From the NCBI RefSeq assembly GCF_041435335.1, contig NZ_CP108430.1, forward strand, positions 4,997,001-5,061,000: a stretch of 64,000 nt of DNA. The letters are read 5' to 3'. Both the position numbers and the translations under genes were made by a program. Under the pieces are notes generated by a model. It did not search any database. It was not told the DNA's origin and worked only from the letters and a program-made list of their open reading frames with translations. Numbering within the stretch: the stretch's first letter is position 1; each line of letters begins with the position of its first letter. Source of the stretch: Streptomyces sp. NBC_01283. GTDB lineage: Bacteria > Actinomycetota > Actinomycetes > Streptomycetales > Streptomycetaceae. Shown piece by piece: positions 1 to 64,000 of this stretch.

Positions 1-701
1 AAGAGACCGAAAAGCTGCGGGAACTGATCAAGCGAGCCCGCTTTGTCCTCTTCGACTTCGACGGACCCATCTGCCGGCTGTTCGCCGGCCACTCGGCCGA
101 GCGGATCGCGAGTGATCAGGTCCGCTGGCTCGAGGAGCGGGGCCTGCGCGGTCTGCTGACCCCGGAGGAGCGGGCGCAGCCCGACCCCCATGCCGTCCTG
201 CGGGCGGTCGACCGCAGACACCCCGGCAGCGATCTGGTGGGCGAGCTCGAAGAGCGGCTCACCCATCAGGAACTGACGGCGGTGGCGTCGGCATGGCCCA
301 CCCAGTACGCGGACCCCCTCATCATGACGTGGCACGCCATGGGCTCCCGTCTGGCCGTCACCACCAACAACTCACCGCGGGCGGTCTCCCGCTATCTCGA
401 AGGCCGTGGCCTGAGCCATTGCTTCGCCCCGCACATCTACGGCCGCACCCAGGACCTGCATCTCCTCAAGCCGAACCCGCACTGCCTCAACCGCGCCCTC
501 AACGCGATGGGCGCGAAGCCCTCGGCCGCGCTGATGATCGGCGATGCCCCCACGGACTACCAGGCGGCGGAGGAGGCAGGAGTGGCCTTCCTGGGCTACG
601 CGCGTAACGAGCGCAAGGCGAAGCTGCTCAAGGACGCAGGGGCGGCTTGTGTGGTGAGCTCGCTGGAGCCGGTACTGCGGGTGTTGCGCGACAAGGCCTG
701 A
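1..701 (+). CDS. HAD-superfamily hydrolase, 5' end cut off by the window
   Basis: The reading frame is open from base 3, so the gene begins upstream of the window; 232 residues are visible. Motif I is FDFDGPI (Asp18 and Asp20 of the visible part), motif II is the TTNNSP stretch, motif III the Lys in LKPNPH, and motif IV the GDAPTD segment with Asp181. This is the complete catalytic set of a subfamily IA HAD phosphatase, like phosphoglycolate phosphatase. The substrate cannot be read from sequence. It lies beside a GntR regulator and a double kinase-fold protein, so a role in removing a phosphate added by that protein is possible, but this is inference. It converges with the small membrane gene at 713-895, eleven bases away. 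Confidence 0.85.
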   Translation, partial: ETEKLRELIKRARFVLFDFDGPICRLFAGHSAERIASDQVRWLEERGLRGLLTPEERAQPDPHAVLRAVDRRHPGSDLVGELEERLTHQELTAVASAWPTQYADPLIMTWHAMGSRLAVTTNNSPRAVSRYLEGRGLSHCFAPHIYGRTQDLHLLKPNPHCLNRALNAMGAKPSAALMIGDAPTDYQAAEEAGVAFLGYARNERKAKLLKDAGAACVVSSLEPVLRVLRDKA

Positions 702-712
702 ACGCCGGGTGC

Positions 713-895
713 TCAGGCCTGTGCCATCAGGAGCATGAAGACCAGGACGGACAGCGAGACGCAGGCCCTGTTGCGCGCGTGTATGCCGATCGCGAGCAGG
801 CTCAGGGCCAGAAGCCCCGGAGTGCCGTACCGCGACTGGAGCAACTGCTCGATGCCGAAGCCGATTGCGGCCGCGAGCAACTGGAAGAAGACCAT
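713..895 (-). CDS. Small membrane protein, 60 aa
   Basis: Two hydrophobic helices (about residues 3-18 and 26-57) are separated by a short polar loop with QSRYG, so the whole protein is probably a membrane hairpin. The ATG is preceded by a GGGG-rich stretch that could serve as ribosome binding site. It is transcribed away from the GntR gene at 1032, and the two share a 136-bp promoter region containing a perfect palindrome. I do not recognise the family. It is called a gene because of its coherent hydrophobic profile, clean start and position between a convergent and a divergent neighbour. It could still be a chance frame in GC-rich DNA. Confidence 0.55.
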   Translation of the reverse strand: MVFFQLLAAAIGFGIEQLLQSRYGTPGLLALSLLAIGIHARNRACVSLSVLVFMLLMAQA

Positions 896-950
896 GGGAC
901 CCCCACCCCTCTTCGTTCGCCGGGCGGACCAGCGAAGCGATCAACTTTCC

Positions 951-962
951 GTCCAATTGGAC
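951..962. promoter_or_regulatory. Perfect 12-bp palindrome between divergent genes
   Basis: GTCCAATTGGAC is its own reverse complement and lies in the only AT-leaning part of the 896-1031 intergenic region, beside a TTGACT box at 965-970. Its position between the small membrane gene and the GntR gene makes it a candidate operator for the GntR protein. The link to GntR is inferred from location only. Confidence 0.4.
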
Positions 963-1031
963 TGGTTGACTTGAGATTGGTGTGCCCTGGCCGACTGATC
1001 CCTTAACCAACCGCCCTGCCGTGCAACCAAT

Positions 1032-1961
1032 GTGACTGGAAGCGGTTTGTCAGAGGTGCGGCAGAGGTACGGTCGCCGTGTGGTCGGTGAGCGGTCCGGT
1101 GAAGGCGGCGGCAGCGAGTTCCGGCGGGTCTCGGACGCGCTGCACTCCCGCTTGGTCGACGGCACGTACCCCCTGGACAGCCTGCTCCCCCCCCAGCGCG
1201 AGCTCGCGCGCGAATTCGACGTCTCCAGGGACACCATCCAGCGGGTGCTGAGGGAACTCATCAGCGAGGGCCTCGTCCGTTCCAAGCAGGGGAGCGGGTC
1301 GCGGGTGGTGAAGGCGCAGCTGGCCCACATGAGTGCCGGGGGCGGGAGAGCGGGCGGCAGCACCGGCCGTGTCTCGCTCGGGCCGATCATCGGTGCGGCC
1401 TTCGAGGCCTCCCGGGTCACCCTGGACGTCTTCACCCTGACCTCCGAGTCGCTGGACGCCCACATCCGTGTACAGGCGGAACGCATACGGGTCCGGGCGA
1501 TCGAGCCGGAGCGCATCGCGGTCCGCATCCTGCTGCCCTCCGAGGATCTCGACCTCCCCTACCCCCGCGCCAAGGACGACCCGGCCGACCCGCGTCCGCA
1601 GCTGCGCCTGCGCGACATCACCCGGCGGCACACGGCGTCGCTGCGCAACGCGCTGCGGGACCTGCACACCGAGGGCCTGGTGGCGGAGGTGGACGTGGAG
1701 GTGCGCAGAGTGCCGCTGACGCCGGCGTTCAAGCTCTACGTACTGAACGGCACGGAGGCGCTGCACGGCCCGTACGAGGTGATCGAGCGCCGCATCCAGC
1801 TGGATGACGGCGAGGAGATCGACGCCCTGGACGTGCTCGGTCTGGGCTCGGCCCTCACGCACTACGTGCGCGAGGAGGACCCCGAATCGCAGGGAGCCCT
1901 CTTCGTCTCCAGCATGCAGGCCTGGTTCGACTCGTGCTGGACGCTTCTCGCGAAGTCGTGA
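1032..1961 (+). CDS. GntR-type regulator with a degenerate PLD-like C-terminal domain
   Basis: It has 309 residues from a GTG start. Residues about 29-98 form a GntR winged helix with the usual PPQRELAREFDVSRDTIQRVL recognition segment, ending in the KQGSGSRV wing. Residues about 129-305 are not an evident UTRA or FadR domain. They resemble, segment by segment, the soluble domain of the membrane protein at 4418-5297: a strand-rich start (VTLDVFTLTSESLDAHI), VRILLP, a long middle, then FKLYVLN with Lys234 and Asn239, GPYEVI and a closing WF-W motif. The K-x4-N pair looks like a phospholipase-D HKD remnant (HxKxxxxD) that has lost His and Asp, as in the sensor domain of TrmB. It probably binds a ligand and controls the genes that follow. 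Confidence 0.85.
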   Translation: MTGSGLSEVRQRYGRRVVGERSGEGGGSEFRRVSDALHSRLVDGTYPLDSLLPPQRELAREFDVSRDTIQRVLRELISEGLVRSKQGSGSRVVKAQLAHMSAGGGRAGGSTGRVSLGPIIGAAFEASRVTLDVFTLTSESLDAHIRVQAERIRVRAIEPERIAVRILLPSEDLDLPYPRAKDDPADPRPQLRLRDITRRHTASLRNALRDLHTEGLVAEVDVEVRRVPLTPAFKLYVLNGTEALHGPYEVIERRIQLDDGEEIDALDVLGLGSALTHYVREEDPESQGALFVSSMQAWFDSCWTLLAKS

Positions 1962-2133
1962 GCGAATCGGCACCAAGCGGAAATTCGTCGAACGCCACGT
2001 CCCTCAGGAGTGGCGCCTCCCTCTTTGAGCCCATCGTTTACCGGTCTCGCGTCGTCCGGTGTCTCGCGCGCCACTAGGGTGTGCATCACTTTCACCTCCC
2101 TCGCGTGACTATTCAGCTATTCAGGAGCAGCCC

Positions 2134-4395
2134 GTGGGCATTCCTGTGCCCGGTCCTCCTTCCCTGGCGCCTTCCGGCCCTCCCCTCACGGGGTCCGCCG
2201 ACGAGAACGAAGCACTCGACGTGCACGACGTGTACGACGGATTCGTCGAGCACGCCTTGCGGCACGGGACGGTCAGCGGGGGCCACCACAACCAGAACTA
2301 CGTGCTTCCGCTGACGCAGTCCATGGCCCGGCTGGTCGACCGCTACCCGGGGCGGCCCGTCACCGTGCGGCTGCGGCGCCAGGATGCGCTGCCGGTCGTC
2401 ATCCGGACCTGGCAGGACGAGTCGGAGATCCTGCGGGCCATCAAGGGCGTGCTGCCCCACGTGCCGGAATGCCTGGCCAAGCGCGGCGACTCCGCGGTGC
2501 ACAGCTATGTGGAAGGCGTGCCGTTCTCCAGCATCTGCCAGAACGGCAAACCGGTCGACTCCTTGCTGATCAAGGCCCTGGCGACGCTGCTCGCGCAGAT
2601 GACCCAGGTGCGCAGGGAGGCCCTGCCCCCGCTCCCGGCCGACTGGCCCCGCATGGACAAAGGCGGGCCCACGTTCCTGCGGACTCTCGCGCATCTCGCG
2701 GAGCGTCAGATCCGCCAGCCCAATTGGACGGAGTTCGGCGGGCTTTTCGCGGCACTCGGCATTCCGGACGACGCGCTGCTCAGGCTGGCGGAGCGCGCGC
2801 CGAACATGGCCCGCCGCCCCTACAGCCTGCTCCACACAGACCTGCACCGCGACAACGTGATCTTCTCCTACGGAGGTGATCCGCCGCTGATCTGCGTGGA
2901 CTGGGAGCTGGCAACGTACGGCGATCCCCTGCACGACCTGGCCACGCACCTCGTCCGCATGCGATACCCGGACCATCAGTGGGATGAGGTGATCGCGGCC
3001 TGGGCGGAGGCGATGGAGCGCCTCAGGCCCAGGGCGGTCAACGGCCTGGGCCGGGACCTCGACCACTATGTGGCCTTCGAGCGCGCGCAGTCCGTCTACC
3101 CGGACGTCATGCGCGCCGCCCGGTCGCTGGGGAGTTCGCCGGACCAGAAGAGCCTCGACGAGGCGACCTACGCCGTGCGCAAGGCGCTGGAAGCCGCGGC
3201 CGTTCCGCTGCAGTTGCAGGGCGTGCCGGACGCGGAGGAGATCCAGCGGGTGCTGTTCCGCTGGTGGGCTGCCCGGCTCGGGGGGCGGGCCGAGGGAATC
3301 CGGCAGGCGACCCCGATCTCCTGGGAGCCGAACGAGCGCGTGCCGGAGCATCCCGCGTTCCCCCGGTCCGCCGTGCTCGAAGCGCTGATCGCCGAAGGGG
3401 CCGCCCCGGCCTCCCGCGTCTACAAGGGGACGGCCCACCTCAACACCGTGGTCCGGGTGGACGGCATCACCTTCCCGGTCGTGATCCGGCGGAAGCTGAC
3501 CTCGGCCGAGCGGCGCGAGCGCAGCATCCTCAGTGAGCACGCGGTGCTGCGGGCCATCGAGGATTCGGGAGAGCCGGTGCGGGCCCCCCGCGTACTGGCG
3601 CTGGGGGCAAGTCACTTGAAGGACGGGTTCGCGATCCATTCCTACGAGGGGTCAGGTGCCGGAGACCTGCCGCCGGACCACCCCGTGGACGGATTACGCC
3701 CCGCCGAAGCCGACCATCTGGTCGATCAGTTGGGTGCGTTGGCCCGGATCGACACCCAACAGCTGGACCCGACGGTCGGCAAGACGGATTTCTACCGGTG
3801 GCTCTGCGACGAACTGGCGCGGCTGGTCATGTATCTCCCCAAGGAATCGCAGAAGCTGGCAAGGGAGCTCGGTCTGCCGGACGGCTACCGGCTCTGGGAG
3901 ATCTTGATCCGTCACCGGCTGACACCACGCCGGCCCGCCTTGCTGCACGGAGATCTCAACCCCTGGAATCTCGTACGCCGTGACGGTGACGACGGACCGC
4001 TCACCGTCATCGACTGGGAGATGGCGATGATCGGTGATCCGCTGTACGACCTGGTCCGCCACATGCATCTCACCCCGACCCGCCCCGAGATCAGACAGCG
4101 CATGTTCGGCCGCTGGGTCGCCCGCCTGCCGGAGGCGTGCACTGCAGGGTGGCAGGAGGAATGGAAGGTGTACCGCTGGATCGAGGTGGTTCGGTCCGCC
4201 TACGTGGACCTGGACCGACTCGTCACCGGGGCCGACCTGGACGCCCCCAACGTGCAGCGGGCCGTGGACTCGTATGCGATGACACTGGCCACGGCGCAGG
4301 CATCGCTGGGGCTCCGCCCCAGCCCGACGGCCAATCCCTATCTTGCCCGGGCGCTCCCGCACGGCCAGCATGGAGGAATGAGAGCGGCGCCGTAG
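2134..4395 (+). CDS. Protein with two tandem aminoglycoside-phosphotransferase-fold domains
   Basis: I chose GTG at 2134 because AGGAG lies 6 bases upstream; this gives 753 residues (an earlier GTG at 2059 is in frame but lacks such a site). Each half is an APH/choline-kinase-like unit. The first has the Brenner motif HTDLHRDN (His234, catalytic Asp236) and metal-binding Asp256 in VDWE. The second has HGDLNPWN (His605, Asp607) and Asp627 in IDWE. Both keep the catalytic set, so both may be active. The usual family member has one such domain of about 300-350 residues. The substrate is unknown. Codon 3694-3696 is TTA, the only one I could find in any gene here, which would make translation depend on the bldA tRNA. 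It probably forms an operon with 4418-5297, 22 bp downstream. Confidence 0.85.
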   Translation: MGIPVPGPPSLAPSGPPLTGSADENEALDVHDVYDGFVEHALRHGTVSGGHHNQNYVLPLTQSMARLVDRYPGRPVTVRLRRQDALPVVIRTWQDESEILRAIKGVLPHVPECLAKRGDSAVHSYVEGVPFSSICQNGKPVDSLLIKALATLLAQMTQVRREALPPLPADWPRMDKGGPTFLRTLAHLAERQIRQPNWTEFGGLFAALGIPDDALLRLAERAPNMARRPYSLLHTDLHRDNVIFSYGGDPPLICVDWELATYGDPLHDLATHLVRMRYPDHQWDEVIAAWAEAMERLRPRAVNGLGRDLDHYVAFERAQSVYPDVMRAARSLGSSPDQKSLDEATYAVRKALEAAAVPLQLQGVPDAEEIQRVLFRWWAARLGGRAEGIRQATPISWEPNERVPEHPAFPRSAVLEALIAEGAAPASRVYKGTAHLNTVVRVDGITFPVVIRRKLTSAERRERSILSEHAVLRAIEDSGEPVRAPRVLALGASHLKDGFAIHSYEGSGAGDLPPDHPVDGLRPAEADHLVDQLGALARIDTQQLDPTVGKTDFYRWLCDELARLVMYLPKESQKLARELGLPDGYRLWEILIRHRLTPRRPALLHGDLNPWNLVRRDGDDGPLTVIDWEMAMIGDPLYDLVRHMHLTPTRPEIRQRMFGRWVARLPEACTAGWQEEWKVYRWIEVVRSAYVDLDRLVTGADLDAPNVQRAVDSYAMTLATAQASLGLRPSPTANPYLARALPHGQHGGMRAAP

Positions 4396-4417
4396 AGGCA
4401 CGCTCGGGGGAGGGCTC

Positions 4418-5297
4418 TTGCCAGGGGCAGCGAGTGGTGCAGCGGGCGGTGGCTTCACCGGATGGCTTCGTCGATACCGGGCCCGGTACGAGTCGGCGGC
4501 CACCCGTGTCCTGCTGCTCGGCATCTTTGTGACCGGGCTGACCGCGCAGTTCGTGAAGCCGGTCGGAGACGCGATCGCGGGGCAGGTGTTTCTGGGGGGG
4601 AGCGCTGCTCAGCCTGGTCGGATATGTGCTGTACAACGCGGTGCAGGAACTCGCCGTCTCGACCCGGCCGCCCGACAGGGGCCTGGTCAACTCCCGGGAC
4701 CTGGGCAGTCTCGTGGGCGAGGCCTTCCACTCCAGGAAGGTGGAGATCTGCTTCCTCGGCTATACGGGCGAGACGCTCTACAACGAGCTGTATCACCGGC
4801 TGGAGAGCCTTCTGGACGACCCGGGGCCGACAAAGCGGGTGTCGGTCAGGATGCTGATACCGGACTTCGGGCGTGAGATGGCCGTGCCCTCGCGCGTCGG
4901 CCCCGACGGGAAACCCGTCGACTACCCCGAATTCCGTGCACGGCTCGAGGCCAAGTGCCGGGAGTACGACCAGATTCTGTCCAGGCTCGCCGACCGGTTG
5001 ACCGCCGACGGCAGGGTGCTGGTGCACTGCGAGTACCGCCTGTACAACGGGGATCCGCGGGACAAAGTGTGCATCTTCAACAAGGAACTGGTGCTGTGCG
5101 GCCTCTACGACGTGGTCGCCACCATGTCCTTGCAGGATCCCGACTGCGAGGTCTACGACCCCAAGGGCTACAACACGGACCTTGCCGTCCGTTCCCGCAA
5201 GGAGGGGACGGCAGCCGCCGAGACGGCTGTCGCGACACAGATCAGCCACTTCGAGGGGGTGTGGAGTCTGGCGGCCACACCTTCGTGGCGCCGGTGA
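4418..5297 (+). pseudogene. Membrane-anchored degenerate PLD-like protein, frameshifted at a run of seven G
   Basis: TTG at 4418 follows GGGGGAGG and opens a frame that encodes an arginine-rich start and a membrane helix (VLLLGIFVTGLTAQFV). The run GGGGGGG at 4594-4600 then throws it out of frame. Removing one G gives one continuous 292-residue protein with a second helix (ALLSLVGYVLYNAV) and a soluble domain. A GTG at 4626 could also express the soluble part alone. The soluble part matches the GntR C-terminal domain at 1032-1961: ICFLGYTGETLY, VRMLIP, and DKVCIFN with Lys (5064-5066) and Asn (5079-5081) in a K-x4-N arrangement. Either the extra G is a sequencing error, or the gene is broken or phase-variable. 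The function is unknown. Confidence 0.65.
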
Positions 5298-5306
5298 CCC
5301 GCCCCC

Positions 5307-6053
5307 TCACGCCGTCCGCCTCCTGAACAGCGCCCCCGACGCCGCCGCCGAAGCCGCCAGGATTCCCGCGCACCAGGTCAGGGCCACCCAGGGTGTGCTG
5401 CCCACCGGCTGGGCGAGGAGCAGGCCGCGGAGGGATTCGATGACCTGCGTCACCGGTTGGTTGTCGGCGATGGGGCGGAGCCAGCCGGGCATGGTGGAGG
5501 TGGGGACGAAGGCGCTGCTCGGGTAGGGGAGGAAGCTCACGAAGAAGGTGAAGCCGCCCGCCGCCTCCGGGGACTTGGCCAGCAGGCCCACCGTTGCCGA
5601 GAGCCAGGACAGCGCCAGGATGAAGGCGAGGAGGACCCCTGCCGCCGCGAGCCAGCCGGGCAGGGTCGCCGTTGGGCGGAAGCCGATCGCGAAGGCCAGG
5701 GCCAGGACCAGGGTCGTCGCGATCACGTTGCGGGCCACCGAGGCGAAGACGTGGCCCGTCAGGATCTGCGGGCCGCCGATGTCCAGGGAACGGAAGCGGT
5801 CGATGATGCCGCCCTTCAGATCCTCCGTCACCGCCACCGCCGTGTTCGCCGAGCCGAAGCCGGCGCAGAGGAGCAGGACCCCGGGGACCACGTACGTGAC
5901 GTACGAGGAGGTGTCCGTCCTGATCGCGCCGCCGAAGAAGTAGACGAAGATCAGGAGCAGCATCACCGGGAGCGCCATCGCCGTGATCAGGGCGTCCACG
6001 TTGCGGCGGCTGATGCGGATCGCCCGGCCGGTCATGATCAGCGCTTCAGACAT
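5307..6053 (-). CDS. ABC-2 type exporter permease, DrrB-like
   Basis: The 248 residues contain six hydrophobic stretches in the ABC2_membrane pattern, beginning with ISRRNVDALITAMALPVMLLL and including the family segment DRFRSLDIGGPQILTGH between helices. This is the membrane half of a DrrAB-type drug exporter. The ATG lies inside the end of the upstream ATPase gene: ATGTCTGA spans the start and the TGA of the partner, an 8-bp overlap that suggests translational coupling. The substrate cannot be read from sequence. Confidence 0.9.
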   Translation of the reverse strand: MSEALIMTGRAIRISRRNVDALITAMALPVMLLLIFVYFFGGAIRTDTSSYVTYVVPGVLLLCAGFGSANTAVAVTEDLKGGIIDRFRSLDIGGPQILTGHVFASVARNVIATTLVLALAFAIGFRPTATLPGWLAAAGVLLAFILALSWLSATVGLLAKSPEAAGGFTFFVSFLPYPSSAFVPTSTMPGWLRPIADNQPVTQVIESLRGLLLAQPVGSTPWVALTWCAGILAASAAASGALFRRRTA

Positions 6054-7050
6054 GGGTCATCCCCGGGGTGTGTGAGGGGGCCGTGGTCGGGGGCTTGCTC
6101 CGTGGGTCCGTGAGGCTCAGGAAGACGTCGTCCAGCGTCGCCGTGCGGAGCGTGAACGTCGCGAAATCCGTGCGGTCCGGGTCCAGGTCGTCCAGCAGGG
6201 TGCGTACGTCCGCTGCCGTGCCGTCCGTCGGGAAGCCGAGCGTCAGGGTCTCGGGGGAGTGGTGCGTGGCCCGGCCGGACAGGCGCAGGTAGGCCTCGTG
6301 GGTGGTGAGCGACGCCTCCAGGCGGTGGCCGGACACCAGGGACTTGAGGGCCTGCGGCGAGCCCTCCGCCGCGATCATTCCCTCGTGCAACACCGCGATG
6401 TGGTCGGCCAGTTGGTCTGCCTCCTCCAGGTACTGGGTCGTCAGGAAGACCGTCGTGCCGTGTGCCGTGAGGTCGCGCACCACCTCCCACATCTCCTGGC
6501 GGCTGCGCGGGTCCAGGCCCGTCGTCGGCTCGTCCAGGAAGATCACCTCCGGGTCGCCCACCAGGCCCGCCGCCAGATCGACGCGGCGGCGCATCCCTCC
6601 CGAGTACGTGCGGACCAGGCGGTCGGCCGCTTCCGTGAGGTCGAAACGGGTCAGCAGTTCGGCTGCCCGTGCGCGGGCCGCGGCGCGGGGCAGGCCCACG
6701 AGCCTCGCCATCATGCGGAGGTTCTCCGCGCCCGTCTGCGTCTCGTCGACCGCCGCGAACTGACCGGTGAGGCTGATCGCGCGACGGACCTCGCGACGCC
6801 CCGTACGGATGTCATGGCCCGCCACCCGTGCCGTGCCCGTGTCGGGGGTGGTGAGCGTGGTGAGGATGCGGACGGCTGTGGTCTTGCCTGCGCCGTTCGG
6901 GCCCAGGAGCGCGAAGACGGTGCCGGGCGGGACGTGGAGGTCGATGCCGCGGAGTACGGGGGTGGCGCCTCGGCCGCCGGATCGGCCGTAGGTCTTGGTG
7001 AGGGCTGTCGCCTCGATGGCCGGAGTGGCGGCTGGGGGTGGTGGGGGCAT
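6046..7050 (-). CDS. ABC exporter ATP-binding protein, DrrA-like
   Basis: ATG at 7050 follows GGAG at 6-base spacing and gives 334 residues; the frame runs on upstream but without a credible start. Walker A is GPNGAGKTT (about residues 46-54), the signature is YSGGMRRR, and Walker B is EVIFLDEPTTGLDPRS. The C-terminal extension after residue 230 is typical of daunorubicin-resistance ATPases. It forms a complete exporter with the permease at 5307-6053. The promoter faces the TetR gene at 7159 across a region with inverted repeats, so repression by that TetR is the likely control. Confidence 0.92.
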   Translation of the reverse strand: MPPPPPAATPAIEATALTKTYGRSGGRGATPVLRGIDLHVPPGTVFALLGPNGAGKTTAVRILTTLTTPDTGTARVAGHDIRTGRREVRRAISLTGQFAAVDETQTGAENLRMMARLVGLPRAAARARAAELLTRFDLTEAADRLVRTYSGGMRRRVDLAAGLVGDPEVIFLDEPTTGLDPRSRQEMWEVVRDLTAHGTTVFLTTQYLEEADQLADHIAVLHEGMIAAEGSPQALKSLVSGHRLEASLTTHEAYLRLSGRATHHSPETLTLGFPTDGTAADVRTLLDDLDPDRTDFATFTLRTATLDDVFLSLTDPRSKPPTTAPSHTPGMTHV

Positions 7051-7064
7051 GCGGGACTCCTTTA

Positions 7065-7104
7065 CTGCGTATGGTCTACGCGTTACCGAGTAAGGGTTAC
7101 GCAG
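7065..7104. promoter_or_regulatory. Inverted repeats in the divergent TetR/ABC promoter region
   Basis: CTGCGTA at 7065-7071 and TACGCAG at 7098-7104 are inverted copies. Between them lies a second, tighter pair, TTAC-CGA-GTAA (7083-7093). A TACGAT box at 7108-7113 would be the -10 element for the TetR gene. A TetR dimer bound here would cover both promoters. The assignment rests on symmetry and position only. Confidence 0.5.
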
Positions 7105-7158
7105 AACTACGATGTGCGTCAAGCACGGCAGCTCAGGAGGAGGAGGCGACGGCGGGCC

Positions 7159-7953
7159 ATGGCGGCGGACGAGGCAACTGGTGAGGGTGCGCGGGACGAG
7201 GGCGAAGGCGTGGGGGGCTCGGGGCTTTCCGCGAGCCTCGAAACCGCCTGGGGGCTGCGCGAGCGGCCCTCGAAGGGGCCCAAGCCCGGCCTGAGCCTCG
7301 ATCGCATCGTCGACGCGGGCATCGCCATCGCGGCCGCGGAAGGCATCGGCGCGGTCACCATGGGGCGGGTCGCCAAGGCGCTCGGCGCCTCGCCGATGTC
7401 CCTCTACCGGTACGTCTCCGCCAGGGACGAGCTCTACGTCCTCATGCAGGACGCGGCGACCGGCTTCCCGCCCGAGATGCCCGCGGCGATCACGGGGTGG
7501 CGGGCGCGGCTGGAGTGGTGGGCGCGGGCCCAGCGCGAGGTCTTCCGGCGCAACCTGTGGCTCGTACGCATCCCCATCACCTCGCCGCCCGTGTCCCCCC
7601 ACTCCCTGGAGTGGATGGAGCAGGGGCTCGCGGCGCTCGACGGCAGCGGGCTAGAGGAGGGCCAGAAGCTCTCCGTGCTCATGCTGGTGGGCGGGTTCGT
7701 GCGGAACGAGGTCGTCTTCATGGCCGATCTGGACACGGCCATGAGGGCGGGGGGCAAGGAGCCCGACGAGGTGATGCGGCAGTACGCACGCACCATCGAC
7801 GCCCTCACCTCGATCGCCCCCGAACGCTTCCCGGCGCTGCGGCGGACGCTCGCGACGGGCGTACTCGACGTCGCGGACGCCGAGGACACGGAGTTCGAGT
7901 TCGGGATCGGTCGGGTGCTGGACGGGGTGGCGGTGTTGATCGGGGATCGGTGA
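7159..7953 (+). CDS. TetR-family regulator next to a drug exporter
   Basis: From ATG 7159 the protein has 264 residues. The DNA-binding domain is at about residues 45-100 (IVDAGIAIAAAEG, then GRVAKALGASPMSLYRYV), followed by a TetR_C-type ligand domain. An AGGAGGAGGAGG stretch lies about 12 bases before the ATG, longer than usual spacing; GTG 7114 is an alternative start. The divergent arrangement with a DrrAB-type exporter is the classic layout of a repressor that releases its pump genes when it binds the exported compound. The ligand is unknown. Confidence 0.88.
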   Translation: MAADEATGEGARDEGEGVGGSGLSASLETAWGLRERPSKGPKPGLSLDRIVDAGIAIAAAEGIGAVTMGRVAKALGASPMSLYRYVSARDELYVLMQDAATGFPPEMPAAITGWRARLEWWARAQREVFRRNLWLVRIPITSPPVSPHSLEWMEQGLAALDGSGLEEGQKLSVLMLVGGFVRNEVVFMADLDTAMRAGGKEPDEVMRQYARTIDALTSIAPERFPALRRTLATGVLDVADAEDTEFEFGIGRVLDGVAVLIGDR

Positions 7954-7968
7954 CGTCTGCGGTGTCTC

Positions 7969-8685
7969 CTACGCGTACTGCTCCAGCCCCGACCGCAGCT
8001 GGCCGAAGGCCCGGTTCGCCGCCACCACCGCGTCCGGCCACACCGCTTCCGCGCTCTCGCCCGCGTCGATCCGGCGCCAGTTCTCCAGGGCGAGGATGCG
8101 CTGTACGGCGATGATCTGGCCGGCGGCCAGGCGCGCGGCGAGCGCTTCCTCGTCCGACGCCTCCTCCGACGCCGACCCGTTCGGTGCCTTCCTGGACGCC
8201 TCGCTCAACGCCTCGCCCAGCGCTTTCTCCGACCGCTCCTGGTACCCGTACAGCCGTGCCACCAGGGACGGCGTCCCGTACAGCAGGCGGTGGAAGGCGA
8301 GTACGTGGACGTTGTCGCACAGGCCGGTCACCGGGTCCTGGCGCTCCAGGCCGTCGAGGAAGTGGCGCTGCAGGGTGTCCAGGGGGGAGCGCTTCGGGGG
8401 GCGCCCGGCCACCACCCGCGCGGCCTCGTCCACGTGGTCCGCGAACCGGTGGAGTACGAGGTCCTCCTTGGCCGGGAAGTACCGGAACAGGGTCGGCTTC
8501 GAGATGTCGGCGGCTGCCGCGACCTCAGCGACCGGCACCTTCTCGAAGCCCTTCTCCAGGAAGAGGGCGATCGCCGCGTCGGAGACCGCCTGGTACATCC
8601 GCTGCCGCTTGCGCTCGCGCAGGCCGGGGGTGGGGCCAGGGGTGGGGTCGGAGCCGGGGTCGCCGCCCGCTTTTTCGTCCGTCAT
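7969..8685 (-). CDS. TetR/AcrR-family regulator paired with a HelD-like gene
   Basis: Two ATG starts are possible, 8703 and 8685. I prefer 8685 (238 residues) because TACTCT at 8692-8697 lies exactly 6 bases upstream, the spacing of a leaderless promoter, and neither ATG has a ribosome binding site. The helix-turn-helix is VAEVAAAADISKPTLFRYF, after a Pro/Gly-rich leader. The rest is a helical ligand domain. It is divergent from the HelD-like gene at 8770 and very likely regulates it through the AT-rich repeats between them. Confidence 0.87.
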   Translation of the reverse strand: MTDEKAGGDPGSDPTPGPTPGLRERKRQRMYQAVSDAAIALFLEKGFEKVPVAEVAAAADISKPTLFRYFPAKEDLVLHRFADHVDEAARVVAGRPPKRSPLDTLQRHFLDGLERQDPVTGLCDNVHVLAFHRLLYGTPSLVARLYGYQERSEKALGEALSEASRKAPNGSASEEASDEEALAARLAAGQIIAVQRILALENWRRIDAGESAEAVWPDAVVAANRAFGQLRSGLEQYA

Positions 8686-8715
8686 GGCGGGAGAGTATCG
8701 CATCGCTGAGTCGCG

Positions 8716-8754
8716 GTAACGAATTTAACTTGGCGACAAATTTAACTCGGTTAC
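8716..8754. promoter_or_regulatory. AT-rich direct and inverted repeats between TetR and HelD-like genes
   Basis: AATTTAACTTGG (8722-8733) is repeated as AATTTAACTCGG (8739-8750) 17 bp further on, and the pair is bracketed by GTAAC (8716-8720) and GTTAC (8750-8754). A TATTCT box at 8757-8762 is placed as -10 element for a leaderless transcript starting at the ATG of 8770. This is a good candidate TetR operator controlling both genes. Confidence 0.55.
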
Positions 8755-8769
8755 ATTATTCTCGGTCGT

Positions 8770-10908
8770 ATGACGCGACCCGACGAAGCCCTGGCCCAAG
8801 AACGCCGCTTCCACGACACCTGCCGCGCCGCCCTCACCGGCATGGTCGACGGCGCCGAGGAGCAGGTCGTCAGCGGAGCCGATGTCTCCGCGTCCGGCGC
8901 CGACGCCGAAGTCCTCGGCTACCAGTTCCGCAGCCACGCCAAAGCGATGCGCGAACTTCCCGAGGCTCCCCTCTTCTTCGGCCGTCTCTCCTTCGCCGCC
9001 GACGGTCCCGAGGCCGCCGAAGCCGGTGAACACCGCGGGCAGAGCTACCACATCGGCCGCCTCCGCATCAGCGAACACCCCTCCGCCCCGCCCCTCGTCG
9101 TCGACTGGCGCGCCCCCGTTTCCCGCGCCTTCTACCAGGCGGGATCCCGCGACCCCCAAGGTGTCGCCGTCCGCCGCCGCTTCGGCTGGGCCCCCGGCAG
9201 CAAGGGCGACTCCGCCGACCTCACGGGCCTGGAGGACGAGCCGCTGGCCGCCGCCAAGCCGGACACCCTCACCGGCGGCACGTCGCACACCCCCGGCGGA
9301 CCGGAGGTCTCGATCGCGCCGGACGAGCCCACGACCCCGGCCCCGCCACCCCCGCACGGCAGCCGCATCCTCGCCGGAGAGATCGAGCGCCCCCGCGTCG
9401 GCCCCATGCGCGACATCGCCGCCACCATCCAGCCCGAGCAGGACGACCTCGTCCGCGGTGAACTCACCGCATCCGTCTGCGTCCAGGGCGCCCCCGGCAC
9501 CGGCAAGACGGCCGTCGGCCTGCACCGCGCCGCGTATCTCCTCTACACCCACCCCCAGCGCGTGCAGCGCGCCGGACTCCTCATCCTCGGCCCCAACCGC
9601 ACCTTCCTCCGCTACATCGCCGAGGTGCTCCCCTCCCTCGGCGAGACCGGCGTACGGCAGTCCACCGTCGCCGACGAGATCGCCAGGGCCACCGCGCCCG
9701 TACGCGCCCAGGACAGCGAGGCCGCGGCGAGCGTCAAGCACGACGCCCGTATGGCGGAGGTCCTGCGCCGCGCGCTCTACTCGCGCGTCGCACCGCCCGC
9801 CAACTCCATTGCGGTGCCGGACGGTTCGTACACCTGGCGAGTCCCGCTCGGCGACCTGGAGCGGATCATCGCGGATGCCCGCGCCGAGGAACCCCCGTAC
9901 GCCGTCGGGCGCGAGCGCGTGCGCACCCGTGCCGTCCGGCACATCCAGGAGCAGGCCGAGCGCCGCGCCGGGGCCGTGAACAACGCCTGGCTGCAGAAGA
10001 TCTCCCGCGCCCGCTCCGTCTCGGCGTTCGTCGACGAGGCCTGGCCCAAGGCGCGGCCCGGCGAGGTGCTCGCCGCCCTGCTCGCCGACCCGGAGGCGCT
10101 GGCCGCCGCGGCCGACGGCATCCTCGACGCCGACGAGCAGCGGGCGATCCGCTGGGCCAGTCCCCCGCGCTCGTACAAGTCGGCGAAGTGGTCCGCCGCG
10201 GATCTCGTTCTGCTCGACGAGATCGCCGGGCTGCTCGAACGCCCCGGCGGCTACGGCCACATCGTCGTCGACGAGGCGCAGGACCTCTCCCCGATGGAGG
10301 CCCGCGCGATCGCCCGCCGTGCCGACTTCGGCTCGCTCACGGTTCTCGGGGACCTCGCCCAGGGGACCACCCCGTGGGCCGCCCGCGGCTGGCCCGAACT
10401 CCTCGCCCACCTCGGCAAACCCGACGCCTCCGTCACCCCGCTGACCATCGGCTTCCGTGTCCCGAAGGCGGTCGTGGGCCTCGCCAACCGCGTCCTCGCC
10501 TCGCTCGACGTCGACGTACCGCCCGCTCGGTCGCTGCGTGTGGACGGGGAGTTGAGGATCCGGGAGGTGCGGGACGTGGGCGCGGCCACCGTCGACGCGG
10601 TGCGGGCCGCGCTGGTCCGCGAGGGCTCGGTCGGCGTCATCGCCGCCGACGCGGACACCGCCCGCCTGCGCGAGGCCCTCACCGCGGCGGGCATCGAGAG
10701 CGCGGGCCCGGACGACCTGGGCGCACGCGTGACGGTGCTGCCGGCGTCCATGGCGAAGGGGCTGGAGTACGACCATGTCGTGGCCGTCGAGCCCGCGGCC
10801 ATCGCGGAGGCGGAACGCCGCGGGCCCAGCCGCCTCTACGTGGTCCTGACCAGGGCGGTGTCCCGACTCGACGTGCTGCACAGCAGGCCGCTGCCCTGGG
10901 AAGGGTGA
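8770..10908 (+). CDS. HelD-like superfamily 1 ATPase, possible RNA polymerase remodeller
   Basis: The 712 residues contain a Walker A motif QGAPGTGKT near residue 240, a Walker B VVDEAQDLSPME near 500, a GDLAQGTTPW motif III, the GFRVP motif and a C-terminal MAKGLEYDHVV segment. The N-terminal part includes RLRISEHPSAPPLVVDWRAP, diagnostic of HelD rather than UvrD. HelD proteins bind RNA polymerase and release it from stalled complexes; a Streptomyces relative, HelR, protects the polymerase from rifamycins. This copy has a shorter N-terminal arm than canonical HelD and a dedicated TetR neighbour. I cannot tell which of the two roles it has. Confidence 0.82.
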   Translation: MTRPDEALAQERRFHDTCRAALTGMVDGAEEQVVSGADVSASGADAEVLGYQFRSHAKAMRELPEAPLFFGRLSFAADGPEAAEAGEHRGQSYHIGRLRISEHPSAPPLVVDWRAPVSRAFYQAGSRDPQGVAVRRRFGWAPGSKGDSADLTGLEDEPLAAAKPDTLTGGTSHTPGGPEVSIAPDEPTTPAPPPPHGSRILAGEIERPRVGPMRDIAATIQPEQDDLVRGELTASVCVQGAPGTGKTAVGLHRAAYLLYTHPQRVQRAGLLILGPNRTFLRYIAEVLPSLGETGVRQSTVADEIARATAPVRAQDSEAAASVKHDARMAEVLRRALYSRVAPPANSIAVPDGSYTWRVPLGDLERIIADARAEEPPYAVGRERVRTRAVRHIQEQAERRAGAVNNAWLQKISRARSVSAFVDEAWPKARPGEVLAALLADPEALAAAADGILDADEQRAIRWASPPRSYKSAKWSAADLVLLDEIAGLLERPGGYGHIVVDEAQDLSPMEARAIARRADFGSLTVLGDLAQGTTPWAARGWPELLAHLGKPDASVTPLTIGFRVPKAVVGLANRVLASLDVDVPPARSLRVDGELRIREVRDVGAATVDAVRAALVREGSVGVIAADADTARLREALTAAGIESAGPDDLGARVTVLPASMAKGLEYDHVVAVEPAAIAEAERRGPSRLYVVLTRAVSRLDVLHSRPLPWEG

Positions 10909-10936
10909 AGCTCCCCCGCCTTCACTTAGATGCCGT

Positions 10937-10954
10937 TGCGGTTATATATCCGCA
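10937..10954. promoter_or_regulatory. 18-bp near-perfect palindrome upstream of the ArsR gene
   Basis: TGCGGTTATATATCCGCA matches its reverse complement at 16 of 18 positions. It lies just upstream of TATGTT (10959-10964), a -10 box placed 6 bases before the ATG at 10971. ArsR-family repressors bind such AT-cored palindromes over their own promoters, so autoregulation is likely. Confidence 0.6.
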
Positions 10955-10970
10955 GAGGTATGTTCGGGAT

Positions 10971-11285
10971 ATGCCCATACCGTTCGACGTACTCGCCGAG
11001 CCGAGCCGCCGGAAGATCCTCGATCTGCTGCTGGAGCGCCCCCATCTGGTCGGCGAGATCACCGAGCGGGTCGGCCTGAGCCAGCCCGGCACGTCCAAGC
11101 ACCTGCGGGTCCTGCGCGACGCGGGGCTCGTGCGGGTGCGGCAGGACGCGCAGCGCCGCTGGTACGAGCTGCGGCCCGAGCCCCTCGCCGAGCTCGACGC
11201 ATGGCTCGCGCACTACCGGCACCTCTGGGCGGACCGGCTCGACGCCCTCGAACGGCACCTCGACGTCATGGACGGTGAGTCCTGA
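10971..11285 (+). CDS. ArsR-family regulator of an ArsR/SRPBCC pair
   Basis: The 104-residue protein is almost entirely winged helix (EPSRRKILDLLLERPHLVGEI, then LSQPGTSKHLRVLRDAGLV, with the wing at RVRQDAQRRWYEL). There is no Cys metal site of the ArsR/SmtB type, so it is not obviously a metal sensor. The ATG has no clear ribosome binding site but sits 6 bases after TATGTT, which fits leaderless transcription. In actinobacteria such regulators are commonly paired with an AHSA1/SRPBCC protein, which follows here at 11337. Confidence 0.88.
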   Translation: MPIPFDVLAEPSRRKILDLLLERPHLVGEITERVGLSQPGTSKHLRVLRDAGLVRVRQDAQRRWYELRPEPLAELDAWLAHYRHLWADRLDALERHLDVMDGES

Positions 11286-11340
11286 TGACGATGACCATGG
11301 ACGCTGAGTCCTGATGAACATGGACGGTGACTCCTCATGA
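11268..11340 (+). repeat. Three near-identical 21-bp units at the ArsR/SRPBCC junction
   Basis: Units at 11268-11288, 11297-11317 and 11320-11340 share ATGGACG(G/C)TGA(G/C)TCCT followed by (G/C)ATGA. The first unit contains the ArsR stop codon (11283-11285) and the last contains the ATG of the next gene (11337). The array therefore looks like repeated copies of a coupled stop/start junction. Confidence 0.8.
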
Positions 11341-12191
11341 ACCCGCACTCCGACACGCTCACCCCCGCCGGCGGCGGCCGGAACGTCCTGCGGATGGAGC
11401 GCCGCCTCGCGCACCCGCCCGCCACGGTCTGGGCCGCGATCACCCGGCCCGAGCACCTCGCCCAGTGGTTCCCCTCCGAGGTGACCCTGGAGCTGCGGCC
11501 CGGTGGCGCGATGGGCTTCCACTTCCCCGGCGACGAGGGCCCCGGCATGACCGGCGAGGTCACCGACGCGGACGAGCCCCGCCTCTTCGCCTTCACCTGG
11601 GGCGACGACCACCTGCGCTGGGAGATCGCCCCGGACGGCCCCGACGGCCGCGGCTCGCTCCTGACCCTCGTCCACACCTTCGGCGACCGCTTCGGCGCCC
11701 CGAGCTTCGCCGCGGGCTGGCAGCTGTGCGTCTCGGCGCTGGGCCAGTTCCTCGACGGCGGGCAGGCCGAGGTGAGCCGGGACGCGGGCGAGCTGCACGA
11801 GGCGTACCTGGAGCAGTTCGACCTGGGCCACGGGCAGGTCACCGACGACGGCATCCGTTTCGAGCGGCAGCTGGTGCGGTCCGCCGACGCGGTGTGGGCC
11901 GAACTCTGCTCGGGCGAGGTGCCGTTGGAGGGGGACACCGCGCCCGACGGGTTCCTCGCGGACGGCGTGTCCGCGGGCCCGGTCACCGCGCTGCGGGCGC
12001 CGGTGTCCCTCACGTACGCCGTGCATCCCAAGGGTGAGGTGCGCTGGGAGTTCGGCGAGGGAACGGGCTACGGCACCCGGCTCGTCCTCACGCAGAGCGG
12101 TCCCTTCGACAGCGTGGCGGCCACGGACGAGGCGCTCGCCGCCTGGCACGCCCGCATCGAACGTCTTGCGGGACAACTCCTGGAGGGCTGA
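11337..12191 (+). CDS. Double SRPBCC (AHSA1-type) protein
   Basis: The 284 residues split into two similar halves. The first starts VLRMERRLAHPPATVWAAIT with EHLAQWFPSEV; the second starts IRFERQLVRSADAVWAELC. Each is a helix-grip START-like domain of the AHSA1 type, which binds hydrophobic ligands. The first half matches the family better; the second has lost the WFP signature, suggesting divergence after internal duplication. It follows the ArsR gene by 51 bp within the 21-bp repeat array and is probably co-transcribed with it. No enzymatic role is proposed. Confidence 0.85.
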   Translation: MNPHSDTLTPAGGGRNVLRMERRLAHPPATVWAAITRPEHLAQWFPSEVTLELRPGGAMGFHFPGDEGPGMTGEVTDADEPRLFAFTWGDDHLRWEIAPDGPDGRGSLLTLVHTFGDRFGAPSFAAGWQLCVSALGQFLDGGQAEVSRDAGELHEAYLEQFDLGHGQVTDDGIRFERQLVRSADAVWAELCSGEVPLEGDTAPDGFLADGVSAGPVTALRAPVSLTYAVHPKGEVRWEFGEGTGYGTRLVLTQSGPFDSVAATDEALAAWHARIERLAGQLLEG

Positions 12192-12217
12192 GGGCGGGCT
12201 CTGTCGTGCTGACGGGG

Positions 12218-13693
12218 TCAGTCGGCGAGTACCGCTTCCATGACCGCCTTCGCGATCGGCGCCCCCAGCTTGCCGCCGGCGATCTCCGAGCGCGGGATGT
12301 TCATGTCCTTCGGGTCCACGAACACCGCGACCGCCACCGGCGACGAACCGTCGTCCTGCTTGGCGTACGAGACGAACCAGGCGTACGGCCGTTCGTCGTT
12401 GACGTTCGAGCCGTGCTGGGCGGTGCCGGTCTTGCCGCCGACCGTGACGCCGTCGATCTGCGCCTTGTTCGCCGTGCCCTTATCGACGGTGTTCTCCATC
12501 ATCTCCTGCACCTTGCCCGCGGTGTCCTCGGAGACGGCCTGGCTGAGCTCCTCCGGCTTCCCCTTCTCGATCGTCGAGAGGTCGGGGCCGCGCAGCTCCT
12601 CCACCATGTACGGCTTCATCACCTTGCCGTCGTTGGCGATGCCCGCCGCGACCATCGCCATCTGCAGCGGCGTACTGGTCACACTGCCCTGGCCCATGCC
12701 GGTCAGGGCGGTCTGCGGCTTGTCGAGGCCGTCCGGGTAACTGCTCGCGGACGAGCGCACGGGGACGAACTGCTGCTTGTTGAAGCCGAACTTCTCCGCC
12801 GTCTCGCGCATGTCGTCGTCGCCGACCTTGAGCGCGGCGTCGAGGAAGACGTTGTTGCACGACCACTGCATGCCGACCTTCAGGGAGGCCTTGTTGCAGG
12901 GGGCGCCCGGCACGTCGTTGCCGATCGTCGTCGAGCTGAGCGGCAGTTTGTAGGGGGCCTTGGCGCCGGTGGGCTCGTCGATGTCGTCGATCGCGCCGTG
13001 CTCCAGGGCGGCCGCCGCGGTGAGGATCTTGAAGGTGGATCCGGGCGGGTAGATCTCACGGAGCGCCCGGTTGGAGAGCGGCTTGTCCTTGTCCTTCCTG
13101 AGCTGCGTGAACTCCTTGCCCTCCTTCGCCGAGATCCCGGCGAAGACCGAGGGGTCGTACGAGGGGGTGCTCGCCATCGCGAGCACCTTCCCGGAGCGCG
13201 GGTCGAGCGCGACGACCGCGCCCCGGGCGTCGAGGTCCACCAGGCCCTGGTAGGCGGCCTTCTGGGCCTTGGGGTCGATGGTCGTGATGACGTCGCCGCC
13301 CTGGCGCTTCTCGCCGGTCAGCATGTCCAGGGTGCGGCGGATGAAGAGGCGGTCGTCGTCGCCGCTGAGCACGTCGTTCTCGACGCCCTCCAGGAAGGTC
13401 GCGCCCTGGGCCTGCGAGAAATAGCCGGTGACCGGCGCGTACATGGGGCCCTCCTTGAAGACCCGCTGGTACTTGAAGTCGGTGCCGCTGACTTCCTTGG
13501 AGCCGGTGATCGGCTTGCCGCCGACGATGATGTCGCCCCGGGGGTGGGAGAAGGCCTCGATCTGGACGCGCCGGTTCTTGTCGTCCTTCGCGAGCGACTC
13601 GCCGTCGACGAACTGCACCCAGTTCGCCCGCAGGAGCAGGGCGAGCGTGAGTATCCCGCAGAAGACGGCTATGTGACGCAGCGGCTTGTTCAT
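12218..13693 (-). CDS. Class B penicillin-binding protein, PbpA-like
   Basis: ATG 13693 follows GGGGGA and gives 491 residues; the frame extends 18 codons further without support. A single membrane anchor (IAVFCGILTLALLL) is followed by a dimerisation domain (NRRVQIEAFSHPRGDII) and a transpeptidase domain with the SxxK box PPGSTFK, the SxN box SCNN and the KTGTAQ box, all intact. It should cross-link peptidoglycan outside the membrane. Streptomyces carry several PbpA-type paralogues; no cell-division or shape genes adjoin this one, so its specific role is open. It converges with the SRPBCC gene. Confidence 0.92.
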   Translation of the reverse strand: MNKPLRHIAVFCGILTLALLLRANWVQFVDGESLAKDDKNRRVQIEAFSHPRGDIIVGGKPITGSKEVSGTDFKYQRVFKEGPMYAPVTGYFSQAQGATFLEGVENDVLSGDDDRLFIRRTLDMLTGEKRQGGDVITTIDPKAQKAAYQGLVDLDARGAVVALDPRSGKVLAMASTPSYDPSVFAGISAKEGKEFTQLRKDKDKPLSNRALREIYPPGSTFKILTAAAALEHGAIDDIDEPTGAKAPYKLPLSSTTIGNDVPGAPCNKASLKVGMQWSCNNVFLDAALKVGDDDMRETAEKFGFNKQQFVPVRSSASSYPDGLDKPQTALTGMGQGSVTSTPLQMAMVAAGIANDGKVMKPYMVEELRGPDLSTIEKGKPEELSQAVSEDTAGKVQEMMENTVDKGTANKAQIDGVTVGGKTGTAQHGSNVNDERPYAWFVSYAKQDDGSSPVAVAVFVDPKDMNIPRSEIAGGKLGAPIAKAVMEAVLAD

Positions 13694-13783
13694 CCGGTCC
13701 CCCAAGACCCGCGAAACCAGTTGGCAATGACGCCTCATCATGCGCACGGATTTACGGATCTATCCGATGTTGTTGCTGAATGG

Positions 13784-14734
13784 TCACACTCGAACCGGGT
13801 CCCGGTGCTCCCCTCGAAGGACCTCGATCACGCTCGCGTAGCTGTCGGAGCCGTGCCCGGCGGCACTCGTCCGCTCCATGGTGGCCTTCAGGAGTTCCGG
13901 CAGCGCGTTGTCGACACCGCGGTCGGCCGCCGCGTGGATGAGGTGCCCGATCGCCGCGATCTGTACGTCGACGGTGGCGTCGTCGCCCGGATAGTGCCCC
14001 GCGTCCACCTGGGGCGCGTAGGTCTCCAGGAACCCGGCGACCGCGTGCCGCATCCAGCGGACGGCGACGGGAGTGAAGTCCGTGGCCCGGGTAGCCTCCG
14101 CGCCGACCAGGGCCGTGCCGTGCAGCCAGCCGGTGAACGTGGACCACATGAGGCCGAGCAGGGCGGCGTCGTAGAGCGAGGCGCGGCCCGTCTCCGCGCC
14201 CAGGTACAGCGGGTCGCCCAGTGCGGCGAGGGCGGGGCGGTACGTCTCGAACACCTCGGCCGAGCCGCTGTAGAGGAACATCATCTCGGGGCTGCCGACA
14301 CCCGGCGGCGTGGTCATGATCGCCCCGTCGAGGTAGCCGAGGCCCAGCGAACCGGCCCATTTGGCTGCCGCTTCGGCCTGCTCCGGGGAGCCGGAGGTGA
14401 CGTTGACCAGGGCTTTTCCGGCGAGTGGCCCGGCGGGTGCTGCGGAGCGGGCCGACGCGGCGACGGGGTCCAGGACGGCGTGCAGGGCGGTGTCGTCGAG
14501 GACGCAGGCGATGATCAACGGGCTTGCGGCGACGGCCTCTTCGGGGGTGGCGGCCAGGCGGGCACCCCGGGCGACGAGGGGCGCGGCCTTGGCGGGGGAG
14601 CGGTTCCAGACGGTGGTGGGGTGGCCGCTCGCCAGGAGGGTGGCGGCGAGGGCGGCGCCCATGTTGCCGAGCCCGATGACGGTGACGGGGGTTTTGCCGG
14701 TCGTGTTCTCTGCGTGAGTGTTCTCTGCGTTCAT
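13784..14734 (-). CDS. Imine-reductase-like NAD(P)-dependent oxidoreductase
   Basis: From ATG 14734 the protein has 316 residues. The Rossmann start is VTVIGLGNMGAALAATLLASG with NRSPAK for the NADP ribose-phosphate. The LYDAALLGLMWSTFTGWLH helix and the overall size match the imine reductase group of the beta-hydroxyacid dehydrogenase superfamily rather than 3-hydroxyisobutyrate dehydrogenase, since the catalytic Lys helix of the latter is replaced. It would reduce cyclic imines or related substrates. A GlxA-type regulator is divergent at 14834 and may control it. Confidence 0.8.
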   Translation of the reverse strand: MNAENTHAENTTGKTPVTVIGLGNMGAALAATLLASGHPTTVWNRSPAKAAPLVARGARLAATPEEAVAASPLIIACVLDDTALHAVLDPVAASARSAAPAGPLAGKALVNVTSGSPEQAEAAAKWAGSLGLGYLDGAIMTTPPGVGSPEMMFLYSGSAEVFETYRPALAALGDPLYLGAETGRASLYDAALLGLMWSTFTGWLHGTALVGAEATRATDFTPVAVRWMRHAVAGFLETYAPQVDAGHYPGDDATVDVQIAAIGHLIHAAADRGVDNALPELLKATMERTSAAGHGSDSYASVIEVLRGEHRDPVRV

Positions 14735-14784
14735 GTGGACCACGCTCGCAGCGGGCGGCGGCACCGGACAGTGACAGGGGTGAC

Positions 14785-14794
14785 GGTGGCCACC
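14785..14794. promoter_or_regulatory. 10-bp palindrome between imine reductase and regulator genes
   Basis: GGTGGCCACC is self-complementary and lies about midway between the two divergent starts (14734 and 14834). The GlxA-type gene has a TACGCT box at 14822-14827, 6 bases before its ATG. The palindrome is short and GC-rich, so it may be chance. Confidence 0.25.
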
Positions 14795-14833
14795 AAATTC
14801 CTGCCACGTCCCGGCGCGGCTTACGCTCGGCGC

Positions 14834-15847
14834 ATGAGCGCTGGTTCCGTGGCCCTGGTCGTGACCGAGGAGATAGCGATCCCGTCCTGGGATCTGTACG
14901 AACTGAGCATCCCCTGCACGGTGTTCGGAAAGCCGCAGCCCGATCTGTCGGACCACTGGTACGACCTCCGGCTGTGCAACGCGCACGCGGGTGGGGGCGA
15001 GGGCGGCTTTGACTCCCGCTCCGGCCTCATGGTGCGTACCCCGTACGGCCTCGACGACATCGTCGGGGCGGACACGGTCATCGTCACGTCCGTGCCGGAC
15101 GCCTGCGTGGAGGAGGGGCGCCCGCTGCCCGAAGGCCTGGCGGCGGCGCTGCGTCGCGCGTACGACGCGGGTGCCCGCATGGTCTCCCTGTGCACCGGCG
15201 CCTTCGCGCTCGCCGAGGCGGGGCTGCTCGACGGCCGCAGGGCCACCGCGCACTGGATGCACACGGCCCAACTGGCGGCCCGCTACCCGAAGGTGGAGGT
15301 CGACGACTCCGTCCTGTACGTGGACGACGGCGACGTCCTGACCAGCGCGGGCGTGAGCGCGGGCCTCGACCTGTGCCTGCATCTGGTCCGCCGCGACCTG
15401 GGCGCGCACGTGGCCAACCAACTGGCCCGCCGCATGGTCGTCCCCGCGCACCGCCCGGGTGGCCAGGCCCAGTTCATCGACCTCTCCGTCCCCGCGACGG
15501 ACGACGAGGGCCTGGGCCCCGTACTCGACTGGGCGCGTGCCCGCCTCGACCGCCCCCTGACGGTCGACGACCTGGCCCGCCGCGCGTCGATGAGCCCGCG
15601 CACCCTCTACCGGCGGCTCCAGGCGGCCACCGGCACGACCCCGCTCCAGTGGCTGCTCAACCAGCGCCTGGCCCGTGCCCAGAGCCTCCTCGAATCGACG
15701 TCCGCCCCGATCGACAAGATCGCCGAACTGAGCGGCCTCGGTACGGCGAACAACCTCCGGCACCATTTCCTCAAGCAGGTGGGGGTGTCACCGGGGGACT
15801 ACCGGCGGGCGTTTGGTGCGGGCGCGGGGGTTGTCGGTCGCCGGTAG
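14834..15847 (+). CDS. GlxA-family transcriptional regulator (DJ-1/PfpI plus AraC domains)
   Basis: The 337 residues have an N-terminal DJ-1/PfpI-like domain (about 5-190) with the nucleophile-elbow Cys in VSLCTGAFALAEAGLLDGR, and a C-terminal AraC helix-turn-helix pair (about 225-320) with MSPRTLYRRLQAATG and GTANNLRHHFLKQVGVSPGDYRR. This architecture is shared with GlxA-type regulators of amine and catabolic genes. ATG 14834 lies 6 bases after TACGCT, so the mRNA is probably leaderless. The apparent frame starts far upstream antisense to the penicillin-binding protein gene, which is not credible. Confidence 0.88.
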   Translation: MSAGSVALVVTEEIAIPSWDLYELSIPCTVFGKPQPDLSDHWYDLRLCNAHAGGGEGGFDSRSGLMVRTPYGLDDIVGADTVIVTSVPDACVEEGRPLPEGLAAALRRAYDAGARMVSLCTGAFALAEAGLLDGRRATAHWMHTAQLAARYPKVEVDDSVLYVDDGDVLTSAGVSAGLDLCLHLVRRDLGAHVANQLARRMVVPAHRPGGQAQFIDLSVPATDDEGLGPVLDWARARLDRPLTVDDLARRASMSPRTLYRRLQAATGTTPLQWLLNQRLARAQSLLESTSAPIDKIAELSGLGTANNLRHHFLKQVGVSPGDYRRAFGAGAGVVGRR

Positions 15848-15899
15848 TAGGTCCAGCGCCCCATGCGCGTCGCGGGCGCACTGGCTAGGGTCCGTGATC

Positions 15900-16361
15900 A
15901 TGCGGAACACGGAGATCGTTCGACGTGAGGGCCCGGAGCGCAGGCGCGAGACGCTGGAGCGCCTCGACCGGGAGCGGGACATCTGGCTGTCGACGGCCCA
16001 CCCGGAGCACGGGCCGCACCAACTGCCCCTGTGGTTCCGGTGGGACGGACGGGCGCTGTGGATGTGCACCGGCGAGTCCTCGGTGACGGTCCGCAACGCG
16101 CGGAAGGAACCCCGGGTGCGCCTCTCCCTGCCGGACACCTCCGATGTGGTGCTCGTGCAGGGCGAGGCGGAGTGCTTCCCGGCGCGGGAGGTCCCGCAGG
16201 ACGCCGCGGACGGGTTCGCCGCCAAGTTCGGCTGGGACCCGCGCAAGGCGGACGGCTCCTACGTGTATCTGCGCGTGACGCCGCGGACGGTGCGCGCCTG
16301 GCGCGGCGAGCACGAGCTGAACGGCAGGGTCCTCATGCGGGACGGGGCGTGGCTGGCGTAA
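15900..16361 (+). CDS. Pyridoxamine 5'-phosphate oxidase-fold (PPOX) protein
   Basis: The 153 residues form a split-barrel flavin-binding protein: DRERDIWLSTAHPEHGPHQLPLWF, then ALWMCTGESS, RNARKEPRVRLSLPD and a closing RVTPRTVRAW strand. Members bind FMN or F420 and act on varied substrates; the sequence does not decide which cofactor. ATG 15900 is preceded by TAGGGT (15886-15891) at 8 bases, consistent with a leaderless transcript. It stands alone between two regulator genes. Confidence 0.82.
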   Translation: MRNTEIVRREGPERRRETLERLDRERDIWLSTAHPEHGPHQLPLWFRWDGRALWMCTGESSVTVRNARKEPRVRLSLPDTSDVVLVQGEAECFPAREVPQDAADGFAAKFGWDPRKADGSYVYLRVTPRTVRAWRGEHELNGRVLMRDGAWLA

Positions 16362-16403
16362 CTCCCGTCCCCACGCCCCCATGCCCGCCACCCGGGGCTC
16401 GTT

Positions 16404-16820
16404 CTACTTCTCGCGCGGCTGGTTGAACCGCAGCATGTTCCCGGCCGGGTCGCGGAAGGCGCAGTCGCGGACGCCGTACGGCTGGTCCATCGGCTCCTGC
16501 AGCACGTCGCCGCCCGCTGCGCGGATCCGCTCGAACACCGCGTCGACGTCGCTGGTGCGGAAGATGACGCCGCGCAGCATGCCCTTGGCCATCAGCTCGG
16601 CCACGGCCTGGCGGTCGGCGGCCGAGGCGTTCGGGTCGGCGAGCGGGGGCTCCAGGACGATCTCCACGTCCGGCTGCGAGGGCGACGCGACGGTCACCCA
16701 GCGCATCCCCTCGAAACCGACGTCGTTGCGCACCTCGAAACCGAGCACGTCGCGGTAGAAGGCGAGTGCCTTGTCGTGGTCGTCGACGGCGATGAAGCAC
16801 TGAGCCAGGTTGATTTCCAT
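16404..16820 (-). CDS. VOC-family (glyoxalase/bleomycin-resistance fold) protein
   Basis: The 138 residues show two beta-alpha-beta3 modules: CFIAVDDHDKALAFYRDVLGFEVRND, and TSDVDAVFERIRAAGGDVLQEP ending CAFRDPAGNMLRF. The substrate is not evident. The gene starts inside the space just after the AraC stop codon; a TAGCGT box (16828-16833) 7 bases before the ATG overlaps the end of the AraC gene, so it can be transcribed on its own as well as from the AraC promoter. VOC proteins and single-domain AraC regulators are frequent partners in Streptomyces. Confidence 0.88.
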   Translation of the reverse strand: MEINLAQCFIAVDDHDKALAFYRDVLGFEVRNDVGFEGMRWVTVASPSQPDVEIVLEPPLADPNASAADRQAVAELMAKGMLRGVIFRTSDVDAVFERIRAAGGDVLQEPMDQPYGVRDCAFRDPAGNMLRFNQPREK

Positions 16821-16830
16821 GCGTACGACG

Positions 16831-17256
16831 CTACGGACCCGCGTCGGGTTTCGCTTCTCCGTTCCTGACCGGCCGGGTCTGGATCTTGGTGACGCAGGCC
16901 GGGATGGCGGCGCTGTCGCCGTGGTCGCGGGCGCGGTAGGCGCTCGGGCTCTCGCCGACCAGCTCGGTGAACCGTGAGCTGAAGGAACCGAGCGACGTAC
17001 ACCCGACCGCCATGCAGACATCCGTCACCGACAGGTCCCCGCGCCGCAGCAGTGCCTTGGCGCGCTCGATCCGGCGGGTCATGAGATAGCTGTACGGCGT
17101 CTCGCCGTAGGCGGCGCGGAAGCTGCGCGAGAAGTGCCCCGGTGACATGAGGGCGGCCCGGGCCAGCGCCGGGACGTCCAGGGGCTCCGCGTAGTCGCGG
17201 TCCATCCGGTCGCGGGCCTGGCGCAGGCGGACCAGGTCGGAGAGAGACACAGACAC
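16831..17256 (-). CDS. Short AraC-family regulator
   Basis: The 141 residues contain only the double helix-turn-helix domain (DVPALARAALMSPGHFSRSFRAAYG and DVCMAVGCTSLGSFSSRFTELVGESPSAYR), with a short tail and no ligand-binding domain. The GTG at 17256 lies 7 bases after TAACGT on the minus strand, which supports that start and leaderless expression. It is directly followed by the VOC gene and probably activates it. Confidence 0.88.
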   Translation of the reverse strand: MSVSLSDLVRLRQARDRMDRDYAEPLDVPALARAALMSPGHFSRSFRAAYGETPYSYLMTRRIERAKALLRRGDLSVTDVCMAVGCTSLGSFSSRFTELVGESPSAYRARDHGDSAAIPACVTKIQTRPVRNGEAKPDAGP

Positions 17257-17319
17257 ACGAGCAACGTTACCGACCGCCGGGGATCGGGGCCGGTAACGCG
17301 GGGGAGAGGGGCAGAGGGG

Positions 17320-17907
17320 TCAGGCCGCGGGGCAGAGGGCGGCGGGGGCGACGGTCGCGTGCACGGGGTGAGCGGTGAGCGCGGTGGCAGTGGGGCCGGG
17401 GGAGACGGTGGCCGTGCCCTGCGCGCGGTTCCGGGCGAAGACGACCAGGCGCAGCACGGCGAACCGAGCGACACCGGCGAGCGCGGATGCGGAGAGGTAG
17501 ACGACCTGTTCGAGCACCGCGCCGGGCACCGCCACCAGTTGCTGGAGGACCAGCATGGCCAGGCAGGTCACCGCGTACGCGGCCGCCGCGGACCCGGCGG
17601 ACTGCGCGTGCTGGCGCCCGGTCGCACGCCCGCCCGCACCGAAGGTGAAGCGGGCGTGCAACTCGGTGGCCAGGAGCGTGGAGACCACGGTGATCAGGGC
17701 GTTGGCCAGGGCCCAGGGGAGCCAGGAGGCGAGGGCCGCCACGGCGAAGCTGGAGGCGACCCCGACCCCGCCGCCGCAGAGCACGAAGCGGGCGAAGGCG
17801 GTGAAGGCGCCGGGTGCCGCCGGCTGCGGAGTCCGCGCCGACCGTGCTGCCTGCGCAGCATGTGCATGTGCTGACTGCGCTGCATGTGCTGACGGTGCTG
17901 TCTGCAT
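17320..17907 (-). CDS. GtrA-like four-helix membrane protein
   Basis: Residues about 38-160 contain four membrane helices with the GtrA-type start FARFVLCGGGVGVASSFAVAAL and the NALITVVSTLLATELHARFTF segment. GtrA proteins are thought to move polyprenyl-linked sugars across the membrane. The 35-residue N-terminus is built from Ala/His/Gln repeats: two adjacent 18-nt units at 17863-17880 and 17881-17898 encode copies of a six-residue SAHAAQ-like unit. No cell-wall sugar transferase lies next to it. Confidence 0.78.
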   Translation of the reverse strand: MQTAPSAHAAQSAHAHAAQAARSARTPQPAAPGAFTAFARFVLCGGGVGVASSFAVAALASWLPWALANALITVVSTLLATELHARFTFGAGGRATGRQHAQSAGSAAAAYAVTCLAMLVLQQLVAVPGAVLEQVVYLSASALAGVARFAVLRLVVFARNRAQGTATVSPGPTATALTAHPVHATVAPAALCPAA

Positions 17908-17971
17908 GATCCGACCCCCTCCTCTTCTTCCTCTTCTTTGACTGACTCGGGCGGGCCCGTGAACTCGTCGC

Positions 17972-18379
17972 TCAGGCGGCGTCGAGGGCCTTGGTGATCT
18001 TGCGGGTCATCTCGGCGATGGCGGGGCTGGGCGCACCCCGGTGCGGCCGGGCGGCCGCCGCGAGGGCGACGACGACGGTGCCGCGGAAGTTGTCGGCCTC
18101 GTTGGGGTCCTGCTTGGTGAGCAGGTCCATCGCCTCGGTCAGGGCCGGCAGGACGTGGTCGGCGAGCTCCGCGACGGACTTGCCGGGGAGCTTGATGTCC
18201 TTGCTCTTCGCGGCGAGCACGTGACCGACCGGGCCGGTCGCCGAGGCCAGCGCGATGCTGCCGTGGGTGGCGGCCTTGTGGGGCGAACCTGCGGCGTCGG
18301 CGGCGGCAAGGAGCGAGACGGCGCCGTAGGCGGCGGTGCGGAGGGTGGCCTTGTCCTGGGGGGTGAGGGCGAGAGACAT
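17972..18379 (-). CDS. Conserved small protein of unknown function
   Basis: The 135 residues start at ATG 18379 with a clear AAGGAG 7 bases upstream. It is Ala-rich and probably all-helical and soluble, with no signal peptide (LTPQDKATLRTAAYGAVSLLAAADAAG at the start; DHVLPALTEAMDLLTKQDPNEADNF in the middle). I do not recognise a family. It is divergent from the XRE gene at 18764 across 384 bp full of TGGC/GCCA palindromes. Confidence 0.75.
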   Translation of the reverse strand: MSLALTPQDKATLRTAAYGAVSLLAAADAAGSPHKAATHGSIALASATGPVGHVLAAKSKDIKLPGKSVAELADHVLPALTEAMDLLTKQDPNEADNFRGTVVVALAAAARPHRGAPSPAIAEMTRKITKALDAA

Positions 18380-18713
18380 GGTGGTTGCTCCTTCTGATCG
18401 GTGATCCGACCGTTTGCCGTGCTCCGTTGAAGTGGTGCCATCGTGGCACACGGGTGGTGCCATGTCGAGTCATTATTGGCGTCATGGGTGGCGTTGTGGG
18501 TGTCGAGCATCGGCCGCGCTCCGTAAATGAGCAGGTCAGCGGGTGGCTCTACTTGGCGCCAACTCGCCCAAATTCCTGCGGTACTTCATCTGCGGCTCAG
18601 GGGGAGTGGCCTCGGCTGACACTGAATGGCGCGCTCTGGCGTCGACTGGCGCCACCGGGTGCCACTCGACACGCCAGTGCCCCGCCGCACGCGATCAGTG
18701 GCGTGGCGCACTT
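18380..18713. promoter_or_regulatory. Gene-free stretch dense in TGGC/GCCA palindromes
   Basis: No convincing gene lies here. It holds GTGCCA-TCG-TGGCAC (18435-18449), TTGGCGCCAA (18553-18562) and TGGCGCCA (18647-18654), plus several half-sites such as TGGCGT and GTGCCA. The density is above what neighbouring gaps show and suggests repeated sites for one regulator of the divergent genes at 18379 and 18764. Confidence 0.4.
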
Positions 18714-18733
18714 TTGCAAGCAGTCGCTTGCAA
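18714..18733. promoter_or_regulatory. TTGCAAG inverted repeat in front of the XRE gene
   Basis: TTGCAAG (18714-18720) and CTTGCAA (18727-18733) are perfect inverted copies with a 6-bp centre, followed by a third half-site TAGCAA. A TAGTTA box (18734-18739) directly after could be the -10 element. Occupation by the XRE protein would repress its own operon; this is inferred from position. Confidence 0.5.
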
Positions 18734-18763
18734 TAGTTAGCAAGGGGCGTGCAGTATCGACGC

Positions 18764-19243
18764 ATGGCATCACTCAACGTCGGCAATCTCGGTGAGTATC
18801 TGCGTGAGCAGCGGCGCAACGCGCAGCTCTCGCTCAGGCAGCTCGCCGACGCCGCCGGGGTGTCCAATCCGTATCTGAGCCAGATCGAGCGCGGCCTGCG
18901 CAAGCCGAGTGCCGAAGTGCTGCAACAGGTGGCCAAGGCGCTGCGGATCTCCGCCGAGACGTTGTATGTCCGGGCCGGGATCCTCGACGAGAAGGAGCGG
19001 GACGAGCTGGAGACGCGCGCCGTCATCCTCGCCGACCCCTCCATCAACGAGCGGCAGAAGCAGGTTCTGTTGCAGATCTACGAGTCGTTCAGAAAAGAGA
19101 ACGGCTTCGAGGTCTCGGAGTACGCCGACGACTCGGCGTTCACGGACGAGTCCTCGTACGCAGATGACGTGGACGCCACCGCTGACGGCCCCCGCACGGC
19201 CGACGGCAGTGATGCCGGCACCAAGGACCACCCCTCAAGCTGA
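18764..19243 (+). CDS. XRE-family helix-turn-helix regulator of the HbhA-like operon
   Basis: ATG 18764 gives 159 residues. An XRE domain occupies about residues 8-65 (LREQRRNAQLSLRQLADAAG, NPYLSQIERGLRKPSAEVL), followed by a helical segment and an acidic, low-complexity tail rich in Asp, Ser and Thr. It is followed 33 bp later by an HbhA-like gene and then a DUF2516 gene, the same order as Rv0474-Rv0475-Rv0476 in Mycobacterium tuberculosis. An inverted repeat just upstream is a candidate operator. Confidence 0.88.
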   Translation: MASLNVGNLGEYLREQRRNAQLSLRQLADAAGVSNPYLSQIERGLRKPSAEVLQQVAKALRISAETLYVRAGILDEKERDELETRAVILADPSINERQKQVLLQIYESFRKENGFEVSEYADDSAFTDESSYADDVDATADGPRTADGSDAGTKDHPSS

Positions 19244-19276
19244 CCCAGCTGACGCGAATCCGGGAGGACCATCGCC

Positions 19277-19876
19277 ATGGCCATCAAGGACGACCTGCGC
19301 AACACCCTCACCGACACCACCCCCGCCTACTTCGTCGTCGGCACCGCCGACCTGGCGTTCCAGCAGGCGAAGAAGGTGCCGGGCGCCATCGAGCAGCTCA
19401 TCGCCGAGGCGCCGGCCCGTATCGACGCCGTGCGCAACACCGACACCAAGGCCGTCCAGGACAAGGCCGTCGCCCGCGCCAAGGAGGCGCAGGAGACCAT
19501 CCAGACCAGGTTCGCCGAGCTGTTCGGCACACTCGACACGGACCTGAAGAAGCTGAGCGAGAGCGCTCAGGGCCTTGCCCTCAGCTCGGTCGGTGTCGCC
19601 GCCGAGTACGCCGTGAAGGCGCGCGAGAAGTACGAAGAGGTCGCCGAGCACGGCGAGCTGGCCGTGCGGACCTGGCGCGGTGAGGCCGCCGAGGAGATCA
19701 CCGAGCTCGCCGTGGCCGTCGAGCCCGACGCCGAGGAGAAGCCGGCCTCCGCCGACTCGGAGACGTCGGAGTCCGCCGAGCCGAAGGCCGCCGCCGCCAC
19801 GGCGAAGAAGCCCGCCGCCAAGAAGGCCCCGGCCCGCAAGCCGGCGGCGAAGAAGACCACGCCCCCCGCCAAGTAG
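19277..19876 (+). CDS. HbhA-like protein with a Lys/Ala/Pro-rich tail
   Basis: The 199 residues have a long amphipathic helical core (residues about 1-150) and a C-terminal tail made of KKPAAKK-like repeats. This matches the heparin-binding haemagglutinin of mycobacteria, whose Lys-rich tail binds sulphated sugars and which has also been linked to intracellular lipid bodies. There is no signal peptide. In a soil organism an adhesin role is not obvious; lipid-body or nucleic-acid association is as likely. It is the middle gene of a conserved three-gene set and ends before a strong hairpin at 19911. Confidence 0.8.
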   Translation: MAIKDDLRNTLTDTTPAYFVVGTADLAFQQAKKVPGAIEQLIAEAPARIDAVRNTDTKAVQDKAVARAKEAQETIQTRFAELFGTLDTDLKKLSESAQGLALSSVGVAAEYAVKAREKYEEVAEHGELAVRTWRGEAAEEITELAVAVEPDAEEKPASADSETSESAEPKAAAATAKKPAAKKAPARKPAAKKTTPPAK

Positions 19877-19910
19877 GCAGGCGGGGCAGGTACGGCGCTT
19901 GTCGTGCGAG

Positions 19911-19941
19911 CGGGCCGGGCACTCTCGAAGTGCCCGGCCCG
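19911..19941 (+). terminator. Hairpin after the HbhA-like gene
   Basis: A 13-bp perfect stem (CGGGCCGGGCACT with its complement) closes a five-base CTCGA loop, 34 bases after the stop codon. It is followed by GTTCTC rather than a T tract, as is usual in Streptomyces. It may reduce read-through into the DUF2516 gene. Confidence 0.65.
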
Positions 19942-20019
19942 TTCTCCCGGTAGCGGGTACGGTGTCCGCGTACTCAAGAGCTTCGACGATGTGTATGGCT
20001 TCAAGAAGAGCCGAGACTG

Positions 20020-20373
20020 GTGGTGGACGTAGTGCTGATGCAGGGGTTCGCGAACTTCATGTGGCTGCTGTCGTTGGCGCTGATCGTCTTCAGCGGCTTC
20101 GCGCTCGTCGACGCGGCCGTCCGGCGTGAGGACGCCTATCGCGCGGCGGACAAGAAGACCAAGCCGTTCTGGCTGATCATCCTTGGCCTCGCCTTCATCG
20201 TGAACCTGATCTTCAACATCCTGTCGTTCCTGCCGATCATCGGGCTCGTCGCGACCATCGTCTACATGGTCGACGTGCGCCCCGCGATCCGGCAGATCAC
20301 CGGCGGGGGCGGCGGCGGGCGCCGCGGCTCCAGCAGCGACGGTCCGTACGGGCCGTACAACGGCGGCCGGTAG
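20020..20373 (+). CDS. DUF2516-family membrane protein
   Basis: The 117 residues have two membrane segments (FMWLLSLALIVFSGFALVDAAV and WLIILGLAFIVNLIFNILSF), a conserved RREDAYRAADKKTK loop between them, and a Gly/Tyr-rich tail. The start is uncertain: GTG 20020, GTG 20032 and ATG 20038 are all in frame, and none has an ideal ribosome binding site. It is the third gene of the XRE/HbhA/DUF2516 set conserved across actinobacteria. Its function is unknown. Confidence 0.85.
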   Translation: MVDVVLMQGFANFMWLLSLALIVFSGFALVDAAVRREDAYRAADKKTKPFWLIILGLAFIVNLIFNILSFLPIIGLVATIVYMVDVRPAIRQITGGGGGGRRGSSSDGPYGPYNGGR

Positions 20374-20424
20374 CCACTGAGGGACGGCCCCCGCTGAGGG
20401 GCCCCGCAGCTGCTCCCGGCGCGG

Positions 20425-21771
20425 CTAGCGTTCCCGGTCGCGGTCCAGGAGCAGCACGGCGACATCGTCGGTCAGATCCCCGCCGTTGAGCTCACGCACC
20501 TCGTTCACCGCGGCCTCCAGGAGCTCGTCGCCCCGCAGGCCCGCCGCGATCTGGCGGCGGAGCATCGCCACCATGCCGTCCTGGCCGAGGCGCTGGTTGC
20601 CCTCGCCGATGCGTCCCTCGATCAGGCCGTCCGTGTAGAGCATCAGGCTCCACTTGCCGCCGAGCTCCACCTGGCGGCGCGGCCAGCGGGCGTTCGGCAG
20701 GAGCCCGAGCGCCGGGCCGTTGTTCTCGTAGGGCAGCAGCTCGGCGAGGTGGCCGTCGCGGGCGATCAGCGGTGACGGGTGTCCCGCCAGGCAGAGCCCG
20801 GCCCGGCGGCCGTCGGGTGCGATGTCGACCGTGCAGAGCGTCGCGAAGATCTCGTCGTCGGCCCGCTCGTGCTCCAGGACCTTCTGCAGCGTGCTGAGCA
20901 GCTCGTCGCCGCACAGGCCCGCGAAGGTCAGCGTCCGCCAGGCGATGCGCAGCTCGACACCGAGCGCCGCCTCGTCCGGGCCGTGGCCGCAGACATCGCC
21001 GATCATGACGTGCACCGAGCCGTCGGGGGTGCGCACCGTGTCGTAGAAGTCGCCGCCGAGCAGCGCCCGCGAACGCCCCGGGCGGTAGCGCGCGGCGAAC
21101 CGCAGCGGTGAGCCGTCCAGGAGCGGCGTCGGCAGCAGCCCGCGCTCCAGGCGGGCGTTCTCCTGGGCCCGCAGGCGCGACTCCGTCAGCTGGCGCTGGG
21201 CGGCGTCCGCGCGCTTGCGCTCCACGGCGTACCGGATGGCGCGGCTGAGGAGCCGCCCGTCCAGCTCGTCACGGAAGAGATAGTCCTGGGCGCCGACCCG
21301 CACGGCCTCGGCGCCGCCCTCGGTGTCGCCGCTCGCGGTGAGCGCGAGGACGGCGTGCCGGGGTGCGAGGCGCAGGACGTGCTTGAGCGTGGCGAGCTCG
21401 TCCCCGTCGTCCTCCGCGGCGGAGGCCGGGCCGGTCAGGGCCAGGTCGAGCAGGATGCAGTGCACGTCGTCGGTGAGCAGCCGCTCGGCCTCGGTGAGGT
21501 TGCGGGCGGTGCGGATACGGATGGGCTTGCCCGCGGCGTCGAGCATCCGGGGGACGCTCAGGGAGCCCACCGGGTCGTCCTCGATCACCAGGAGGCTGAG
21601 GCCGGGGCCGGTCGCCTGCTGGTCCGTGTCGCTGGACGTCGGCAGGTGCCCCACGGGAGTGGGTACGGGTTCGGTGGCCCGCACGGGTGCGGGCGACGGC
21701 GTCGGCAGAGCGTGAGCCTGACCGCCTTCCGCGGCCGGGATCGCCCTCTGCCGCGGTATGGGTACGGGCAT
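20425..21771 (-). CDS. Response-regulator receiver fused to a SpoIIE/PP2C phosphatase
   Basis: The 448 residues run: Pro-rich leader (1-55), receiver domain (about 58-185) with acidic pair EDD and phospho-acceptor Asp in ILLDLAL, linker helix, then a SpoIIE phosphatase (about 215-445) with GGDFYD, IGDVCGHG, LAGHPSPLI and YTDGLIEG motifs. The receiver's usual conserved Lys is Arg in the segment YLFRDEL, so phosphorylation control may be altered. Such proteins dephosphorylate anti-anti-sigma factors in partner-switching cascades. No anti-sigma pair lies nearby, so its target is elsewhere. Confidence 0.88.
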   Translation of the reverse strand: MPVPIPRQRAIPAAEGGQAHALPTPSPAPVRATEPVPTPVGHLPTSSDTDQQATGPGLSLLVIEDDPVGSLSVPRMLDAAGKPIRIRTARNLTEAERLLTDDVHCILLDLALTGPASAAEDDGDELATLKHVLRLAPRHAVLALTASGDTEGGAEAVRVGAQDYLFRDELDGRLLSRAIRYAVERKRADAAQRQLTESRLRAQENARLERGLLPTPLLDGSPLRFAARYRPGRSRALLGGDFYDTVRTPDGSVHVMIGDVCGHGPDEAALGVELRIAWRTLTFAGLCGDELLSTLQKVLEHERADDEIFATLCTVDIAPDGRRAGLCLAGHPSPLIARDGHLAELLPYENNGPALGLLPNARWPRRQVELGGKWSLMLYTDGLIEGRIGEGNQRLGQDGMVAMLRRQIAAGLRGDELLEAAVNEVRELNGGDLTDDVAVLLLDRDRER

Positions 21772-22019
21772 GGCTTGGGTTCCTTCCCTCCCCCCGAGGG
21801 CATGGTGGATCGACGGTCGAACGCTCCACCGACGGGGACCATAGCGTTAGCCGAGGCCCGATTGGAATGGCGCACGGCAAACAGCCACCGTCATATGCCG
21901 CATCAAGGACCGCAATTGGGCACGACAGCCCCCGACAGGGATGACGAACATCACGCCGTGAGGGTTGAGAGGCGGGCCGAGGGTGCGGTGGGTCACATGA
22001 CCTGGGGCACAGCGCGGAT

Positions 22020-22054
22020 CCAGGGGGCCGGGCTCGTGCCCGCCGGCCCCCTGG
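22020..22054 (-). terminator. Hairpin after the NlpC/P60 gene
   Basis: CCAGGGGGCCGG at 22020-22031 pairs perfectly with 22043-22054 around an 11-base loop, 15 bases beyond the stop of the minus-strand gene ending at 22070. There is no T tract. Confidence 0.6.
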
Positions 22055-22069
22055 TTCCGCCTGGAGCGC

Positions 22070-23119
22070 CTACTTGTCGGGCCGCACGACCCCGAGGATC
22101 TGCATCGATCCCGCGCCCGCGACGGTGACATCGCGTCCCGGCCGCGGCGCGTGCACGATCGCGCCGTCACCCACGTACATCCCGACATGGCTGGCGTCCG
22201 CGTGATAAATGATCAGGTCGCCGGGGCGCATGTTCTTGATGTCGATGTGCGGGAGCTGCTTCCACTGCTCCTGTGACGTACGCGGAATTCCCTTGCCGGC
22301 GGCGGCCCAGGCCTTGGACGTGAGTCCGGAGCAGTCGTACGAGGACGGGCCCTCGGCGCCCCACACGTACGGCTTGCCGAGCTGCGCGGTGGCGAACTCG
22401 ACGGCCTTCTTGCCCGGTCCGGTCGCCTTGCCGTCGATGTCCTTCAGGACGCCCGAACTCACCCACGCCGACTGCTTCTTGAGCTGGGCCTCCTCCTCGA
22501 GCTTCCGGAGCCGCTCGCGCTCCTTCTTCTCGAGCTTCGACTCCATCTCCTCGGCGGCCGCGATCTTCTTCTTGATCTTCTTCTTCGACTCGGCCTTCGC
22601 CTTGCGGTTGGACTCCAGCTTCTTCCACTGGGCGGTGGCGTCCTTGGCGTAGATCCGCAGGTCTTCCTGCGTCCGCTCCATCTCCGTCAGCATGCCCTTG
22701 GTGGCCTTGTGGCCCTCCCGCATGCGTCCGGCGCGGTCCAGGAACTCCTGGGGGTCGTCGCTCAGCATCAGCCGGGCCTCGGAGGACACCCCGCCGCTGC
22801 GGTACTGGGCGCGGGCGGCGGCGCCCGCGCGGGACTTGAGCCTGTCCAGCTTCCGCTGGCCCTCGGTGATGGAACGGGCGAGCTTCACGATGTGCTTGGA
22901 CTGCTTCTCGCTCTTCTCCTCCGCCGCGTTGTACGCGTCCGTGGCGACGCCCGCGTCGTGGTAGAGCTTCTCGATCTCCTTGCGCACGTCCTCAAGGGAC
23001 TTGTTCGTGCCGGGCGTTGGCTTCGCAGGACTCGCGTAGGCCGCGCCCGGTGTGCTCAGCACCGCTGCCGCGCAGATCAGCGCCAGGCCAGCCACAGTCG
23101 AACTCCGCTTGCCGGTCAC
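22070..23119 (-). CDS. Secreted NlpC/P60 peptidoglycan hydrolase
   Basis: GTG 23119 is preceded by GGGGGAGG at good spacing and gives 349 residues; a TTG five codons upstream is less likely. A Sec signal peptide (VAGLALICAAAVLSTPGAAYASPA) leads to a long Lys/Glu-rich coiled coil (about 45-215), then an NlpC/P60 domain with catalytic Cys in SYDCSGLTSKAW, His in ASHVGMYVGDG and a third polar residue in VHAPRPG. It should cut the peptide stem of peptidoglycan outside the cell, with the coiled coil as autoinhibitory or docking segment, as in RipA-type proteins. Confidence 0.93.
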   Translation of the reverse strand: MTGKRSSTVAGLALICAAAVLSTPGAAYASPAKPTPGTNKSLEDVRKEIEKLYHDAGVATDAYNAAEEKSEKQSKHIVKLARSITEGQRKLDRLKSRAGAAARAQYRSGGVSSEARLMLSDDPQEFLDRAGRMREGHKATKGMLTEMERTQEDLRIYAKDATAQWKKLESNRKAKAESKKKIKKKIAAAEEMESKLEKKERERLRKLEEEAQLKKQSAWVSSGVLKDIDGKATGPGKKAVEFATAQLGKPYVWGAEGPSSYDCSGLTSKAWAAAGKGIPRTSQEQWKQLPHIDIKNMRPGDLIIYHADASHVGMYVGDGAIVHAPRPGRDVTVAGAGSMQILGVVRPDK

Positions 23120-23143
23120 GTCCGCCTCCCCCAAGCTGATTTA

Positions 23144-23160
23144 CCGTCAGTAACTTACGG
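23144..23160. promoter_or_regulatory. 17-bp imperfect palindrome upstream of the NlpC/P60 gene
   Basis: CCGTCAGTAACTTACGG has 8-base arms with one mismatch around a central A, and lies 25 bp before the GTG start of the minus-strand hydrolase gene. It holds a GTTAC core on the minus strand, a motif seen in sites of MtrA, a regulator of cell-wall hydrolases in actinobacteria. The MtrA link is a guess from motif and gene function. Confidence 0.35.
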
Positions 23161-23377
23161 TTGCCCCGGGGATGGTGCCATGCCGACGCGCAATACGACA
23201 GAGCGCAACGGCAACTCCGATCCCCACCCGCCCCATGTGACGAACGGCACTGGTAGATCGTTCCCTCCGCGGCCCGCCGCGCGCGGAGTTCACCCGTCAG
23301 TGCCTCGCGCATTCACCCGGGGGCATCCCGCGCGTTCACCCCCGGCCGGCTGTCTCGTGGCCCCGGCGCCGTGTCTC

Positions 23378-24175
23378 TCAGCTCCGGCGCGGCGCCAACG
23401 CTTCCCACGGCAGGGTCACTTCACCCTGCCGCCAGCGTGCGGGGCGGTCCGTCACCGGCCAGTCGGAGGCCAGGGCCCGCACCGACCTGATCCACCGCTG
23501 CCGGGCGCCGTACGAGGCGTAGGGAGCGGCGGCGGCCCAGGCCCGGTCGAAGTCGCGCAGGAAGGCGTGCACCGGCTCGCCCGGCACGTTCCGGTGGATC
23601 AGCGCCTTGGGCAGGCGCTCGGCGAGGTCCGAAGGGCGGTCGAGCGATCCGAGGCGGGTCGCGAACGTCACCGTGCGCGGCCCCTCGGGCCCGAGCGCGA
23701 CCCAGACGTGCCGCCGCCCGATCTCGTCGCACGTCCCCTCCACGAGCAGTCCGCCGGGTGCCAGCCGCTCGCACAACCGTTCCCACACGGCGGCGACCTG
23801 TTCCTCGTCGTACTGCCGGAGCACGTTCGCGGCCCGGATCAGCGCGGGCCCGCCCGGCAGCGGGACCTCGAAGCCGCCGTGTCGGAAGGAGAGCCCCTCC
23901 CGCTCGTACGGCTTCGCGGCGGCGACCCGCGCCGGATCGATCTCGACGCCGACCACGCGCGTGTGCGGGGCGGCGGTCCTGAGCCGCGCGAGCAGCTCGA
24001 CGGCCGTCCAGGGGGCGGCCCCGTAACCGAGGTCGACGGCGACGGGATCGGTGGATCGCCGCAGCTCGGCGCCGTGCGTGGCGGCGATCCAGCGGTCCAT
24101 GCGGCGCAGGCGATTGGGGTTCGTGGTCCCGCGCGTCACCGTTCCCACGGGGCGGGAAGGGGTGCGGGAGGCCAT
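23378..24175 (-). CDS. Class I SAM-dependent methyltransferase-like protein
   Basis: ATG 24175 gives 265 residues; the frame continues far upstream antisense to mshA, which is not credible. Motif I is VAVDLGYGAAPWTAVELLARL, followed by the acidic VVGVEIDP that holds the SAM ribose, and LRQYDEEQVAAVWERLCERLAPGGLLVEGTCDE for motifs II-III. The second half is family specific. The substrate is unknown. It is divergent from mshA and separated from it by a 23-bp tandem repeat array. Confidence 0.78.
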   Translation of the reverse strand: MASRTPSRPVGTVTRGTTNPNRLRRMDRWIAATHGAELRRSTDPVAVDLGYGAAPWTAVELLARLRTAAPHTRVVGVEIDPARVAAAKPYEREGLSFRHGGFEVPLPGGPALIRAANVLRQYDEEQVAAVWERLCERLAPGGLLVEGTCDEIGRRHVWVALGPEGPRTVTFATRLGSLDRPSDLAERLPKALIHRNVPGEPVHAFLRDFDRAWAAAAPYASYGARQRWIRSVRALASDWPVTDRPARWRQGEVTLPWEALAPRRS

Positions 24176-24209
24176 AAGGGGAAGGGTATGCGCCGCGGCG
24201 AGGGCCGCG

Positions 24210-24301
24210 CCTCGTCCGATCACCGGGCCGCATCTCGTCCGGTGATCGGGTTGGGCCTCGTCCGGTGATCGGGTTGAGCCCCGCCCGGTAATGATTTGGC
24301 A
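24210..24301. repeat. Four tandem 23-bp units upstream of mshA
   Basis: Units begin at 24210, 24233, 24256 and 24279. The middle two share CTCGTCCGGTGATCGGGTT; the outer two are diverged. In the first unit the core is CCGATCACCGG, the exact reverse complement of CCGGTGATCGG in the second, so the two can form an 11-bp stem with a 12-base loop. The array lies between divergent genes and about 100 bp before mshA. It has no spacers and is not a CRISPR array. Confidence 0.85.
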
Positions 24302-24400
24302 AAGCGGAAATGGAGTTGACTCTTCCGATGTTCCCCCTCTGGAGGACCGTGCACGCCCTCCCTTGAGACATGCCCGCGCGCGCACAAGGAGGACCGCCAC

Positions 24401-25747
24401 GTGAGCCAATACGTGACCAGGCTCGGCCGTCGCTCGCCGGCAGCGCCCAGCAGGCTCCGGCTCCCCGGCACGCACCGCCGCCCCCGCCGGGTGGCCATGC
24501 TCAGCGTGCACACGTCCCCGCTGCACCAGCCCGGCACGGGCGACGCGGGCGGCATGAACGTCTACATCGTGGAGCTGGCCAAGCGGCTCGCGGCCATCAA
24601 CATCGAGGTCGAGATCTTCACGCGTTCGACGACGGGCGCGCTGCCGCCGGCCGTCGAGCTCGCTCCGGGCGTCCTCGTGCGCCACGTGGACGCGGGGCCG
24701 TACGAAGGCCTGGCGAAGGAGGAGCTGCCCGCCCAGCTCTGTGCCTTCACGCACGGTGTGATGCAGGCATGGGCGGGCCACCGCCCCGGCCACTACGACC
24801 TGGTCCACTCCCACTACTGGCTCAGCGGGCACGTCGGCTGGCTCGCCGCCGAGCGCTGGGGCGTGCCGCTCGTGCACGCCATGCACACGATGGCGAAGGT
24901 CAAGAACGCGGCGCTCGCGGAGGGTGACACCCCGGAGCCCGCGGCGCGCGTGATCGGCGAGACGCAGATCGTGCGGGCGGCCGACCGGCTGATCGCCAAC
25001 ACCTCCGAAGAGGCCGACGAGCTCGTACGCCACTACGAAGCGGACGCGGGCAAGGTCGCCGTCGTCCACCCCGGCGTGAACCTCGACCGCTTCCGCCCCG
25101 CCGACGGCCGCGCGGCGGCCCGCCATCGCCTCGGCCTCCCGCAGGACGCCCTGGTCCCGCTCTTCGCGGGCCGTATCCAGCCCCTGAAGGCGCCGGACGT
25201 GCTGCTGCGCGCGGTCGCGGTCCTCCTGGACCAGCGCCCCGAGCTCCGCTCGAACATCGTCGTCCCCGTGGTGGGCGGCCCGAGCGGCAGCGGCCTCGCG
25301 AAGCCGGAGGGACTGCAGAAGCTGGCCGCCAGGCTGGGCATCGCGGACGTGGTCCGCTTCCAGCCGCCGGTGGGCCAGGAGCAGCTGGCGGACTGGTTCC
25401 GGGCGGCCTCGGTCCTGGTGATGCCGTCGTACAGCGAGTCGTTCGGCCTGGTGGCCATAGAGGCGCAGGCGGCGGGCACCCCGGTCCTCGCGGCGTCGGT
25501 GGGCGGTCTGCCGGTCGCCGTACGCGACGGGGTGACGGGCTTCCTGGTCGACGGCCACGAACCGGCCCACTACGCGCGCGTGCTGCGCGAATTCGCCGAG
25601 AACCCGCACCTGGTGGACCGCATGGGCGCCGCTGCCGCGCAGCACGCGCAGTCCTTCGGCTGGGACACGGCCGCGTCGGCCACGGCGGACGTGTACACGG
25701 CGGCCGTGCATGAGCACAGGCGTCGCGTACGCTCGCATCATGGCTGA
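24401..25747 (+). CDS. mshA: D-inositol-3-phosphate glycosyltransferase, mycothiol biosynthesis
   Basis: The 448 residues form a GT4 enzyme with the MshA-specific N-terminal motif [19 protein letters not shown], the VHSHYWLSG segment, [12 protein letters not shown] and the E-x7-E motif in [13 protein letters not shown]. MshA joins N-acetylglucosamine from UDP-GlcNAc to 1L-myo-inositol 1-phosphate, the first step in making mycothiol, the main thiol of actinobacteria. The GTG start follows GGAGGACCGCCAC. The gene overlaps the next by 8 bp (ATGGCTGA), so the two are probably coupled. The 23-bp repeats and a TTGACT box (24316-24321) lie upstream. Confidence 0.95.
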
Positions 25748-26243
25748 TCAGGCTGACGCAGCGGCGATCGCGATCATCGAGCGGACGCTGGACGAGGCGG
25801 AACTGGAGTGGGAGAGCCCGCAGAGCGGCTCGTACGTGGTGACGCTCCCGGGCACCCGCAAGTTGTCGACGACGCTCTCGCTGAGGATCGGCAAGCACGC
25901 GCTGTCGCTGACGGCGTTCGTGATCCGGCACCCCGACGAGAACCACGACGCGGTGCACCGCTGGCTCCTTGAGCGGAACCTCCGCCTGTACGGCGTGAGT
26001 TACGCGATCGATTCCCTCGGCGACATCTACCTCACCGGCAAGCTCCCGCTCTCGGCGGTCACCCCGGAGGAGCTCGACCGCCTGCTCGGCTCCGTCCTGG
26101 AGAACGCGGACGGCTCCTTCAACACGCTCCTGGAGCTGGGATTCGCCTCGGCGATCCGCAAGGAGTACGCGTGGCGGGTATCGCGGGGCGAGTCCACGCG
26201 GAACCTGGACGCGTTCACCCACCTGACTCAGCCGCAGGACTGA
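25740..26243 (+). CDS. YbjN-domain protein coupled to mshA
   Basis: ATG 25740 gives 167 residues. The sequence fits the YbjN fold: [20 protein letters not shown], then [51 protein letters not shown] and a helical end. YbjN proteins resemble secretion chaperones, but their biochemical role is not established. TACGCT (25728-25733) lies 6 bases before the ATG inside the end of mshA, so it may also be transcribed alone without a leader. Pairing with mshA is a familiar actinobacterial arrangement. Confidence 0.85.
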
Positions 26244-26387
26244 CCCGGCGGCACCAGGACTGCGGCACGGAGACCGCAGCCTCAAGCGGGCCATGCAGGA
26301 CACCTTCCCCGCCGTGGATGGCCGTGGCATGCTCACGCCCATCGCAGACATGAATGGCGTTCACATCCATGGAAGGTGGCGGCGGGC

Positions 26388-28076
26388 ATGGAACACCCCA
26401 GCAGACGTGGCGTACTCGGCGGGGCGATAGCCGTGGCGGCGGTGGCCGCGACCGGCGGGACGGCGTGGGCGAAGCCCGTCCCCGCTGAAACCGAGACCCC
26501 CGCCCTCTGGCGGGAGTTCAGGGCCACCCCGTACACGCACCCCCAAGTCCCCTACATAGCCCGCGCGGGCGCCTTCTCCGGCACCCGCCGTCTGCCGCGC
26601 CGCAAGGTGGTCGTGAACGTCAGGGACTACGGAGCGGTGCCGGACGGCACGCGGGACGCGGCCCCGGCGATCAACCGGGCCCTGGCCGAAGCCGGAAGGA
26701 GGGGCGGCGGCACGGTCGTCGTCCCGCCCGGCGAGTACCGCATCGACGGCATCATCCGCATCGCGCACGACAACGTGGTGCTGAGGGGTGCGGGCAGTTC
26801 GCGCACCACCCTCCGCGCGACGAAGAACCTCACGGAACTGATCGGCCCGTACGGCTCCCGCTACGGCGGCGACAAGTCCAGCTGGTCCTGGGCGGGCGGC
26901 CTCATCTGGCTCTGCCCGCAGCCCCGTTGGGAGTCGCTGACGACGGCCATCAAGGCGAAGGCCTGGCCCTTCGAGGGCTGGACGGGCAACAAGCGGGACG
27001 AGTGGCGGACCCTCACGCCCGTGCACCCCGCGACCCGGGGCGACCGCACCCTGGAGGTGCGGGACACCACGCACCTCCACAAGGGCGACCTGGTGCTCCT
27101 ACGCCTGGCGGATGACGCGGACCACACGCTCCTGGAGCACATGGCGGGCGGCGGCGCGGGCGCCGAGGCGTACACGTGGGACGACAAGACGAAACTGACG
27201 TCGTACGTCCCGTACGAGTGGCCGGTACGCATCACGTCAGTAAAGAAGAGCGCGGCGAAGAGCACAATGCGGGGCACGATCACCCTGGAACGCCCCCTCC
27301 CCTTGGACGTACGCCCGGAATGGGACCCGCGCCTGACGACACACGTAAAGGCGCTGACGGGCGCGGGAGTCGAAGGGCTCACCCTGGCGGCGGTGGAGAC
27401 GCCGCAATCCCCGCACCTCCTGGACAAGGGGTACAACGGGGTCACGTTCCAGTGTGCGTACGACTGTTGGGCGGACGACATCGTGGTGCGCCACGTGGAC
27501 AACGGCTTCGGCCTGGTCAGCGCATCGGCGTGCACCCTGCGCCGCACGCGGGTCGCCGGCCGGGGCGCACACCACCCGTACTTCTGCCGGGAGGGCTCGC
27601 ACGACAACCTCGTGGAGGACTTCACGATCGACGAGCGCACGGTCCCGGCGCCGTCGGGCACCCAGCTCCACGGCATCAACGTGGAGGGTCTGTCCTCCTA
27701 CAACGTCTGGTCGCGGGGCACCATGCGGATGGGCACGTTCGACAGCCACAGGGGCATGCCGTTCGCGAACGTCCGCACGGACATCACGATCGAGAACAAC
27801 GGCCGCCACGGGGGAGACGCGAGCGCGGGCCCGCTCTTCGGCGCCCGCTTCACGCACTGGAACATCCGCGTCACCAACGAGCGGGCGGGCCTGACGAAGA
27901 TCGACGGCCTGGCCCCCTACAGCGCCACGGTGGGCATCAACGAGGTCCGCGAGTTCGACCAGATCGACGTACCGGACTTCTCCGGAGACCTGCACTCCCG
28001 CATCGAGCTCTATGGGACGACGAACAAGGTGCACCCCCGAAACCTGCACGAGGCACAACGGGACCTGCGCCCCTGA
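26388..28076 (+). CDS. Tat-exported right-handed beta-helix protein, pectate-lyase superfamily
   Basis: ATG 26388 lies 11 bases after GGAAGG and gives 562 residues; a GTG at 26376 is an alternative. The start carries a twin-arginine signal (SRRGVLGGAIAVAAVAATGG). Residues about 70-160 are a Pectate_lyase_3-type opening (VVNVRDYGAVPDGTRDAAPAI, GGGTVVVPPGEYRI), followed by beta-helix coils through about 540. Such proteins usually cut or bind acidic polysaccharides outside the cell. I cannot place the catalytic residues, so the substrate is unknown. It has no neighbouring sugar-uptake genes. Confidence 0.82.
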   Translation: MEHPSRRGVLGGAIAVAAVAATGGTAWAKPVPAETETPALWREFRATPYTHPQVPYIARAGAFSGTRRLPRRKVVVNVRDYGAVPDGTRDAAPAINRALAEAGRRGGGTVVVPPGEYRIDGIIRIAHDNVVLRGAGSSRTTLRATKNLTELIGPYGSRYGGDKSSWSWAGGLIWLCPQPRWESLTTAIKAKAWPFEGWTGNKRDEWRTLTPVHPATRGDRTLEVRDTTHLHKGDLVLLRLADDADHTLLEHMAGGGAGAEAYTWDDKTKLTSYVPYEWPVRITSVKKSAAKSTMRGTITLERPLPLDVRPEWDPRLTTHVKALTGAGVEGLTLAAVETPQSPHLLDKGYNGVTFQCAYDCWADDIVVRHVDNGFGLVSASACTLRRTRVAGRGAHHPYFCREGSHDNLVEDFTIDERTVPAPSGTQLHGINVEGLSSYNVWSRGTMRMGTFDSHRGMPFANVRTDITIENNGRHGGDASAGPLFGARFTHWNIRVTNERAGLTKIDGLAPYSATVGINEVREFDQIDVPDFSGDLHSRIELYGTTNKVHPRNLHEAQRDLRP

Positions 28077-28202
28077 CAAGTCCACCGATCCGGCCCCGAA
28101 CAGACGCTTTGCCGCCAACCCCACCCAACTGGGTGCCCCCATCACGCGGTTCGGTCTACACAAGAGAGCTGGGACGTTCTTGCCTGATGGGGGGACTGGC
28201 CA

Positions 28203-28418
28203 GTGGTACTGACGATCAACCTTGCGGTTCTGCTGGCGGTCATCATCATCGTGCGCCTACGGAGACGCACACAGGCCCGCAAACGAACCGACGAACAGCT
28301 GACGGTGGTCATAGTCCTGGTCTTCGGCGTCCTGATCGCCCCGACGGCCTTCGGCCAGTGGATCCTGAACGCGGTGGGAGAACTCGCCGAGGGCATCACA
28401 GACGCGGGCACCCCATGA
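28203..28418 (+). CDS. Small membrane protein, 71 aa
   Basis: GTG 28203 follows GGGGGGA at 6 bases. Two hydrophobic helices (LTINLAVLLAVIIIV and LTVVIVLVFGVLIAPTAFG) are linked by a strongly basic loop RLRRRTQARKR, predicting a cytoplasmic loop and outside ends. The family is not recognised. The clean ribosome binding site and the hairpin directly after the stop support a real gene. Confidence 0.7.
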   Translation: MVLTINLAVLLAVIIIVRLRRRTQARKRTDEQLTVVIVLVFGVLIAPTAFGQWILNAVGELAEGITDAGTP

Positions 28419-28423
28419 CAAGA

Positions 28424-28458
28424 GCCCCCTGCCGGCGGATGACCCGCAGGCAGGGGGC
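28424..28458. terminator. Bidirectional hairpin between the small membrane gene and gpmA
   Basis: GCCCCCTGCC (28424-28433) pairs with GGCAGGGGGC (28449-28458) around a 15-base loop that itself contains a short GGCGG/CCGC pairing. It lies between two convergent genes, so it may end both transcripts. Confidence 0.7.
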
Positions 28459-28493
28459 CCGAAGCACGTCGGCGTCAGCCGTGGTGCCTGTGC

Positions 28494-29255
28494 CTACTTC
28501 TTCTTGCCCTGGTTCTTGACCGCCTCGATCGCCGCCGCGGCCGCGTCCGGGTCCAGGTACGTGCCGCCCCGCTTCACGGGCTTGAAGTCCGCGTCCAGTT
28601 CGTAGGCCAGCGGGATGCCCGTCGGGATGTTCAGGCCCGCGATGTCCTCGTCCGAGATGCCGTCCAGGTGCTTGACCAGGGCGCGCAGCGAGTTGCCGTG
28701 GGCCGCCACCAGGACCGTCTTGCCCGTGAGGAGGTCGGGGACGATGCCGTCGAACCAGTACGGGAGCATGCGGACGACGACGTCCTTGAGGCACTCCGTC
28801 TGCGGGCGCAGCTCCGGCGGGAGCGTCGCGTAGCGGGGGTCGGAGAACTGCGAGTACTCCGCCTCGCGGTCCAGCGCCGGCGGCGGGGTGTCGTACGAGC
28901 GGCGCCAGAGCATGAACTGCTCCTCGCCGAACTCGGCGAGCGTCTGCGCCTTGTCCTTGCCCTGAAGGGCTCCGTAGTGGCGCTCGTTCAGGCGCCAACT
29001 GCGGTGGACCGGGATCCAGTGGCGGTCGGCGGACTCCAGCGCCAGCTGGGCCGTGCGGATCGCGCGCTTCTGGAGCGACGTGTGGACCACGTCGGGGAGC
29101 AGACCGGCGTCCTTGAGCAGCTCACCGCCGCGGACCGCCTCCTTCTCGCCCTTCTCGTTGAGATTGACGTCCACCCAGCCGGTGAACAGGTTCTTCGCGT
29201 TCCACTCGCTCTCGCCGTGACGGAGGAGGATCAGCTTGTACGGTGCGTCGGCCAT
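28494..29255 (-). CDS. gpmA: 2,3-bisphosphoglycerate-dependent phosphoglycerate mutase
   Basis: The 253 residues contain the catalytic RHGESEWN motif with phospho-acceptor His, the GYGALQG-equivalent [16 protein letters not shown] segment, and the second catalytic His in [17 protein letters not shown]. It interconverts 3- and 2-phosphoglycerate in glycolysis. The C-terminal Lys-rich tail is typical. ATG 29255 lies 7 bases after TACGCT (29263-29268) on the minus strand, so the mRNA is probably leaderless; the gene is transcribed alone. Confidence 0.96.
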
Positions 29256-29441
29256 GCCCCTGAGCGTAATCGAACCGCCGGGTGCCCCGCGCGTCCGCCC
29301 GTAGCCCGGACAGCACGTCGACGGGCCGGGCCACAGTTGACGGGTTCTGCTAATCCACTGGCTCTTCCCGGATCGTCGGTCGTAATGTTCGCTTGTCGCT
29401 GGCGACACTTACATACTTGCCTGATCCTGTGGGGGACCCCG

Positions 29442-30701
29442 ATGCCACTCGCCGCCCTGAGACGTGCCGCCAAGGAGTCCGTCTCCGGTCTTCCCCGCGA
29501 GTTCTGGTGGCTGTGGACCAGCACCCTGGTCAACCGCCTCGGCGCCTTCGTGGCCACCTTCATGGCGCTCTATCTGACCCTCGACCGCGGCTACTCCGCG
29601 ACCTACGCCGGTCTGGTCGCCGCCCTGCACGGACTCGGCGGCGTCGTCTCCTCGCTCGGCGCGGGCGTCATGACCGACCGGCTCGGGCGGCGCCCCACCC
29701 TCCTCATCGCCCAGGCCTCCACCGCCCTCTCCGTCACCCTCCTCGGCTTCATGAAGGACCCCCTGGCCATCGCCGCCGTCGCCTTCCTCGTCGGCATGGC
29801 CAGCAACGCCTCCCGGCCCGCCGTCCAGGCGATGATGGCCGACATCGTCCGCCCCGAGGACCGGGTGCGGGCCTTCTCCCTCAACTACTGGGCCATCAAC
29901 CTCGGCTTCGCGATCTCGTCCGCGGGCGCCGGCTTCATCGCCGAGTTCAGCTACCTCGCCGGATTCCTCATCGAAGCCGCCATGACCATGGTCTGCGCCA
30001 TCGTCGTCTTCGCGAAGCTGCCGGAGTCCAGGCCCGTGCGGACCGCCCTGGAGAAGGCGTCGGAACCGGACGTCGGCCTCGGGACCGTTCTGCGCGACGG
30101 ACGCTTCATGGGCGTCGTCGGCCTGTCCTTCCTCATCGCGCTGATCTTCCAGCAGGGCTCCGTGGGACTGCCCGTCGCCATGGGCGAGGCCGGATTCACC
30201 GCCGCCGACTACGGGGTGGCCATCGCCGTCAACGGAGTGCTGATCGTCGCTCTGCAGATTCCCGTCACGCGCTTCATCGAACACCGGGACCCGCAGCGGC
30301 TGTTGATCATCTCCGCCCTGCTCGCGGGCTACGGCTTCGGGCTCACCGCCTTCGCCGGGTCCATCGGCGTCTTCGCCCTCACCGTGTGCGTCTGGACCCT
30401 CGCCGAGATCGTGAACGCCCCGACGCAGACCGGCCTCGTCGTACGGCTCTCCCCGCTCCACGGCAGGGGCCGCTACCAGGGTATGTACACCCTGTCCTGG
30501 GCCGTCGCCGCGCTCGTCGCCCCGCTGATGTCCGGCTTCGTCATCGACCGCTTCGGAGCCCAGTGGCTCTGGGGCACCTGCGCGGTCATCGGCACGGTCG
30601 CCGCCGTCGGCTACTGGTCGCTGATGAGGGGGCTGCCCGCCGAGGAGACGGCGCTGACGGCAGAGACGGCGACCGTCCCTGCCGCCCGCTCTACCGCGTG
30701 A
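29442..30701 (+). CDS. Major facilitator superfamily exporter
   Basis: ATG 29442 follows GGGGGAC and gives 419 residues; the longer open frame runs antisense to gpmA and is rejected. Twelve hydrophobic segments are visible, with the DHA1-type loop motif GVMTDRLGRRPTLL between helices 2 and 3 and PEDRVRAFSLNYWAINLGFAI in helix 4-5, typical of drug/H+ antiporters of the MdtH/YfmO type. The substrate is unknown. Its last 11 bp overlap the end of the convergent secreted-protein gene. Confidence 0.9.
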   Translation: MPLAALRRAAKESVSGLPREFWWLWTSTLVNRLGAFVATFMALYLTLDRGYSATYAGLVAALHGLGGVVSSLGAGVMTDRLGRRPTLLIAQASTALSVTLLGFMKDPLAIAAVAFLVGMASNASRPAVQAMMADIVRPEDRVRAFSLNYWAINLGFAISSAGAGFIAEFSYLAGFLIEAAMTMVCAIVVFAKLPESRPVRTALEKASEPDVGLGTVLRDGRFMGVVGLSFLIALIFQQGSVGLPVAMGEAGFTAADYGVAIAVNGVLIVALQIPVTRFIEHRDPQRLLIISALLAGYGFGLTAFAGSIGVFALTVCVWTLAEIVNAPTQTGLVVRLSPLHGRGRYQGMYTLSWAVAALVAPLMSGFVIDRFGAQWLWGTCAVIGTVAAVGYWSLMRGLPAEETALTAETATVPAARSTA

Positions 30702-32679
30702 AGTTCAGGTACCTCCAGGCCCCGTGCGTCGTCGAGTTCACGTTGTCGCCCGAGGTCCCGTTGACGTACGACGCGCGGATACGGGCCCTGACGCCCGACT
30801 GGCCGGGAGCCTCCAGGCGCACGGTGGACGTGCCGTCGGCGTTGAGCCGGTAGTACTCGTTCGCGCCCCCGGACCGCCACGTGCCGTCCACACGCACCTG
30901 CAGCTCGAAACGGTGCTCGCGGCCCTTGTAGTACGACATCGTCGTGGTCAGGACCGGGTCGGTGTTCTTGTGGAAGTAGTAGTACTTCGTGGAGCCGATC
31001 GTGCCCGTCTTGTAGTGCTTGGAGACGGAGGTGGAGACCTTCACCTTGGCGTACGCCGTCGACGTGGCCTTCTTGGACGCGTAACGGGCGTCGCCCGCGA
31101 AGACCGCGGTGAGCTTCGTGTCGCGCTTCATGTCGACGGTGGCCGACAGGTCCCCGCGGGCGTTCACGACGCCCTTCTTGACGAGCTTGTCGGGCTTGTC
31201 GGAGCCGTAGGGATCGGCCCAGATCTCGACGGTGCGGTTCTTGTACGTGGTGCCGAGGTGCGCCGTGAAGGAGACGTCCGCGCCGTAGGAGTAGACGTTG
31301 CCGTTCTTGTTCAGGGTCAGTTTCGGCGTGCTCCGCGAGACCTCCACCGTGTCCGACGCGGAGGCCGCGGCGTGCGTGGAGTCGCCCGCGTAGGCGACCT
31401 TGTACGTCACCTTGCCGCCCGCGGGCGGGGTGTCGGTGAGGGAGAAGGAACCGTCCGCCCCGGTCTTCACCGCGGGCAGCTTCTTGCCGTCGGGGGACTC
31501 GATGTCCGTGCGCGTCACGGACAGTTCGGTCCCGGCGGGCAGCGGCGCCGTGTCCGTGAGCGTGCCGGTGACGGTGAGGGACCTGGCCCGCGTCGCCTCC
31601 TCGGGCGCGGCGACCGTGAGCGCGGGCAGCGACTTGCCCGGCTCGGTCAGCACCCGCAGCGAGAACGCGCCGTTGCCGTTGTCGGAGACCGCGAAGAGGC
31701 GGCTGCCGTCCGGGGCCCAGGCGAGGCCGCCGTCGACCAGGGTGTCGCCGCCGCTGCTGCCACTGGTGTTCGGGAACTCGTACTCCCGCACCTTGGACCA
31801 CTTGCCCTGCTGGTAGATGTGCACGTCGGGCCCGTACCAGGAGAAGGTGCCCGCCGCCACGGTGCCGTCCGGGGCGATGTCCACGGCGGAGCCGTAGCTC
31901 CCCGAGTTGTAGCGGCCCAGCGGGGAGAGATCCTCCGTGGAGTACACCGGGTGGTAGTACGGGGAGCCGCTCGCCGTGACGATCTGGGTCCCGTCGGGGG
32001 AGACCGCGATGTCGTCGAAGAAGCCGCCCTCCACCGACTTGGTGACGCGCAGCTCCGGCTTCGGCCCCGACACGTCGTACACCGTCAGGGAGTCGTTGCT
32101 CGTCTCCTTCTCACCGGCCACGAGGATCCCCGAGTCCGGGTCGGACCCCAGTTCGGGCGCGGCGGAGAAACTCGCGTCGCCGTCCTGGCCGAGCGCGACG
32201 ACCGGCCCACCGCCGGAGAGGTCGAGCGAGCCGATGCCCCCCTCGGTATCGGGCCCGTAGCCGAACCACAACTTGCCGCTCGCCATCGCCAGCGTGCGCG
32301 GCCTCTCCGCGCCGTCGAGCTTGTAGCTGGCGCTCTGGGTGTACGAGGACGTGTCCACGGAGACGATCCGGTCGAGCCCGGCGACCGCCGCGTACACCTG
32401 GCCGGAGTCGGGCGAGAGCGCCAGGCCGTCGACGTCCGGCAGCCCGTCCAGGGTCGCCTTGACGGCGCCCGTGTAGTCCGTGACGACGATCTTGCCCTCG
32501 ACCGGGTCGGAGACGTAGACGCGCTGGTGCGCCCCGTCCACGAGTACGTCGGCCGCCGACTTCACGTCCAGGAGTTTCGCCGAGTCCGCTGCGGCGGGTC
32601 CGGACGCCACCGCGACCAGGGCCGCCGAACTGAAGAGGACCGCGAGTGCTGTCGCGGTCGCGATGGTGCGCGTACGCAC
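30691..32679 (-). CDS. Secreted protein with beta-propeller and Ig-like repeats
   Basis: The 662 residues start with a Sec signal peptide (ATATALAVLFSSAALVAVASGPAAADS). Residues about 35-345 form a YVTN/WD-type propeller with repeated blades (VLVDGAHQRVYVSDPVEGKIVVTDY, LALSPDSGQVYAAVAG, IAVSPDGTQIVTAS). Residues about 350-560 hold two or three Ig-like domains (ALTVAAPEEATRARSLTVTG, STPKLTLNKNGNVYSYGADVSF). The end (SKHYKTGTIGSTKYYYFHK onward) is a separate strand-rich unit. It is probably an extracellular binding protein; no catalytic motif is seen. It faces the cysteine-rich peptide gene across 226 bp. Confidence 0.82.
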   Translation of the reverse strand: MRTRTIATATALAVLFSSAALVAVASGPAAADSAKLLDVKSAADVLVDGAHQRVYVSDPVEGKIVVTDYTGAVKATLDGLPDVDGLALSPDSGQVYAAVAGLDRIVSVDTSSYTQSASYKLDGAERPRTLAMASGKLWFGYGPDTEGGIGSLDLSGGGPVVALGQDGDASFSAAPELGSDPDSGILVAGEKETSNDSLTVYDVSGPKPELRVTKSVEGGFFDDIAVSPDGTQIVTASGSPYYHPVYSTEDLSPLGRYNSGSYGSAVDIAPDGTVAAGTFSWYGPDVHIYQQGKWSKVREYEFPNTSGSSGGDTLVDGGLAWAPDGSRLFAVSDNGNGAFSLRVLTEPGKSLPALTVAAPEEATRARSLTVTGTLTDTAPLPAGTELSVTRTDIESPDGKKLPAVKTGADGSFSLTDTPPAGGKVTYKVAYAGDSTHAAASASDTVEVSRSTPKLTLNKNGNVYSYGADVSFTAHLGTTYKNRTVEIWADPYGSDKPDKLVKKGVVNARGDLSATVDMKRDTKLTAVFAGDARYASKKATSTAYAKVKVSTSVSKHYKTGTIGSTKYYYFHKNTDPVLTTTMSYYKGREHRFELQVRVDGTWRSGGANEYYRLNADGTSTVRLEAPGQSGVRARIRASYVNGTSGDNVNSTTHGAWRYLNFTR

Positions 32680-32847
32680 GGTATGTGACCCCCCACATAA
32701 GAAGAACCCAGGTCAGGAACCTGAGCTTCGAACCATCCGTTACAGCGCCATCACAGTAAGGCATTTGAGTGGAGGTTGTGGAGGGAGTTGCGTGGGTGGT
32801 CTCCCGACGCGACGGGTCCGCCGCACGCGCGTGTGCGCCGTTGGTGC

Positions 32848-32874
32848 GCCCCTTCCTGTGGGCATGGAAGGGGC
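32848..32874. promoter_or_regulatory. Hairpin upstream of the cysteine-rich peptide gene
   Basis: GCCCCTTCC (32848-32856) and GGAAGGGGC (32866-32874) form a perfect 9-bp stem with a 9-base loop, 31 bases before the ATG at 32906 and just before its ribosome binding site. It could be an operator, a leader hairpin controlling translation, or an attenuator. Confidence 0.45.
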
Positions 32875-32905
32875 ATCAGGCAGTACGCCTTCGAGGAGGA
32901 GACCC

Positions 32906-33064
32906 ATGGCCGAGTCCCCCATGACCGAACCCGTCCCCGTGCAGGCGGCCGCCACGCCGGGCCTGCCCGCGCTCGTGCTCCTTGGCTCCTGCAGCTGCGG
33001 CCCGGGCTGCAGCTGCGGCTGCCAGTCGGGCGGACCGTGCCAGTGCGGTGGCGGCTGCGGCTGA
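32906..33064 (+). CDS. 52-residue cysteine-rich peptide
   Basis: ATG 32906 is preceded by GAGGAGGAG at ideal spacing. The first half is leader-like (MAESPMTEPVPVQAAATPGL, then PALVLLG) and the last 25 residues contain eight Cys in CSCGPGCSCGC and CQCGGGC clusters separated by Gly, Ser and Gln. Two explanations fit: a metallothionein-like metal-binding peptide, or the precursor of a ribosomally made, modified peptide (its Gly/Ser/Cys core resembles that of azole-forming peptides such as microcin B17). No modifying enzyme gene lies in the window, which favours the first. It is framed by a hairpin upstream and a very strong one downstream. Confidence 0.75.
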   Translation: MAESPMTEPVPVQAAATPGLPALVLLGSCSCGPGCSCGCQSGGPCQCGGGCG

Positions 33065-33088
33065 CGTACCCAGAGCCCGCCCAGAACA

Positions 33089-33125
33089 GGAATGTGCCCC
33101 GCACCACCGGTGCGGGGCACATTCC
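33089..33125. terminator. Very strong bidirectional hairpin
   Basis: A perfect 17-bp stem (GGAATGTGCCCCGCACC with its complement) and a 3-base loop lie between the convergent Cys-rich peptide and phoU genes, ending in ATTCCTTG on the plus strand. It probably stops transcription from both sides. Confidence 0.8.
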
Positions 33126-33142
33126 TTGCGTACGGAACAGGC

Positions 33143-33823
33143 TCAGGCGCCCTCCACCGGCGTCCCCGTCTGCTGCATCTCGTCCGCGTGCTCGCCGGTC
33201 ACCAGGTAGACGACCCGCTTCGCGACCGATACGGCGTGGTCCGCGAACCGCTCGTAGTAGCGGCCGAGCAGCGTCACGTCCACGGCCGTCTCGATGCCGT
33301 GCTTCCAGCGGTCGTCCATCAGGTGCTGGAAGAGCGTCCGGTGCAGCAGGTCCATCTCGTCGTCGTCCTGCTCCAGCTGGAGCGCCAGGTCGACGTCCTT
33401 CGTGATGATGACCTCCGCGGCCTTGGCCATCAGCCGCTGCGCGAGCTGCCCCATCTCCAGGATCGTCGCGTGCAGATCCTGCGGAACGGCCGACGCCGGG
33501 AAGCGCAGGCGGGTCAGCTTGCCGACGTGCTGGGCGAGGTCGCCCGAGCGCTCCAGGTCGGCGCTCATCCGCAGCGAGGTGACGACGATGCGCAGGTCGG
33601 TGGCGACCGGCTGCTGCCGTGCGAGGAGGGCTATCGCGCGCGCCTCCAGCTCGTGCTGCAGATCGTCGACCTTCTGGTCGGCGGCGATCACGCTCTCCGC
33701 CATCTTCAGGTCGGCGTCGAGCATGGCCGTGGTGGCGCGCCCGATCGCGGACCCGACGAGGCGGGCCATCTCGACCAGGCCTTCGCCGATCGAGTCAAGT
33801 TCCTCGTGGTACGCGTCCCGCAT
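33143..33823 (-). CDS. phoU: Phosphate-transport regulator PhoU
   Basis: ATG 33823 is preceded by GAGAGGGA and gives 226 residues. Two PhoU repeats of three helices are visible, each with the acidic metal-binding pattern: LRIVVTSLRMSADLERSGDLA in the first and LLGRYYERFADHAVSVAKRV in the second. PhoU links the Pst phosphate transporter to the PhoR kinase and dampens the response when phosphate is plentiful. Here it is divergent from phoR-phoP, as in Streptomyces coelicolor (SCO4228-SCO4230), and has its own PHO-box array 82 bp upstream, so PhoP probably activates it. Confidence 0.96.
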   Translation of the reverse strand: MRDAYHEELDSIGEGLVEMARLVGSAIGRATTAMLDADLKMAESVIAADQKVDDLQHELEARAIALLARQQPVATDLRIVVTSLRMSADLERSGDLAQHVGKLTRLRFPASAVPQDLHATILEMGQLAQRLMAKAAEVIITKDVDLALQLEQDDDEMDLLHRTLFQHLMDDRWKHGIETAVDVTLLGRYYERFADHAVSVAKRVVYLVTGEHADEMQQTGTPVEGA

Positions 33824-33904
33824 GTGGATGTCCCTCTCTAGTACGTCCCGGGGGGTGACCCCCACGCTCCCACGGTGCGGGTCCCACGCGTCCGTTTCCG
33901 ACAT

Positions 33905-33937
33905 CCCGAATGAACCGCCCCTGTCACCGAGGTGAAC
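33905..33937 (-). promoter_or_regulatory. PHO-box array nearer phoU
   Basis: On the minus strand three adjacent 11-bp units read GTTCACCTCGG, TGACAGGGGCG and GTTCATTCGGG. The first and third match the Streptomyces PHO-box direct-repeat consensus (GTTCAC-type), and the middle unit is the usual weaker one. It lies 82 bp upstream of phoU in the orientation of that gene. PhoP binding is inferred from the consensus. Confidence 0.75.
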
Positions 33938-34000
33938 TGTGGGCGACGCGTGGTGCGCCACCCGGAGCCGCACCCGCACGGGCCCGGGCAACCCGTTCGG

Positions 34001-34033
34001 CCGAAGTGAACCAACACCGTCCCCTCGGTGAAC
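34001..34033 (-). promoter_or_regulatory. PHO-box array nearer phoR
   Basis: On the minus strand three 11-bp units read GTTCACCGAGG, GGACGGTGTTG and GTTCACTTCGG, ending 73 bp before the phoR start. The downstream flank CTGGGCGACG-type sequence also matches the first array, so the two arrays look like a duplication 96 bp apart. PhoP probably binds here to control its own operon. Confidence 0.8.
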
Positions 34034-34106
34034 TCTGGGCGACGAGTGTTCGAGCGGGCACCCGGATGGCTGGGGCAGGCGCTCGTCCGGCGCATAACCT
34101 GGGGGC

Positions 34107-35366
34107 ATGGACGTGAACGCGGCGGTCGCCGCAGCGGCAGCGATCGCCGGGGTGTGCACCGGTGTCATCGCCATGCTGGCGTTCCGCTGGAGCGAGCGCG
34201 ACCTGAAACGCCCCACCCGGACCTCCCTGCACACAGACCCCGTACTGCCGCCGGGCGTCGACACGGTTCTCTCCGTGCTCCGCTCGTCGGCCGTCGTACT
34301 CGACGAGGCGGACAGCGTCGTCAAGGCCAGCTCGGCCGCGTACGCCCTCGGCCTGGTCCGCGGCGGCAAGCTCGCCGTGGAGCCCATGCTCCAGATGGCG
34401 CGCGACACCCGCCGCGACGGCGAGATACGCCAGGTCGAGCTCGACCTGCCACGCCGCGGCACCGGCCGGGGCGAGGCCCTGGCCGTCTCCGCCCGCGTGG
34501 CGCCCCTCGGCTCCCGCCTGGTCCTGCTCCTCGTGGAGGACCTCACCGAGGCCCGCCGCATCGAGGCCGTACGACGCGACTTCGTCGCGAACGTGAGCCA
34601 TGAGCTCAAGACCCCGGTAGGGGCGCTCTCCCTGCTCTCCGAGGCCGTCATGGACGCCTCGGACGACCCCGAGGCCGTCGAGCGCTTCGCGGGCCGCATG
34701 CAGATCGAGGCGACCCGCCTGACCAGCCTCGTCCAGGAGCTCATCGACCTCTCCCGGGTCCAGAACGACGACCCCCTTGAGGACGCCGAACCCGTCCGTG
34801 TCGACGAACTGGTGGCGGAGGCGATCGACCGCAGCCGTCACCAGGCCTCGCACAAGCAGATCACCATGGCCGCGGGCGGCACCGCCGACCTGCAGATATG
34901 GGGCAACCGCGGCCAGCTCGCGGCGGCCCTCGGCAACCTCGTCGAGAACGCCGTGAACTACTCGCCCGCACGCACCCGGGTGGGCATCGCCGCCCGCCGG
35001 GTCAACGCACCGGGCGGAGACTTCATCGAGGTGGCGGTCACCGACCAGGGGATCGGCATCTCGGACAAGGACAAGGAGCGCATCTTCGAGCGCTTCTACC
35101 GCGTGGACCCGGCCCGCTCCCGGGCCACCGGCGGCACCGGCCTCGGCCTCGCCATCGTCAAACACGTGGCCGCCTCGCACGGCGGGGAGGTCACCGTGTG
35201 GAGCTCCGAGGGACAGGGCTCCACCTTCACCCTGCGGCTGCCCGAAGCAGCCGCGACCCGCGACCGCGGACCCGGTCACGGCGGAGACGGCAGTGAAGCC
35301 GGCACCGCACGGCCCGACGAGATCACTGCGTACGAACCCATTCCTGCCCCGGAGGTCCTTCCGTGA
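34107..35366 (+). CDS. phoR: Phosphate-responsive sensor histidine kinase PhoR
   Basis: The 419 residues have one N-terminal membrane helix (about 3-27), a PAS-like region (about 50-150), the dimerisation segment FVANVSHELKTPVGALSLL with phospho-accepting His165, and an ATPase domain with NLVENAVNYS, DQGIGIS, FERFYRVD and GTGLGLAIVKH. The weak membrane anchor and absent extracellular loop fit PhoR kinases that sense phosphate through PhoU and the Pst system. ATG follows TAACCT (34095-34100) by 6 bases and GGGGG. It overlaps phoP by 4 bp (GTGA), so the two are translated together. Confidence 0.96.
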   Translation: MDVNAAVAAAAAIAGVCTGVIAMLAFRWSERDLKRPTRTSLHTDPVLPPGVDTVLSVLRSSAVVLDEADSVVKASSAAYALGLVRGGKLAVEPMLQMARDTRRDGEIRQVELDLPRRGTGRGEALAVSARVAPLGSRLVLLLVEDLTEARRIEAVRRDFVANVSHELKTPVGALSLLSEAVMDASDDPEAVERFAGRMQIEATRLTSLVQELIDLSRVQNDDPLEDAEPVRVDELVAEAIDRSRHQASHKQITMAAGGTADLQIWGNRGQLAAALGNLVENAVNYSPARTRVGIAARRVNAPGGDFIEVAVTDQGIGISDKDKERIFERFYRVDPARSRATGGTGLGLAIVKHVAASHGGEVTVWSSEGQGSTFTLRLPEAAATRDRGPGHGGDGSEAGTARPDEITAYEPIPAPEVLP

Positions 35367-36043
35367 CCCGAGTGCTCGTCGTCGAGGACGAGGAATCCTT
35401 CAGCGACGCCCTGTCCTACATGCTCCGCAAAGAGGGCTTCGAGGTCGCCATCGCGGCCACCGGGCCCGACGGACTCGACGAGTTCGAGCGCAACGGCGCC
35501 GACCTCGTCCTGCTCGACCTGATGCTGCCGGGCCTGCCCGGCACGGAGGTCTGCCGCCAGCTGCGCAGCCGCTCCAACGTCCCGGTGATCATGGTCACCG
35601 CCAAGGACAGCGAGATCGACAAGGTGGTCGGCCTCGAAATAGGAGCCGACGACTACGTCACCAAGCCCTTCTCCTCGCGCGAACTCGTGGCCCGCATCCG
35701 TGCGGTCCTGCGCCGCCGCGGCGAGCCCGAGGAGGTCGCACCGCAGGCCCTGGAGGCGGGCCCGGTCCGCATGGACGTGGACCGCCACGTCGTCACGGTC
35801 TCCGGCTCCAAGGTCGACCTGCCCCTCAAGGAGTTCGACCTCCTGGAGATGCTCCTGCGCAACGCGGGCCGCGTCCTGACCCGCATGCAGCTCATCGACC
35901 GCGTCTGGGGCGCGGACTACGTGGGGGACACCAAGACCCTCGACGTCCACGTCAAGCGCCTGCGCGCCAAGATCGAGCCCGACCCGGGGGCCCCGCGCTA
36001 CCTGGTGACGGTGCGCGGCCTCGGCTACAAGTTCGAGCCGTAG
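35363..36043 (+). CDS. phoP: Response regulator PhoP
   Basis: The 226 residues are an OmpR-type regulator: receiver with acidic Asp9, phospho-acceptor Asp52, Thr79 and Lys101, then a winged-helix domain with EFDLLEMLLRNAGRVLTRMQL and LDVHVKRLRAKIE. PhoP activates phosphate-scavenging genes through PHO boxes and in Streptomyces also restrains nitrogen and antibiotic genes. The GTG start overlaps the phoR stop. The operon ends at the hairpin at 36087-36118. Confidence 0.97.
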   Translation: MTRVLVVEDEESFSDALSYMLRKEGFEVAIAATGPDGLDEFERNGADLVLLDLMLPGLPGTEVCRQLRSRSNVPVIMVTAKDSEIDKVVGLEIGADDYVTKPFSSRELVARIRAVLRRRGEPEEVAPQALEAGPVRMDVDRHVVTVSGSKVDLPLKEFDLLEMLLRNAGRVLTRMQLIDRVWGADYVGDTKTLDVHVKRLRAKIEPDPGAPRYLVTVRGLGYKFEP

Positions 36044-36086
36044 ACGACCCCTCAGTGGGCGCGTGAGCTTCCAGCAGGCACGTGAA

Positions 36087-36118
36087 AGGGCGGGAACCCG
36101 GCACCGGGTTCCCGCCCT
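36087..36118 (+). terminator. Terminator of the phoR-phoP operon
   Basis: AGGGCGGGAACCCGG (36087-36101) pairs with 36104-36118 in a perfect 15-bp stem with a 2-base tip, followed by CTTTCTG. It lies between the convergent phoP and lipoprotein genes and could serve both. Confidence 0.8.
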
Positions 36119-36142
36119 CTTTCTGTCCGCGACGCGACAGCG

Positions 36143-36868
36143 TCAGTGCTGGGTGCCCGCGTTCTCCGAAGCGGCGCCGGACGGGTCCGTGGCCGCGTCG
36201 GAAGCGTTGCCCGACGGCTTGTCCGAGGGGCTGGCGGGGCCGCCCTCGGCCGCGGGGTCGGAGGCGCCGTCGTGGGGCTCACCGCTCGCCACTCCGGTGG
36301 GCTTCGTCGACGGCTTCGAGTCCGGAGCCTCGGGAACCTCGACCGGGCCCCACTTCTTGAAGTAGCTCTCGGCCGGCACGACGAAGGTCTTCATCTTCAC
36401 GTCGCCGGTCTTGCTGAAGGCGAAGGTGACCGGCTGCGCGTTGCCGTCCTTGACGGCCTCGCGGCTGCTGGGCAGGACGGCGGTCGCGTTGTCCTTGCCG
36501 CCGATGATGACGGAGCCGCCGGCGGGGATGGTCAGCGGACCGCCCCGCTTGGAGGTCTTGTCGTCCTTGGCCGGCGTGATCTTCGCCGTCTTGCCGGTTC
36601 CGTTGACCTTGATCCCGTCCAGGGTCTGGTCGGAACTGCCGTTGTTGAAGATCGTGGCGGCGATCACCGCGGGGCCCGTCGACTTCAGGTCGGGCTGGGT
36701 GATCACCATGGCGTTCTGGATCTTGATGTCGCCGACGGCGGTCGCGGCGTTGTCCGGCTTGATCTCGTGCGTCTGGGCGTTGTTACCGGCGCCGCACGCG
36801 GCGAGCGACGCGAGCGAGAACGCGATGGCGGTGGCGGCAATGGCGCCACGTCGAAGGCTGCGGCTCAC
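36143..36868 (-). CDS. Lipoprotein with a DUF461/PCu(A)C-like core
   Basis: The 241 residues start with a lipoprotein signal ending in LAAC (Cys25). The middle (about 45-180) is a beta-sandwich-like region (IKIQNAMVITQPD, AATIFNNGSSDQTLDGIKV, GGSVIIGGKDNATAVL) that resembles the copper chaperone PCu(A)C group, but the Met/His metal ligands are not apparent. The last 60 residues are a disordered Pro/Ser/Ala/Asp-rich tail, where most lipoproteins would attach no tail. It is monocistronic, convergent with phoP. Function unknown. Confidence 0.78.
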   Translation of the reverse strand: MSRSLRRGAIAATAIAFSLASLAACGAGNNAQTHEIKPDNAATAVGDIKIQNAMVITQPDLKSTGPAVIAATIFNNGSSDQTLDGIKVNGTGKTAKITPAKDDKTSKRGGPLTIPAGGSVIIGGKDNATAVLPSSREAVKDGNAQPVTFAFSKTGDVKMKTFVVPAESYFKKWGPVEVPEAPDSKPSTKPTGVASGEPHDGASDPAAEGGPASPSDKPSGNASDAATDPSGAASENAGTQH

Positions 36869-37506
36869 GGCGGCGGCAACTCCTTGAACGAGAGCGGTAG
36901 GGGAGGGTGGGACGGCCGTAAAGCCGTCCTAAGCGTGTGTCAGCGGGCTCAGGTTACCGAGCCGTTCCCGCGCCACCGCACCCGACCCGCCCCTACGGGT
37001 GGTGAGCCTCTCTCCCGCGGCTCGTCTTCCGACGCACACGCCCCGGCCGTCACGCCCGCGCCATTGGCCTCTCGTTCACCATTCACTTAAGTGCCGTCAA
37101 GAGTCATCACGGCCCGTCCCGCGGATTTCCGGTAAGGAATGCATGGTGGTCCGGGGAAGTCCGGGAAATTGATCACCGGGGGCGCTTGATCAATTCCGGA
37201 TTTACGTCGAACGCGGGCTCGCGTGTCTCTCCGGTCACCGAACGGAGTAGCGGAAGTTCACCGTTCGGAACCCGGCAAACCGGGACGTTCAGCCTCGTGG
37301 AGCGCTCTCGAAGGGGGTGTAACGGGCGCGTTTCCGCTTCCCCGGAGAGCCGCTCCCACCTGCGAATACCCCGCTCCGGAAGCCCTTCGCAGCACGTTCC
37401 TGTTGCTGTTGTCAAGCCCCGAGATATGCCCTGACCTGCGAAAACGCCATTCAGAAGAGGCGATTCTCGTGTTAGGATGGATAGCCACGGAAGGGGTACC
37501 TGTCAC
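36869..37506. other. 638-bp gap before carD
   Basis: I see no convincing gene here; the short open frames are small, overlap each other and have no ribosome binding sites. It contains a perfect 9-bp inverted repeat, AATTGATCA (37167-37175) and TGATCAATT (37187-37195), with an 11-base GC-rich loop, and the carD promoter near the right end. The left part must hold the promoter of the lipoprotein gene starting at 36868. Confidence 0.6.
37450..37478 (+). promoter_or_regulatory. Probable carD promoter
   Basis: TTCAGA (37450-37455) and TAGGAT (37473-37478) are 17 bp apart, the spacing of a housekeeping-sigma promoter. The start of transcription would be near 37485, about 22 bases before the carD ATG and just before GGAAGGGG. 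Confidence 0.6.
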
Positions 37507-37989
37507 ATGACGTTCAAGGTTGGCGACACCGTGGTCTATCCCCATCACGGGGCCGCGCTGATCGAGGCCATTGAGACTCGCCAGATCAAAGGCGTGGACA
37601 AGACCTACTTGGTGCTGAAGGTCGCTCAGGGCGACTTGACGGTACGTGTGCCTGCGGACAATGCGGAGTTCGTCGGCGTGCGTGATGTGGTCGGTCAGGA
37701 CGGGCTCGACCGGGTCTTCGAAGTACTGCGCGCGCCGTACGCCGAAGAGCCGACGAACTGGTCCCGTCGCTACAAGGCAAATCTCGAGAAGCTCGCTTCG
37801 GGCGATGTCATCAAGGTCGCGGAAGTCGTGCGTGACCTGTGGCGTCGTGAGCGTGAGCGCGGACTGTCCGCGGGTGAGAAGCGCATGCTCGCCAAGGCTC
37901 GTCAGATCCTGGTGAGCGAGCTCGCCCTCGCGGAGAACACGAACGAAGACAAGGCCGAGGCCCTGCTCGACGAGGTCCTCGCGTCCTGA
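37507..37989 (+). CDS. carD: RNA polymerase-binding transcription factor CarD
   Basis: ATG 37507 gives 160 residues of usual CarD length. The N-terminal RNA-polymerase-interacting domain starts [23 protein letters not shown]; the C-terminal helical domain carries the conserved Trp in [17 protein letters not shown] and the basic [15 protein letters not shown] segment. CarD binds the beta subunit and stabilises open promoter complexes, and is essential in mycobacteria. It is followed after 290 bp by ispD and ispF, the same order as in Mycobacterium tuberculosis. Confidence 0.97.
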
Positions 37990-38279
37990 TCGCGTCCTGA
38001 CGTAACGCATACGTCTTGGCGCCATGAATGCCGCGGTGCCCGCTGACCCTCAATGGTGTCGCCGGGCGCTGCGGCATGTTCGTACCCAGACGCGATCCCT
38101 ACATTCTTACGTCCTACTCACGTCGTGCTCGGTGCTGTCATCAGTGCTGTCAGGTGTGCGTGCCGGGCGAGCAGCTGGCTCGACCAGATGTCACGGAAGG
38201 GTCCGGTCAAAGGCTCGCGCCCGGCACTCCCCCAAGGCCATACCCAGCCCTCCCGAGCACACAAACCTGAACGGAAGCG

Positions 38280-39008
38280 ATGTCTGAGGAATCCCGCACC
38301 GCGGTCGTGATCCCCGCCGCCGGACGCGGCGTACGGCTCGGCCCGGGCGCCCCCAAGGCGCTCCGCGCGCTGAACGGCACGCCCATGCTCATCCACGCCG
38401 TACGGGCCATGGCCGCCTCCCGCGCCGTCTCGCTCGTCGTCGTCGTGGCCCCGCCGGAGGGCGCCGCCGAGGTCAAGTCCCTCCTGGCCGACCACGCACT
38501 GCCCGAGCGCACCGACTTCGTCGTGGTCCCCGGCGGCGAGACCCGCCAGGAATCCGTGAAGCTCGGCCTCGACGCCCTGCCGGACGGCATCGGCGTCGTC
38601 CTGGTGCACGACGCGGCCCGCCCGCTGGTGCCCGTCGACACCGTCGACGGCGTCATCGAGGCCGTACGCGACGGCGCCCCCGCCGTCGTCCCCGCGCTGC
38701 CCCTGACCGACACCGTCAAGCAGGTCGAGCCTGCGGCGCCCGGCACGCCCGAGCCCGTGGTCGCCACGCCCGAGCGGTCCCGCCTGCGCGCCGTGCAGAC
38801 CCCGCAGGGCTTCGAGCGCGACACCCTCGTCCGCGCCCACGCGACGGTCACCGACAACGTCACGGACGACGCCAGCATGGTCGAGCAGCTCGGCCTCCAG
38901 GTCGTCGTCGTGCCCGGCCACGAGGAAGCCTTCAAGGTCACGCGGCCCCTCGACCTCGTCCTGGCCGAGGCCGTACTCGCCCGCAGGAGGGCCAACGATG
39001 GCTTCTGA
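38280..39008 (+). CDS. ispD: 2-C-methyl-D-erythritol 4-phosphate cytidylyltransferase
   Basis: The 242 residues have the CTP-binding loop [32 protein letters not shown] and the [14 protein letters not shown] segment of IspD. It transfers CMP to methylerythritol phosphate in the non-mevalonate isoprenoid pathway. Its last 11 bp overlap the start of ispF, so the two consecutive-pathway genes (with IspE encoded elsewhere) are translationally coupled. The 290 bp before it hold no gene I can support. Confidence 0.96.
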
Positions 39009-39501
39009 GCACCAGCCGCGGGTCACGCTCCCGCAGGTCGGCATCGGCACCGACGTGCACGCCTTCGAGGAAGGGCGCGAGCTGTGGTGTGCCGGGCTCC
39101 TCTGGGAGGGCGAGAGCGCGGGCCTCGCCGGGCACTCGGACGGCGACGTCGCCGCGCACGCAGCCTGCGACGCCCTGTTCTCCGCCGCCGGCGTCGGCGA
39201 CCTCGGCGCGCACTTCGGCACCAGCAGGCCCGAGTGGTCCGGCGCCTCCGGTGTGACGCTGCTCGCCGAGGCCGCCAGGATCGTGCGCGCCGAAGGCTTC
39301 GAGATCGGCAACATCGCCGTCCAGGTCATCGGCGTACGCCCCAAGGTCGGCAAGCGGCGCGACGAGGCGCAGAAGACGCTGAGCGCCGCCGCGGGCGCCC
39401 CGGTCGCCGTGTCCGGCACGACGACGGACGGGCTCGGCCTCACCGGCCGCGCCGAGGGCCTCGCCGCGATCGCCACGGCACTGGTCGTGCGGACCGGCTG
39501 A
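38998..39501 (+). CDS. ispF: 2-C-methyl-D-erythritol 2,4-cyclodiphosphate synthase
   Basis: The 167 residues contain the zinc-binding DVHAF and the [18 protein letters not shown] segment that carries the conserved Asp and His, plus [14 protein letters not shown] near the end. IspF cyclises the CDP-methylerythritol phosphate intermediate with loss of CMP. The start ATG lies within the last codons of ispD. A hairpin follows at 39537-39569. Confidence 0.97.
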
Positions 39502-39536
39502 CGGCCTGCTGCCGGCCGATGAAATGCCGGTGGGGC

Positions 39537-39569
39537 GGGGTGCGTTGAGCAATACAGGGAACGCACCCC
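39537..39569 (+). terminator. Hairpin after ispF
   Basis: GGGGTGCGTT (39537-39546) pairs with AACGCACCCC (39560-39569) around a 13-base loop, 35 bases after the ispF stop. It separates the isoprenoid genes from the PPOX gene. Confidence 0.6.
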
Positions 39570-39657
39570 TACAGCGGCTCCACCGCGCAGCTCGACAGCA
39601 CCGCTCGACAGCGCAGCCCCACGTCAGCCATCGACGTACGAGAGAGAGGCATCCGTA

Positions 39658-40062
39658 ATGGCCGCCGAACTGTCCGACAAGCTCAAGGCCCTGCTCGACA
39701 CCCCCGTCTTCATCTCCGTCGCCACGATCCAGCCCGACGGCAGCCCCCAGATCTCACCGGTCTGGGTGAAGCGGGACGGCGACGACCTGCTCTTCTCCAC
39801 CACGCTCGGCCGCCGCAAGGAGAAGAACATCCGCCGCGACCCGCGCGTGACGGTGCTGCTCCAGCCCTTCGACGCGCCGTACACGTACGCCGAGATCCGC
39901 GGCGAGGCGACGCTGACCACCGAGGGCGGGCAGGAGCTCATCGACGAGCTGGCGCTGAAGTACACCGGCCTCAAGTACGCGGAGTTCAACAAGTCCTCCG
40001 CCGAGGACGGGACCCGCGTCGTCGTCCGCGTCACCCCGCGCAAGGTCGTCGGCCGCCTCTGA
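39658..40062 (+). CDS. PPOX-class F420-dependent oxidoreductase-like protein
   Basis: The 134 residues match the short split-barrel group: PVFISVATIQPDGSPQISPVWVKRDGDDLLFSTTLGRRKEKNIRRDPRV in outline, then EIRGEATLTTEGGQELID and the RVVVRVTPRKVVG end. The KxKNIRRDPRVTV segment is typical of F420-binding members. The ATG follows GAGAGAGGCATCCGTA. It interrupts the otherwise conserved ispF-cysS order, with its own promoter likely between 39570 and 39657. Substrate unknown. Confidence 0.85.
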   Translation: MAAELSDKLKALLDTPVFISVATIQPDGSPQISPVWVKRDGDDLLFSTTLGRRKEKNIRRDPRVTVLLQPFDAPYTYAEIRGEATLTTEGGQELIDELALKYTGLKYAEFNKSSAEDGTRVVVRVTPRKVVGRL

Positions 40063-40174
40063 GGCCCCCCCGCGTCCTTTTCGGGTCCTTCCCGGACCCG
40101 CGCATGTCACAGTTCCGTGCCCTGTTGGCCCAGGAGGTCGCAGGGCACTGTCCTGCGCCCACTACCCTGGAGTG

Positions 40175-41575
<1,401 letters not shown>

Positions 41576-41591
41576 GCGTCTGACCTCGCGA

Positions 41592-41619
41592 TGTGCCGCC
41601 CGGCGACCCGGGCGGCACA
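41592..41619 (+). terminator. Hairpin after cysS
   Basis: TGTGCCGCCCGG (41592-41603) pairs perfectly with 41608-41619 around CGAC, followed by CTTCATATAC. It lies 17 bases after the cysS stop, before rlmB. Confidence 0.75.
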
Positions 41620-41699
41620 CTTCATATACGTACGCAGTCACGCAGTGGGCCGGCACGCAGCAGGCGGACGGCCGCACGCAACACAGAGACAGGTAGGTC

Positions 41700-42653
41700 A
41701 TGGCCGCTAACAACCGCCGCATGTCCGGCAAGAAGGGCGCGCAGGTCGGCAGCGGTGGAAATCGGCGCCGCGGCCTTGAGGGCAAGGGCCCGACGCCGCC
41801 CGCCGAGGCGCGCAAGGGACACAAGAAGAACCGCATCGCCAACGCCGCCGCCAAGAAGGCCGGCGGACCCGGCGGTCGCCGCCCCAGCCCCGTGAAGGGC
41901 CGCGGCAAGGGCACCTCCGAGATGGTCGTCGGCCGTAACTCGGTCGTCGAGGCGCTGCGCGAGGGCGTGCCCGCCTCGATGCTCTACGTCCAGCAGTTCA
42001 TCGACAACGACGAGCGCGTCCGCGAGGCGCTGCAGCTCGCCGGTGAGCGCGGCGGCATCCACCTCATGGAGGCCCCGCGCCCCGAGCTGGACCGCATGAC
42101 CAACGGGCTCAACCACCAGGGGCTCGTGCTCCAGGTGCCGCCCTACGAGTACGCGCACCCCGAGGAGCTCGCGGCCGCCGCGTACGACCAGGGCGAGGAC
42201 CCGCTGATCGTCGCCCTCGACGGCGTGACGGACCCGCGGAACCTCGGCGCCGTGGTGCGTTCCGCCTCCGCCTTCGGCGGGCACGGCGTCGTCGTCCCCG
42301 AGCGCCGCGCCGCCGGCATGACCGCGGGCGCCTGGAAGACGGCCGCCGGTGCCGCGGCGCGCACGCCCGTGGCCCGCGCCACGAACCTGACCCGCGTCCT
42401 TGAGGCGTACAAGAAGGCCGGGCTCGCGATCGTCGGCCTCGCGGCGGACGGCGACCACGAGGTCGGCGACCTCAAGGCGCTGTCCGGTCCCGTGGTCATC
42501 GTCATCGGCAGCGAGGGCAAGGGCCTCTCGCGGCTCGTCGGCGAGACATGCGACTACCGCGTCCGGATCCCCATGCCGGGCGGCACGGAGTCCCTGAACG
42601 CCGGTGTCGCCGCGGGCGTCGTGCTCTACGAGGCGTCCCGCCGCCGTCGCTAG
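41700..42653 (+). CDS. rlmB: 23S rRNA 2'-O-ribose methyltransferase, RlmB/TrmH family
   Basis: The 317 residues begin with a basic, disordered extension of about 75 residues (KKGAQVGSGGNRRRG, KGHKKNRIANAAAKK), followed by the SpoU substrate-binding domain (MVVGRNSVVEALREG) and the knotted catalytic domain with DGVTDPRNLGAVVRSASAFG, VIVIGSEGKGLSRLV and RIPMPGGTESLNAGVAAGVVLYE, motifs 1-3 of the SPOUT family. By homology it methylates G2251 of 23S rRNA. The Lys/Arg-rich extension is common in actinobacterial members. The start follows ACAGGTAGGTC. Confidence 0.94.
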   Translation: MAANNRRMSGKKGAQVGSGGNRRRGLEGKGPTPPAEARKGHKKNRIANAAAKKAGGPGGRRPSPVKGRGKGTSEMVVGRNSVVEALREGVPASMLYVQQFIDNDERVREALQLAGERGGIHLMEAPRPELDRMTNGLNHQGLVLQVPPYEYAHPEELAAAAYDQGEDPLIVALDGVTDPRNLGAVVRSASAFGGHGVVVPERRAAGMTAGAWKTAAGAAARTPVARATNLTRVLEAYKKAGLAIVGLAADGDHEVGDLKALSGPVVIVIGSEGKGLSRLVGETCDYRVRIPMPGGTESLNAGVAAGVVLYEASRRRR

Positions 42654-42667
42654 GCAGCACCCCGGAC

Positions 42668-42700
42668 GTCGGCCGGCCCGGATTCCGCGGGCCGGCCGAC
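42668..42700 (+). terminator. Hairpin after rlmB
   Basis: GTCGGCCGGCCCG (42668-42680) pairs with 42688-42700 in a perfect 13-bp stem with a 7-base loop, 14 bases after the stop codon. Confidence 0.75.
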
Positions 42701-42778
42701 GCCGCTGGGAGATCTTGACGCGGTCCGGACATTTCCCCGCGGTCAAGGCAGTGTCCTAAACACACATCACTCGGTTAG

Positions 42779-44425
42779 ATGAGTGTGGACACCAGAACGC
42801 CCCGCAATCCCACGGGGGGAAGCTCGTCAGGGTTCGACGAAGCTCCCGCGCTGAGCATGGTGAAGGTGCCGAGCGACCCGGCCCAGGTCATCGTGAACCA
42901 CGCGAGCTTCCGCGTGCAGCTCCCCACCGCGCAGCGGACCCAATCCCCGCGAATCGCACGGCACTTGAGCACTGCCGACAACTCCGTGCGCATCCCCGCA
43001 GCCGGCTCCGCCGCACGGCGCCGCACGCCCGTCGTCTGGAGCGGGAAGTCCGAACCGGGCGACCCCGGAGCCACCGGACTGCTCCAGGCGGTGCGCGGAA
43101 CCGGCGTGCGCCATTCGGCCGAAGGCGGCGGCACCTCCTACGACGACGGGGGCGCCACGCAGGTCATCCCCCGCATCGAGGACGACCTGGAGAGCACGCA
43201 GGCCACGCCTGCCGTCATCGGCCCCAGAAACCCCGATCCCGAGACCCGCCTCATCCCGCGCATGCCGATGCCGGAGAGCGACCTCGACGAACGACTCCCC
43301 TACGCGGAAGACGACTTCGACGACGGCCTCGACGACGAGGACGGCCGCCAGGCCGTGAAGCGGCACGGGGCCGACCCCGTCCGGCACGCCTATTACCCAG
43401 GCCGCCGCATGAACCTCGGCGTCGTGCTGCTCCCGCTGCGCGTCTTCCTCGGATTCATCTCCATCTACGCCGGCATGGGCAAGCTCTGCGACCCCGTGTA
43501 CTTCGACGGCGGCGACCGCGGCTCCATGGTCAAGTGGCTCAACTCGCTGCACCCCTGGGCGCTCGCCGAGCCGCTGCGGGACTTCGCCCTCTCGCACCCG
43601 GTGGGTGCGGGACTCTTCATCGCCTTCCTGCAGATCATCGTCGGCGTGCTCACGGTGCTCGGGCTCTGGCAGCGGGTCGCGGCCAGCATCGGCGTGCTCC
43701 TGTCCGCCGCGCTCATCGTCACCGTCAGCTGGAAGACCGTCCCCGCCTACGACGCGCCGGACATCATCTATCTGGCCGCATGGTCGCCGCTGATCATCGC
43801 CGGCGCACCCGTCTACTCCGTCGACGGGCGCCTCGCCGGAGAGGCCTGGCGGACGCTCGGACCCCGGGTGGACATCTGGGAGCTGCGGCGCCGTGTGCTG
43901 CGGCGCGGCGGGCTCGTCGGCGGGCTCGTGGTCGGGCTCACGCTGCTGATCGGTTCGATGCTCGGCGGCGCCGTCCGGGACGCCGACCGCGTGACCGTGC
44001 CGGGACCCGGCGAGGCCCCGCGCAACGAACTGCCCGGCTCACCGCTCCCGCAGGAGCCCGGAAAGCAGCGGCACCGTCAGGGCCAGTCGCAGGGGCCCAC
44101 GGCCTCCGGGGCGCCGACGCAGGGGAGTTCCGCGAGCCCCACGCAGGGCGCCACGGCGACCACTCCGGGCGCGGCCCCCGAGTCCGCCACCGCGGGCACC
44201 GGCACCGGCCAGGGGCAGCCCAGCCAGACGCAGGGCACCGCCGGCCAGGCACCGCCCCAGCAGTCCTCGCCCCAGCAGCCTCCGTCGTCGGCCACCGCGG
44301 GACCCACGTCCAGCGGCGGCAGCAGCGGCGGCGGAGCGCCCGAGAGCGGCACGAGCGGCGGCAACTCGAGTGGTGGCGGCGGCCGCAACGACCGCCTCGT
44401 GGGCGGCCTGCTCGGCGGCGGCTGA
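42779..44425 (+). CDS. DoxX-like membrane protein with long disordered ends
   Basis: The 548 residues have a disordered, partly acidic N-terminus (1-215, including DLDERLPYAEDDFDDGLDDEDG), a four-helix DoxX-type core (about 216-345, starting GVVLLPLRVFLGFISIYAGMGKL), a further helix near 395-410, and a Gln/Pro/Ser/Thr/Gly-rich tail of about 130 residues that would lie outside the membrane. DoxX proteins are often linked to quinone or redox functions; the long tails are actinobacterial. It is transcribed alone and ends before a 14-bp hairpin. Confidence 0.82.
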   Translation: MSVDTRTPRNPTGGSSSGFDEAPALSMVKVPSDPAQVIVNHASFRVQLPTAQRTQSPRIARHLSTADNSVRIPAAGSAARRRTPVVWSGKSEPGDPGATGLLQAVRGTGVRHSAEGGGTSYDDGGATQVIPRIEDDLESTQATPAVIGPRNPDPETRLIPRMPMPESDLDERLPYAEDDFDDGLDDEDGRQAVKRHGADPVRHAYYPGRRMNLGVVLLPLRVFLGFISIYAGMGKLCDPVYFDGGDRGSMVKWLNSLHPWALAEPLRDFALSHPVGAGLFIAFLQIIVGVLTVLGLWQRVAASIGVLLSAALIVTVSWKTVPAYDAPDIIYLAAWSPLIIAGAPVYSVDGRLAGEAWRTLGPRVDIWELRRRVLRRGGLVGGLVVGLTLLIGSMLGGAVRDADRVTVPGPGEAPRNELPGSPLPQEPGKQRHRQGQSQGPTASGAPTQGSSASPTQGATATTPGAAPESATAGTGTGQGQPSQTQGTAGQAPPQQSSPQQPPSSATAGPTSSGGSSGGGAPESGTSGGNSSGGGGRNDRLVGGLLGGG

Positions 44426-44450
44426 CCCGGCTCTCCACCCGTACGCGAAA

Positions 44451-44481
44451 GGGGCCCCGCACAGTCACTGTGCGGGGCCCC
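44451..44481. terminator. Strong hairpin between convergent genes
   Basis: GGGGCCCCGCACAG (44451-44464) pairs with 44468-44481 around TCA, preceded by GCGAAA. It lies between the DoxX-like gene and the minus-strand nucleotidyltransferase gene, so it may stop both. Confidence 0.8.
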
Positions 44482-44533
44482 GTCGACGTACGCGGGACAT
44501 GCGGGATGTTCTTGGAGGCGCGGGGAGGAGACC

Positions 44534-45265
44534 TCAACCGGTCTGCGCGGCCAGCTCCTTGGCGGCCTCGGTGAGGTCCTTCGCGGTGTCGATGGCGCGC
44601 CAGTACGCGCCCTGCGGCAGCGGGAAGCCCGCCAGGCTCTTCTCGCGGGCCAGGCGCGGGAACGTGGTGCGCTCGTGGTCGCCGCGGTCCGGCAGGAGCG
44701 CGGCGAAGGAGGCGGAGAAGACGTACACGCCCGCGTTGATCAGATACGGGGACGGCGGGGACTCGATGAAGTCCGTGATGTGGCCGAACGCGTCCGTCTC
44801 GACGGCGCCCCACGGGATGCGGGGCCGGGCCAGGGCGAGGGTCGCGGTGGCGTCGCGCTCGGCGTGGAAGGCCGCCATGTCGCGCAGCGAGAAACGGGTC
44901 CAGATGTCGCCGTTCGTCGCGTACCAGGGGCGGTCCGCGTGCGGGAGGTGGCGGGCGGCGTACTTCAGGCCGCCGCCGCGGCCCAGGGGTTCGTTCTCGA
45001 CCACCGTGGTGACGTTCAGGGGGAGATCGGCCGACTCCAGCCACTCCTGGAGCACTTCGGCGAGATGGCCGCAGGAGACGACCGCGTCCGTCACGCCCTC
45101 GGCCGCCAGCCAGGAAAGCTGATGGCCGATGATCGGGGTCCCCGTGCCAGGGATCTCGACCATCGGCTTGGGCCGGTCATCGGTGTACGGACGGAGGCGC
45201 GAGCCCTGGCCACCGGCCAGGACGACGGCCTGCGTGGGCCTGTGAGCGTGAGGGTCGCCGGTCAT
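44534..45265 (-). CDS. Sugar nucleotidyltransferase family protein
   Basis: The 243 residues form the NTP_transferase fold: AVVLAGGQGSRLRPYTDDRPKPMVEI with the signature GGxGxRLxPxTxxxPKPM, then VVENEPLGRGGGLKYAARHL, ATNGDIWTRFSL with the metal-binding Asp, and PYLINAGVYVFS. It resembles mannose-1-phosphate guanylyltransferases and glucose-1-phosphate transferases, but lacks the C-terminal left-handed beta-helix. The sugar is not known. TAGGGT (45272-45277) lies 6 bases before the ATG, so it is probably leaderless. Confidence 0.85.
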   Translation of the reverse strand: MTGDPHAHRPTQAVVLAGGQGSRLRPYTDDRPKPMVEIPGTGTPIIGHQLSWLAAEGVTDAVVSCGHLAEVLQEWLESADLPLNVTTVVENEPLGRGGGLKYAARHLPHADRPWYATNGDIWTRFSLRDMAAFHAERDATATLALARPRIPWGAVETDAFGHITDFIESPPSPYLINAGVYVFSASFAALLPDRGDHERTTFPRLAREKSLAGFPLPQGAYWRAIDTAKDLTEAAKELAAQTG

Positions 45266-45290
45266 GCCGGAACCCTACGTGCCGGCCGGA

Positions 45291-45752
45291 TCAGCCGTTC
45301 TGGTGGGCGGCGGCGACGCCCGTCGCGAAGGACGTGTCACAGACCGGGCGGGCGTACGACTGGGCGCGTGTCGGTCCGTACGCCCGGACGGCCGCGCGGC
45401 CCAGGGCACGGGCGATGGAGACGCAGTGCTTGGCGAGCGACGGGTGGCGGTTCACCTCCTGCTGGAGGTGGGTGAGCGCGACGCCCGGGTTCTTCTCCTG
45501 GAGCTCCAGGAGAAGCCGGTCGCGCAGAAGGTCCTGCGGTGCGCGGGACTTGGCCGGTACGGAAAGATCGTCGGCGGATGCGGTGAGCATCGAATCCGAG
45601 GAATTCCCGGACCAGTTGACGCTGGTGACCGCGAGGGTCCCGGAGAGCACCAGCATCACGGGCAGGACGAGGGCGAGCGTGCGGCCGATGCGTCGGGCGG
45701 GGCCTCGGTGGGCTCGGCGCGGCTTCTGGGTGTAGTTGGCGGAGTGCGTCAC
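45291..45752 (-). CDS. Small exported or membrane-anchored protein of unknown function
   Basis: The 153 residues have a basic N-terminus, one hydrophobic segment (TLALVLPVMLVLSGTLAVTSV, about 25-45) and a soluble, mostly helical end with two Cys (KHCVSIARA and RPVCDTSFA) that could form a disulphide outside the cell. GTG 45752 lies 7 bases after TACGCT on the minus strand, which supports that start. Family not recognised. It is followed 25 bp later by the nucleotidyltransferase, which has its own promoter box. Confidence 0.72.
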   Translation of the reverse strand: MTHSANYTQKPRRAHRGPARRIGRTLALVLPVMLVLSGTLAVTSVNWSGNSSDSMLTASADDLSVPAKSRAPQDLLRDRLLLELQEKNPGVALTHLQQEVNRHPSLAKHCVSIARALGRAAVRAYGPTRAQSYARPVCDTSFATGVAAAHQNG

Positions 45753-45793
45753 GCGAGTGAGCGTAGCGGTCGGTGATGATTTGGCGACATTTA

Positions 45794-45811
45794 GTCACTC
45801 GGTCGAGCGAC
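45794..45811. promoter_or_regulatory. 18-bp imperfect palindrome upstream of the exported protein gene
   Basis: GTCACTCGGTCGAGCGAC has arms matching at all but the fourth base, around a GT centre. It lies about 40 bp upstream of the minus-strand GTG at 45752, a plausible operator position. No regulator is assigned. Confidence 0.35.
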
Positions 45812-45893
45812 GGAGATTCAGGTTTTTCTGGAGCAAAGTTGACGGGCGCCTGGCGAAATGACCGGTCTGCCGGGGTATTTGTCGACAACGTGG

Positions 45894-45941
45894 GCGAACG
45901 CGCAGGGCCCCGCACCTCGGTGCGGGGCCCTGCGCGTTCGC
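45894..45941. terminator. Long hairpin after msiK
   Basis: A perfect 22-bp stem (GCGAACGCGCAGGGCCCCGC outward from 45894) closes a CTCG tetraloop, 25 bases beyond the msiK stop on the minus strand. It is one of the longest hairpins in the window. Confidence 0.85.
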
Positions 45942-45966
45942 TGGTGGGGCGGTTGTAACTCGGACC

Positions 45967-47103
<1,137 letters not shown>

Positions 47104-47305
47104 GGTGAGGGCCCCCTTCACCGGCAGGAACGTGCCGGACGATCCGTTGTAAAGAGAGGAGTGGTGTAGTCCACCTGAGTGAACTGCTCGGACGGTACCC
47201 CGGGGGGGACGCGTCTGTCAGTAGTCCTGCGCCGGTGACCTTCGAGGAAATTTTCGACGGGGGCACGGGCGGTGTTGGTTACACTGCACGGGCACGTCAG
47301 TGCAC

Positions 47306-47379
47306 GCCTCCTTAGCTCAGATGGCCAGAGCAACGCACTTGTAATGCGTAGGTCGTCGGTTCGAATCCGACAGGGGGCT
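47306..47379 (+). tRNA. tRNA-Thr (anticodon TGT)
   Basis: A full cloverleaf can be drawn: acceptor stem GCCTCCT paired with AGGGGGC (47372-47378), D arm GCTC/GAGC, anticodon stem ACGCA/TGCGT enclosing CTTGTAA with anticodon TGT at 47340-47342, and T arm GTCGG-TTCGAAT-CCGAC. The discriminator is T and no CCA is encoded, as is common in actinobacteria. A TACACT box at 47280-47285 is a candidate -10 element. Confidence 0.96.
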
Positions 47380-47387
47380 CCGGCAAG

Positions 47388-47428
47388 GCGAAGGCCCAGG
47401 TCACCGTAGAGGTGACCTGGGCCTTCGC
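47388..47428. terminator. Hairpin after tRNA-Thr
   Basis: An 18-bp perfect stem starting GCGAAGGCCCAGGTCACC with a GTAGA loop lies 8 bases after the tRNA and 26 bases beyond the stop of the minus-strand gene ending at 47455. It can serve both. Confidence 0.85.
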
Positions 47429-47454
47429 GGTTTCCGTCGGTGCGGTGCTGCCGG

Positions 47455-50400
47455 CTAGGAGGCGATGGTGCCTGTCGCCTTGCTCGTCGACGTTCCGTCG
47501 TGGTGGCCGGTGCGGTGTGCCGTCACCTTGACCGTGACCTTCTTGCCGCGCTGGGCGGACTTCAGGGTCAGCGAGGACTTGCTCGCGCCGGTGATCTTCG
47601 TTCCGCTCGCGTACCACTGGTAGGAGTACGAGCCGGGTGCGGGCGACCAGGTGCCCTTCGCGGCCTTGAGGACCTTGCCGAGCTTGGCGGTGCCGCTGAT
47701 CGCCGGCTTCTCCGTCGCCTTGGGCGCGGCGCCCTTGGCGACCGTGACAGCCGTGGACGTCGCGGTGGCGTCCTCGGCGCCCGCCTTGTGGGCGGTGACC
47801 GTGACGGTCAGCTTCTTGTTCAGCTGGGCCGCCGGGACCTTGTAGGCCGAGGCCGTGGCGCCCTCGATCGCCGTGCCGTCCGCCTTCCACTGGTAGGTGT
47901 ACGACGACGGGGCGGCCGTCCAACTGCCCGTGTCGGCGGTGAGCTTGGAGCTGACGGCAGCCGTGCCCGTCACCTTGGGGGCGGTGGTGTTGCGCGGCGT
48001 CGGCTCGGTCACGGTGAAGGTGCCGCGTTGGTATTCCCCACCTGCGATGACGCTGACGTTCCAGGTGCCCGCGGGGACGTCCGTCAGGTCGAGCGTCGCC
48101 TTCAGCGTGCGGTTGTCGGCGGAGATCGAATCCGTCTTCGCGGTGAGGGTCCTGCCCGACTGCGTCAGCCGGACCGTCGCGTCGGGGTTGATGGCGGTGC
48201 CCGTCACGGTGAGCGTGGGCTTGGTGCCGCCGGGGGCCTTGGCCGGGGTCACGCCGGTGATGGACACCTTCTCGCCGCCGCAGCGGGTGAACGTGCACTT
48301 GAGCGTGGCGCGGTAGGACGTGCTGGCGGCCTTCTCCGGGAGGCCGAGCACCAGGACGGAAGGCCTGGTCGGGTTGGAGGACGATTCGTTCACCCCGCAG
48401 ACGTAGCCGTCAGGGATCGTCAGGGTGCAGCCGTTGGTCCACGCGTTGTTGTAGAGCGCGGGGACCGCCGTGGTCCCGGCCCCGGTCGTGTCGGTGATCT
48501 CGGCGTCGAAGTGGTCGCCGTCGACAGTGGGCAGGACCGCGCACACCGCTGTACGGGACTCGTCGAGGGTGCCGGTGATCGGCCCGTACCCGTAGGCGAT
48601 CGAGGGGACTTTGGTGCACTCGGCGGCCGGGCCTTCGGCCGTTGCGACCCGCAGGGCGTCGAGGCGGTACTCGGGCGCCGCCTTGAGGTTGGCCGGCACC
48701 TGGACGAGGACTTGGTGGGTGGTGCTTCCGGTGGCCGCGCAGGCCCGGTTGCGCGGGGTGCAGTCGGTCTTGCCGTCGTCACCCAGGACCGTGATGTTGG
48801 CGGTGCCTAGGGCGTCCCGCACGTCGAGGTGCAGGACGTCGTCGGCGGACGCGGTGGTGACCTGGTGGCAGCGCAGGGAGCCGGGAGCGCCGTACGTGCC
48901 CTTCACCGAGGGGCCGCCGACCTTGCCCGCCGGAGTCTTGGTGCAGCCCGCGGACGACGCCGTCGACGTCACGTCGCGCCGCGTCAGGGTGTAGTCGGCC
49001 GGCTGGTCGCGGCCGGTGACCAGGACGGTGTGGGCCTTGCCCGGCGTCAGCGCGCAGAGCGACCAGCCGTTGGTGGTGGCAGTGCGGTCGCAGACGCGCT
49101 TGCCGGCGGAGTCGAGCACGGAGAACTTGGCGGGCGCGTCACCGGAGGCGGCGAGGAGCTGCAGGGCCTCGGCCGAGGTGTGTGCGTCCGCCGGGATGGT
49201 CAGGCAGCGCGAGAAGACGCCCTCCCCGGTGGAGAAGGAGGCCTTGGCCCCGTCGGCGGCGAAGCTGCCCGCGGGCAGGACGGGGCAGTCGTTCGCCGCG
49301 TCCGTGCGGTGGACGGCGACCGTGTACGGGCCGGTGCGGGGGCTGCCGTCGGCGTGGACGAGGGCGCGGTAGGGCGCGGCACCGGTGAGCGCGCAGTCGC
49401 CTGCGGCGAGCTGCTCCGCCGCGCACTGTTCGTTGCCTTCGCTGTCGAGGATCTCCACGTCGGCGTCGACCCCGGAGGCGTTGAGCGGGGTGAGCGCCGC
49501 GATGCGGGAGTCCTTGGGTGCGGGGAGGATCAGGCAGTCGTACTGTCCTGCCGAGCTGAACTCACCCTTGTGGGCGCCTATTTCGCTCTTCACACAGCCG
49601 TTGTCGGAGGCCCGGTCGAGGACGATCAGGCCGCGAGCGGTGTCGTGGAAGGGGGACGAGCCGTCGAGATAGGCGGTGTAGGTGCCCGCGGCGGGCAGCC
49701 GGCAGGGCTGCTCGGTGTTGCGGCAGACGGTCTTGCCGGAGCGGTCGTGTACGCGGACCGGGCCGGTGTCGCCGTCCTTGTCGATGGAGTCGATGCGGTA
49801 CTTGCCCGCCTTGTCCGCGGTGACCGTGAAGCAGGGTGTCGTGGTGAAGTCCGGTGCGGTCAGCGGGCCGTAGGAACGGACCGGGGAGGACGGGCAGCCC
49901 TGCGGGTCGTTCAGGCGGCGTGCCGCGACCCCGTACTCGGCGGGGAAGCCCTTCTCCGCGTACGTGACGCGGGAGAGCGCACGGTAGGGGCCCTTGCCGG
50001 GCAGGACGCAGCTGTCCTCGCCGTCCTCGGGGAAGTGGGGGCAGATCCGGGCGCCGGTGGCGTCGGTGATCCAGGCGATGGACTCGCCGTAGGCCTTGGT
50101 GCCGCGGGTGAGCCGGATGCGGTCGCCGGGCTCGGCGTCGAAGGGCTGGCAGTCGATCTCGGCGGGACTGGCCGACGTACGCGTCGGCGTCTGCTGGCCC
50201 CAGTCGGTGCCGCTCTTCGGGGCGCAGCCGCGGTCGCTTCCGAGCGGTACGACGGTGACCGCGACGTCGGCGTCCTCCCAGCCGCCGTTGGCGACCTTCA
50301 GGGTGTAGGTGCCGTTCTCGGAGAGGTCGCACCAGCCGTCGGTGCGGTACTCGGTGTCGTAGCAGTCGACCCGGGTGTCACCGCGGTAGACCTCGGTGTG

Positions 50401-50697
50401 TGCTTCGTTGCTGGAGTCGTCGAACGAGACCAGGTGGATGCCGGTCTCGGTGGTGGTGAAGGTGAAACAGGTCGTCGCGTCGGGTGCGACGGTGGTCTTG
50501 CCGAGCGCGGCGCCCGGATCGCCGAACGGCGCGAGAGCCAGCGGTGCGCACTCCGGTTCGGCGGCGTGGGCGGTCGTCACCGGCAGAGCGGACGGTACGA
50601 GCAGGGACAGCAGTGCGGCCAGGGCGAGAAAGAGCGCGGCAGAAGCCGCGGGTCTCGCAGATCGCGCGGGTCTCGCAGAAGGACGTGGTTCAGGCAT
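47455..50697 (-). CDS. 1080-residue secreted protein with Cys-paired repeats and C-terminal Ig-like domains
   Basis: ATG 50697 follows GGGGGG and is followed by a Sec signal peptide ending TTAHAAEP. Residues about 45-820 consist of about seven diverged repeats of 100-130 residues, each opening with GC- or DCP-type Cys and carrying a second Cys after an F or C-x3 strand (GCAPKSGTDW, GCPSSPVRSYG, GCVKSEIGAH, DCPVLPAGSF, GCTKTPAGKV, ECTKVPSIAYG). About 845-920 is an IPT/TIG-like domain, and the last 160 residues are two Ig-like units with SYTYQWKADGTAIEGA and SYSYQWYASGTKITGA. No enzyme motif is seen. A cell-surface or extracellular binding role is likely. Confidence 0.85.
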   Translation of the reverse strand: MPEPRPSARPARSARPAASAALFLALAALLSLLVPSALPVTTAHAAEPECAPLALAPFGDPGAALGKTTVAPDATTCFTFTTTETGIHLVSFDDSSNEAHTEVYRGDTRVDCYDTEYRTDGWCDLSENGTYTLKVANGGWEDADVAVTVVPLGSDRGCAPKSGTDWGQQTPTRTSASPAEIDCQPFDAEPGDRIRLTRGTKAYGESIAWITDATGARICPHFPEDGEDSCVLPGKGPYRALSRVTYAEKGFPAEYGVAARRLNDPQGCPSSPVRSYGPLTAPDFTTTPCFTVTADKAGKYRIDSIDKDGDTGPVRVHDRSGKTVCRNTEQPCRLPAAGTYTAYLDGSSPFHDTARGLIVLDRASDNGCVKSEIGAHKGEFSSAGQYDCLILPAPKDSRIAALTPLNASGVDADVEILDSEGNEQCAAEQLAAGDCALTGAAPYRALVHADGSPRTGPYTVAVHRTDAANDCPVLPAGSFAADGAKASFSTGEGVFSRCLTIPADAHTSAEALQLLAASGDAPAKFSVLDSAGKRVCDRTATTNGWSLCALTPGKAHTVLVTGRDQPADYTLTRRDVTSTASSAGCTKTPAGKVGGPSVKGTYGAPGSLRCHQVTTASADDVLHLDVRDALGTANITVLGDDGKTDCTPRNRACAATGSTTHQVLVQVPANLKAAPEYRLDALRVATAEGPAAECTKVPSIAYGYGPITGTLDESRTAVCAVLPTVDGDHFDAEITDTTGAGTTAVPALYNNAWTNGCTLTIPDGYVCGVNESSSNPTRPSVLVLGLPEKAASTSYRATLKCTFTRCGGEKVSITGVTPAKAPGGTKPTLTVTGTAINPDATVRLTQSGRTLTAKTDSISADNRTLKATLDLTDVPAGTWNVSVIAGGEYQRGTFTVTEPTPRNTTAPKVTGTAAVSSKLTADTGSWTAAPSSYTYQWKADGTAIEGATASAYKVPAAQLNKKLTVTVTAHKAGAEDATATSTAVTVAKGAAPKATEKPAISGTAKLGKVLKAAKGTWSPAPGSYSYQWYASGTKITGASKSSLTLKSAQRGKKVTVKVTAHRTGHHDGTSTSKATGTIAS

Positions 50698-50716
50698 TGA
50701 GCCCCCCCAGGCTTTG

Positions 50717-50758
50717 TGAATGATCAGTGATTCACCCGTGGGTGACCAGTGAATGATC
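50717..50758. promoter_or_regulatory. Direct and inverted repeats before the large secreted protein gene
   Basis: TGAATGATC occurs at 50717-50725 and 50750-50758, and TCACCC-GT-GGGTGA (50732-50745) is an inverted repeat between them. This lies 20-61 bp upstream of the minus-strand ATG at 50697. Further related GTGA and CACGGGTGTG elements run to 50790. Confidence 0.45.
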
Positions 50759-50812
50759 GGGTGATCGTGACACACGGGTGTGACAACCCGTGCCGGAGGG
50801 GCTACTGAATGC

Positions 50813-52207
50813 TCAGTGGCGGCCCGCCACCTTGTCCGCCCACTGGGCCATGCGGGACGAAGTGGCCGTGTTGGTGGTCAGTTCGCGGTGGTCGGCCGCG
50901 TTGTACGTCGCGTACATGCCGTGGACTCCCAGCCAGCGGAACGGTTCTGGTTCCCACTTGCGGACCTTGTGGTTGACCCAGGGGAGCGTTGTCAGGTCCG
51001 TGGGGCCCGCTTGGCCCGAGTCCTGTTGGACCAGGTCGCGCAGGGTGCGGGCCGCGAGGTTGGCGGTGGCGACGCCCGAGCCGACGTAGCCGCCCGCCCA
51101 GCCGAGGCCCGTCGCGCGGTCCAGGGTGACCGTGGCGCACCAGTCGCGGGGGACGCCGAGCACGCCCGACCAGGCGTGGGCCACCTCGACTCCGGCCAGC
51201 TGGGGGAAGAAGCGGGTCAGGATTTCGTGCAAGGCCTCGATCGTGGCTGGTTGGGTGCGGCCGTCGTTGTCCGTTTTTGAGCCGTAGCGGTACGGGACTC
51301 CTCTGCCGCCCAGTGCGATACGGCCGTCCGCGGTGCGCTGCGCGTACATGTACGCGTGCGCCATGTCGCCGAGCGTCTCGCGGCCCTCCCAGCCGATCGA
51401 TTCCCATTGGGTGGGAGTCAGGGGCGCCGTCGCGATCATTGAGGAGTTCATGGGGAGCCACGTGCGGCGTTGGCCCTTGAGCGATGCCGTGAAGCCCTCC
51501 GTGCAGCGCAGGATGTAGGGGGCGCGGACCGTGCCGTACGGGGTGATGGCGTGCTTCGGCTTGATCTCCGTGACGGGCGTTGACTCGTGGATCGTCACGC
51601 CGAGTGCCTCTACCGCCGTCGCCAGGCCCTTCACCAGTTTCACCGGGTGCAGGCGTGCGCCGTGCGGGGTCCAGGTGGAGCCGACGGCGCCGGAGACGCG
51701 CACCCGGTCGGCCGTCTCGCGGGCGCCGTGCAGGGTGCGGTCCTTCTCGCCGTACGCGAGCTCCGTGGCGTGGAACTCCTTCAGGCGCGCCAACTGGGCC
51801 GGGGTGTACGCCACTTCGAGTACGCCGCCGTGGTGGATGTCCGCGTCGATCCCTTCGGCCTTCGCCGTCTCGATCACCTCGGTGACCGTGTCGTTCATCG
51901 CCTCCTGGAGGCGGACCGCCGCGTCCTTGCCGTGCAGGCGGGCGTAGCGGTCGCGGCCCGCGATGCCGTTGTAGAGCCAGCCGCCGTTGCGGCCGGAGGC
52001 TCCGTAGCCGCAGAACTTCTGCTCCAGGACGGTGATGCGGAGGAAGGGGGCGGCCTTCTTCAGGTAGTACGCGGTCCACAGGCCCGTGTAGCCGCCGCCG
52101 ACTATGCAGACGTCGGCACTCTCGTCGCCCGGCAGGGGTTCGCGGGGGGCCGGGGTGCCGTGATCCGCGTACCAGTACGAGATGCCGCCGTTGATCGTGC
52201 TGCTCAT
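50813..52207 (-). CDS. FAD-dependent amine/amino-acid oxidase of the DAO family
   Basis: ATG 52207 gives 464 residues. The FAD-binding start is DVCIVGGGYTGLWTAYYLKK, with the GRNGGWLYNGI motif of PuuB-like gamma-glutamylputrescine oxidases, a substrate domain through about 330, and a C-terminal FAD segment GLGWAGGYVGSGVATANLAARTL. It would oxidise an amine or N-substituted amino acid and release hydrogen peroxide. No polyamine uptake or ligase genes are adjacent, so the substrate is open. The start is divergent from the DsbA-like lipoprotein gene. Confidence 0.88.
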   Translation of the reverse strand: MSSTINGGISYWYADHGTPAPREPLPGDESADVCIVGGGYTGLWTAYYLKKAAPFLRITVLEQKFCGYGASGRNGGWLYNGIAGRDRYARLHGKDAAVRLQEAMNDTVTEVIETAKAEGIDADIHHGGVLEVAYTPAQLARLKEFHATELAYGEKDRTLHGARETADRVRVSGAVGSTWTPHGARLHPVKLVKGLATAVEALGVTIHESTPVTEIKPKHAITPYGTVRAPYILRCTEGFTASLKGQRRTWLPMNSSMIATAPLTPTQWESIGWEGRETLGDMAHAYMYAQRTADGRIALGGRGVPYRYGSKTDNDGRTQPATIEALHEILTRFFPQLAGVEVAHAWSGVLGVPRDWCATVTLDRATGLGWAGGYVGSGVATANLAARTLRDLVQQDSGQAGPTDLTTLPWVNHKVRKWEPEPFRWLGVHGMYATYNAADHRELTTNTATSSRMAQWADKVAGRH

Positions 52208-52332
52208 GTGCGGGACGTTACTGCGCTGGTGGGGGCTTTGGGGAGGGGTGTGGGGGAGGGCGTTCCGATACGTTGATCCGGCACGTGGCGATGCCGAAGC
52301 GTCAGGTGCCGAGATCATGGAGGACTGTTCAA

Positions 52333-53088
52333 ATGGCCGTACGCAAGGCCGGGCGCATCGTCGCCGCGGTGGCAGCCACCGCACTCGTCGCCGGGGGCGC
52401 AGCCGCCTGCGGGCCCGAGGACCTCACGGGCGGGAGCGACGACAAGGCCTCGGCGTCGGCCTCGGAGTCCGCGTCCACCGGCGGTCCCGAGGCGAAGCAG
52501 CCGCCGGCCGGCACCGACGCGCTCGCGCGGACGCCCGCCACGGTCAAGGGCGGCGTGATCACGGTCGGCGACCCGAAGGCCGGGCACACGGTCAAGCTGT
52601 ATGAGGACGCGCGCTGCCCGATCTGCAAGAAGTTCGAGGAGACGGGCGCGCAGGCCCTGGTGAAGCCGGTGGCCGAGGGCAGGGTGAAGGTCGAGTACAC
52701 GCTCGCCTCGTTCCTTGACAACAACCTCGGCGGCAGCGGCTCGGTGAACGCGGCGAACGCGCTGCGGGCCTCGGTGGAGGCGGGCAAGTTCCCGCAGTTC
52801 CACGCCGCGGTCTTCGCCAACCAGCCCGAGACCGAGACCGAGGACGCCTTCACGCCCGCCTTCCTGCTGAAGATCGCCGACAAGGTGGACGGGCTGCGGG
52901 GCGCCGAGTTCGACAAGGCGGTGCAGAAGGGCACGTACAAGAAGTGGGTCGGTGAGGCCATGCGGGCCTTCACCGATGACGGCATGCAGGGCACGCCGAC
53001 CGTCGTGATCGACGGGAAGAAGGCGGGGAGTGATGCGCTCTTCGATCAGGACGCGTTCGCCAAGGAGCTCAAGGCCTCGGGGATCTGA
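52333..53088 (+). CDS. DsbA-like thioredoxin-fold lipoprotein
   Basis: ATG 52333 gives 251 residues. A lipoprotein signal ends at AAAC (Cys26) followed by a Ser/Ala/Asp linker. The thioredoxin-fold domain (about 75-250) has the active-site motif CPIC in YEDARCPICKKFEE, and a cis-Pro segment MQGTPTVVIDGK near 225. It should form or exchange disulphides outside the membrane. Similar proteins in Streptomyces act on exported proteins; the Cys-rich secreted protein at 47455 is a possible client, by proximity only. Confidence 0.88.
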   Translation: MAVRKAGRIVAAVAATALVAGGAAACGPEDLTGGSDDKASASASESASTGGPEAKQPPAGTDALARTPATVKGGVITVGDPKAGHTVKLYEDARCPICKKFEETGAQALVKPVAEGRVKVEYTLASFLDNNLGGSGSVNAANALRASVEAGKFPQFHAAVFANQPETETEDAFTPAFLLKIADKVDGLRGAEFDKAVQKGTYKKWVGEAMRAFTDDGMQGTPTVVIDGKKAGSDALFDQDAFAKELKASGI

Positions 53089-53118
53089 GGGGTTCAGGGC
53101 TTCTGGGAGCTGAGGGGT

Positions 53119-53823
53119 TCAGGTCCTCGGGGGTCTCCTGAGCTTCCAGCTCTTTGGTGCCGGGCGTACGGCGCTTCGGGTCAGCGGGTAGCAGGCCAGG
53201 CCGATCAGGACCGATGTGAAGTGGCCCAGGTCGGTGAAGGTCCTGCCGGTGATCAGCGGAGTGCCGTACACGGCCAGGACGATCAGGAGGTACGCGTATC
53301 TCCAGGGGCTCGGCACCCAGTAGGTGAGGACCGCGATCACTCCCGCGAGGGCGTAACTCGCGCCGACGTCAAGGGTGTTGACGGAGGATGTCGGGGCCGC
53401 GCCGTGGCGGATCGCGAGCGCGAGGACGCCCTCGCTGATGAGCGTGGCCATGACGTGCGCGCCCGCGGCCACCGCGAGCCAGCGGGCCGTGCCGAGCCAG
53501 CGTTCGGCGGTGGAGTGGAAGAGGGTGTAGAGCACGGCGTACGACAGCCAGGTGCCGCCGTCGATCCAGAACGCGCTGGCGACCAGGACCCGGACGGGGT
53601 TCTGCGTCAGCTCGTGGATGTTCGTGGAGCGCTGGAGCAGGAACTCCTTCTCGAACTCCGGTGACATGTGGTGCATCGCGACGGTCGTGACGAAGAGGGC
53701 CGCGAGCCAGATGTACGTTCCCGGGGCGCTGCGGAGATAGGTGTGGGCGGCTTGCGTGGCGGACCTGGTGCGCCTTGCGGCTCTTGTGGTCTTTGCGCCC
53801 CTTGTGTCGCGAATAATCCCCAT
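53119..53823 (-). CDS. Rhomboid-like membrane protein
   Basis: ATG 53823 gives 234 residues. At least five hydrophobic helices are visible. The pattern of a rhomboid serine protease is weakly kept: a Ser in DVGASYALAGV and a His in TDLGHFTSVLIG would be the catalytic pair. Two N-terminal arginine clusters (RGAKTTRAARRTRSATQ) suggest a cytoplasmic start. The proteolytic function is not certain because the GxSG core is GASY. It is divergent from the kinase-fold gene, with only 34 bp between the two starts. Confidence 0.7.
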   Translation of the reverse strand: MGIIRDTRGAKTTRAARRTRSATQAAHTYLRSAPGTYIWLAALFVTTVAMHHMSPEFEKEFLLQRSTNIHELTQNPVRVLVASAFWIDGGTWLSYAVLYTLFHSTAERWLGTARWLAVAAGAHVMATLISEGVLALAIRHGAAPTSSVNTLDVGASYALAGVIAVLTYWVPSPWRYAYLLIVLAVYGTPLITGRTFTDLGHFTSVLIGLACYPLTRSAVRPAPKSWKLRRPPRT

Positions 53824-53857
53824 GCGGCGATTCACCCACGCCGGTAGCGTCGCGCGC

Positions 53858-54751
53858 GTGATCGACATTCGTATTCCGGACGGACTGATCGAGTCGCAGT
53901 ACGCGTACGCGGGGGAGCCGGGCCGTGCCTTCATCGCGGCGCTGCCCGCGCGCGTGGCGGAGTTCGTCGAGCGGTGGGAGCTGACGGTCGACGGGCCCTC
54001 GATGCACGGCATGGCCGCGCTCGTGCTGCCGGTGGTGCGGCGGGACGGTACCCCTGCCGCGGTCAAGTTCCAGGTCCTCGACGAGGAGACCGAGGGGGAG
54101 CCGGTCGGGCTTCGGGTGTGGGGCGGCGACGGGGCGGTGCGGCTGCTTGATCACGACGCGGGCACGGGCACGATGCTGCTCGAACGTCTCGACTCCGGGC
54201 GGATGTTGTCGACGATGGAGGACACCCACAAGGCGATCCTGATCATCGCCGAGCTGCTCGCCCGGCTCACCTCCGTTCCCGCGCCCGCGGGCGTGCGGCG
54301 GCTCGCGGACATCGCGGGGGAGATGCTCGACGATCTGCCGGAGGCCCTGAAGGCGGTCCCGGACCCGGTCGAGCGGGCGCTCGTGGAGCGGTGCGGGGGC
54401 GCCGTGCGCGAGGTGATCGGGGAGCCGGGTGACCGGCTGCTGCACTGGGACCTGCACTTCGAGAACGTCCTGGCGGCCGAGCGCGAGCCGTGGCTCGCCA
54501 TCGATCCGAAGCCGCTGGCCGGGGACCCCGGGTTCGACCTCTGGCCCGCGCTCAACAACCGCTTCGACGCGGACGACGTGCTGTGGCGGTTCGACGCGAT
54601 GAGCGAGGTGCTCGGGCTCGACCGGGAGCGGGCCCGTGCGTGGACGCTGGGGCGGGTGCTGCAGAACGCCCTGTGGGAGATCGAGGACGGGCGGCCGCTG
54701 GACGAGGAGGATCTGGAGGTCGCGCGGCGGCTGTTGGGGGTGGTGAGGTGA
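53858..54751 (+). CDS. Aminoglycoside-phosphotransferase-like kinase, APH(6) group
   Basis: I chose GTG 53858 (297 residues) because TAGCGT (53845-53850) lies 7 bases upstream, the leaderless pattern; an ATG at 53822 would overlap the divergent rhomboid start. The sequence fits streptomycin 6-kinase relatives: PSMHGMAALVLPVVRRDGTPAAVKFQ, GTMLLERLD, the catalytic loop LLHWDLHFENVL and the metal-binding AIDPKPLAGDPGFDL. It may inactivate an aminoglycoside or phosphorylate a cellular sugar or amine. It is not clearly a resistance gene, as many Streptomyces carry chromosomal homologues. Confidence 0.85.
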   Translation: MIDIRIPDGLIESQYAYAGEPGRAFIAALPARVAEFVERWELTVDGPSMHGMAALVLPVVRRDGTPAAVKFQVLDEETEGEPVGLRVWGGDGAVRLLDHDAGTGTMLLERLDSGRMLSTMEDTHKAILIIAELLARLTSVPAPAGVRRLADIAGEMLDDLPEALKAVPDPVERALVERCGGAVREVIGEPGDRLLHWDLHFENVLAAEREPWLAIDPKPLAGDPGFDLWPALNNRFDADDVLWRFDAMSEVLGLDRERARAWTLGRVLQNALWEIEDGRPLDEEDLEVARRLLGVVR

Positions 54752-54813
54752 GGTGCGCTGGTGGTGGGGAAAGGCTGTTGGGGGTGGGGTGAGGGGCGTC
54801 GTACTCTGCGGCC

Positions 54814-55290
54814 ATGATTCGTACCGCCACGCCTGCCGACGTTCCCGTCATCCACGCCATGGTCCGCGACCTCGCCGAGTACGAGAAGGCGCTCGACGAG
54901 GCCAGGGCCACCGAGGAGCAGCTGCGTGAGGCGCTCTTCGGCGAGCGTCCTGCCGCGTTCGCGCACATCGCCGAGGACGACGCATCGGGAGCTGTCGTCG
55001 GGTTCTCGCTGTGGTTCCTGAACTTCTCCACGTGGCGCGGAGTGCACGGGATCTACCTGGAGGACCTGTACGTACGGCCCGAGGCGCGCGGCGGCGGGCA
55101 CGGCAAGGCGCTGCTGACCGAGCTCGCGCGGATCTGTGTGGAGCGGGGTTACGAGCGCCTTGAGTGGTCCGTGCTCGACTGGAACGAGCCGTCGATCAAC
55201 TTCTACCGGTCGCTGGGTGCGCTGCCGCAGGACGAGTGGACCGTGTACCGGCTGACTGACGGGGCGTTGGCCGGGCTCGGGGCTGTCTGA
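54814..55290 (+). CDS. GNAT N-acetyltransferase, diamine-acetyltransferase-like
   Basis: The 158 residues match spermidine/diamine acetyltransferases: YEKALDEARATEEQLREALF, FNFSTWRGVHGIYLEDLYVRPEARGGGHGKALL with the acetyl-CoA loop, and VLDWNEPSINFYRSLGALPQDEWTVYRL. It should acetylate a small amine. TACTCT (54802-54807) lies 6 bases before the ATG, and there is no ribosome binding site, so the mRNA is probably leaderless. The neighbouring APH-like kinase ends 62 bp upstream. Confidence 0.9.
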   Translation: MIRTATPADVPVIHAMVRDLAEYEKALDEARATEEQLREALFGERPAAFAHIAEDDASGAVVGFSLWFLNFSTWRGVHGIYLEDLYVRPEARGGGHGKALLTELARICVERGYERLEWSVLDWNEPSINFYRSLGALPQDEWTVYRLTDGALAGLGAV

Positions 55291-55308
55291 GAGGCGGCAC
55301 TGGCAGAG

Positions 55309-56379
55309 CTAGGGGATGAGCACCACCTTGCCCGTGGTGCGGCGGTTCTCCAGGTCGGTGTGGGCGGCTGCCGCCCGTGCCAGGGGGTAGCGCTGGACGG
55401 CCGGGGTGAAGTGGCCCTTCGCCGCTTCGGCCAGCGCCGCGAGCTCCAGGGTGCGGATGGGGTTGGCGTCGCCCCTGCCGCCGCCCACGCTGTCGTCGCC
55501 CGCCTTTCGCATCATCGCCGGGCCGAGCACGTTGGTCTGGGTGATGCCGCGGGCCGCCAGTTGCTCGTCGGTGAACGTCAGGGGTTCGCCGTCGTGCGGG
55601 CCCTTGCCCGACCAGCCGAAGACGAGGTGCGTGCCGCCCGTGGCGAGGAGGTCCACGGCGGCGCGGCCCGGCTCGCCGCCCACTCCGTCGAAGACGACGG
55701 TGGCGCCGGGTACGCCGTGGCCGCCACCGGATTCGCCGGTGCTGCCGAGCTTCGAGAGGTACGTGCGGACCTCGTCCGGCCAGTCCGGGTTGGTGTAGTC
55801 GACGGCGAGGTCGGCGCCGTTCGCGGTGACCTGGGCCGTCTTCGCCGGGCCGCCCGCCAGGCCGATCACCGTGGCGCCCGCGTGCTTGGCGTACTGGACC
55901 AGGAGCGTGCCGATGCCGCCCGCCGCCGCGAGGACGACGGCCACGGAGTCGGGGGTCAGCTCGGCGAACTGCAGGATTCCCATCGTCGTACGGCCCGTTC
56001 CGATCAGGGCCACGGCCTCCGCGTCGTCCATGCCGTCGGGAATTTCGTGCAGGCGGGACGCCTCCGTGACGGCGAGTTCGGCGTAGCCGCCGGGGGCGAA
56101 GCCGATGTGGGCGACCACGCGCTTGCCGAGCAGGCTCGCGTCGACTCCCTCGCCGACGGCGTCGACCGTTCCTGCCACCTCGCGGCCCGGGATCGTGGGG
56201 AGTTCGGGAAGCTCGGGGAGGGGGCCCTGGATTCCGGCGCGGATCGCGGTGTCCAGGAGGTGCACGCCTGCCGCGGTCACCGCGATGCGGACCTGGCCGG
56301 GGGCCGGTGCCGGGTCCGGGATCTCCTCGTACGTGAGGTGCTCGGCGGGGCCGAAGGTGTGCAGGCGGATGGCGTGCAT
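55309..56379 (-). CDS. Zinc-independent quinone oxidoreductase, MDR family
   Basis: The 356 residues have a GroES-like start (YEEIPDPAPAPGQVRIAVTAAGV), LIPGREVAGTVDAVGEGV in outline, and a Rossmann domain with AAAGGIGTLLVQYAKHAGATVIGLAG for NADPH. The zinc Cys and His of alcohol dehydrogenases are absent. It probably reduces quinones or enones. Three Gly-rich insertions (GESGGGHGVPG and VGGGRGD) make it slightly longer than the usual 320-330 residues. It stops 18 bp from the end of the convergent GNAT gene. Confidence 0.88.
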   Translation of the reverse strand: MHAIRLHTFGPAEHLTYEEIPDPAPAPGQVRIAVTAAGVHLLDTAIRAGIQGPLPELPELPTIPGREVAGTVDAVGEGVDASLLGKRVVAHIGFAPGGYAELAVTEASRLHEIPDGMDDAEAVALIGTGRTTMGILQFAELTPDSVAVVLAAAGGIGTLLVQYAKHAGATVIGLAGGPAKTAQVTANGADLAVDYTNPDWPDEVRTYLSKLGSTGESGGGHGVPGATVVFDGVGGEPGRAAVDLLATGGTHLVFGWSGKGPHDGEPLTFTDEQLAARGITQTNVLGPAMMRKAGDDSVGGGRGDANPIRTLELAALAEAAKGHFTPAVQRYPLARAAAAHTDLENRRTTGKVVLIP

Positions 56380-56453
56380 GGGGCTTGCTCCTCGGCTCGG
56401 GGGCCTCTTTGGGGGCGGGGCTGTGGCTGTTCCGTGAGTGTCAGCCTCTTACC

Positions 56454-57680
56454 TCAAGCGGACTTGAGGTCAAGCCTTGTGGAGGTCAGTGCGAGCGTCA
56501 CCGCCTCCAGTGCGCTGTTGAAGGAGACCTCGGAGAGCAGGCCGGGCGCCGCGACCTGGTCGCCGGCCAGGTAGATGCCGGAACCGCGGTCGATCGCCGG
56601 GCGGTCGCGCCAGGTGGTGCCGGGCAGATCCACCGCGCCGGTGCGGCCGTTGGACACGGCGTCGCGGCGCCAGACCAGGCGGTCGCGCCAGCCGGGGAAG
56701 CCGAGGTCGAGCAGGTGGTCGGCGCGGGCCGCGCCGTCCGACTTGGACTCCGCGGGGGAGAGCGGGATCTGACCCTGGATCAGGTCCTGTCCTGCGGGGG
56801 CGAGGCTGCGGTCCTGGGCGGTGAACCGCTCGATCCAGCCGGTGCCGTCCAGGTCGGAGAGGGCGAAGAGGTCGCCCTTGCGGGTGGTGAGGGCCACGTC
56901 CACGAGGGTGGTGCGGGCGCTTTCCCATTGGAGGCTGTCGTCCTGGAGGAGCTGGCGGGCCGCGGGGAGGGAAGTGGCGACGACGACCGGGCCCTTGGCG
57001 GAGAGCGCGGCGAGGGCGTCGGCGGTGTCGACGGGGGACAGGGTCTCCACGCGTACGCCCAGGTTCCAGGCGAGTGTCGCCATGCGGTCGATGACCGAGG
57101 CCCAGCCGCCGCGCGGGTAGTGCGCCTCCGGGGGGAGCTTCGTGGCGCGGCGCAGGCGCTCCTGCACGAACCTGGCGGAGAGGGAGCCGGGGTCGTGGTG
57201 GAACGTCGCCACGGCGATGTAGTGCGCGGCGGCGCGTGCGCCTTCCTCGCCGACCTCGCCGGTTGCCCAGCTCATGAAGTCCGCGTCCACGGGCGCCTGT
57301 TCGGGCTTGCGGCGCAGGAGCTTCAGCATCGCGAGAGGTGGGGTGCGGCGGAGCCTGCCCCGGTGGTGGAGGCGGAGGCGGGTGCCTTCGACGGGCGGGA
57401 GGGGGGCGAGGGGGCCGATGAGGTCGCGCTGCTTGAGCCAGGTCCAGTGGGGGCCGCCGTTGTAGAGGGCGTGCGGGCCTTCGTTCGTGCGGTACGTGCC
57501 TTCGGCGGTGCGGGCTCGGCCGCCGAGGGTGTGGTGGGACTCGTGGAGGGTGACGCGGGCACCGGATTCCGCGGCGGTGATGGCCGCGGTGAGGCCGGCC
57601 AGGCCGCCGCCGATGACGGTGAGGGGGGTGGGGGTGCGGGTGGAGTTGTTGCGGGTGGAGTTCTTGCGGGTGGGAGGCAT
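56454..57680 (-). CDS. FAD-dependent amine-oxidase/desaturase-fold protein
   Basis: The 408 residues have an FAD motif LTVIGGGLAGLTAAITAAESGARVTLHESHHTLGGRA and a C-terminal FAD segment GIYLAGDQVAAPGLLSEVSFNSALEA. This is the phytoene-desaturase/protoporphyrinogen-oxidase group. Its specific reaction is unknown: no carotenoid or haem genes are next to it. The ORF can be extended at the start but the Arg/Asn/Thr repeat MPPTRKNSTRNNSTR is already an unusual leader, encoded by short GTGGAGTT-type repeats near 57650. Confidence 0.82.
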   Translation of the reverse strand: MPPTRKNSTRNNSTRTPTPLTVIGGGLAGLTAAITAAESGARVTLHESHHTLGGRARTAEGTYRTNEGPHALYNGGPHWTWLKQRDLIGPLAPLPPVEGTRLRLHHRGRLRRTPPLAMLKLLRRKPEQAPVDADFMSWATGEVGEEGARAAAHYIAVATFHHDPGSLSARFVQERLRRATKLPPEAHYPRGGWASVIDRMATLAWNLGVRVETLSPVDTADALAALSAKGPVVVATSLPAARQLLQDDSLQWESARTTLVDVALTTRKGDLFALSDLDGTGWIERFTAQDRSLAPAGQDLIQGQIPLSPAESKSDGAARADHLLDLGFPGWRDRLVWRRDAVSNGRTGAVDLPGTTWRDRPAIDRGSGIYLAGDQVAAPGLLSEVSFNSALEAVTLALTSTRLDLKSA

Positions 57681-57826
57681 GGGGTGGGCTCCTGTCGTGG
57701 GCCGGTGTGGTGCCGTTGGCTGCTCTCACTCGGTACGACGGATGGGGGTGGCCGGGATGTGACATCGGGGCGTGGGGGCGTGGGCGTGCGGGGGGCGTTG
57801 TCAGTGGGTGGGTGCACGATGGGTGG

Positions 57827-58522
57827 ATGGGACAGAGGGATCGGCAGAGGGACGCTGCAGGGGTGAAGAGGGCTCGGCGGCCCGAGGTGCGGTTGCCCGC
57901 GCTGCGGGAGTTCGGGGAGTCGGGGCTCGGCGGGGGTGAGCTGGAGCCTGACGGGGACTACGACGGGGTGGAGTTCAGGGGGCTTGATCTTGCGGGGCAG
58001 GACGGTGGGGGAGCACTGTTCCTGGACTGCGCGGTGACGGACTGCGGGGTGACGGAGACCCGGCTGAGCCGGGCGCGGTTCGTGGACTCCGTGCTGACGG
58101 AGCTGCGGGGCGTCGGCACCGAGCTGGTGGAGGCTTCGCTGCGGGACGTGGAGATGGTGGACGCCCGGCTCGGGGGTGTTCAGCTGCACGGGAGTGTGCT
58201 GGAGCGGGTGGTCGTGCGGGGCGGGAAGATCGACTATCTGAACCTGCGGAAGGCGCGGTTGAAGGACGTCGTCTTCGAGGGCTGCGTGCTGGTGGAGCCG
58301 GACTTCGGGCAGGCGGCGCTCGAGCGGGTGGAGTTCGTGGGCTGCGTGCTGAAGGGGGCGGATTTCAGTGGGGCCCGCATGAAGGACGTCGACCTGCGGG
58401 AGGCGGCGGAGGTGGACATTCTTCGGGGGATCGACTGCCTGGCGGGGGCGGTGATCAGTGCGACCCAGCTGATGGATCTGGCGCCGGCGTTCGCTGCGCA
58501 GGTGGGGGTACGGGTGGACTAG
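57827..58522 (+). CDS. Pentapeptide-repeat protein
   Basis: ATG 57827 gives 231 residues; GTG 57863 is another possible start. From about residue 50 the sequence follows the A(D/N)LXX five-residue rhythm in looser form (VEFRGLDLAGQD, TRLSRARFVDSVL, ASLRDVEMVDARL, ADFSGARMKDVDLREA), which folds as a right-handed square beta-helix. Some such proteins mimic DNA and protect gyrase (Qnr, MfpA), but the highly regular central-Phe pattern of those is weak here. Function unknown. Confidence 0.82.
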   Translation: MGQRDRQRDAAGVKRARRPEVRLPALREFGESGLGGGELEPDGDYDGVEFRGLDLAGQDGGGALFLDCAVTDCGVTETRLSRARFVDSVLTELRGVGTELVEASLRDVEMVDARLGGVQLHGSVLERVVVRGGKIDYLNLRKARLKDVVFEGCVLVEPDFGQAALERVEFVGCVLKGADFSGARMKDVDLREAAEVDILRGIDCLAGAVISATQLMDLAPAFAAQVGVRVD

Positions 58523-58562
58523 CGTCCGGCTTTGGGAGGTGCGGGGGCGGCCTCCCGGAGGG

Positions 58563-59060
58563 TTAGATGCGGGGGAACTTGGACTGCAGGGTCCAGATTG
58601 TGGGGTTCTCGGCCAGGGGCTCGTGGAGGTCCGTGAGGTCCGCCAGGACGTCCTGGAGAAAGTCCCGTGCCTCGCGGCGCAGCTCCGCGTGGGAGAACGT
58701 CAGCGGAGGCTCGTCCTCCCGCATCCAGTCCGCCTCGATGTCCACCCACCCGAAGCGGCGGGTGAACAGCATGCGGTCCGTCGACTCCGTGAAGTCGAGC
58801 TCGGCGTACTGGGGGCGAGAGGCACGGCTGCCCCGCGGGTCCTGGTCCAGCTGCTCCACGATGTCGCACAGCGCCCAGGCGAAGTCCAGCACGGGAACCC
58901 ATCCCCAGGCTGTGGACAGCTCCCGGTCCGCCTTCGTGTCCGCGAGATACACGTCCCCGCAGAACAGGTCGTGCCGCAGCGCGTGGACGTCAGCGCGGCG
59001 GTAGTCGAACTGCACGGGGTCGGGAAAGCGGTGGGAGAGGGCGTAGCCGATGTCGAGCAC
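58563..59060 (-). CDS. Conserved protein of unknown function, 165 aa
   Basis: The protein is acidic and rich in Trp and Asp, with no signal or membrane segment (DYRRADVHALRHDLFCGDVYL, TAWGWVPVLDFAWALCDIVEQLDQDP, LTFSHAELRREARDFLQDVLADL). I do not recognise the family; length, codon use and the clean TAA stop indicate a real gene. The GTG start at 59060 lies 36 bp past the senR stop in the same direction, so it may be read from the senS-senR transcript. Confidence 0.72.
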   Translation of the reverse strand: MLDIGYALSHRFPDPVQFDYRRADVHALRHDLFCGDVYLADTKADRELSTAWGWVPVLDFAWALCDIVEQLDQDPRGSRASRPQYAELDFTESTDRMLFTRRFGWVDIEADWMREDEPPLTFSHAELRREARDFLQDVLADLTDLHEPLAENPTIWTLQSKFPRI

Positions 59061-59096
59061 GTAGGAGATGGTGTCACGGCGAGCGGAAGGGGTGCG

Positions 59097-59738
59097 TCAC
59101 GGCAGCAGACGCTGCTCCTTCGCCACCGCCACCGCTCCCGCCCGCGTGTCGACCCCGAGCTTGTCGTAGATCCTGCCCAGGTGCGTCTTCACCGTGGCCT
59201 CGCTGATGAACAGCGCGCGGGCGATGTCGCGGTTCCCGAGGCCCTGGGAGAGCTGCGCGAGGATGTCGAGCTCGCGGTCGGTGAGCGTGGGCAGCGGCTT
59301 GCGCATGCGGGCCATCACGCGGGACGCGACCGGCGGGGAGAGCGTGGTGCGGCCCTGCGCGGCGGCGTGGATCGCGGCGAAGAGCTCCTCGGGGCGCTCG
59401 GCCTTCAGGAGGTAGCCCGTCGCTCCCGCCTCGATGGCGCGGGTGATGTCGGCGTCCGTGTCGTACGTCGTCAGGACCAGGATGTGGGGCGCCGGATCGG
59501 CGGACGCCGTGATGCGGCGGGTCGCCTCCACCCCGTCCATCCCCTCGCCCAGCTGCAGGTCCATCAGGACCACGTCCGGCGCCAGCTTCGCGGCGAGCGC
59601 GATCGCCTCCTCGCCGGTGCCCGCCTCCCCGACCACCTCGATGTCCGGCGCGCTGCCCAGCAGGGCCAGCAGTCCGGCCCGTACGACGATGTGGTCGTCG
59701 CAGACCAGGAGGCGGACCGTGGGGGTTGAGGCCGTCAT
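59097..59738 (-). CDS. senR: Response regulator of the HbpS/SenS/SenR system
   Basis: The 213 residues are a NarL-type regulator: receiver with acidic Asp14-Asp15, phospho-acceptor Asp60 and Lys in YLLKAERPEELF, and a LuxR helix-turn-helix LTDRELDILAQLSQGLGNRDIARAL and ISEATVKTHLGRIYDKLGV. It overlaps the sensor gene by 4 bp (ATGA). Naming as SenR rests on the adjacent hbpS. In Streptomyces reticuli SenR controls hbpS and catalase-peroxidase genes under redox stress. A perfect palindrome upstream of hbpS is a candidate site. Confidence 0.85.
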   Translation of the reverse strand: MTASTPTVRLLVCDDHIVVRAGLLALLGSAPDIEVVGEAGTGEEAIALAAKLAPDVVLMDLQLGEGMDGVEATRRITASADPAPHILVLTTYDTDADITRAIEAGATGYLLKAERPEELFAAIHAAAQGRTTLSPPVASRVMARMRKPLPTLTDRELDILAQLSQGLGNRDIARALFISEATVKTHLGRIYDKLGVDTRAGAVAVAKEQRLLP

Positions 59739-61099
59739 GAGGTCTCCTGGGGGGAGGGGGGAGTTTCTTGGAGGGAGAGGGGGGTCGCGACCGAGAGGAC
59801 CGTGCCCTCTCCCGGTGCCGACTCGATCGTCAGTGTGCCGCCGAGCTGCCGCACGCGGGCGCGGATCGCGGGCAGGCCGTGCCCCCGCCGGTCGGACGCG
59901 GGCGGCCGGTCGGTGGGCGTGAAGCCGCGGCCGTCGTCCGCGATGTCGAGTACCACCTGGTCGTCCAGGTGCGTGAGCGTCAGTGCCGCCGTCGTCGCGT
60001 CGGCGTGCTCCGTCACGTTGGCGAGCGCGCCCTGGGCGATGCGCAGGAGTGCGGACTGCGTCCGGTCGGGGAGCGGTGCGGGCGTGCCCTCGGAGTGGAA
60101 GCGGACCGTGAGGCCCGTGTCCTGCGCGGTGCGCGCGGCCAGCGTGCGCAGCGCCTCGTCCAGGCCGCCGCCGTCGGCGAGGTCGGCGGGTGCCAGGTCG
60201 TGCACGAACCGGCGGGCCTCGGTGAGGCCGAGTTCGGTGATCGACTCGGCGGTACGGACGTGGGCGCGGGCCTTGGCCGGGTCCGCGTCCCAGACGCGGT
60301 CGGCGGCCTGGAGCAGCATCTGCTGGCTGGACAGGCCCTGCGCGAGGGTGTCGTGGATCTCCATGGAGATGCGCTGGCGCTCGGCGAGGGTGCCTTCGCG
60401 GCGCTCGGTGGCGGCCAGTTCGCGGCGGGTGCGGATGAGGTCGTCGATCAGTTCGCGCTGGCGGACCGCCTGACGCCGCATGTGGACGAAGACCGCCGTC
60501 GCGATCGCCGAGACGGCGGGTGGCGCGAGGAGCGAGTCCGGGTCGTAGCGGCCCGCGAGCCGCAGCTGTGACGCTATGACGCAGCCCGTCAGGACGGCCA
60601 CCAGGACCAGGGCCGGGCGCGGTGGCAGGGTCCGCAGGCCGGCGAAGAAGAGCGGCACCGCGCACCACGCGAAGCTCGGCGCGAGGACGACGAGGACCAG
60701 CCAGACCCCGACGACCAGGGCGAGCCAGGTGAGGCGGCGGGGGTTGGGGCGGGCCCCGGGCGGTACGAGGCCGGGCGAGTATCCGGAGGAGTAGCCGGAC
60801 GAGTGGCCGGGCTGGTGGGGCGCGGAACGTTGTGCCCGCAGGGACGCGGTGAGGGGCGGCAGGGCGTAGAGCACGGCCAGGACCACCGAGAGCGCGATGA
60901 TCCACGGGACGCGTGCGCCGCCGGGGTGGCGCAGCAGGAAGCGGGCCAGCGATGCGCCCAGGAGCAGGTAGAACGCCGCGTGCATGACCGCCGCGAGCCA
61001 GCGGGCGTCGGGGTCCGGCATACGGAGGTCGGGGCCCGGCATGCGCTGTCCCGCCGAGGTGCGCTGTCCCACCGGGGCGCCTCCCTCTCCTGGTGTCAT
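59735..61099 (-). CDS. senS: Sensor histidine kinase of the HbpS/SenS/SenR system
   Basis: ATG 61099 gives 454 residues. About five membrane helices occupy residues 40-215, with short outside loops able to contact HbpS. The HisKA_3 box is RQRISMEIHDTLAQGLSSQQM, with the phospho-accepting His, and the ATPase carries ALLRIAQGALANVTEHADA, VVLDIADDGRGF and HGLPAIRARVRQLGGTLTIES. In S. reticuli SenS autophosphorylates in response to redox stress and interacts with extracellular HbpS. Here senS and hbpS are divergent, sharing a 232-bp promoter region. Confidence 0.85.
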   Translation of the reverse strand: MTPGEGGAPVGQRTSAGQRMPGPDLRMPDPDARWLAAVMHAAFYLLLGASLARFLLRHPGGARVPWIIALSVVLAVLYALPPLTASLRAQRSAPHQPGHSSGYSSGYSPGLVPPGARPNPRRLTWLALVVGVWLVLVVLAPSFAWCAVPLFFAGLRTLPPRPALVLVAVLTGCVIASQLRLAGRYDPDSLLAPPAVSAIATAVFVHMRRQAVRQRELIDDLIRTRRELAATERREGTLAERQRISMEIHDTLAQGLSSQQMLLQAADRVWDADPAKARAHVRTAESITELGLTEARRFVHDLAPADLADGGGLDEALRTLAARTAQDTGLTVRFHSEGTPAPLPDRTQSALLRIAQGALANVTEHADATTAALTLTHLDDQVVLDIADDGRGFTPTDRPPASDRRGHGLPAIRARVRQLGGTLTIESAPGEGTVLSVATPLSLQETPPSPQETS

Positions 61100-61135
61100 C
61101 TCGTGTGGCCGCTGAACTGGGCAAACAACCTCATT

Positions 61136-61153
61136 GTGGCCCGGTGGGGCCAC
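61136..61153. promoter_or_regulatory. GTGGCCC inverted repeat upstream of senS
   Basis: GTGGCCC (61136-61142) and GGGCCAC (61147-61153) pair around GGTG, 37 bp upstream of the senS start. A 10-base direct repeat, AAACAACCTC, occurs at 61123-61132 and again at 61263-61272, flanking this and the next element. Confidence 0.4.
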
Positions 61154-61157
61154 GGCG

Positions 61158-61179
61158 GGGTCAACCGATCGGTTGACCC
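61158..61179. promoter_or_regulatory. Perfect 22-bp palindrome between senS and hbpS
   Basis: The left arm is GGGTCAACCGA and the right arm is its exact reverse complement, TCGGTTGACCC, with no spacer. This is the longest perfect palindrome without loop in the window. It lies 59 bp from the senS start and 153 bp from the hbpS start. A dimeric regulator is expected to bind it; SenR is the obvious candidate. Confidence 0.65.
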
Positions 61180-61331
61180 TCGTGTCGGCCGAGTCGCGCG
61201 CCGCTCCCAGCCGGTACGCCGAGGGGGGCGGGCCGTATGCGGCCGGAGGATTGGTGGCAGGGAAAACAACCTCCCCGATCGCCCCCGATCACCTCTTCTT
61301 CCGAGCCCCACCTTCACCCGAGGAGCACCCC

Positions 61332-61889
61332 GTGCAGAAGCTCTCCCGCCGTACCCGCGTCCTGACCGTCGCCGCCACCGCCGCCGTCCTCGGCGCCGGT
61401 ACCTTCGGTGCCGTCTCCGCGAGTGCCGAGTCCCCGGCCGCCGCCCCCAAGGCCGCCGTCGCCGCCGACGCGGCCGACAAGAACCTCACGCAGTCGACGC
61501 ACCTGAACGTCGCCGCCGCGACCAAGGCCGCCCAGGCCACCCTCGACGCCGCGAAGAAGGAGAACCAGCGCGTCTCCGTCGCCGTCGTCGACCGCAACGG
61601 CAACACCATCGTCGAGCTGCGCGGCGACGGTGCCGGCCCGCAGTCCCCCGAGTCCGCCGTGAAGAAGGCGTACACCGCCGTCTCCTGGAACGCGCCGACC
61701 TCCGAGCTGACCAAGCGCCTGGAGCAGGCCCCGAACCTGAAGGACATCCCCGGCACCCTGTTCCTCGCGGGCGGCGCGCCGGTCACCGCCAAGGACGCGC
61801 CCATCGCGGGCATCGGTGTCGCGGGCGCCCCGAGCGGCGACCTGGACGAGAAGTTCGCGAAGGCGGGCGTCGCGGCGCTCGGCCGCTGA
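61332..61889 (+). CDS. hbpS: Secreted haem-binding protein HbpS (GlcG/HbpS fold)
   Basis: GTG 61332 follows GAGGAG and gives 185 residues; an ATG far upstream is in frame but would place the signal peptide internally. The signal carries RRTRVLTVAATAAVLGAG, compatible with Tat export as known for HbpS. The mature domain follows the GlcG/HbpS pattern: AATKAAQATLDAAKKENQRVSVAVVDRNGNTIVELRGDGAGPQ in outline, KAYTAVSWNAPTSELTK, GTLFLAGGAPVTA and GIGVAGAPSGDLDEKFAKAG. HbpS binds haem and iron, forms an octamer outside the cell, and modulates SenS. Confidence 0.9.
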   Translation: MQKLSRRTRVLTVAATAAVLGAGTFGAVSASAESPAAAPKAAVAADAADKNLTQSTHLNVAAATKAAQATLDAAKKENQRVSVAVVDRNGNTIVELRGDGAGPQSPESAVKKAYTAVSWNAPTSELTKRLEQAPNLKDIPGTLFLAGGAPVTAKDAPIAGIGVAGAPSGDLDEKFAKAGVAALGR

Positions 61890-61908
61890 AGCCGCTGAAG
61901 TCGCTGAA
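61882..61908 (+). repeat. Three tandem 9-bp units over the hbpS stop codon
   Basis: GCCGCTGAA, GCCGCTGAA and GTCGCTGAA follow one another; the first contains the hbpS TGA stop. Further loose copies (GAATCAGCGAG, GAATCGCTGGG) continue to about 61955, so the region looks like replication slippage. Confidence 0.75.
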
Positions 61909-62034
61909 GCTGCCGGGCCGGTGAATCAGCGAGCCGGCGAATCGCTGGGCCGCTGAGTCACCGATCTGCCGAAGTCACCTGATCTCATGATGCCGAGGCT
62001 GTTCCCGGTCCGTACGACGACGTGGAGGACGAAC

Positions 62035-62637
62035 ATGACGAGGACCCCCGAGGACCTGCGGCTGCTCGACGCCGCACGGTCCGGGAACGCCGGTGACGTG
62101 AGAGCCGCCCTCGACGCGGGAGCACGCGTCGAGGCCCGCGACAACGAATTGCGCACCCCTCTGCTGCTCGCCGTACTCGGCGACCACGTCGAGGCCGCAC
62201 GGATCCTGGTGGCCGCGGGCGCCGACGTCGACGCCCAGGACCACCGCGCCGACAGCCCCTGGCTGGCCACCGGCGTGACCGGCAGCGTCGCCATGCTGCA
62301 CGTCCTGCTTCCCGCGGGGCCCGACCTGAAGCTCCGCAACCGCTTCGGCGGGATCTCCGTGATCCCCGCGTCGGAGCGCGGACACGTCGCGTACGTACGG
62401 GAAGTCCTGCGCGTGACCGACATCGACGTCGACCACGTCAACGACCTGGGCTGGACCGCCCTGTTGGAGGCCGTGATCCTCGGCGACGGCGGTCTCGCGC
62501 ACCAGGAGATCGTCGAGCTGCTGCTCGCCGCGGGCGCGACGCCCGGCCTCGCCGACCGGGACGGCGTCACCCCTCTCGCACACGCGGAGCGCCGCGGCTT
62601 CGACGAGATCACCGGGCTGCTCCGAGCCGCCGCATGA
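62035..62637 (+). CDS. Ankyrin-repeat protein
   Basis: ATG 62035 follows GTGGAGG at 7 bases and gives 200 residues. About five ankyrin units are visible (LRLLDAARSGNAGDVRAALDAGARVEARDN, PLLLAVLGDHVEAARILVAAGADVDAQDH, and GWTALLEAVILGDGG...IVELLLAAGATPGLADRDG in outline). It is a cytoplasmic protein-protein binding scaffold; in bacteria such proteins often sit beside catalase genes or secreted partners. Its last 4 bp overlap the next start (ATGA), so it is coupled to a propeller lipoprotein on the outer side of the membrane. Confidence 0.88.
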   Translation: MTRTPEDLRLLDAARSGNAGDVRAALDAGARVEARDNELRTPLLLAVLGDHVEAARILVAAGADVDAQDHRADSPWLATGVTGSVAMLHVLLPAGPDLKLRNRFGGISVIPASERGHVAYVREVLRVTDIDVDHVNDLGWTALLEAVILGDGGLAHQEIVELLLAAGATPGLADRDGVTPLAHAERRGFDEITGLLRAAA

Positions 62638-63830
62638 ACGCGGCACGGACGGCACGGACGGCACGCGCGGCACGCGCACCCCGGGCGATACGCACCTCCC
62701 GGGTCGCGCTCTCCGCGGGGACCGCCCTCCTGGCCGCCGCGCTCCTCGCGGGCTGCGGCACCGGGGACGGAACCGGGAACGCCACCGAAGCCGGCGCCGA
62801 GCCCTCCCGCACCACCACCGCCTCCGCCACAGCCACCCTCCCCGCCGATCACCGCACCCCCGAAGGCACCCTCCTGGTGGCCGACTTCGGGGCGGACACC
62901 GTCACCTTCGTCGACCCCGAGCGCGGGCCCATCGAGTCCGTGAAGGTCGGCAAGGCCCCCTACGGCCTTGCCGTGGGAGAGGACGGCCGTGCCTGGGTCG
63001 CCACCGCCGACGCCGTGGCGGTCGTCGACACCCGCACCCGCGAACGCGTCGACCGCATCCCGTACGAGACCGACAGCGGCCCCGCGACGACCGGCGAGTA
63101 CCGCGGCGGCGGCATGGGCATCGCCCTCTCCCCGGACGGCGAGCGCGCCTACGTCGGCGTCAACGTCCCGGACGGCAAGGGGACGCTGGAGGTCATCGAC
63201 ACCGAGAAGCGCGAGGTCACGGAGACCGTTCCGGTGGGCCGGCGCCCCTTCGACGTGGACGTGTCGAAGGACGGCGGCGAGGTCTACGCGACCGACCACG
63301 ACTCCTTCGACGTGACGGTCGTACGCGCCGACTCGCTCAAGCCCCGGCGCATCGAGGTCGCCCCTTACGGCACCGAAGGCGGCCTCGGCTCCTGGCTGAA
63401 GCCGCACTACGCCGCCGTACGTCCCTCGGACGGCAAGCTCCTGCTTCCCTTCGAGGGCGAGAAGCTCGTCGTGCTCGACCCGCGCACCGGTGAGTCCGGC
63501 ATCGAGCCGATGACGGCCAACACCCATCAGCACGGGGCGCAGGTCACGGAGGACGGCACGCTGTTCGCCGTCGGTACGGGGCCCATCGACCCCTCGGAGG
63601 ACGAGGGGCCCTCGCTGACCATGCGTACCAAGGACGGCAAGGAGAAGGTCTTCCCGCTGGAGGGCCCGCACGAGGACGTCGCGGTCTCCGGGGACGGCGG
63701 CACCGCCTACGTCACCGGCGGCTTCACCCGCGACGGATTCTGGAACGGGATCACCGTCATCGACCTGAAGAGCGGCGACACCCGCCGACTCGCGGCCGGG
63801 GAGCGCCCGTTGGGCATCGCCGTCCTGTAG
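62634..63830 (+). CDS. Beta-propeller lipoprotein, YncE-like
   Basis: The 398 residues start with an Arg/Ala/Thr repeat (ARTARTARAARAPRA) before a lipoprotein signal ending LLAGC (Cys41). The domain from about 75 to 398 is a seven-bladed YVTN-type propeller (TLLVADFGADTVTFVDPERG, GIALSPDGERAYVGVNVPDG, DVDVSKDGGEVYATDHDS, VAVSGDGGTAYVTGGFTRDG). Such proteins bind ligands or partners outside the membrane; no active site is apparent. The start codon overlaps the ankyrin stop. Confidence 0.86.
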   Translation: MNAARTARTARAARAPRAIRTSRVALSAGTALLAAALLAGCGTGDGTGNATEAGAEPSRTTTASATATLPADHRTPEGTLLVADFGADTVTFVDPERGPIESVKVGKAPYGLAVGEDGRAWVATADAVAVVDTRTRERVDRIPYETDSGPATTGEYRGGGMGIALSPDGERAYVGVNVPDGKGTLEVIDTEKREVTETVPVGRRPFDVDVSKDGGEVYATDHDSFDVTVVRADSLKPRRIEVAPYGTEGGLGSWLKPHYAAVRPSDGKLLLPFEGEKLVVLDPRTGESGIEPMTANTHQHGAQVTEDGTLFAVGTGPIDPSEDEGPSLTMRTKDGKEKVFPLEGPHEDVAVSGDGGTAYVTGGFTRDGFWNGITVIDLKSGDTRRLAAGERPLGIAVL

Positions 63831-63903
63831 ACACCGGGCCCCGGCCGGGGCGCCCCGGAAGCCGCGATGGCCCCACCGAACATATGCCGCATAAGATCCA
63901 GGC

Positions 63904-64000
63904 GTGCACCCACGATCCATGGCGCTGCGCGGCACATCGGCCGCCGCCCTCACCGCCCTCGTCCTCACCGCCTGCAGCGGCTCCGGAGTGCACGGCACGC
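63904..64000 (+). CDS. Lipoprotein gene, cut off by the window end
   Basis: GTG 63904 lies 6 bases after TAAGAT (63892-63897), the leaderless pattern; ATG 63919 is also in frame. The visible 32 residues show a short basic start, a hydrophobic stretch (AAALTALVLTAC) and a lipobox Cys followed by SGSG, a typical lipoprotein opening. The rest of the protein is outside the window, so the function cannot be inferred. Confidence 0.65.
   Translation, partial: MHPRSMALRGTSAAALTALVLTACSGSGVHGT

Follow-up and report, generated by a model that had tools for sequence, protein, structure and literature searches.

The window analysed here, 64,000 nucleotides of a 9.6 Mb Streptomyces genome (G000:C1:4997001-5061000), almost certainly begins within an expanded devE-devA-devB developmental locus, in which DevA-type GntR regulators share a PLD-like domain with a membrane protein, here called TM-X. 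The locus as such is known but little studied; the third GntR gene, the double kinase, TM-X, the fold of the shared domain and a palindrome are additions made here. DevA-type repressors and a membrane protein with one dead PLD-type domain, beside a two-headed kinase and a phosphatase, suggest an unstudied developmental signalling loop.

Gene content and identity of the locus

From the window start the gene order is HAD, a 60-aa open reading frame (ORF) on the minus strand, GntR, double APH kinase and TM-X. Two further GntR regulators of the same type are located upstream of the window, each with a divergent ORF of 61-62 aa (coordinates L013 refer to this own locus). The features are as follows.

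1-701, plus strand: DevB, HAD phosphatase-like (PF00702, 64.9 bits), directly after devA, with its 5' end 6 bases outside the window; the full gene is L013:13995-14702 (235 aa)
713-895 (L013:14714-14896), minus strand: devC-like hydrophobic ORF of 60 aa, divergent to the third GntR gene
L013:11440-11625 and L013:12767-12955, minus strand: the other devC-like hydrophobic ORFs (60-62 aa in all), each divergent to a DevA-type regulator
951-968, plus strand: candidate operator GTCCAATTGGACTGGTTG of the third GntR gene
1080-1961, plus strand: GX3, the third DevA-type GntR regulator (PF00392, 66.9 bits)
1377-1943, plus strand: predicted degenerate PLD-like domain of GX3 (profile-profile comparison, model, motif counts)
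2221-4395, plus strand: double APH-type kinase with two PF01636 stretches; open from 2059, conserved from about 2281
2827-2913, plus strand: active-site stretch of kinase domain 1, LLHTDLHRDN ... CVDWELA
3940-4023, plus strand: active-site stretch of kinase domain 2, LLHGDLNPWN ... IDWEMA
4418-4593, plus strand: N-terminal piece of TM-X, in one frame, carrying the first hydrophobic helix
4594-4600, plus strand: run of seven G, frame change of TM-X
4626-5297, plus strand: remainder of TM-X in the other frame, comprising the second hydrophobic helix and the soluble domain; 4626 is just the first start codon in this frame
4701-5267, plus strand: predicted degenerate PLD-like domain of TM-X (profile-profile comparison, model, motif counts)

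The GntR gene was originally predicted to start at 1032. The frame is indeed open there, but alignment with relatives makes 1080 the more likely start. The kinase start was placed at about 2221-2260 instead of 2059, because the 37 aligned rows show no conservation before about residue 75 of the frame open from 2059. Comparisons with other genomes are based on 41 loci fetched by TM-X (L033-L073; 40 Streptomyces records and "Actinobacteria bacterium OK074"). Four places were fetched twice (L014/L033, L015/L064, L016/L071, L019/L073), and all 41-locus counts use L033-L073 only. Downstream of TM-X, at 5307-10908, the window contains what we take to be an ABC-2-type exporter pair on the minus strand, a pair of TetR-like frames and a large protein resembling helicases (8770-10908). 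A TetR-like gene and a large helicase-like gene are found 3' of TM-X in many of the 41 loci.

The published sporulation locus of S. coelicolor consists of the GntR gene devA, its upstream duplicate devE, the co-transcribed putative phosphatase gene devB and the small divergent devC (PMC3187754). According to the same paper, DevA represses devA and devB, mutants of devA, devE and devB show developmental defects, and extra devA-like copies occur in S. sviceus (PMC3187754). In five of the six loci tried, the devA flanks printed there match the second regulator gene on both sides, one directly upstream of it and the other at its end. In the own genome the downstream flank fits the second regulator, but for the upstream flank the best alignment lies before devE; the devE primer given in the paper falls at mixed places. 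From these flank alignments and the published gene order we identify the locus as devE-devA-devB, extended by the third GntR gene, the kinase and TM-X. The HAD protein noted upstream is thus devB, cut by the window start. The original prediction, which knew of no described system with this layout, was too strong, since devB, devA and devE belong to the published sporulation locus (PMC3187754). Among openly licensed PMC papers, no account was found of a PLD-like fold in the effector domain of DevA, of the membrane-anchored relative of this domain or of the double kinase.

A degenerate PLD-like domain shared by two protein types

A common domain in the C-terminal half of the GntR protein and in the soluble portion of the membrane protein had been proposed from reading the two side by side, and homology searches bear this out. 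The soluble TM-X piece of the window, searched against the own genome, matched two GntR proteins besides itself: the C-terminus of GX3 (window 1371-1955; E 6e-6, 27% identity) and the second GntR upstream of the window (E 4e-5). In profile-profile alignment, 72 rows of the GntR type matched 42 rows of the membrane type over 190 columns with a probability of 99.5 (E 4e-22, 25% identity). Neither piece of TM-X had a match in Pfam or NCBIfam, and among PDB chains compared by sequence with the TM-X profile the best E was only 0.31.

The fold was approached by AlphaFold2 models of GX3 and of the TM-X protein of locus L033, built from alignments without common rows. Mean pLDDT was 90.6 for GX3 and 80.9 for TM-X, with 86-97 in ten-residue blocks of the TM-X domain and low confidence in its hydrophobic helices. 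Twelve main elements follow each other in identical order in both models; TM-X additionally contains two strands of three residues each and a short helix at the end. PLD-type structures match both models, and TrmB is among the matches of the TM-X model, whose closest folds include FAM83B, Nuc, NucT and Zucchini. Foldseek with TM-X listed MITD1 first and RadA-type proteins from E 9e-3 on. The predicted models thus place both proteins in the PLD fold, as had been suspected, and different folds were not found.

The sequence motifs agree with the proposed degenerate PLD/TrmB-like character. The Lys of the HKD motif is kept in 72/72 GntR-type and 40/42 membrane-type rows (112/114), its His in none of the 114. 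The Asn of K-x4-N is present in 61/72 GntR-type and 41/42 membrane-type rows and so replaces the HKD Asp in 102/114, and both sets conserve G-x-Y as well as the closing W. The enzyme motif HxKx4D of the PLD superfamily was not found in the domain rows, and because the HKD motif is degenerate, catalysis of the PLD type is not expected. By sequence and model, the effector domain of DevA-type GntR repressors is a predicted catalytically dead, single-copy PLD-like domain.

The N-terminus of GX3 is a GntR winged helix-turn-helix (HTH), well above the PF00392 cut-off of 27 bits; the TrmB HTH scores weakly (26.0, cut-off 25.6), and a family-library search gave no sequence match of the TrmB effector domain to GX3. 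GX3 shares 38% identity with the own DevA (residues 16-291) and 34% with the own DevE. It carries the effector domain of the DevA subfamily, judged by its likeness to the gene in the devA position of the own genome, the gene type to which the printed devA flanks belong.

The double kinase and DevB

The protein between the third GntR and TM-X was read as having two intact phosphotransferase cores, and PF01636 is found in it twice (164.4 bits in all). His, Asp and Asn of HxDx4N and the first Asp of DWE occur in each of the two domains in 37/37 aligned rows, which are the window protein and 36 of 41 called rows; five shorter or single-domain rows were left out. By its sequence, the protein is a kinase with two conserved active sites. 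DevB shows the motifs DFDG, KPNP and GDAPTD, seen by eye in the translation, which correspond to DxD of motif I, the Lys and GDxxxD of HAD proteins; it is a putative phosphatase.

Operators and small divergent genes

The 41 loci, 823,579 bases together, contain 66 copies of the palindrome AGTTGG-N3-CCAACT, all of them within 300 bases before devE (39/39 genes) or devA (27/40). With one mismatch allowed, 32/40 devA genes have it; with two, there are 22 scattered sites at other places. The own genome has the exact palindrome only before devE (L013:11736-11750) and before devA (L013:12985-12999); the pattern read backwards, as a control, occurs once. The site is present in 116 of 199 Streptomyces genomes, but the backwards control also gives 0 to 4 per genome, so that the evidence lies in the position of the palindrome, not in its number. 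The common palindrome predicts that DevA can bind the devE promoter and DevE the devA promoter, whereas cross-regulation is argued against in PMC3187754.

An operator common to the whole cluster was not found: in the 41 loci neither the third GntR gene nor the kinase nor TM-X is preceded by the devA/devE palindrome, and the gap upstream of the kinase showed no recognisable repeated block. The third GntR gene has a candidate operator of its own. A palindrome around CCAATTGG is located before 26/37 third-GntR genes and at 16 places elsewhere in the 41 loci, and TCCAATTGGA before 19/37 and once elsewhere. The candidate operator in the window has its only match in the own genome at its own place, even with up to two mismatches allowed.

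A small divergent ORF was called directly before 24/39 devE, 38/40 devA and 17/37 third-GntR genes in the 41 loci; in PMC3187754, devC-like genes at devE were found in two species only. The devC-like proteins show no homology to the TM-X hairpin (hhalign probability 0.1).

Frameshift and origin of TM-X

Contrary to the original prediction, 4418-5297 is not one protein frame. It is split at the seven-G run, with the first helix in the frame of 4418 and the second helix and soluble domain in that of 4626. Against the L033 protein, the first piece shows 65% identity (residues 9-63, G000:5001442-5001606) and the second 63% (residues 54-294). Relatives have intact single frames (307 codons in G011, whose TM-X is identical to that of L033, S. 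pseudovenezuelae, and 325 codons in G014), and TM-X is one called gene or one open frame in 40 of the 41 loci. The own-genome copy is broken or mis-assembled; either an assembly error or a recent mutation may account for the split. The exception among the 41 loci, L070:8478-9325, is a second frameshift-split TM-X, broken at another place than the window copy. A programmed frameshift was ruled out, as the seven-G run is present in 0/41 of the TM-X gene pieces scanned and L070 breaks elsewhere.

In a tree of 78 domain rows, a branch with 100/100 support and a length of 2.89 separates all TM-X rows from all GntR-type rows, and a recent origin of TM-X from the third GntR is therefore not supported. 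A label count on the tree gives four changes; this results from three TM-X rows without a called hydrophobic N-terminus, which were labelled "singleton" (L013_23, L058_11, L070_09). TM-X is, by sequence and model, a separate lineage of the PLD-like domain fused to an N-terminal hydrophobic helical hairpin, for which one old fusion event is the simplest reading.

Occurrence in streptomycetes

The soluble TM-X piece found a match at E <= 0.001 in 22 of 61 genomes. An iterated profile detected the domain among the called proteins in 19 of the 20 loci fetched, the exception being L016, where the gene is absent from the gene calls; in L016 and L071 TM-X is present though missed by gene calling. In overlapping samples the domain occurs in 32/296 genomes of the class and 8/246 of the phylum.

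Among the 41 loci, devE was called in 39, devA and devB in 40 each, the third GntR in 35 and a kinase of at least 600 aa in 37. The full set of devE, devA, devB, third GntR, double kinase and TM-X is present in 34, in line with the expected co-occurrence of the genes in loci fetched by TM-X, and double kinase and TM-X accompany devA and devB in 37. The kinase gene lies directly 5' of TM-X in 37 of the 41, in 36 of these on the same strand.

In addition, 199 Streptomyces genomes were surveyed, with matches chosen by hand from listings and relatedness not corrected. The full-length kinase was found in 46, the third GntR in 44 and both in 34, so that the third GntR is present in 34/46 genomes with the kinase and 10/153 without it (Fisher p 2e-19, relatedness not corrected). 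TM-X at >= 59% identity occurs in 12 genomes, 12/12 with the third GntR and 11/12 with the kinase, and is missing at this level from 35/46 kinase genomes. In G391, G433 and G493 the kinase is immediately followed by a short match to TM-X that looks like a remnant.

A possible signalling loop and its alternatives

The kept HKD Lys, which handles phosphate in the motif, and the neighbouring kinase and phosphatase favour a loop around a phosphorylated ligand. The PLD-like domain would sense a phosphorylated small molecule, a reading to which we give slightly less than an even chance. The double kinase would make this compound and DevB would take the phosphate off it. Ligand binding would free the cytoplasmic repressors from their operators, while TM-X would read the same compound at the membrane or compete for it. 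The outcome would be a negative-feedback loop timing aerial growth and septation. As a whole, with kinase as maker, DevB as dephosphorylating partner, and the DevA subfamily and a membrane-anchored sensor copy as readers, this loop is tentative and on balance rather unlikely. The missing cluster-wide operator, the loci without third GntR or kinase, the frameshifted TM-X of the own genome, the kinase genomes without TM-X at >= 59% and the TM-X of S. djakartensis (L071), which has no dev genes in the 20.9 kb fetched, all speak against it.

Alternatively, the domain could be chiefly a dimerisation or docking module. TM-X, which has no HTH, would then tether DevA-type repressors at the membrane, off DNA, and kinase and HAD would serve another end. 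FAM83B, Nuc, NucT and Zucchini, among the closest folds, are non-catalytic or dimeric PLD-type proteins, and every genome with TM-X at >= 59% has the third GntR. However, a heterodimer face is not evident, given the long branch and only about a quarter of residues shared with the GntR type, and L053, L054 and L069 have kinase and TM-X without the third GntR, though DevA and DevE are there. We regard tethering as unlikely, if worth keeping in mind.

Somewhat more doubtful still is that the stretch from devB to the TetR/helicase-like genes is a variable slot, whose kinase, HAD and TM-X are neighbours without a common pathway. Its content does vary: in S. cyaneus (L072) TM-X is surrounded by two single kinases and an additional HAD, S. 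flaveolus (L073) has two HADs before TM-X and no kinase, L064 a single kinase, and L026 and L030 additional HAD and kinase genes. In S. indicus the third GntR and TM-X enclose a double kinase of opposite orientation (L065:7495-9636), and in S. djakartensis TM-X stands apart from dev genes. Against this stand the predominance of the full set, which, in loci fetched by TM-X, probes only the company of TM-X, and the linkage of third GntR and kinase in the 199 genomes, uncorrected for relatedness. That the domain binds nucleic acid in the manner of TrmBL2 or PLD nucleases, modulating DNA binding rather than sensing a small molecule, is very improbable, with the same domain on a membrane anchor in TM-X and the HKD His lost throughout.

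The regulons of DevA and DevE and the metabolites they sense were still little understood as of 2011, according to PMC3187754. With an effector fold, a conserved Lys and an exact candidate operator, the ligand question is now directly testable in S. coelicolor and relatives. Under the phosphorylated-ligand reading, kinase and phosphatase are candidates for maker and breaker of the DevA-type ligand and, if true, a PLD-like sensor type would be added to the GntR regulators.

Comparison with known systems

The locus resembles the S. coelicolor dev locus in its duplicate GntR genes, the devB-type HAD after devA and the small divergent gene (PMC3187754). In a term search of that paper, kinase, membrane, phospholipase, operator, inverted repeat and palindrom- did not occur. 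The dev neighbourhood is also kept at the third GntR gene, which is preceded by a devB-type HAD and, in the 17 of 37 cases given above, by a called small ORF. TrmB and TrmBL2 are archaeal regulators with a PLD-like domain; in the TrmB family a sugar-binding PLD-like domain is joined to a TrmB-type HTH. Their fold is alike, but identity is 10-17%, and the HTH of GX3 is of the GntR type, with only a weak TrmB score. The eukaryotic DUF1669 domain of human FAM83B shares 14% identity with the PLD-like domain described here; FAM83B is not known to have an HTH or a membrane hairpin. Nuc, NucT and Zucchini are single-domain PLD nucleases, whereas in the DevA-type regulators and TM-X the HKD motif is degenerate.
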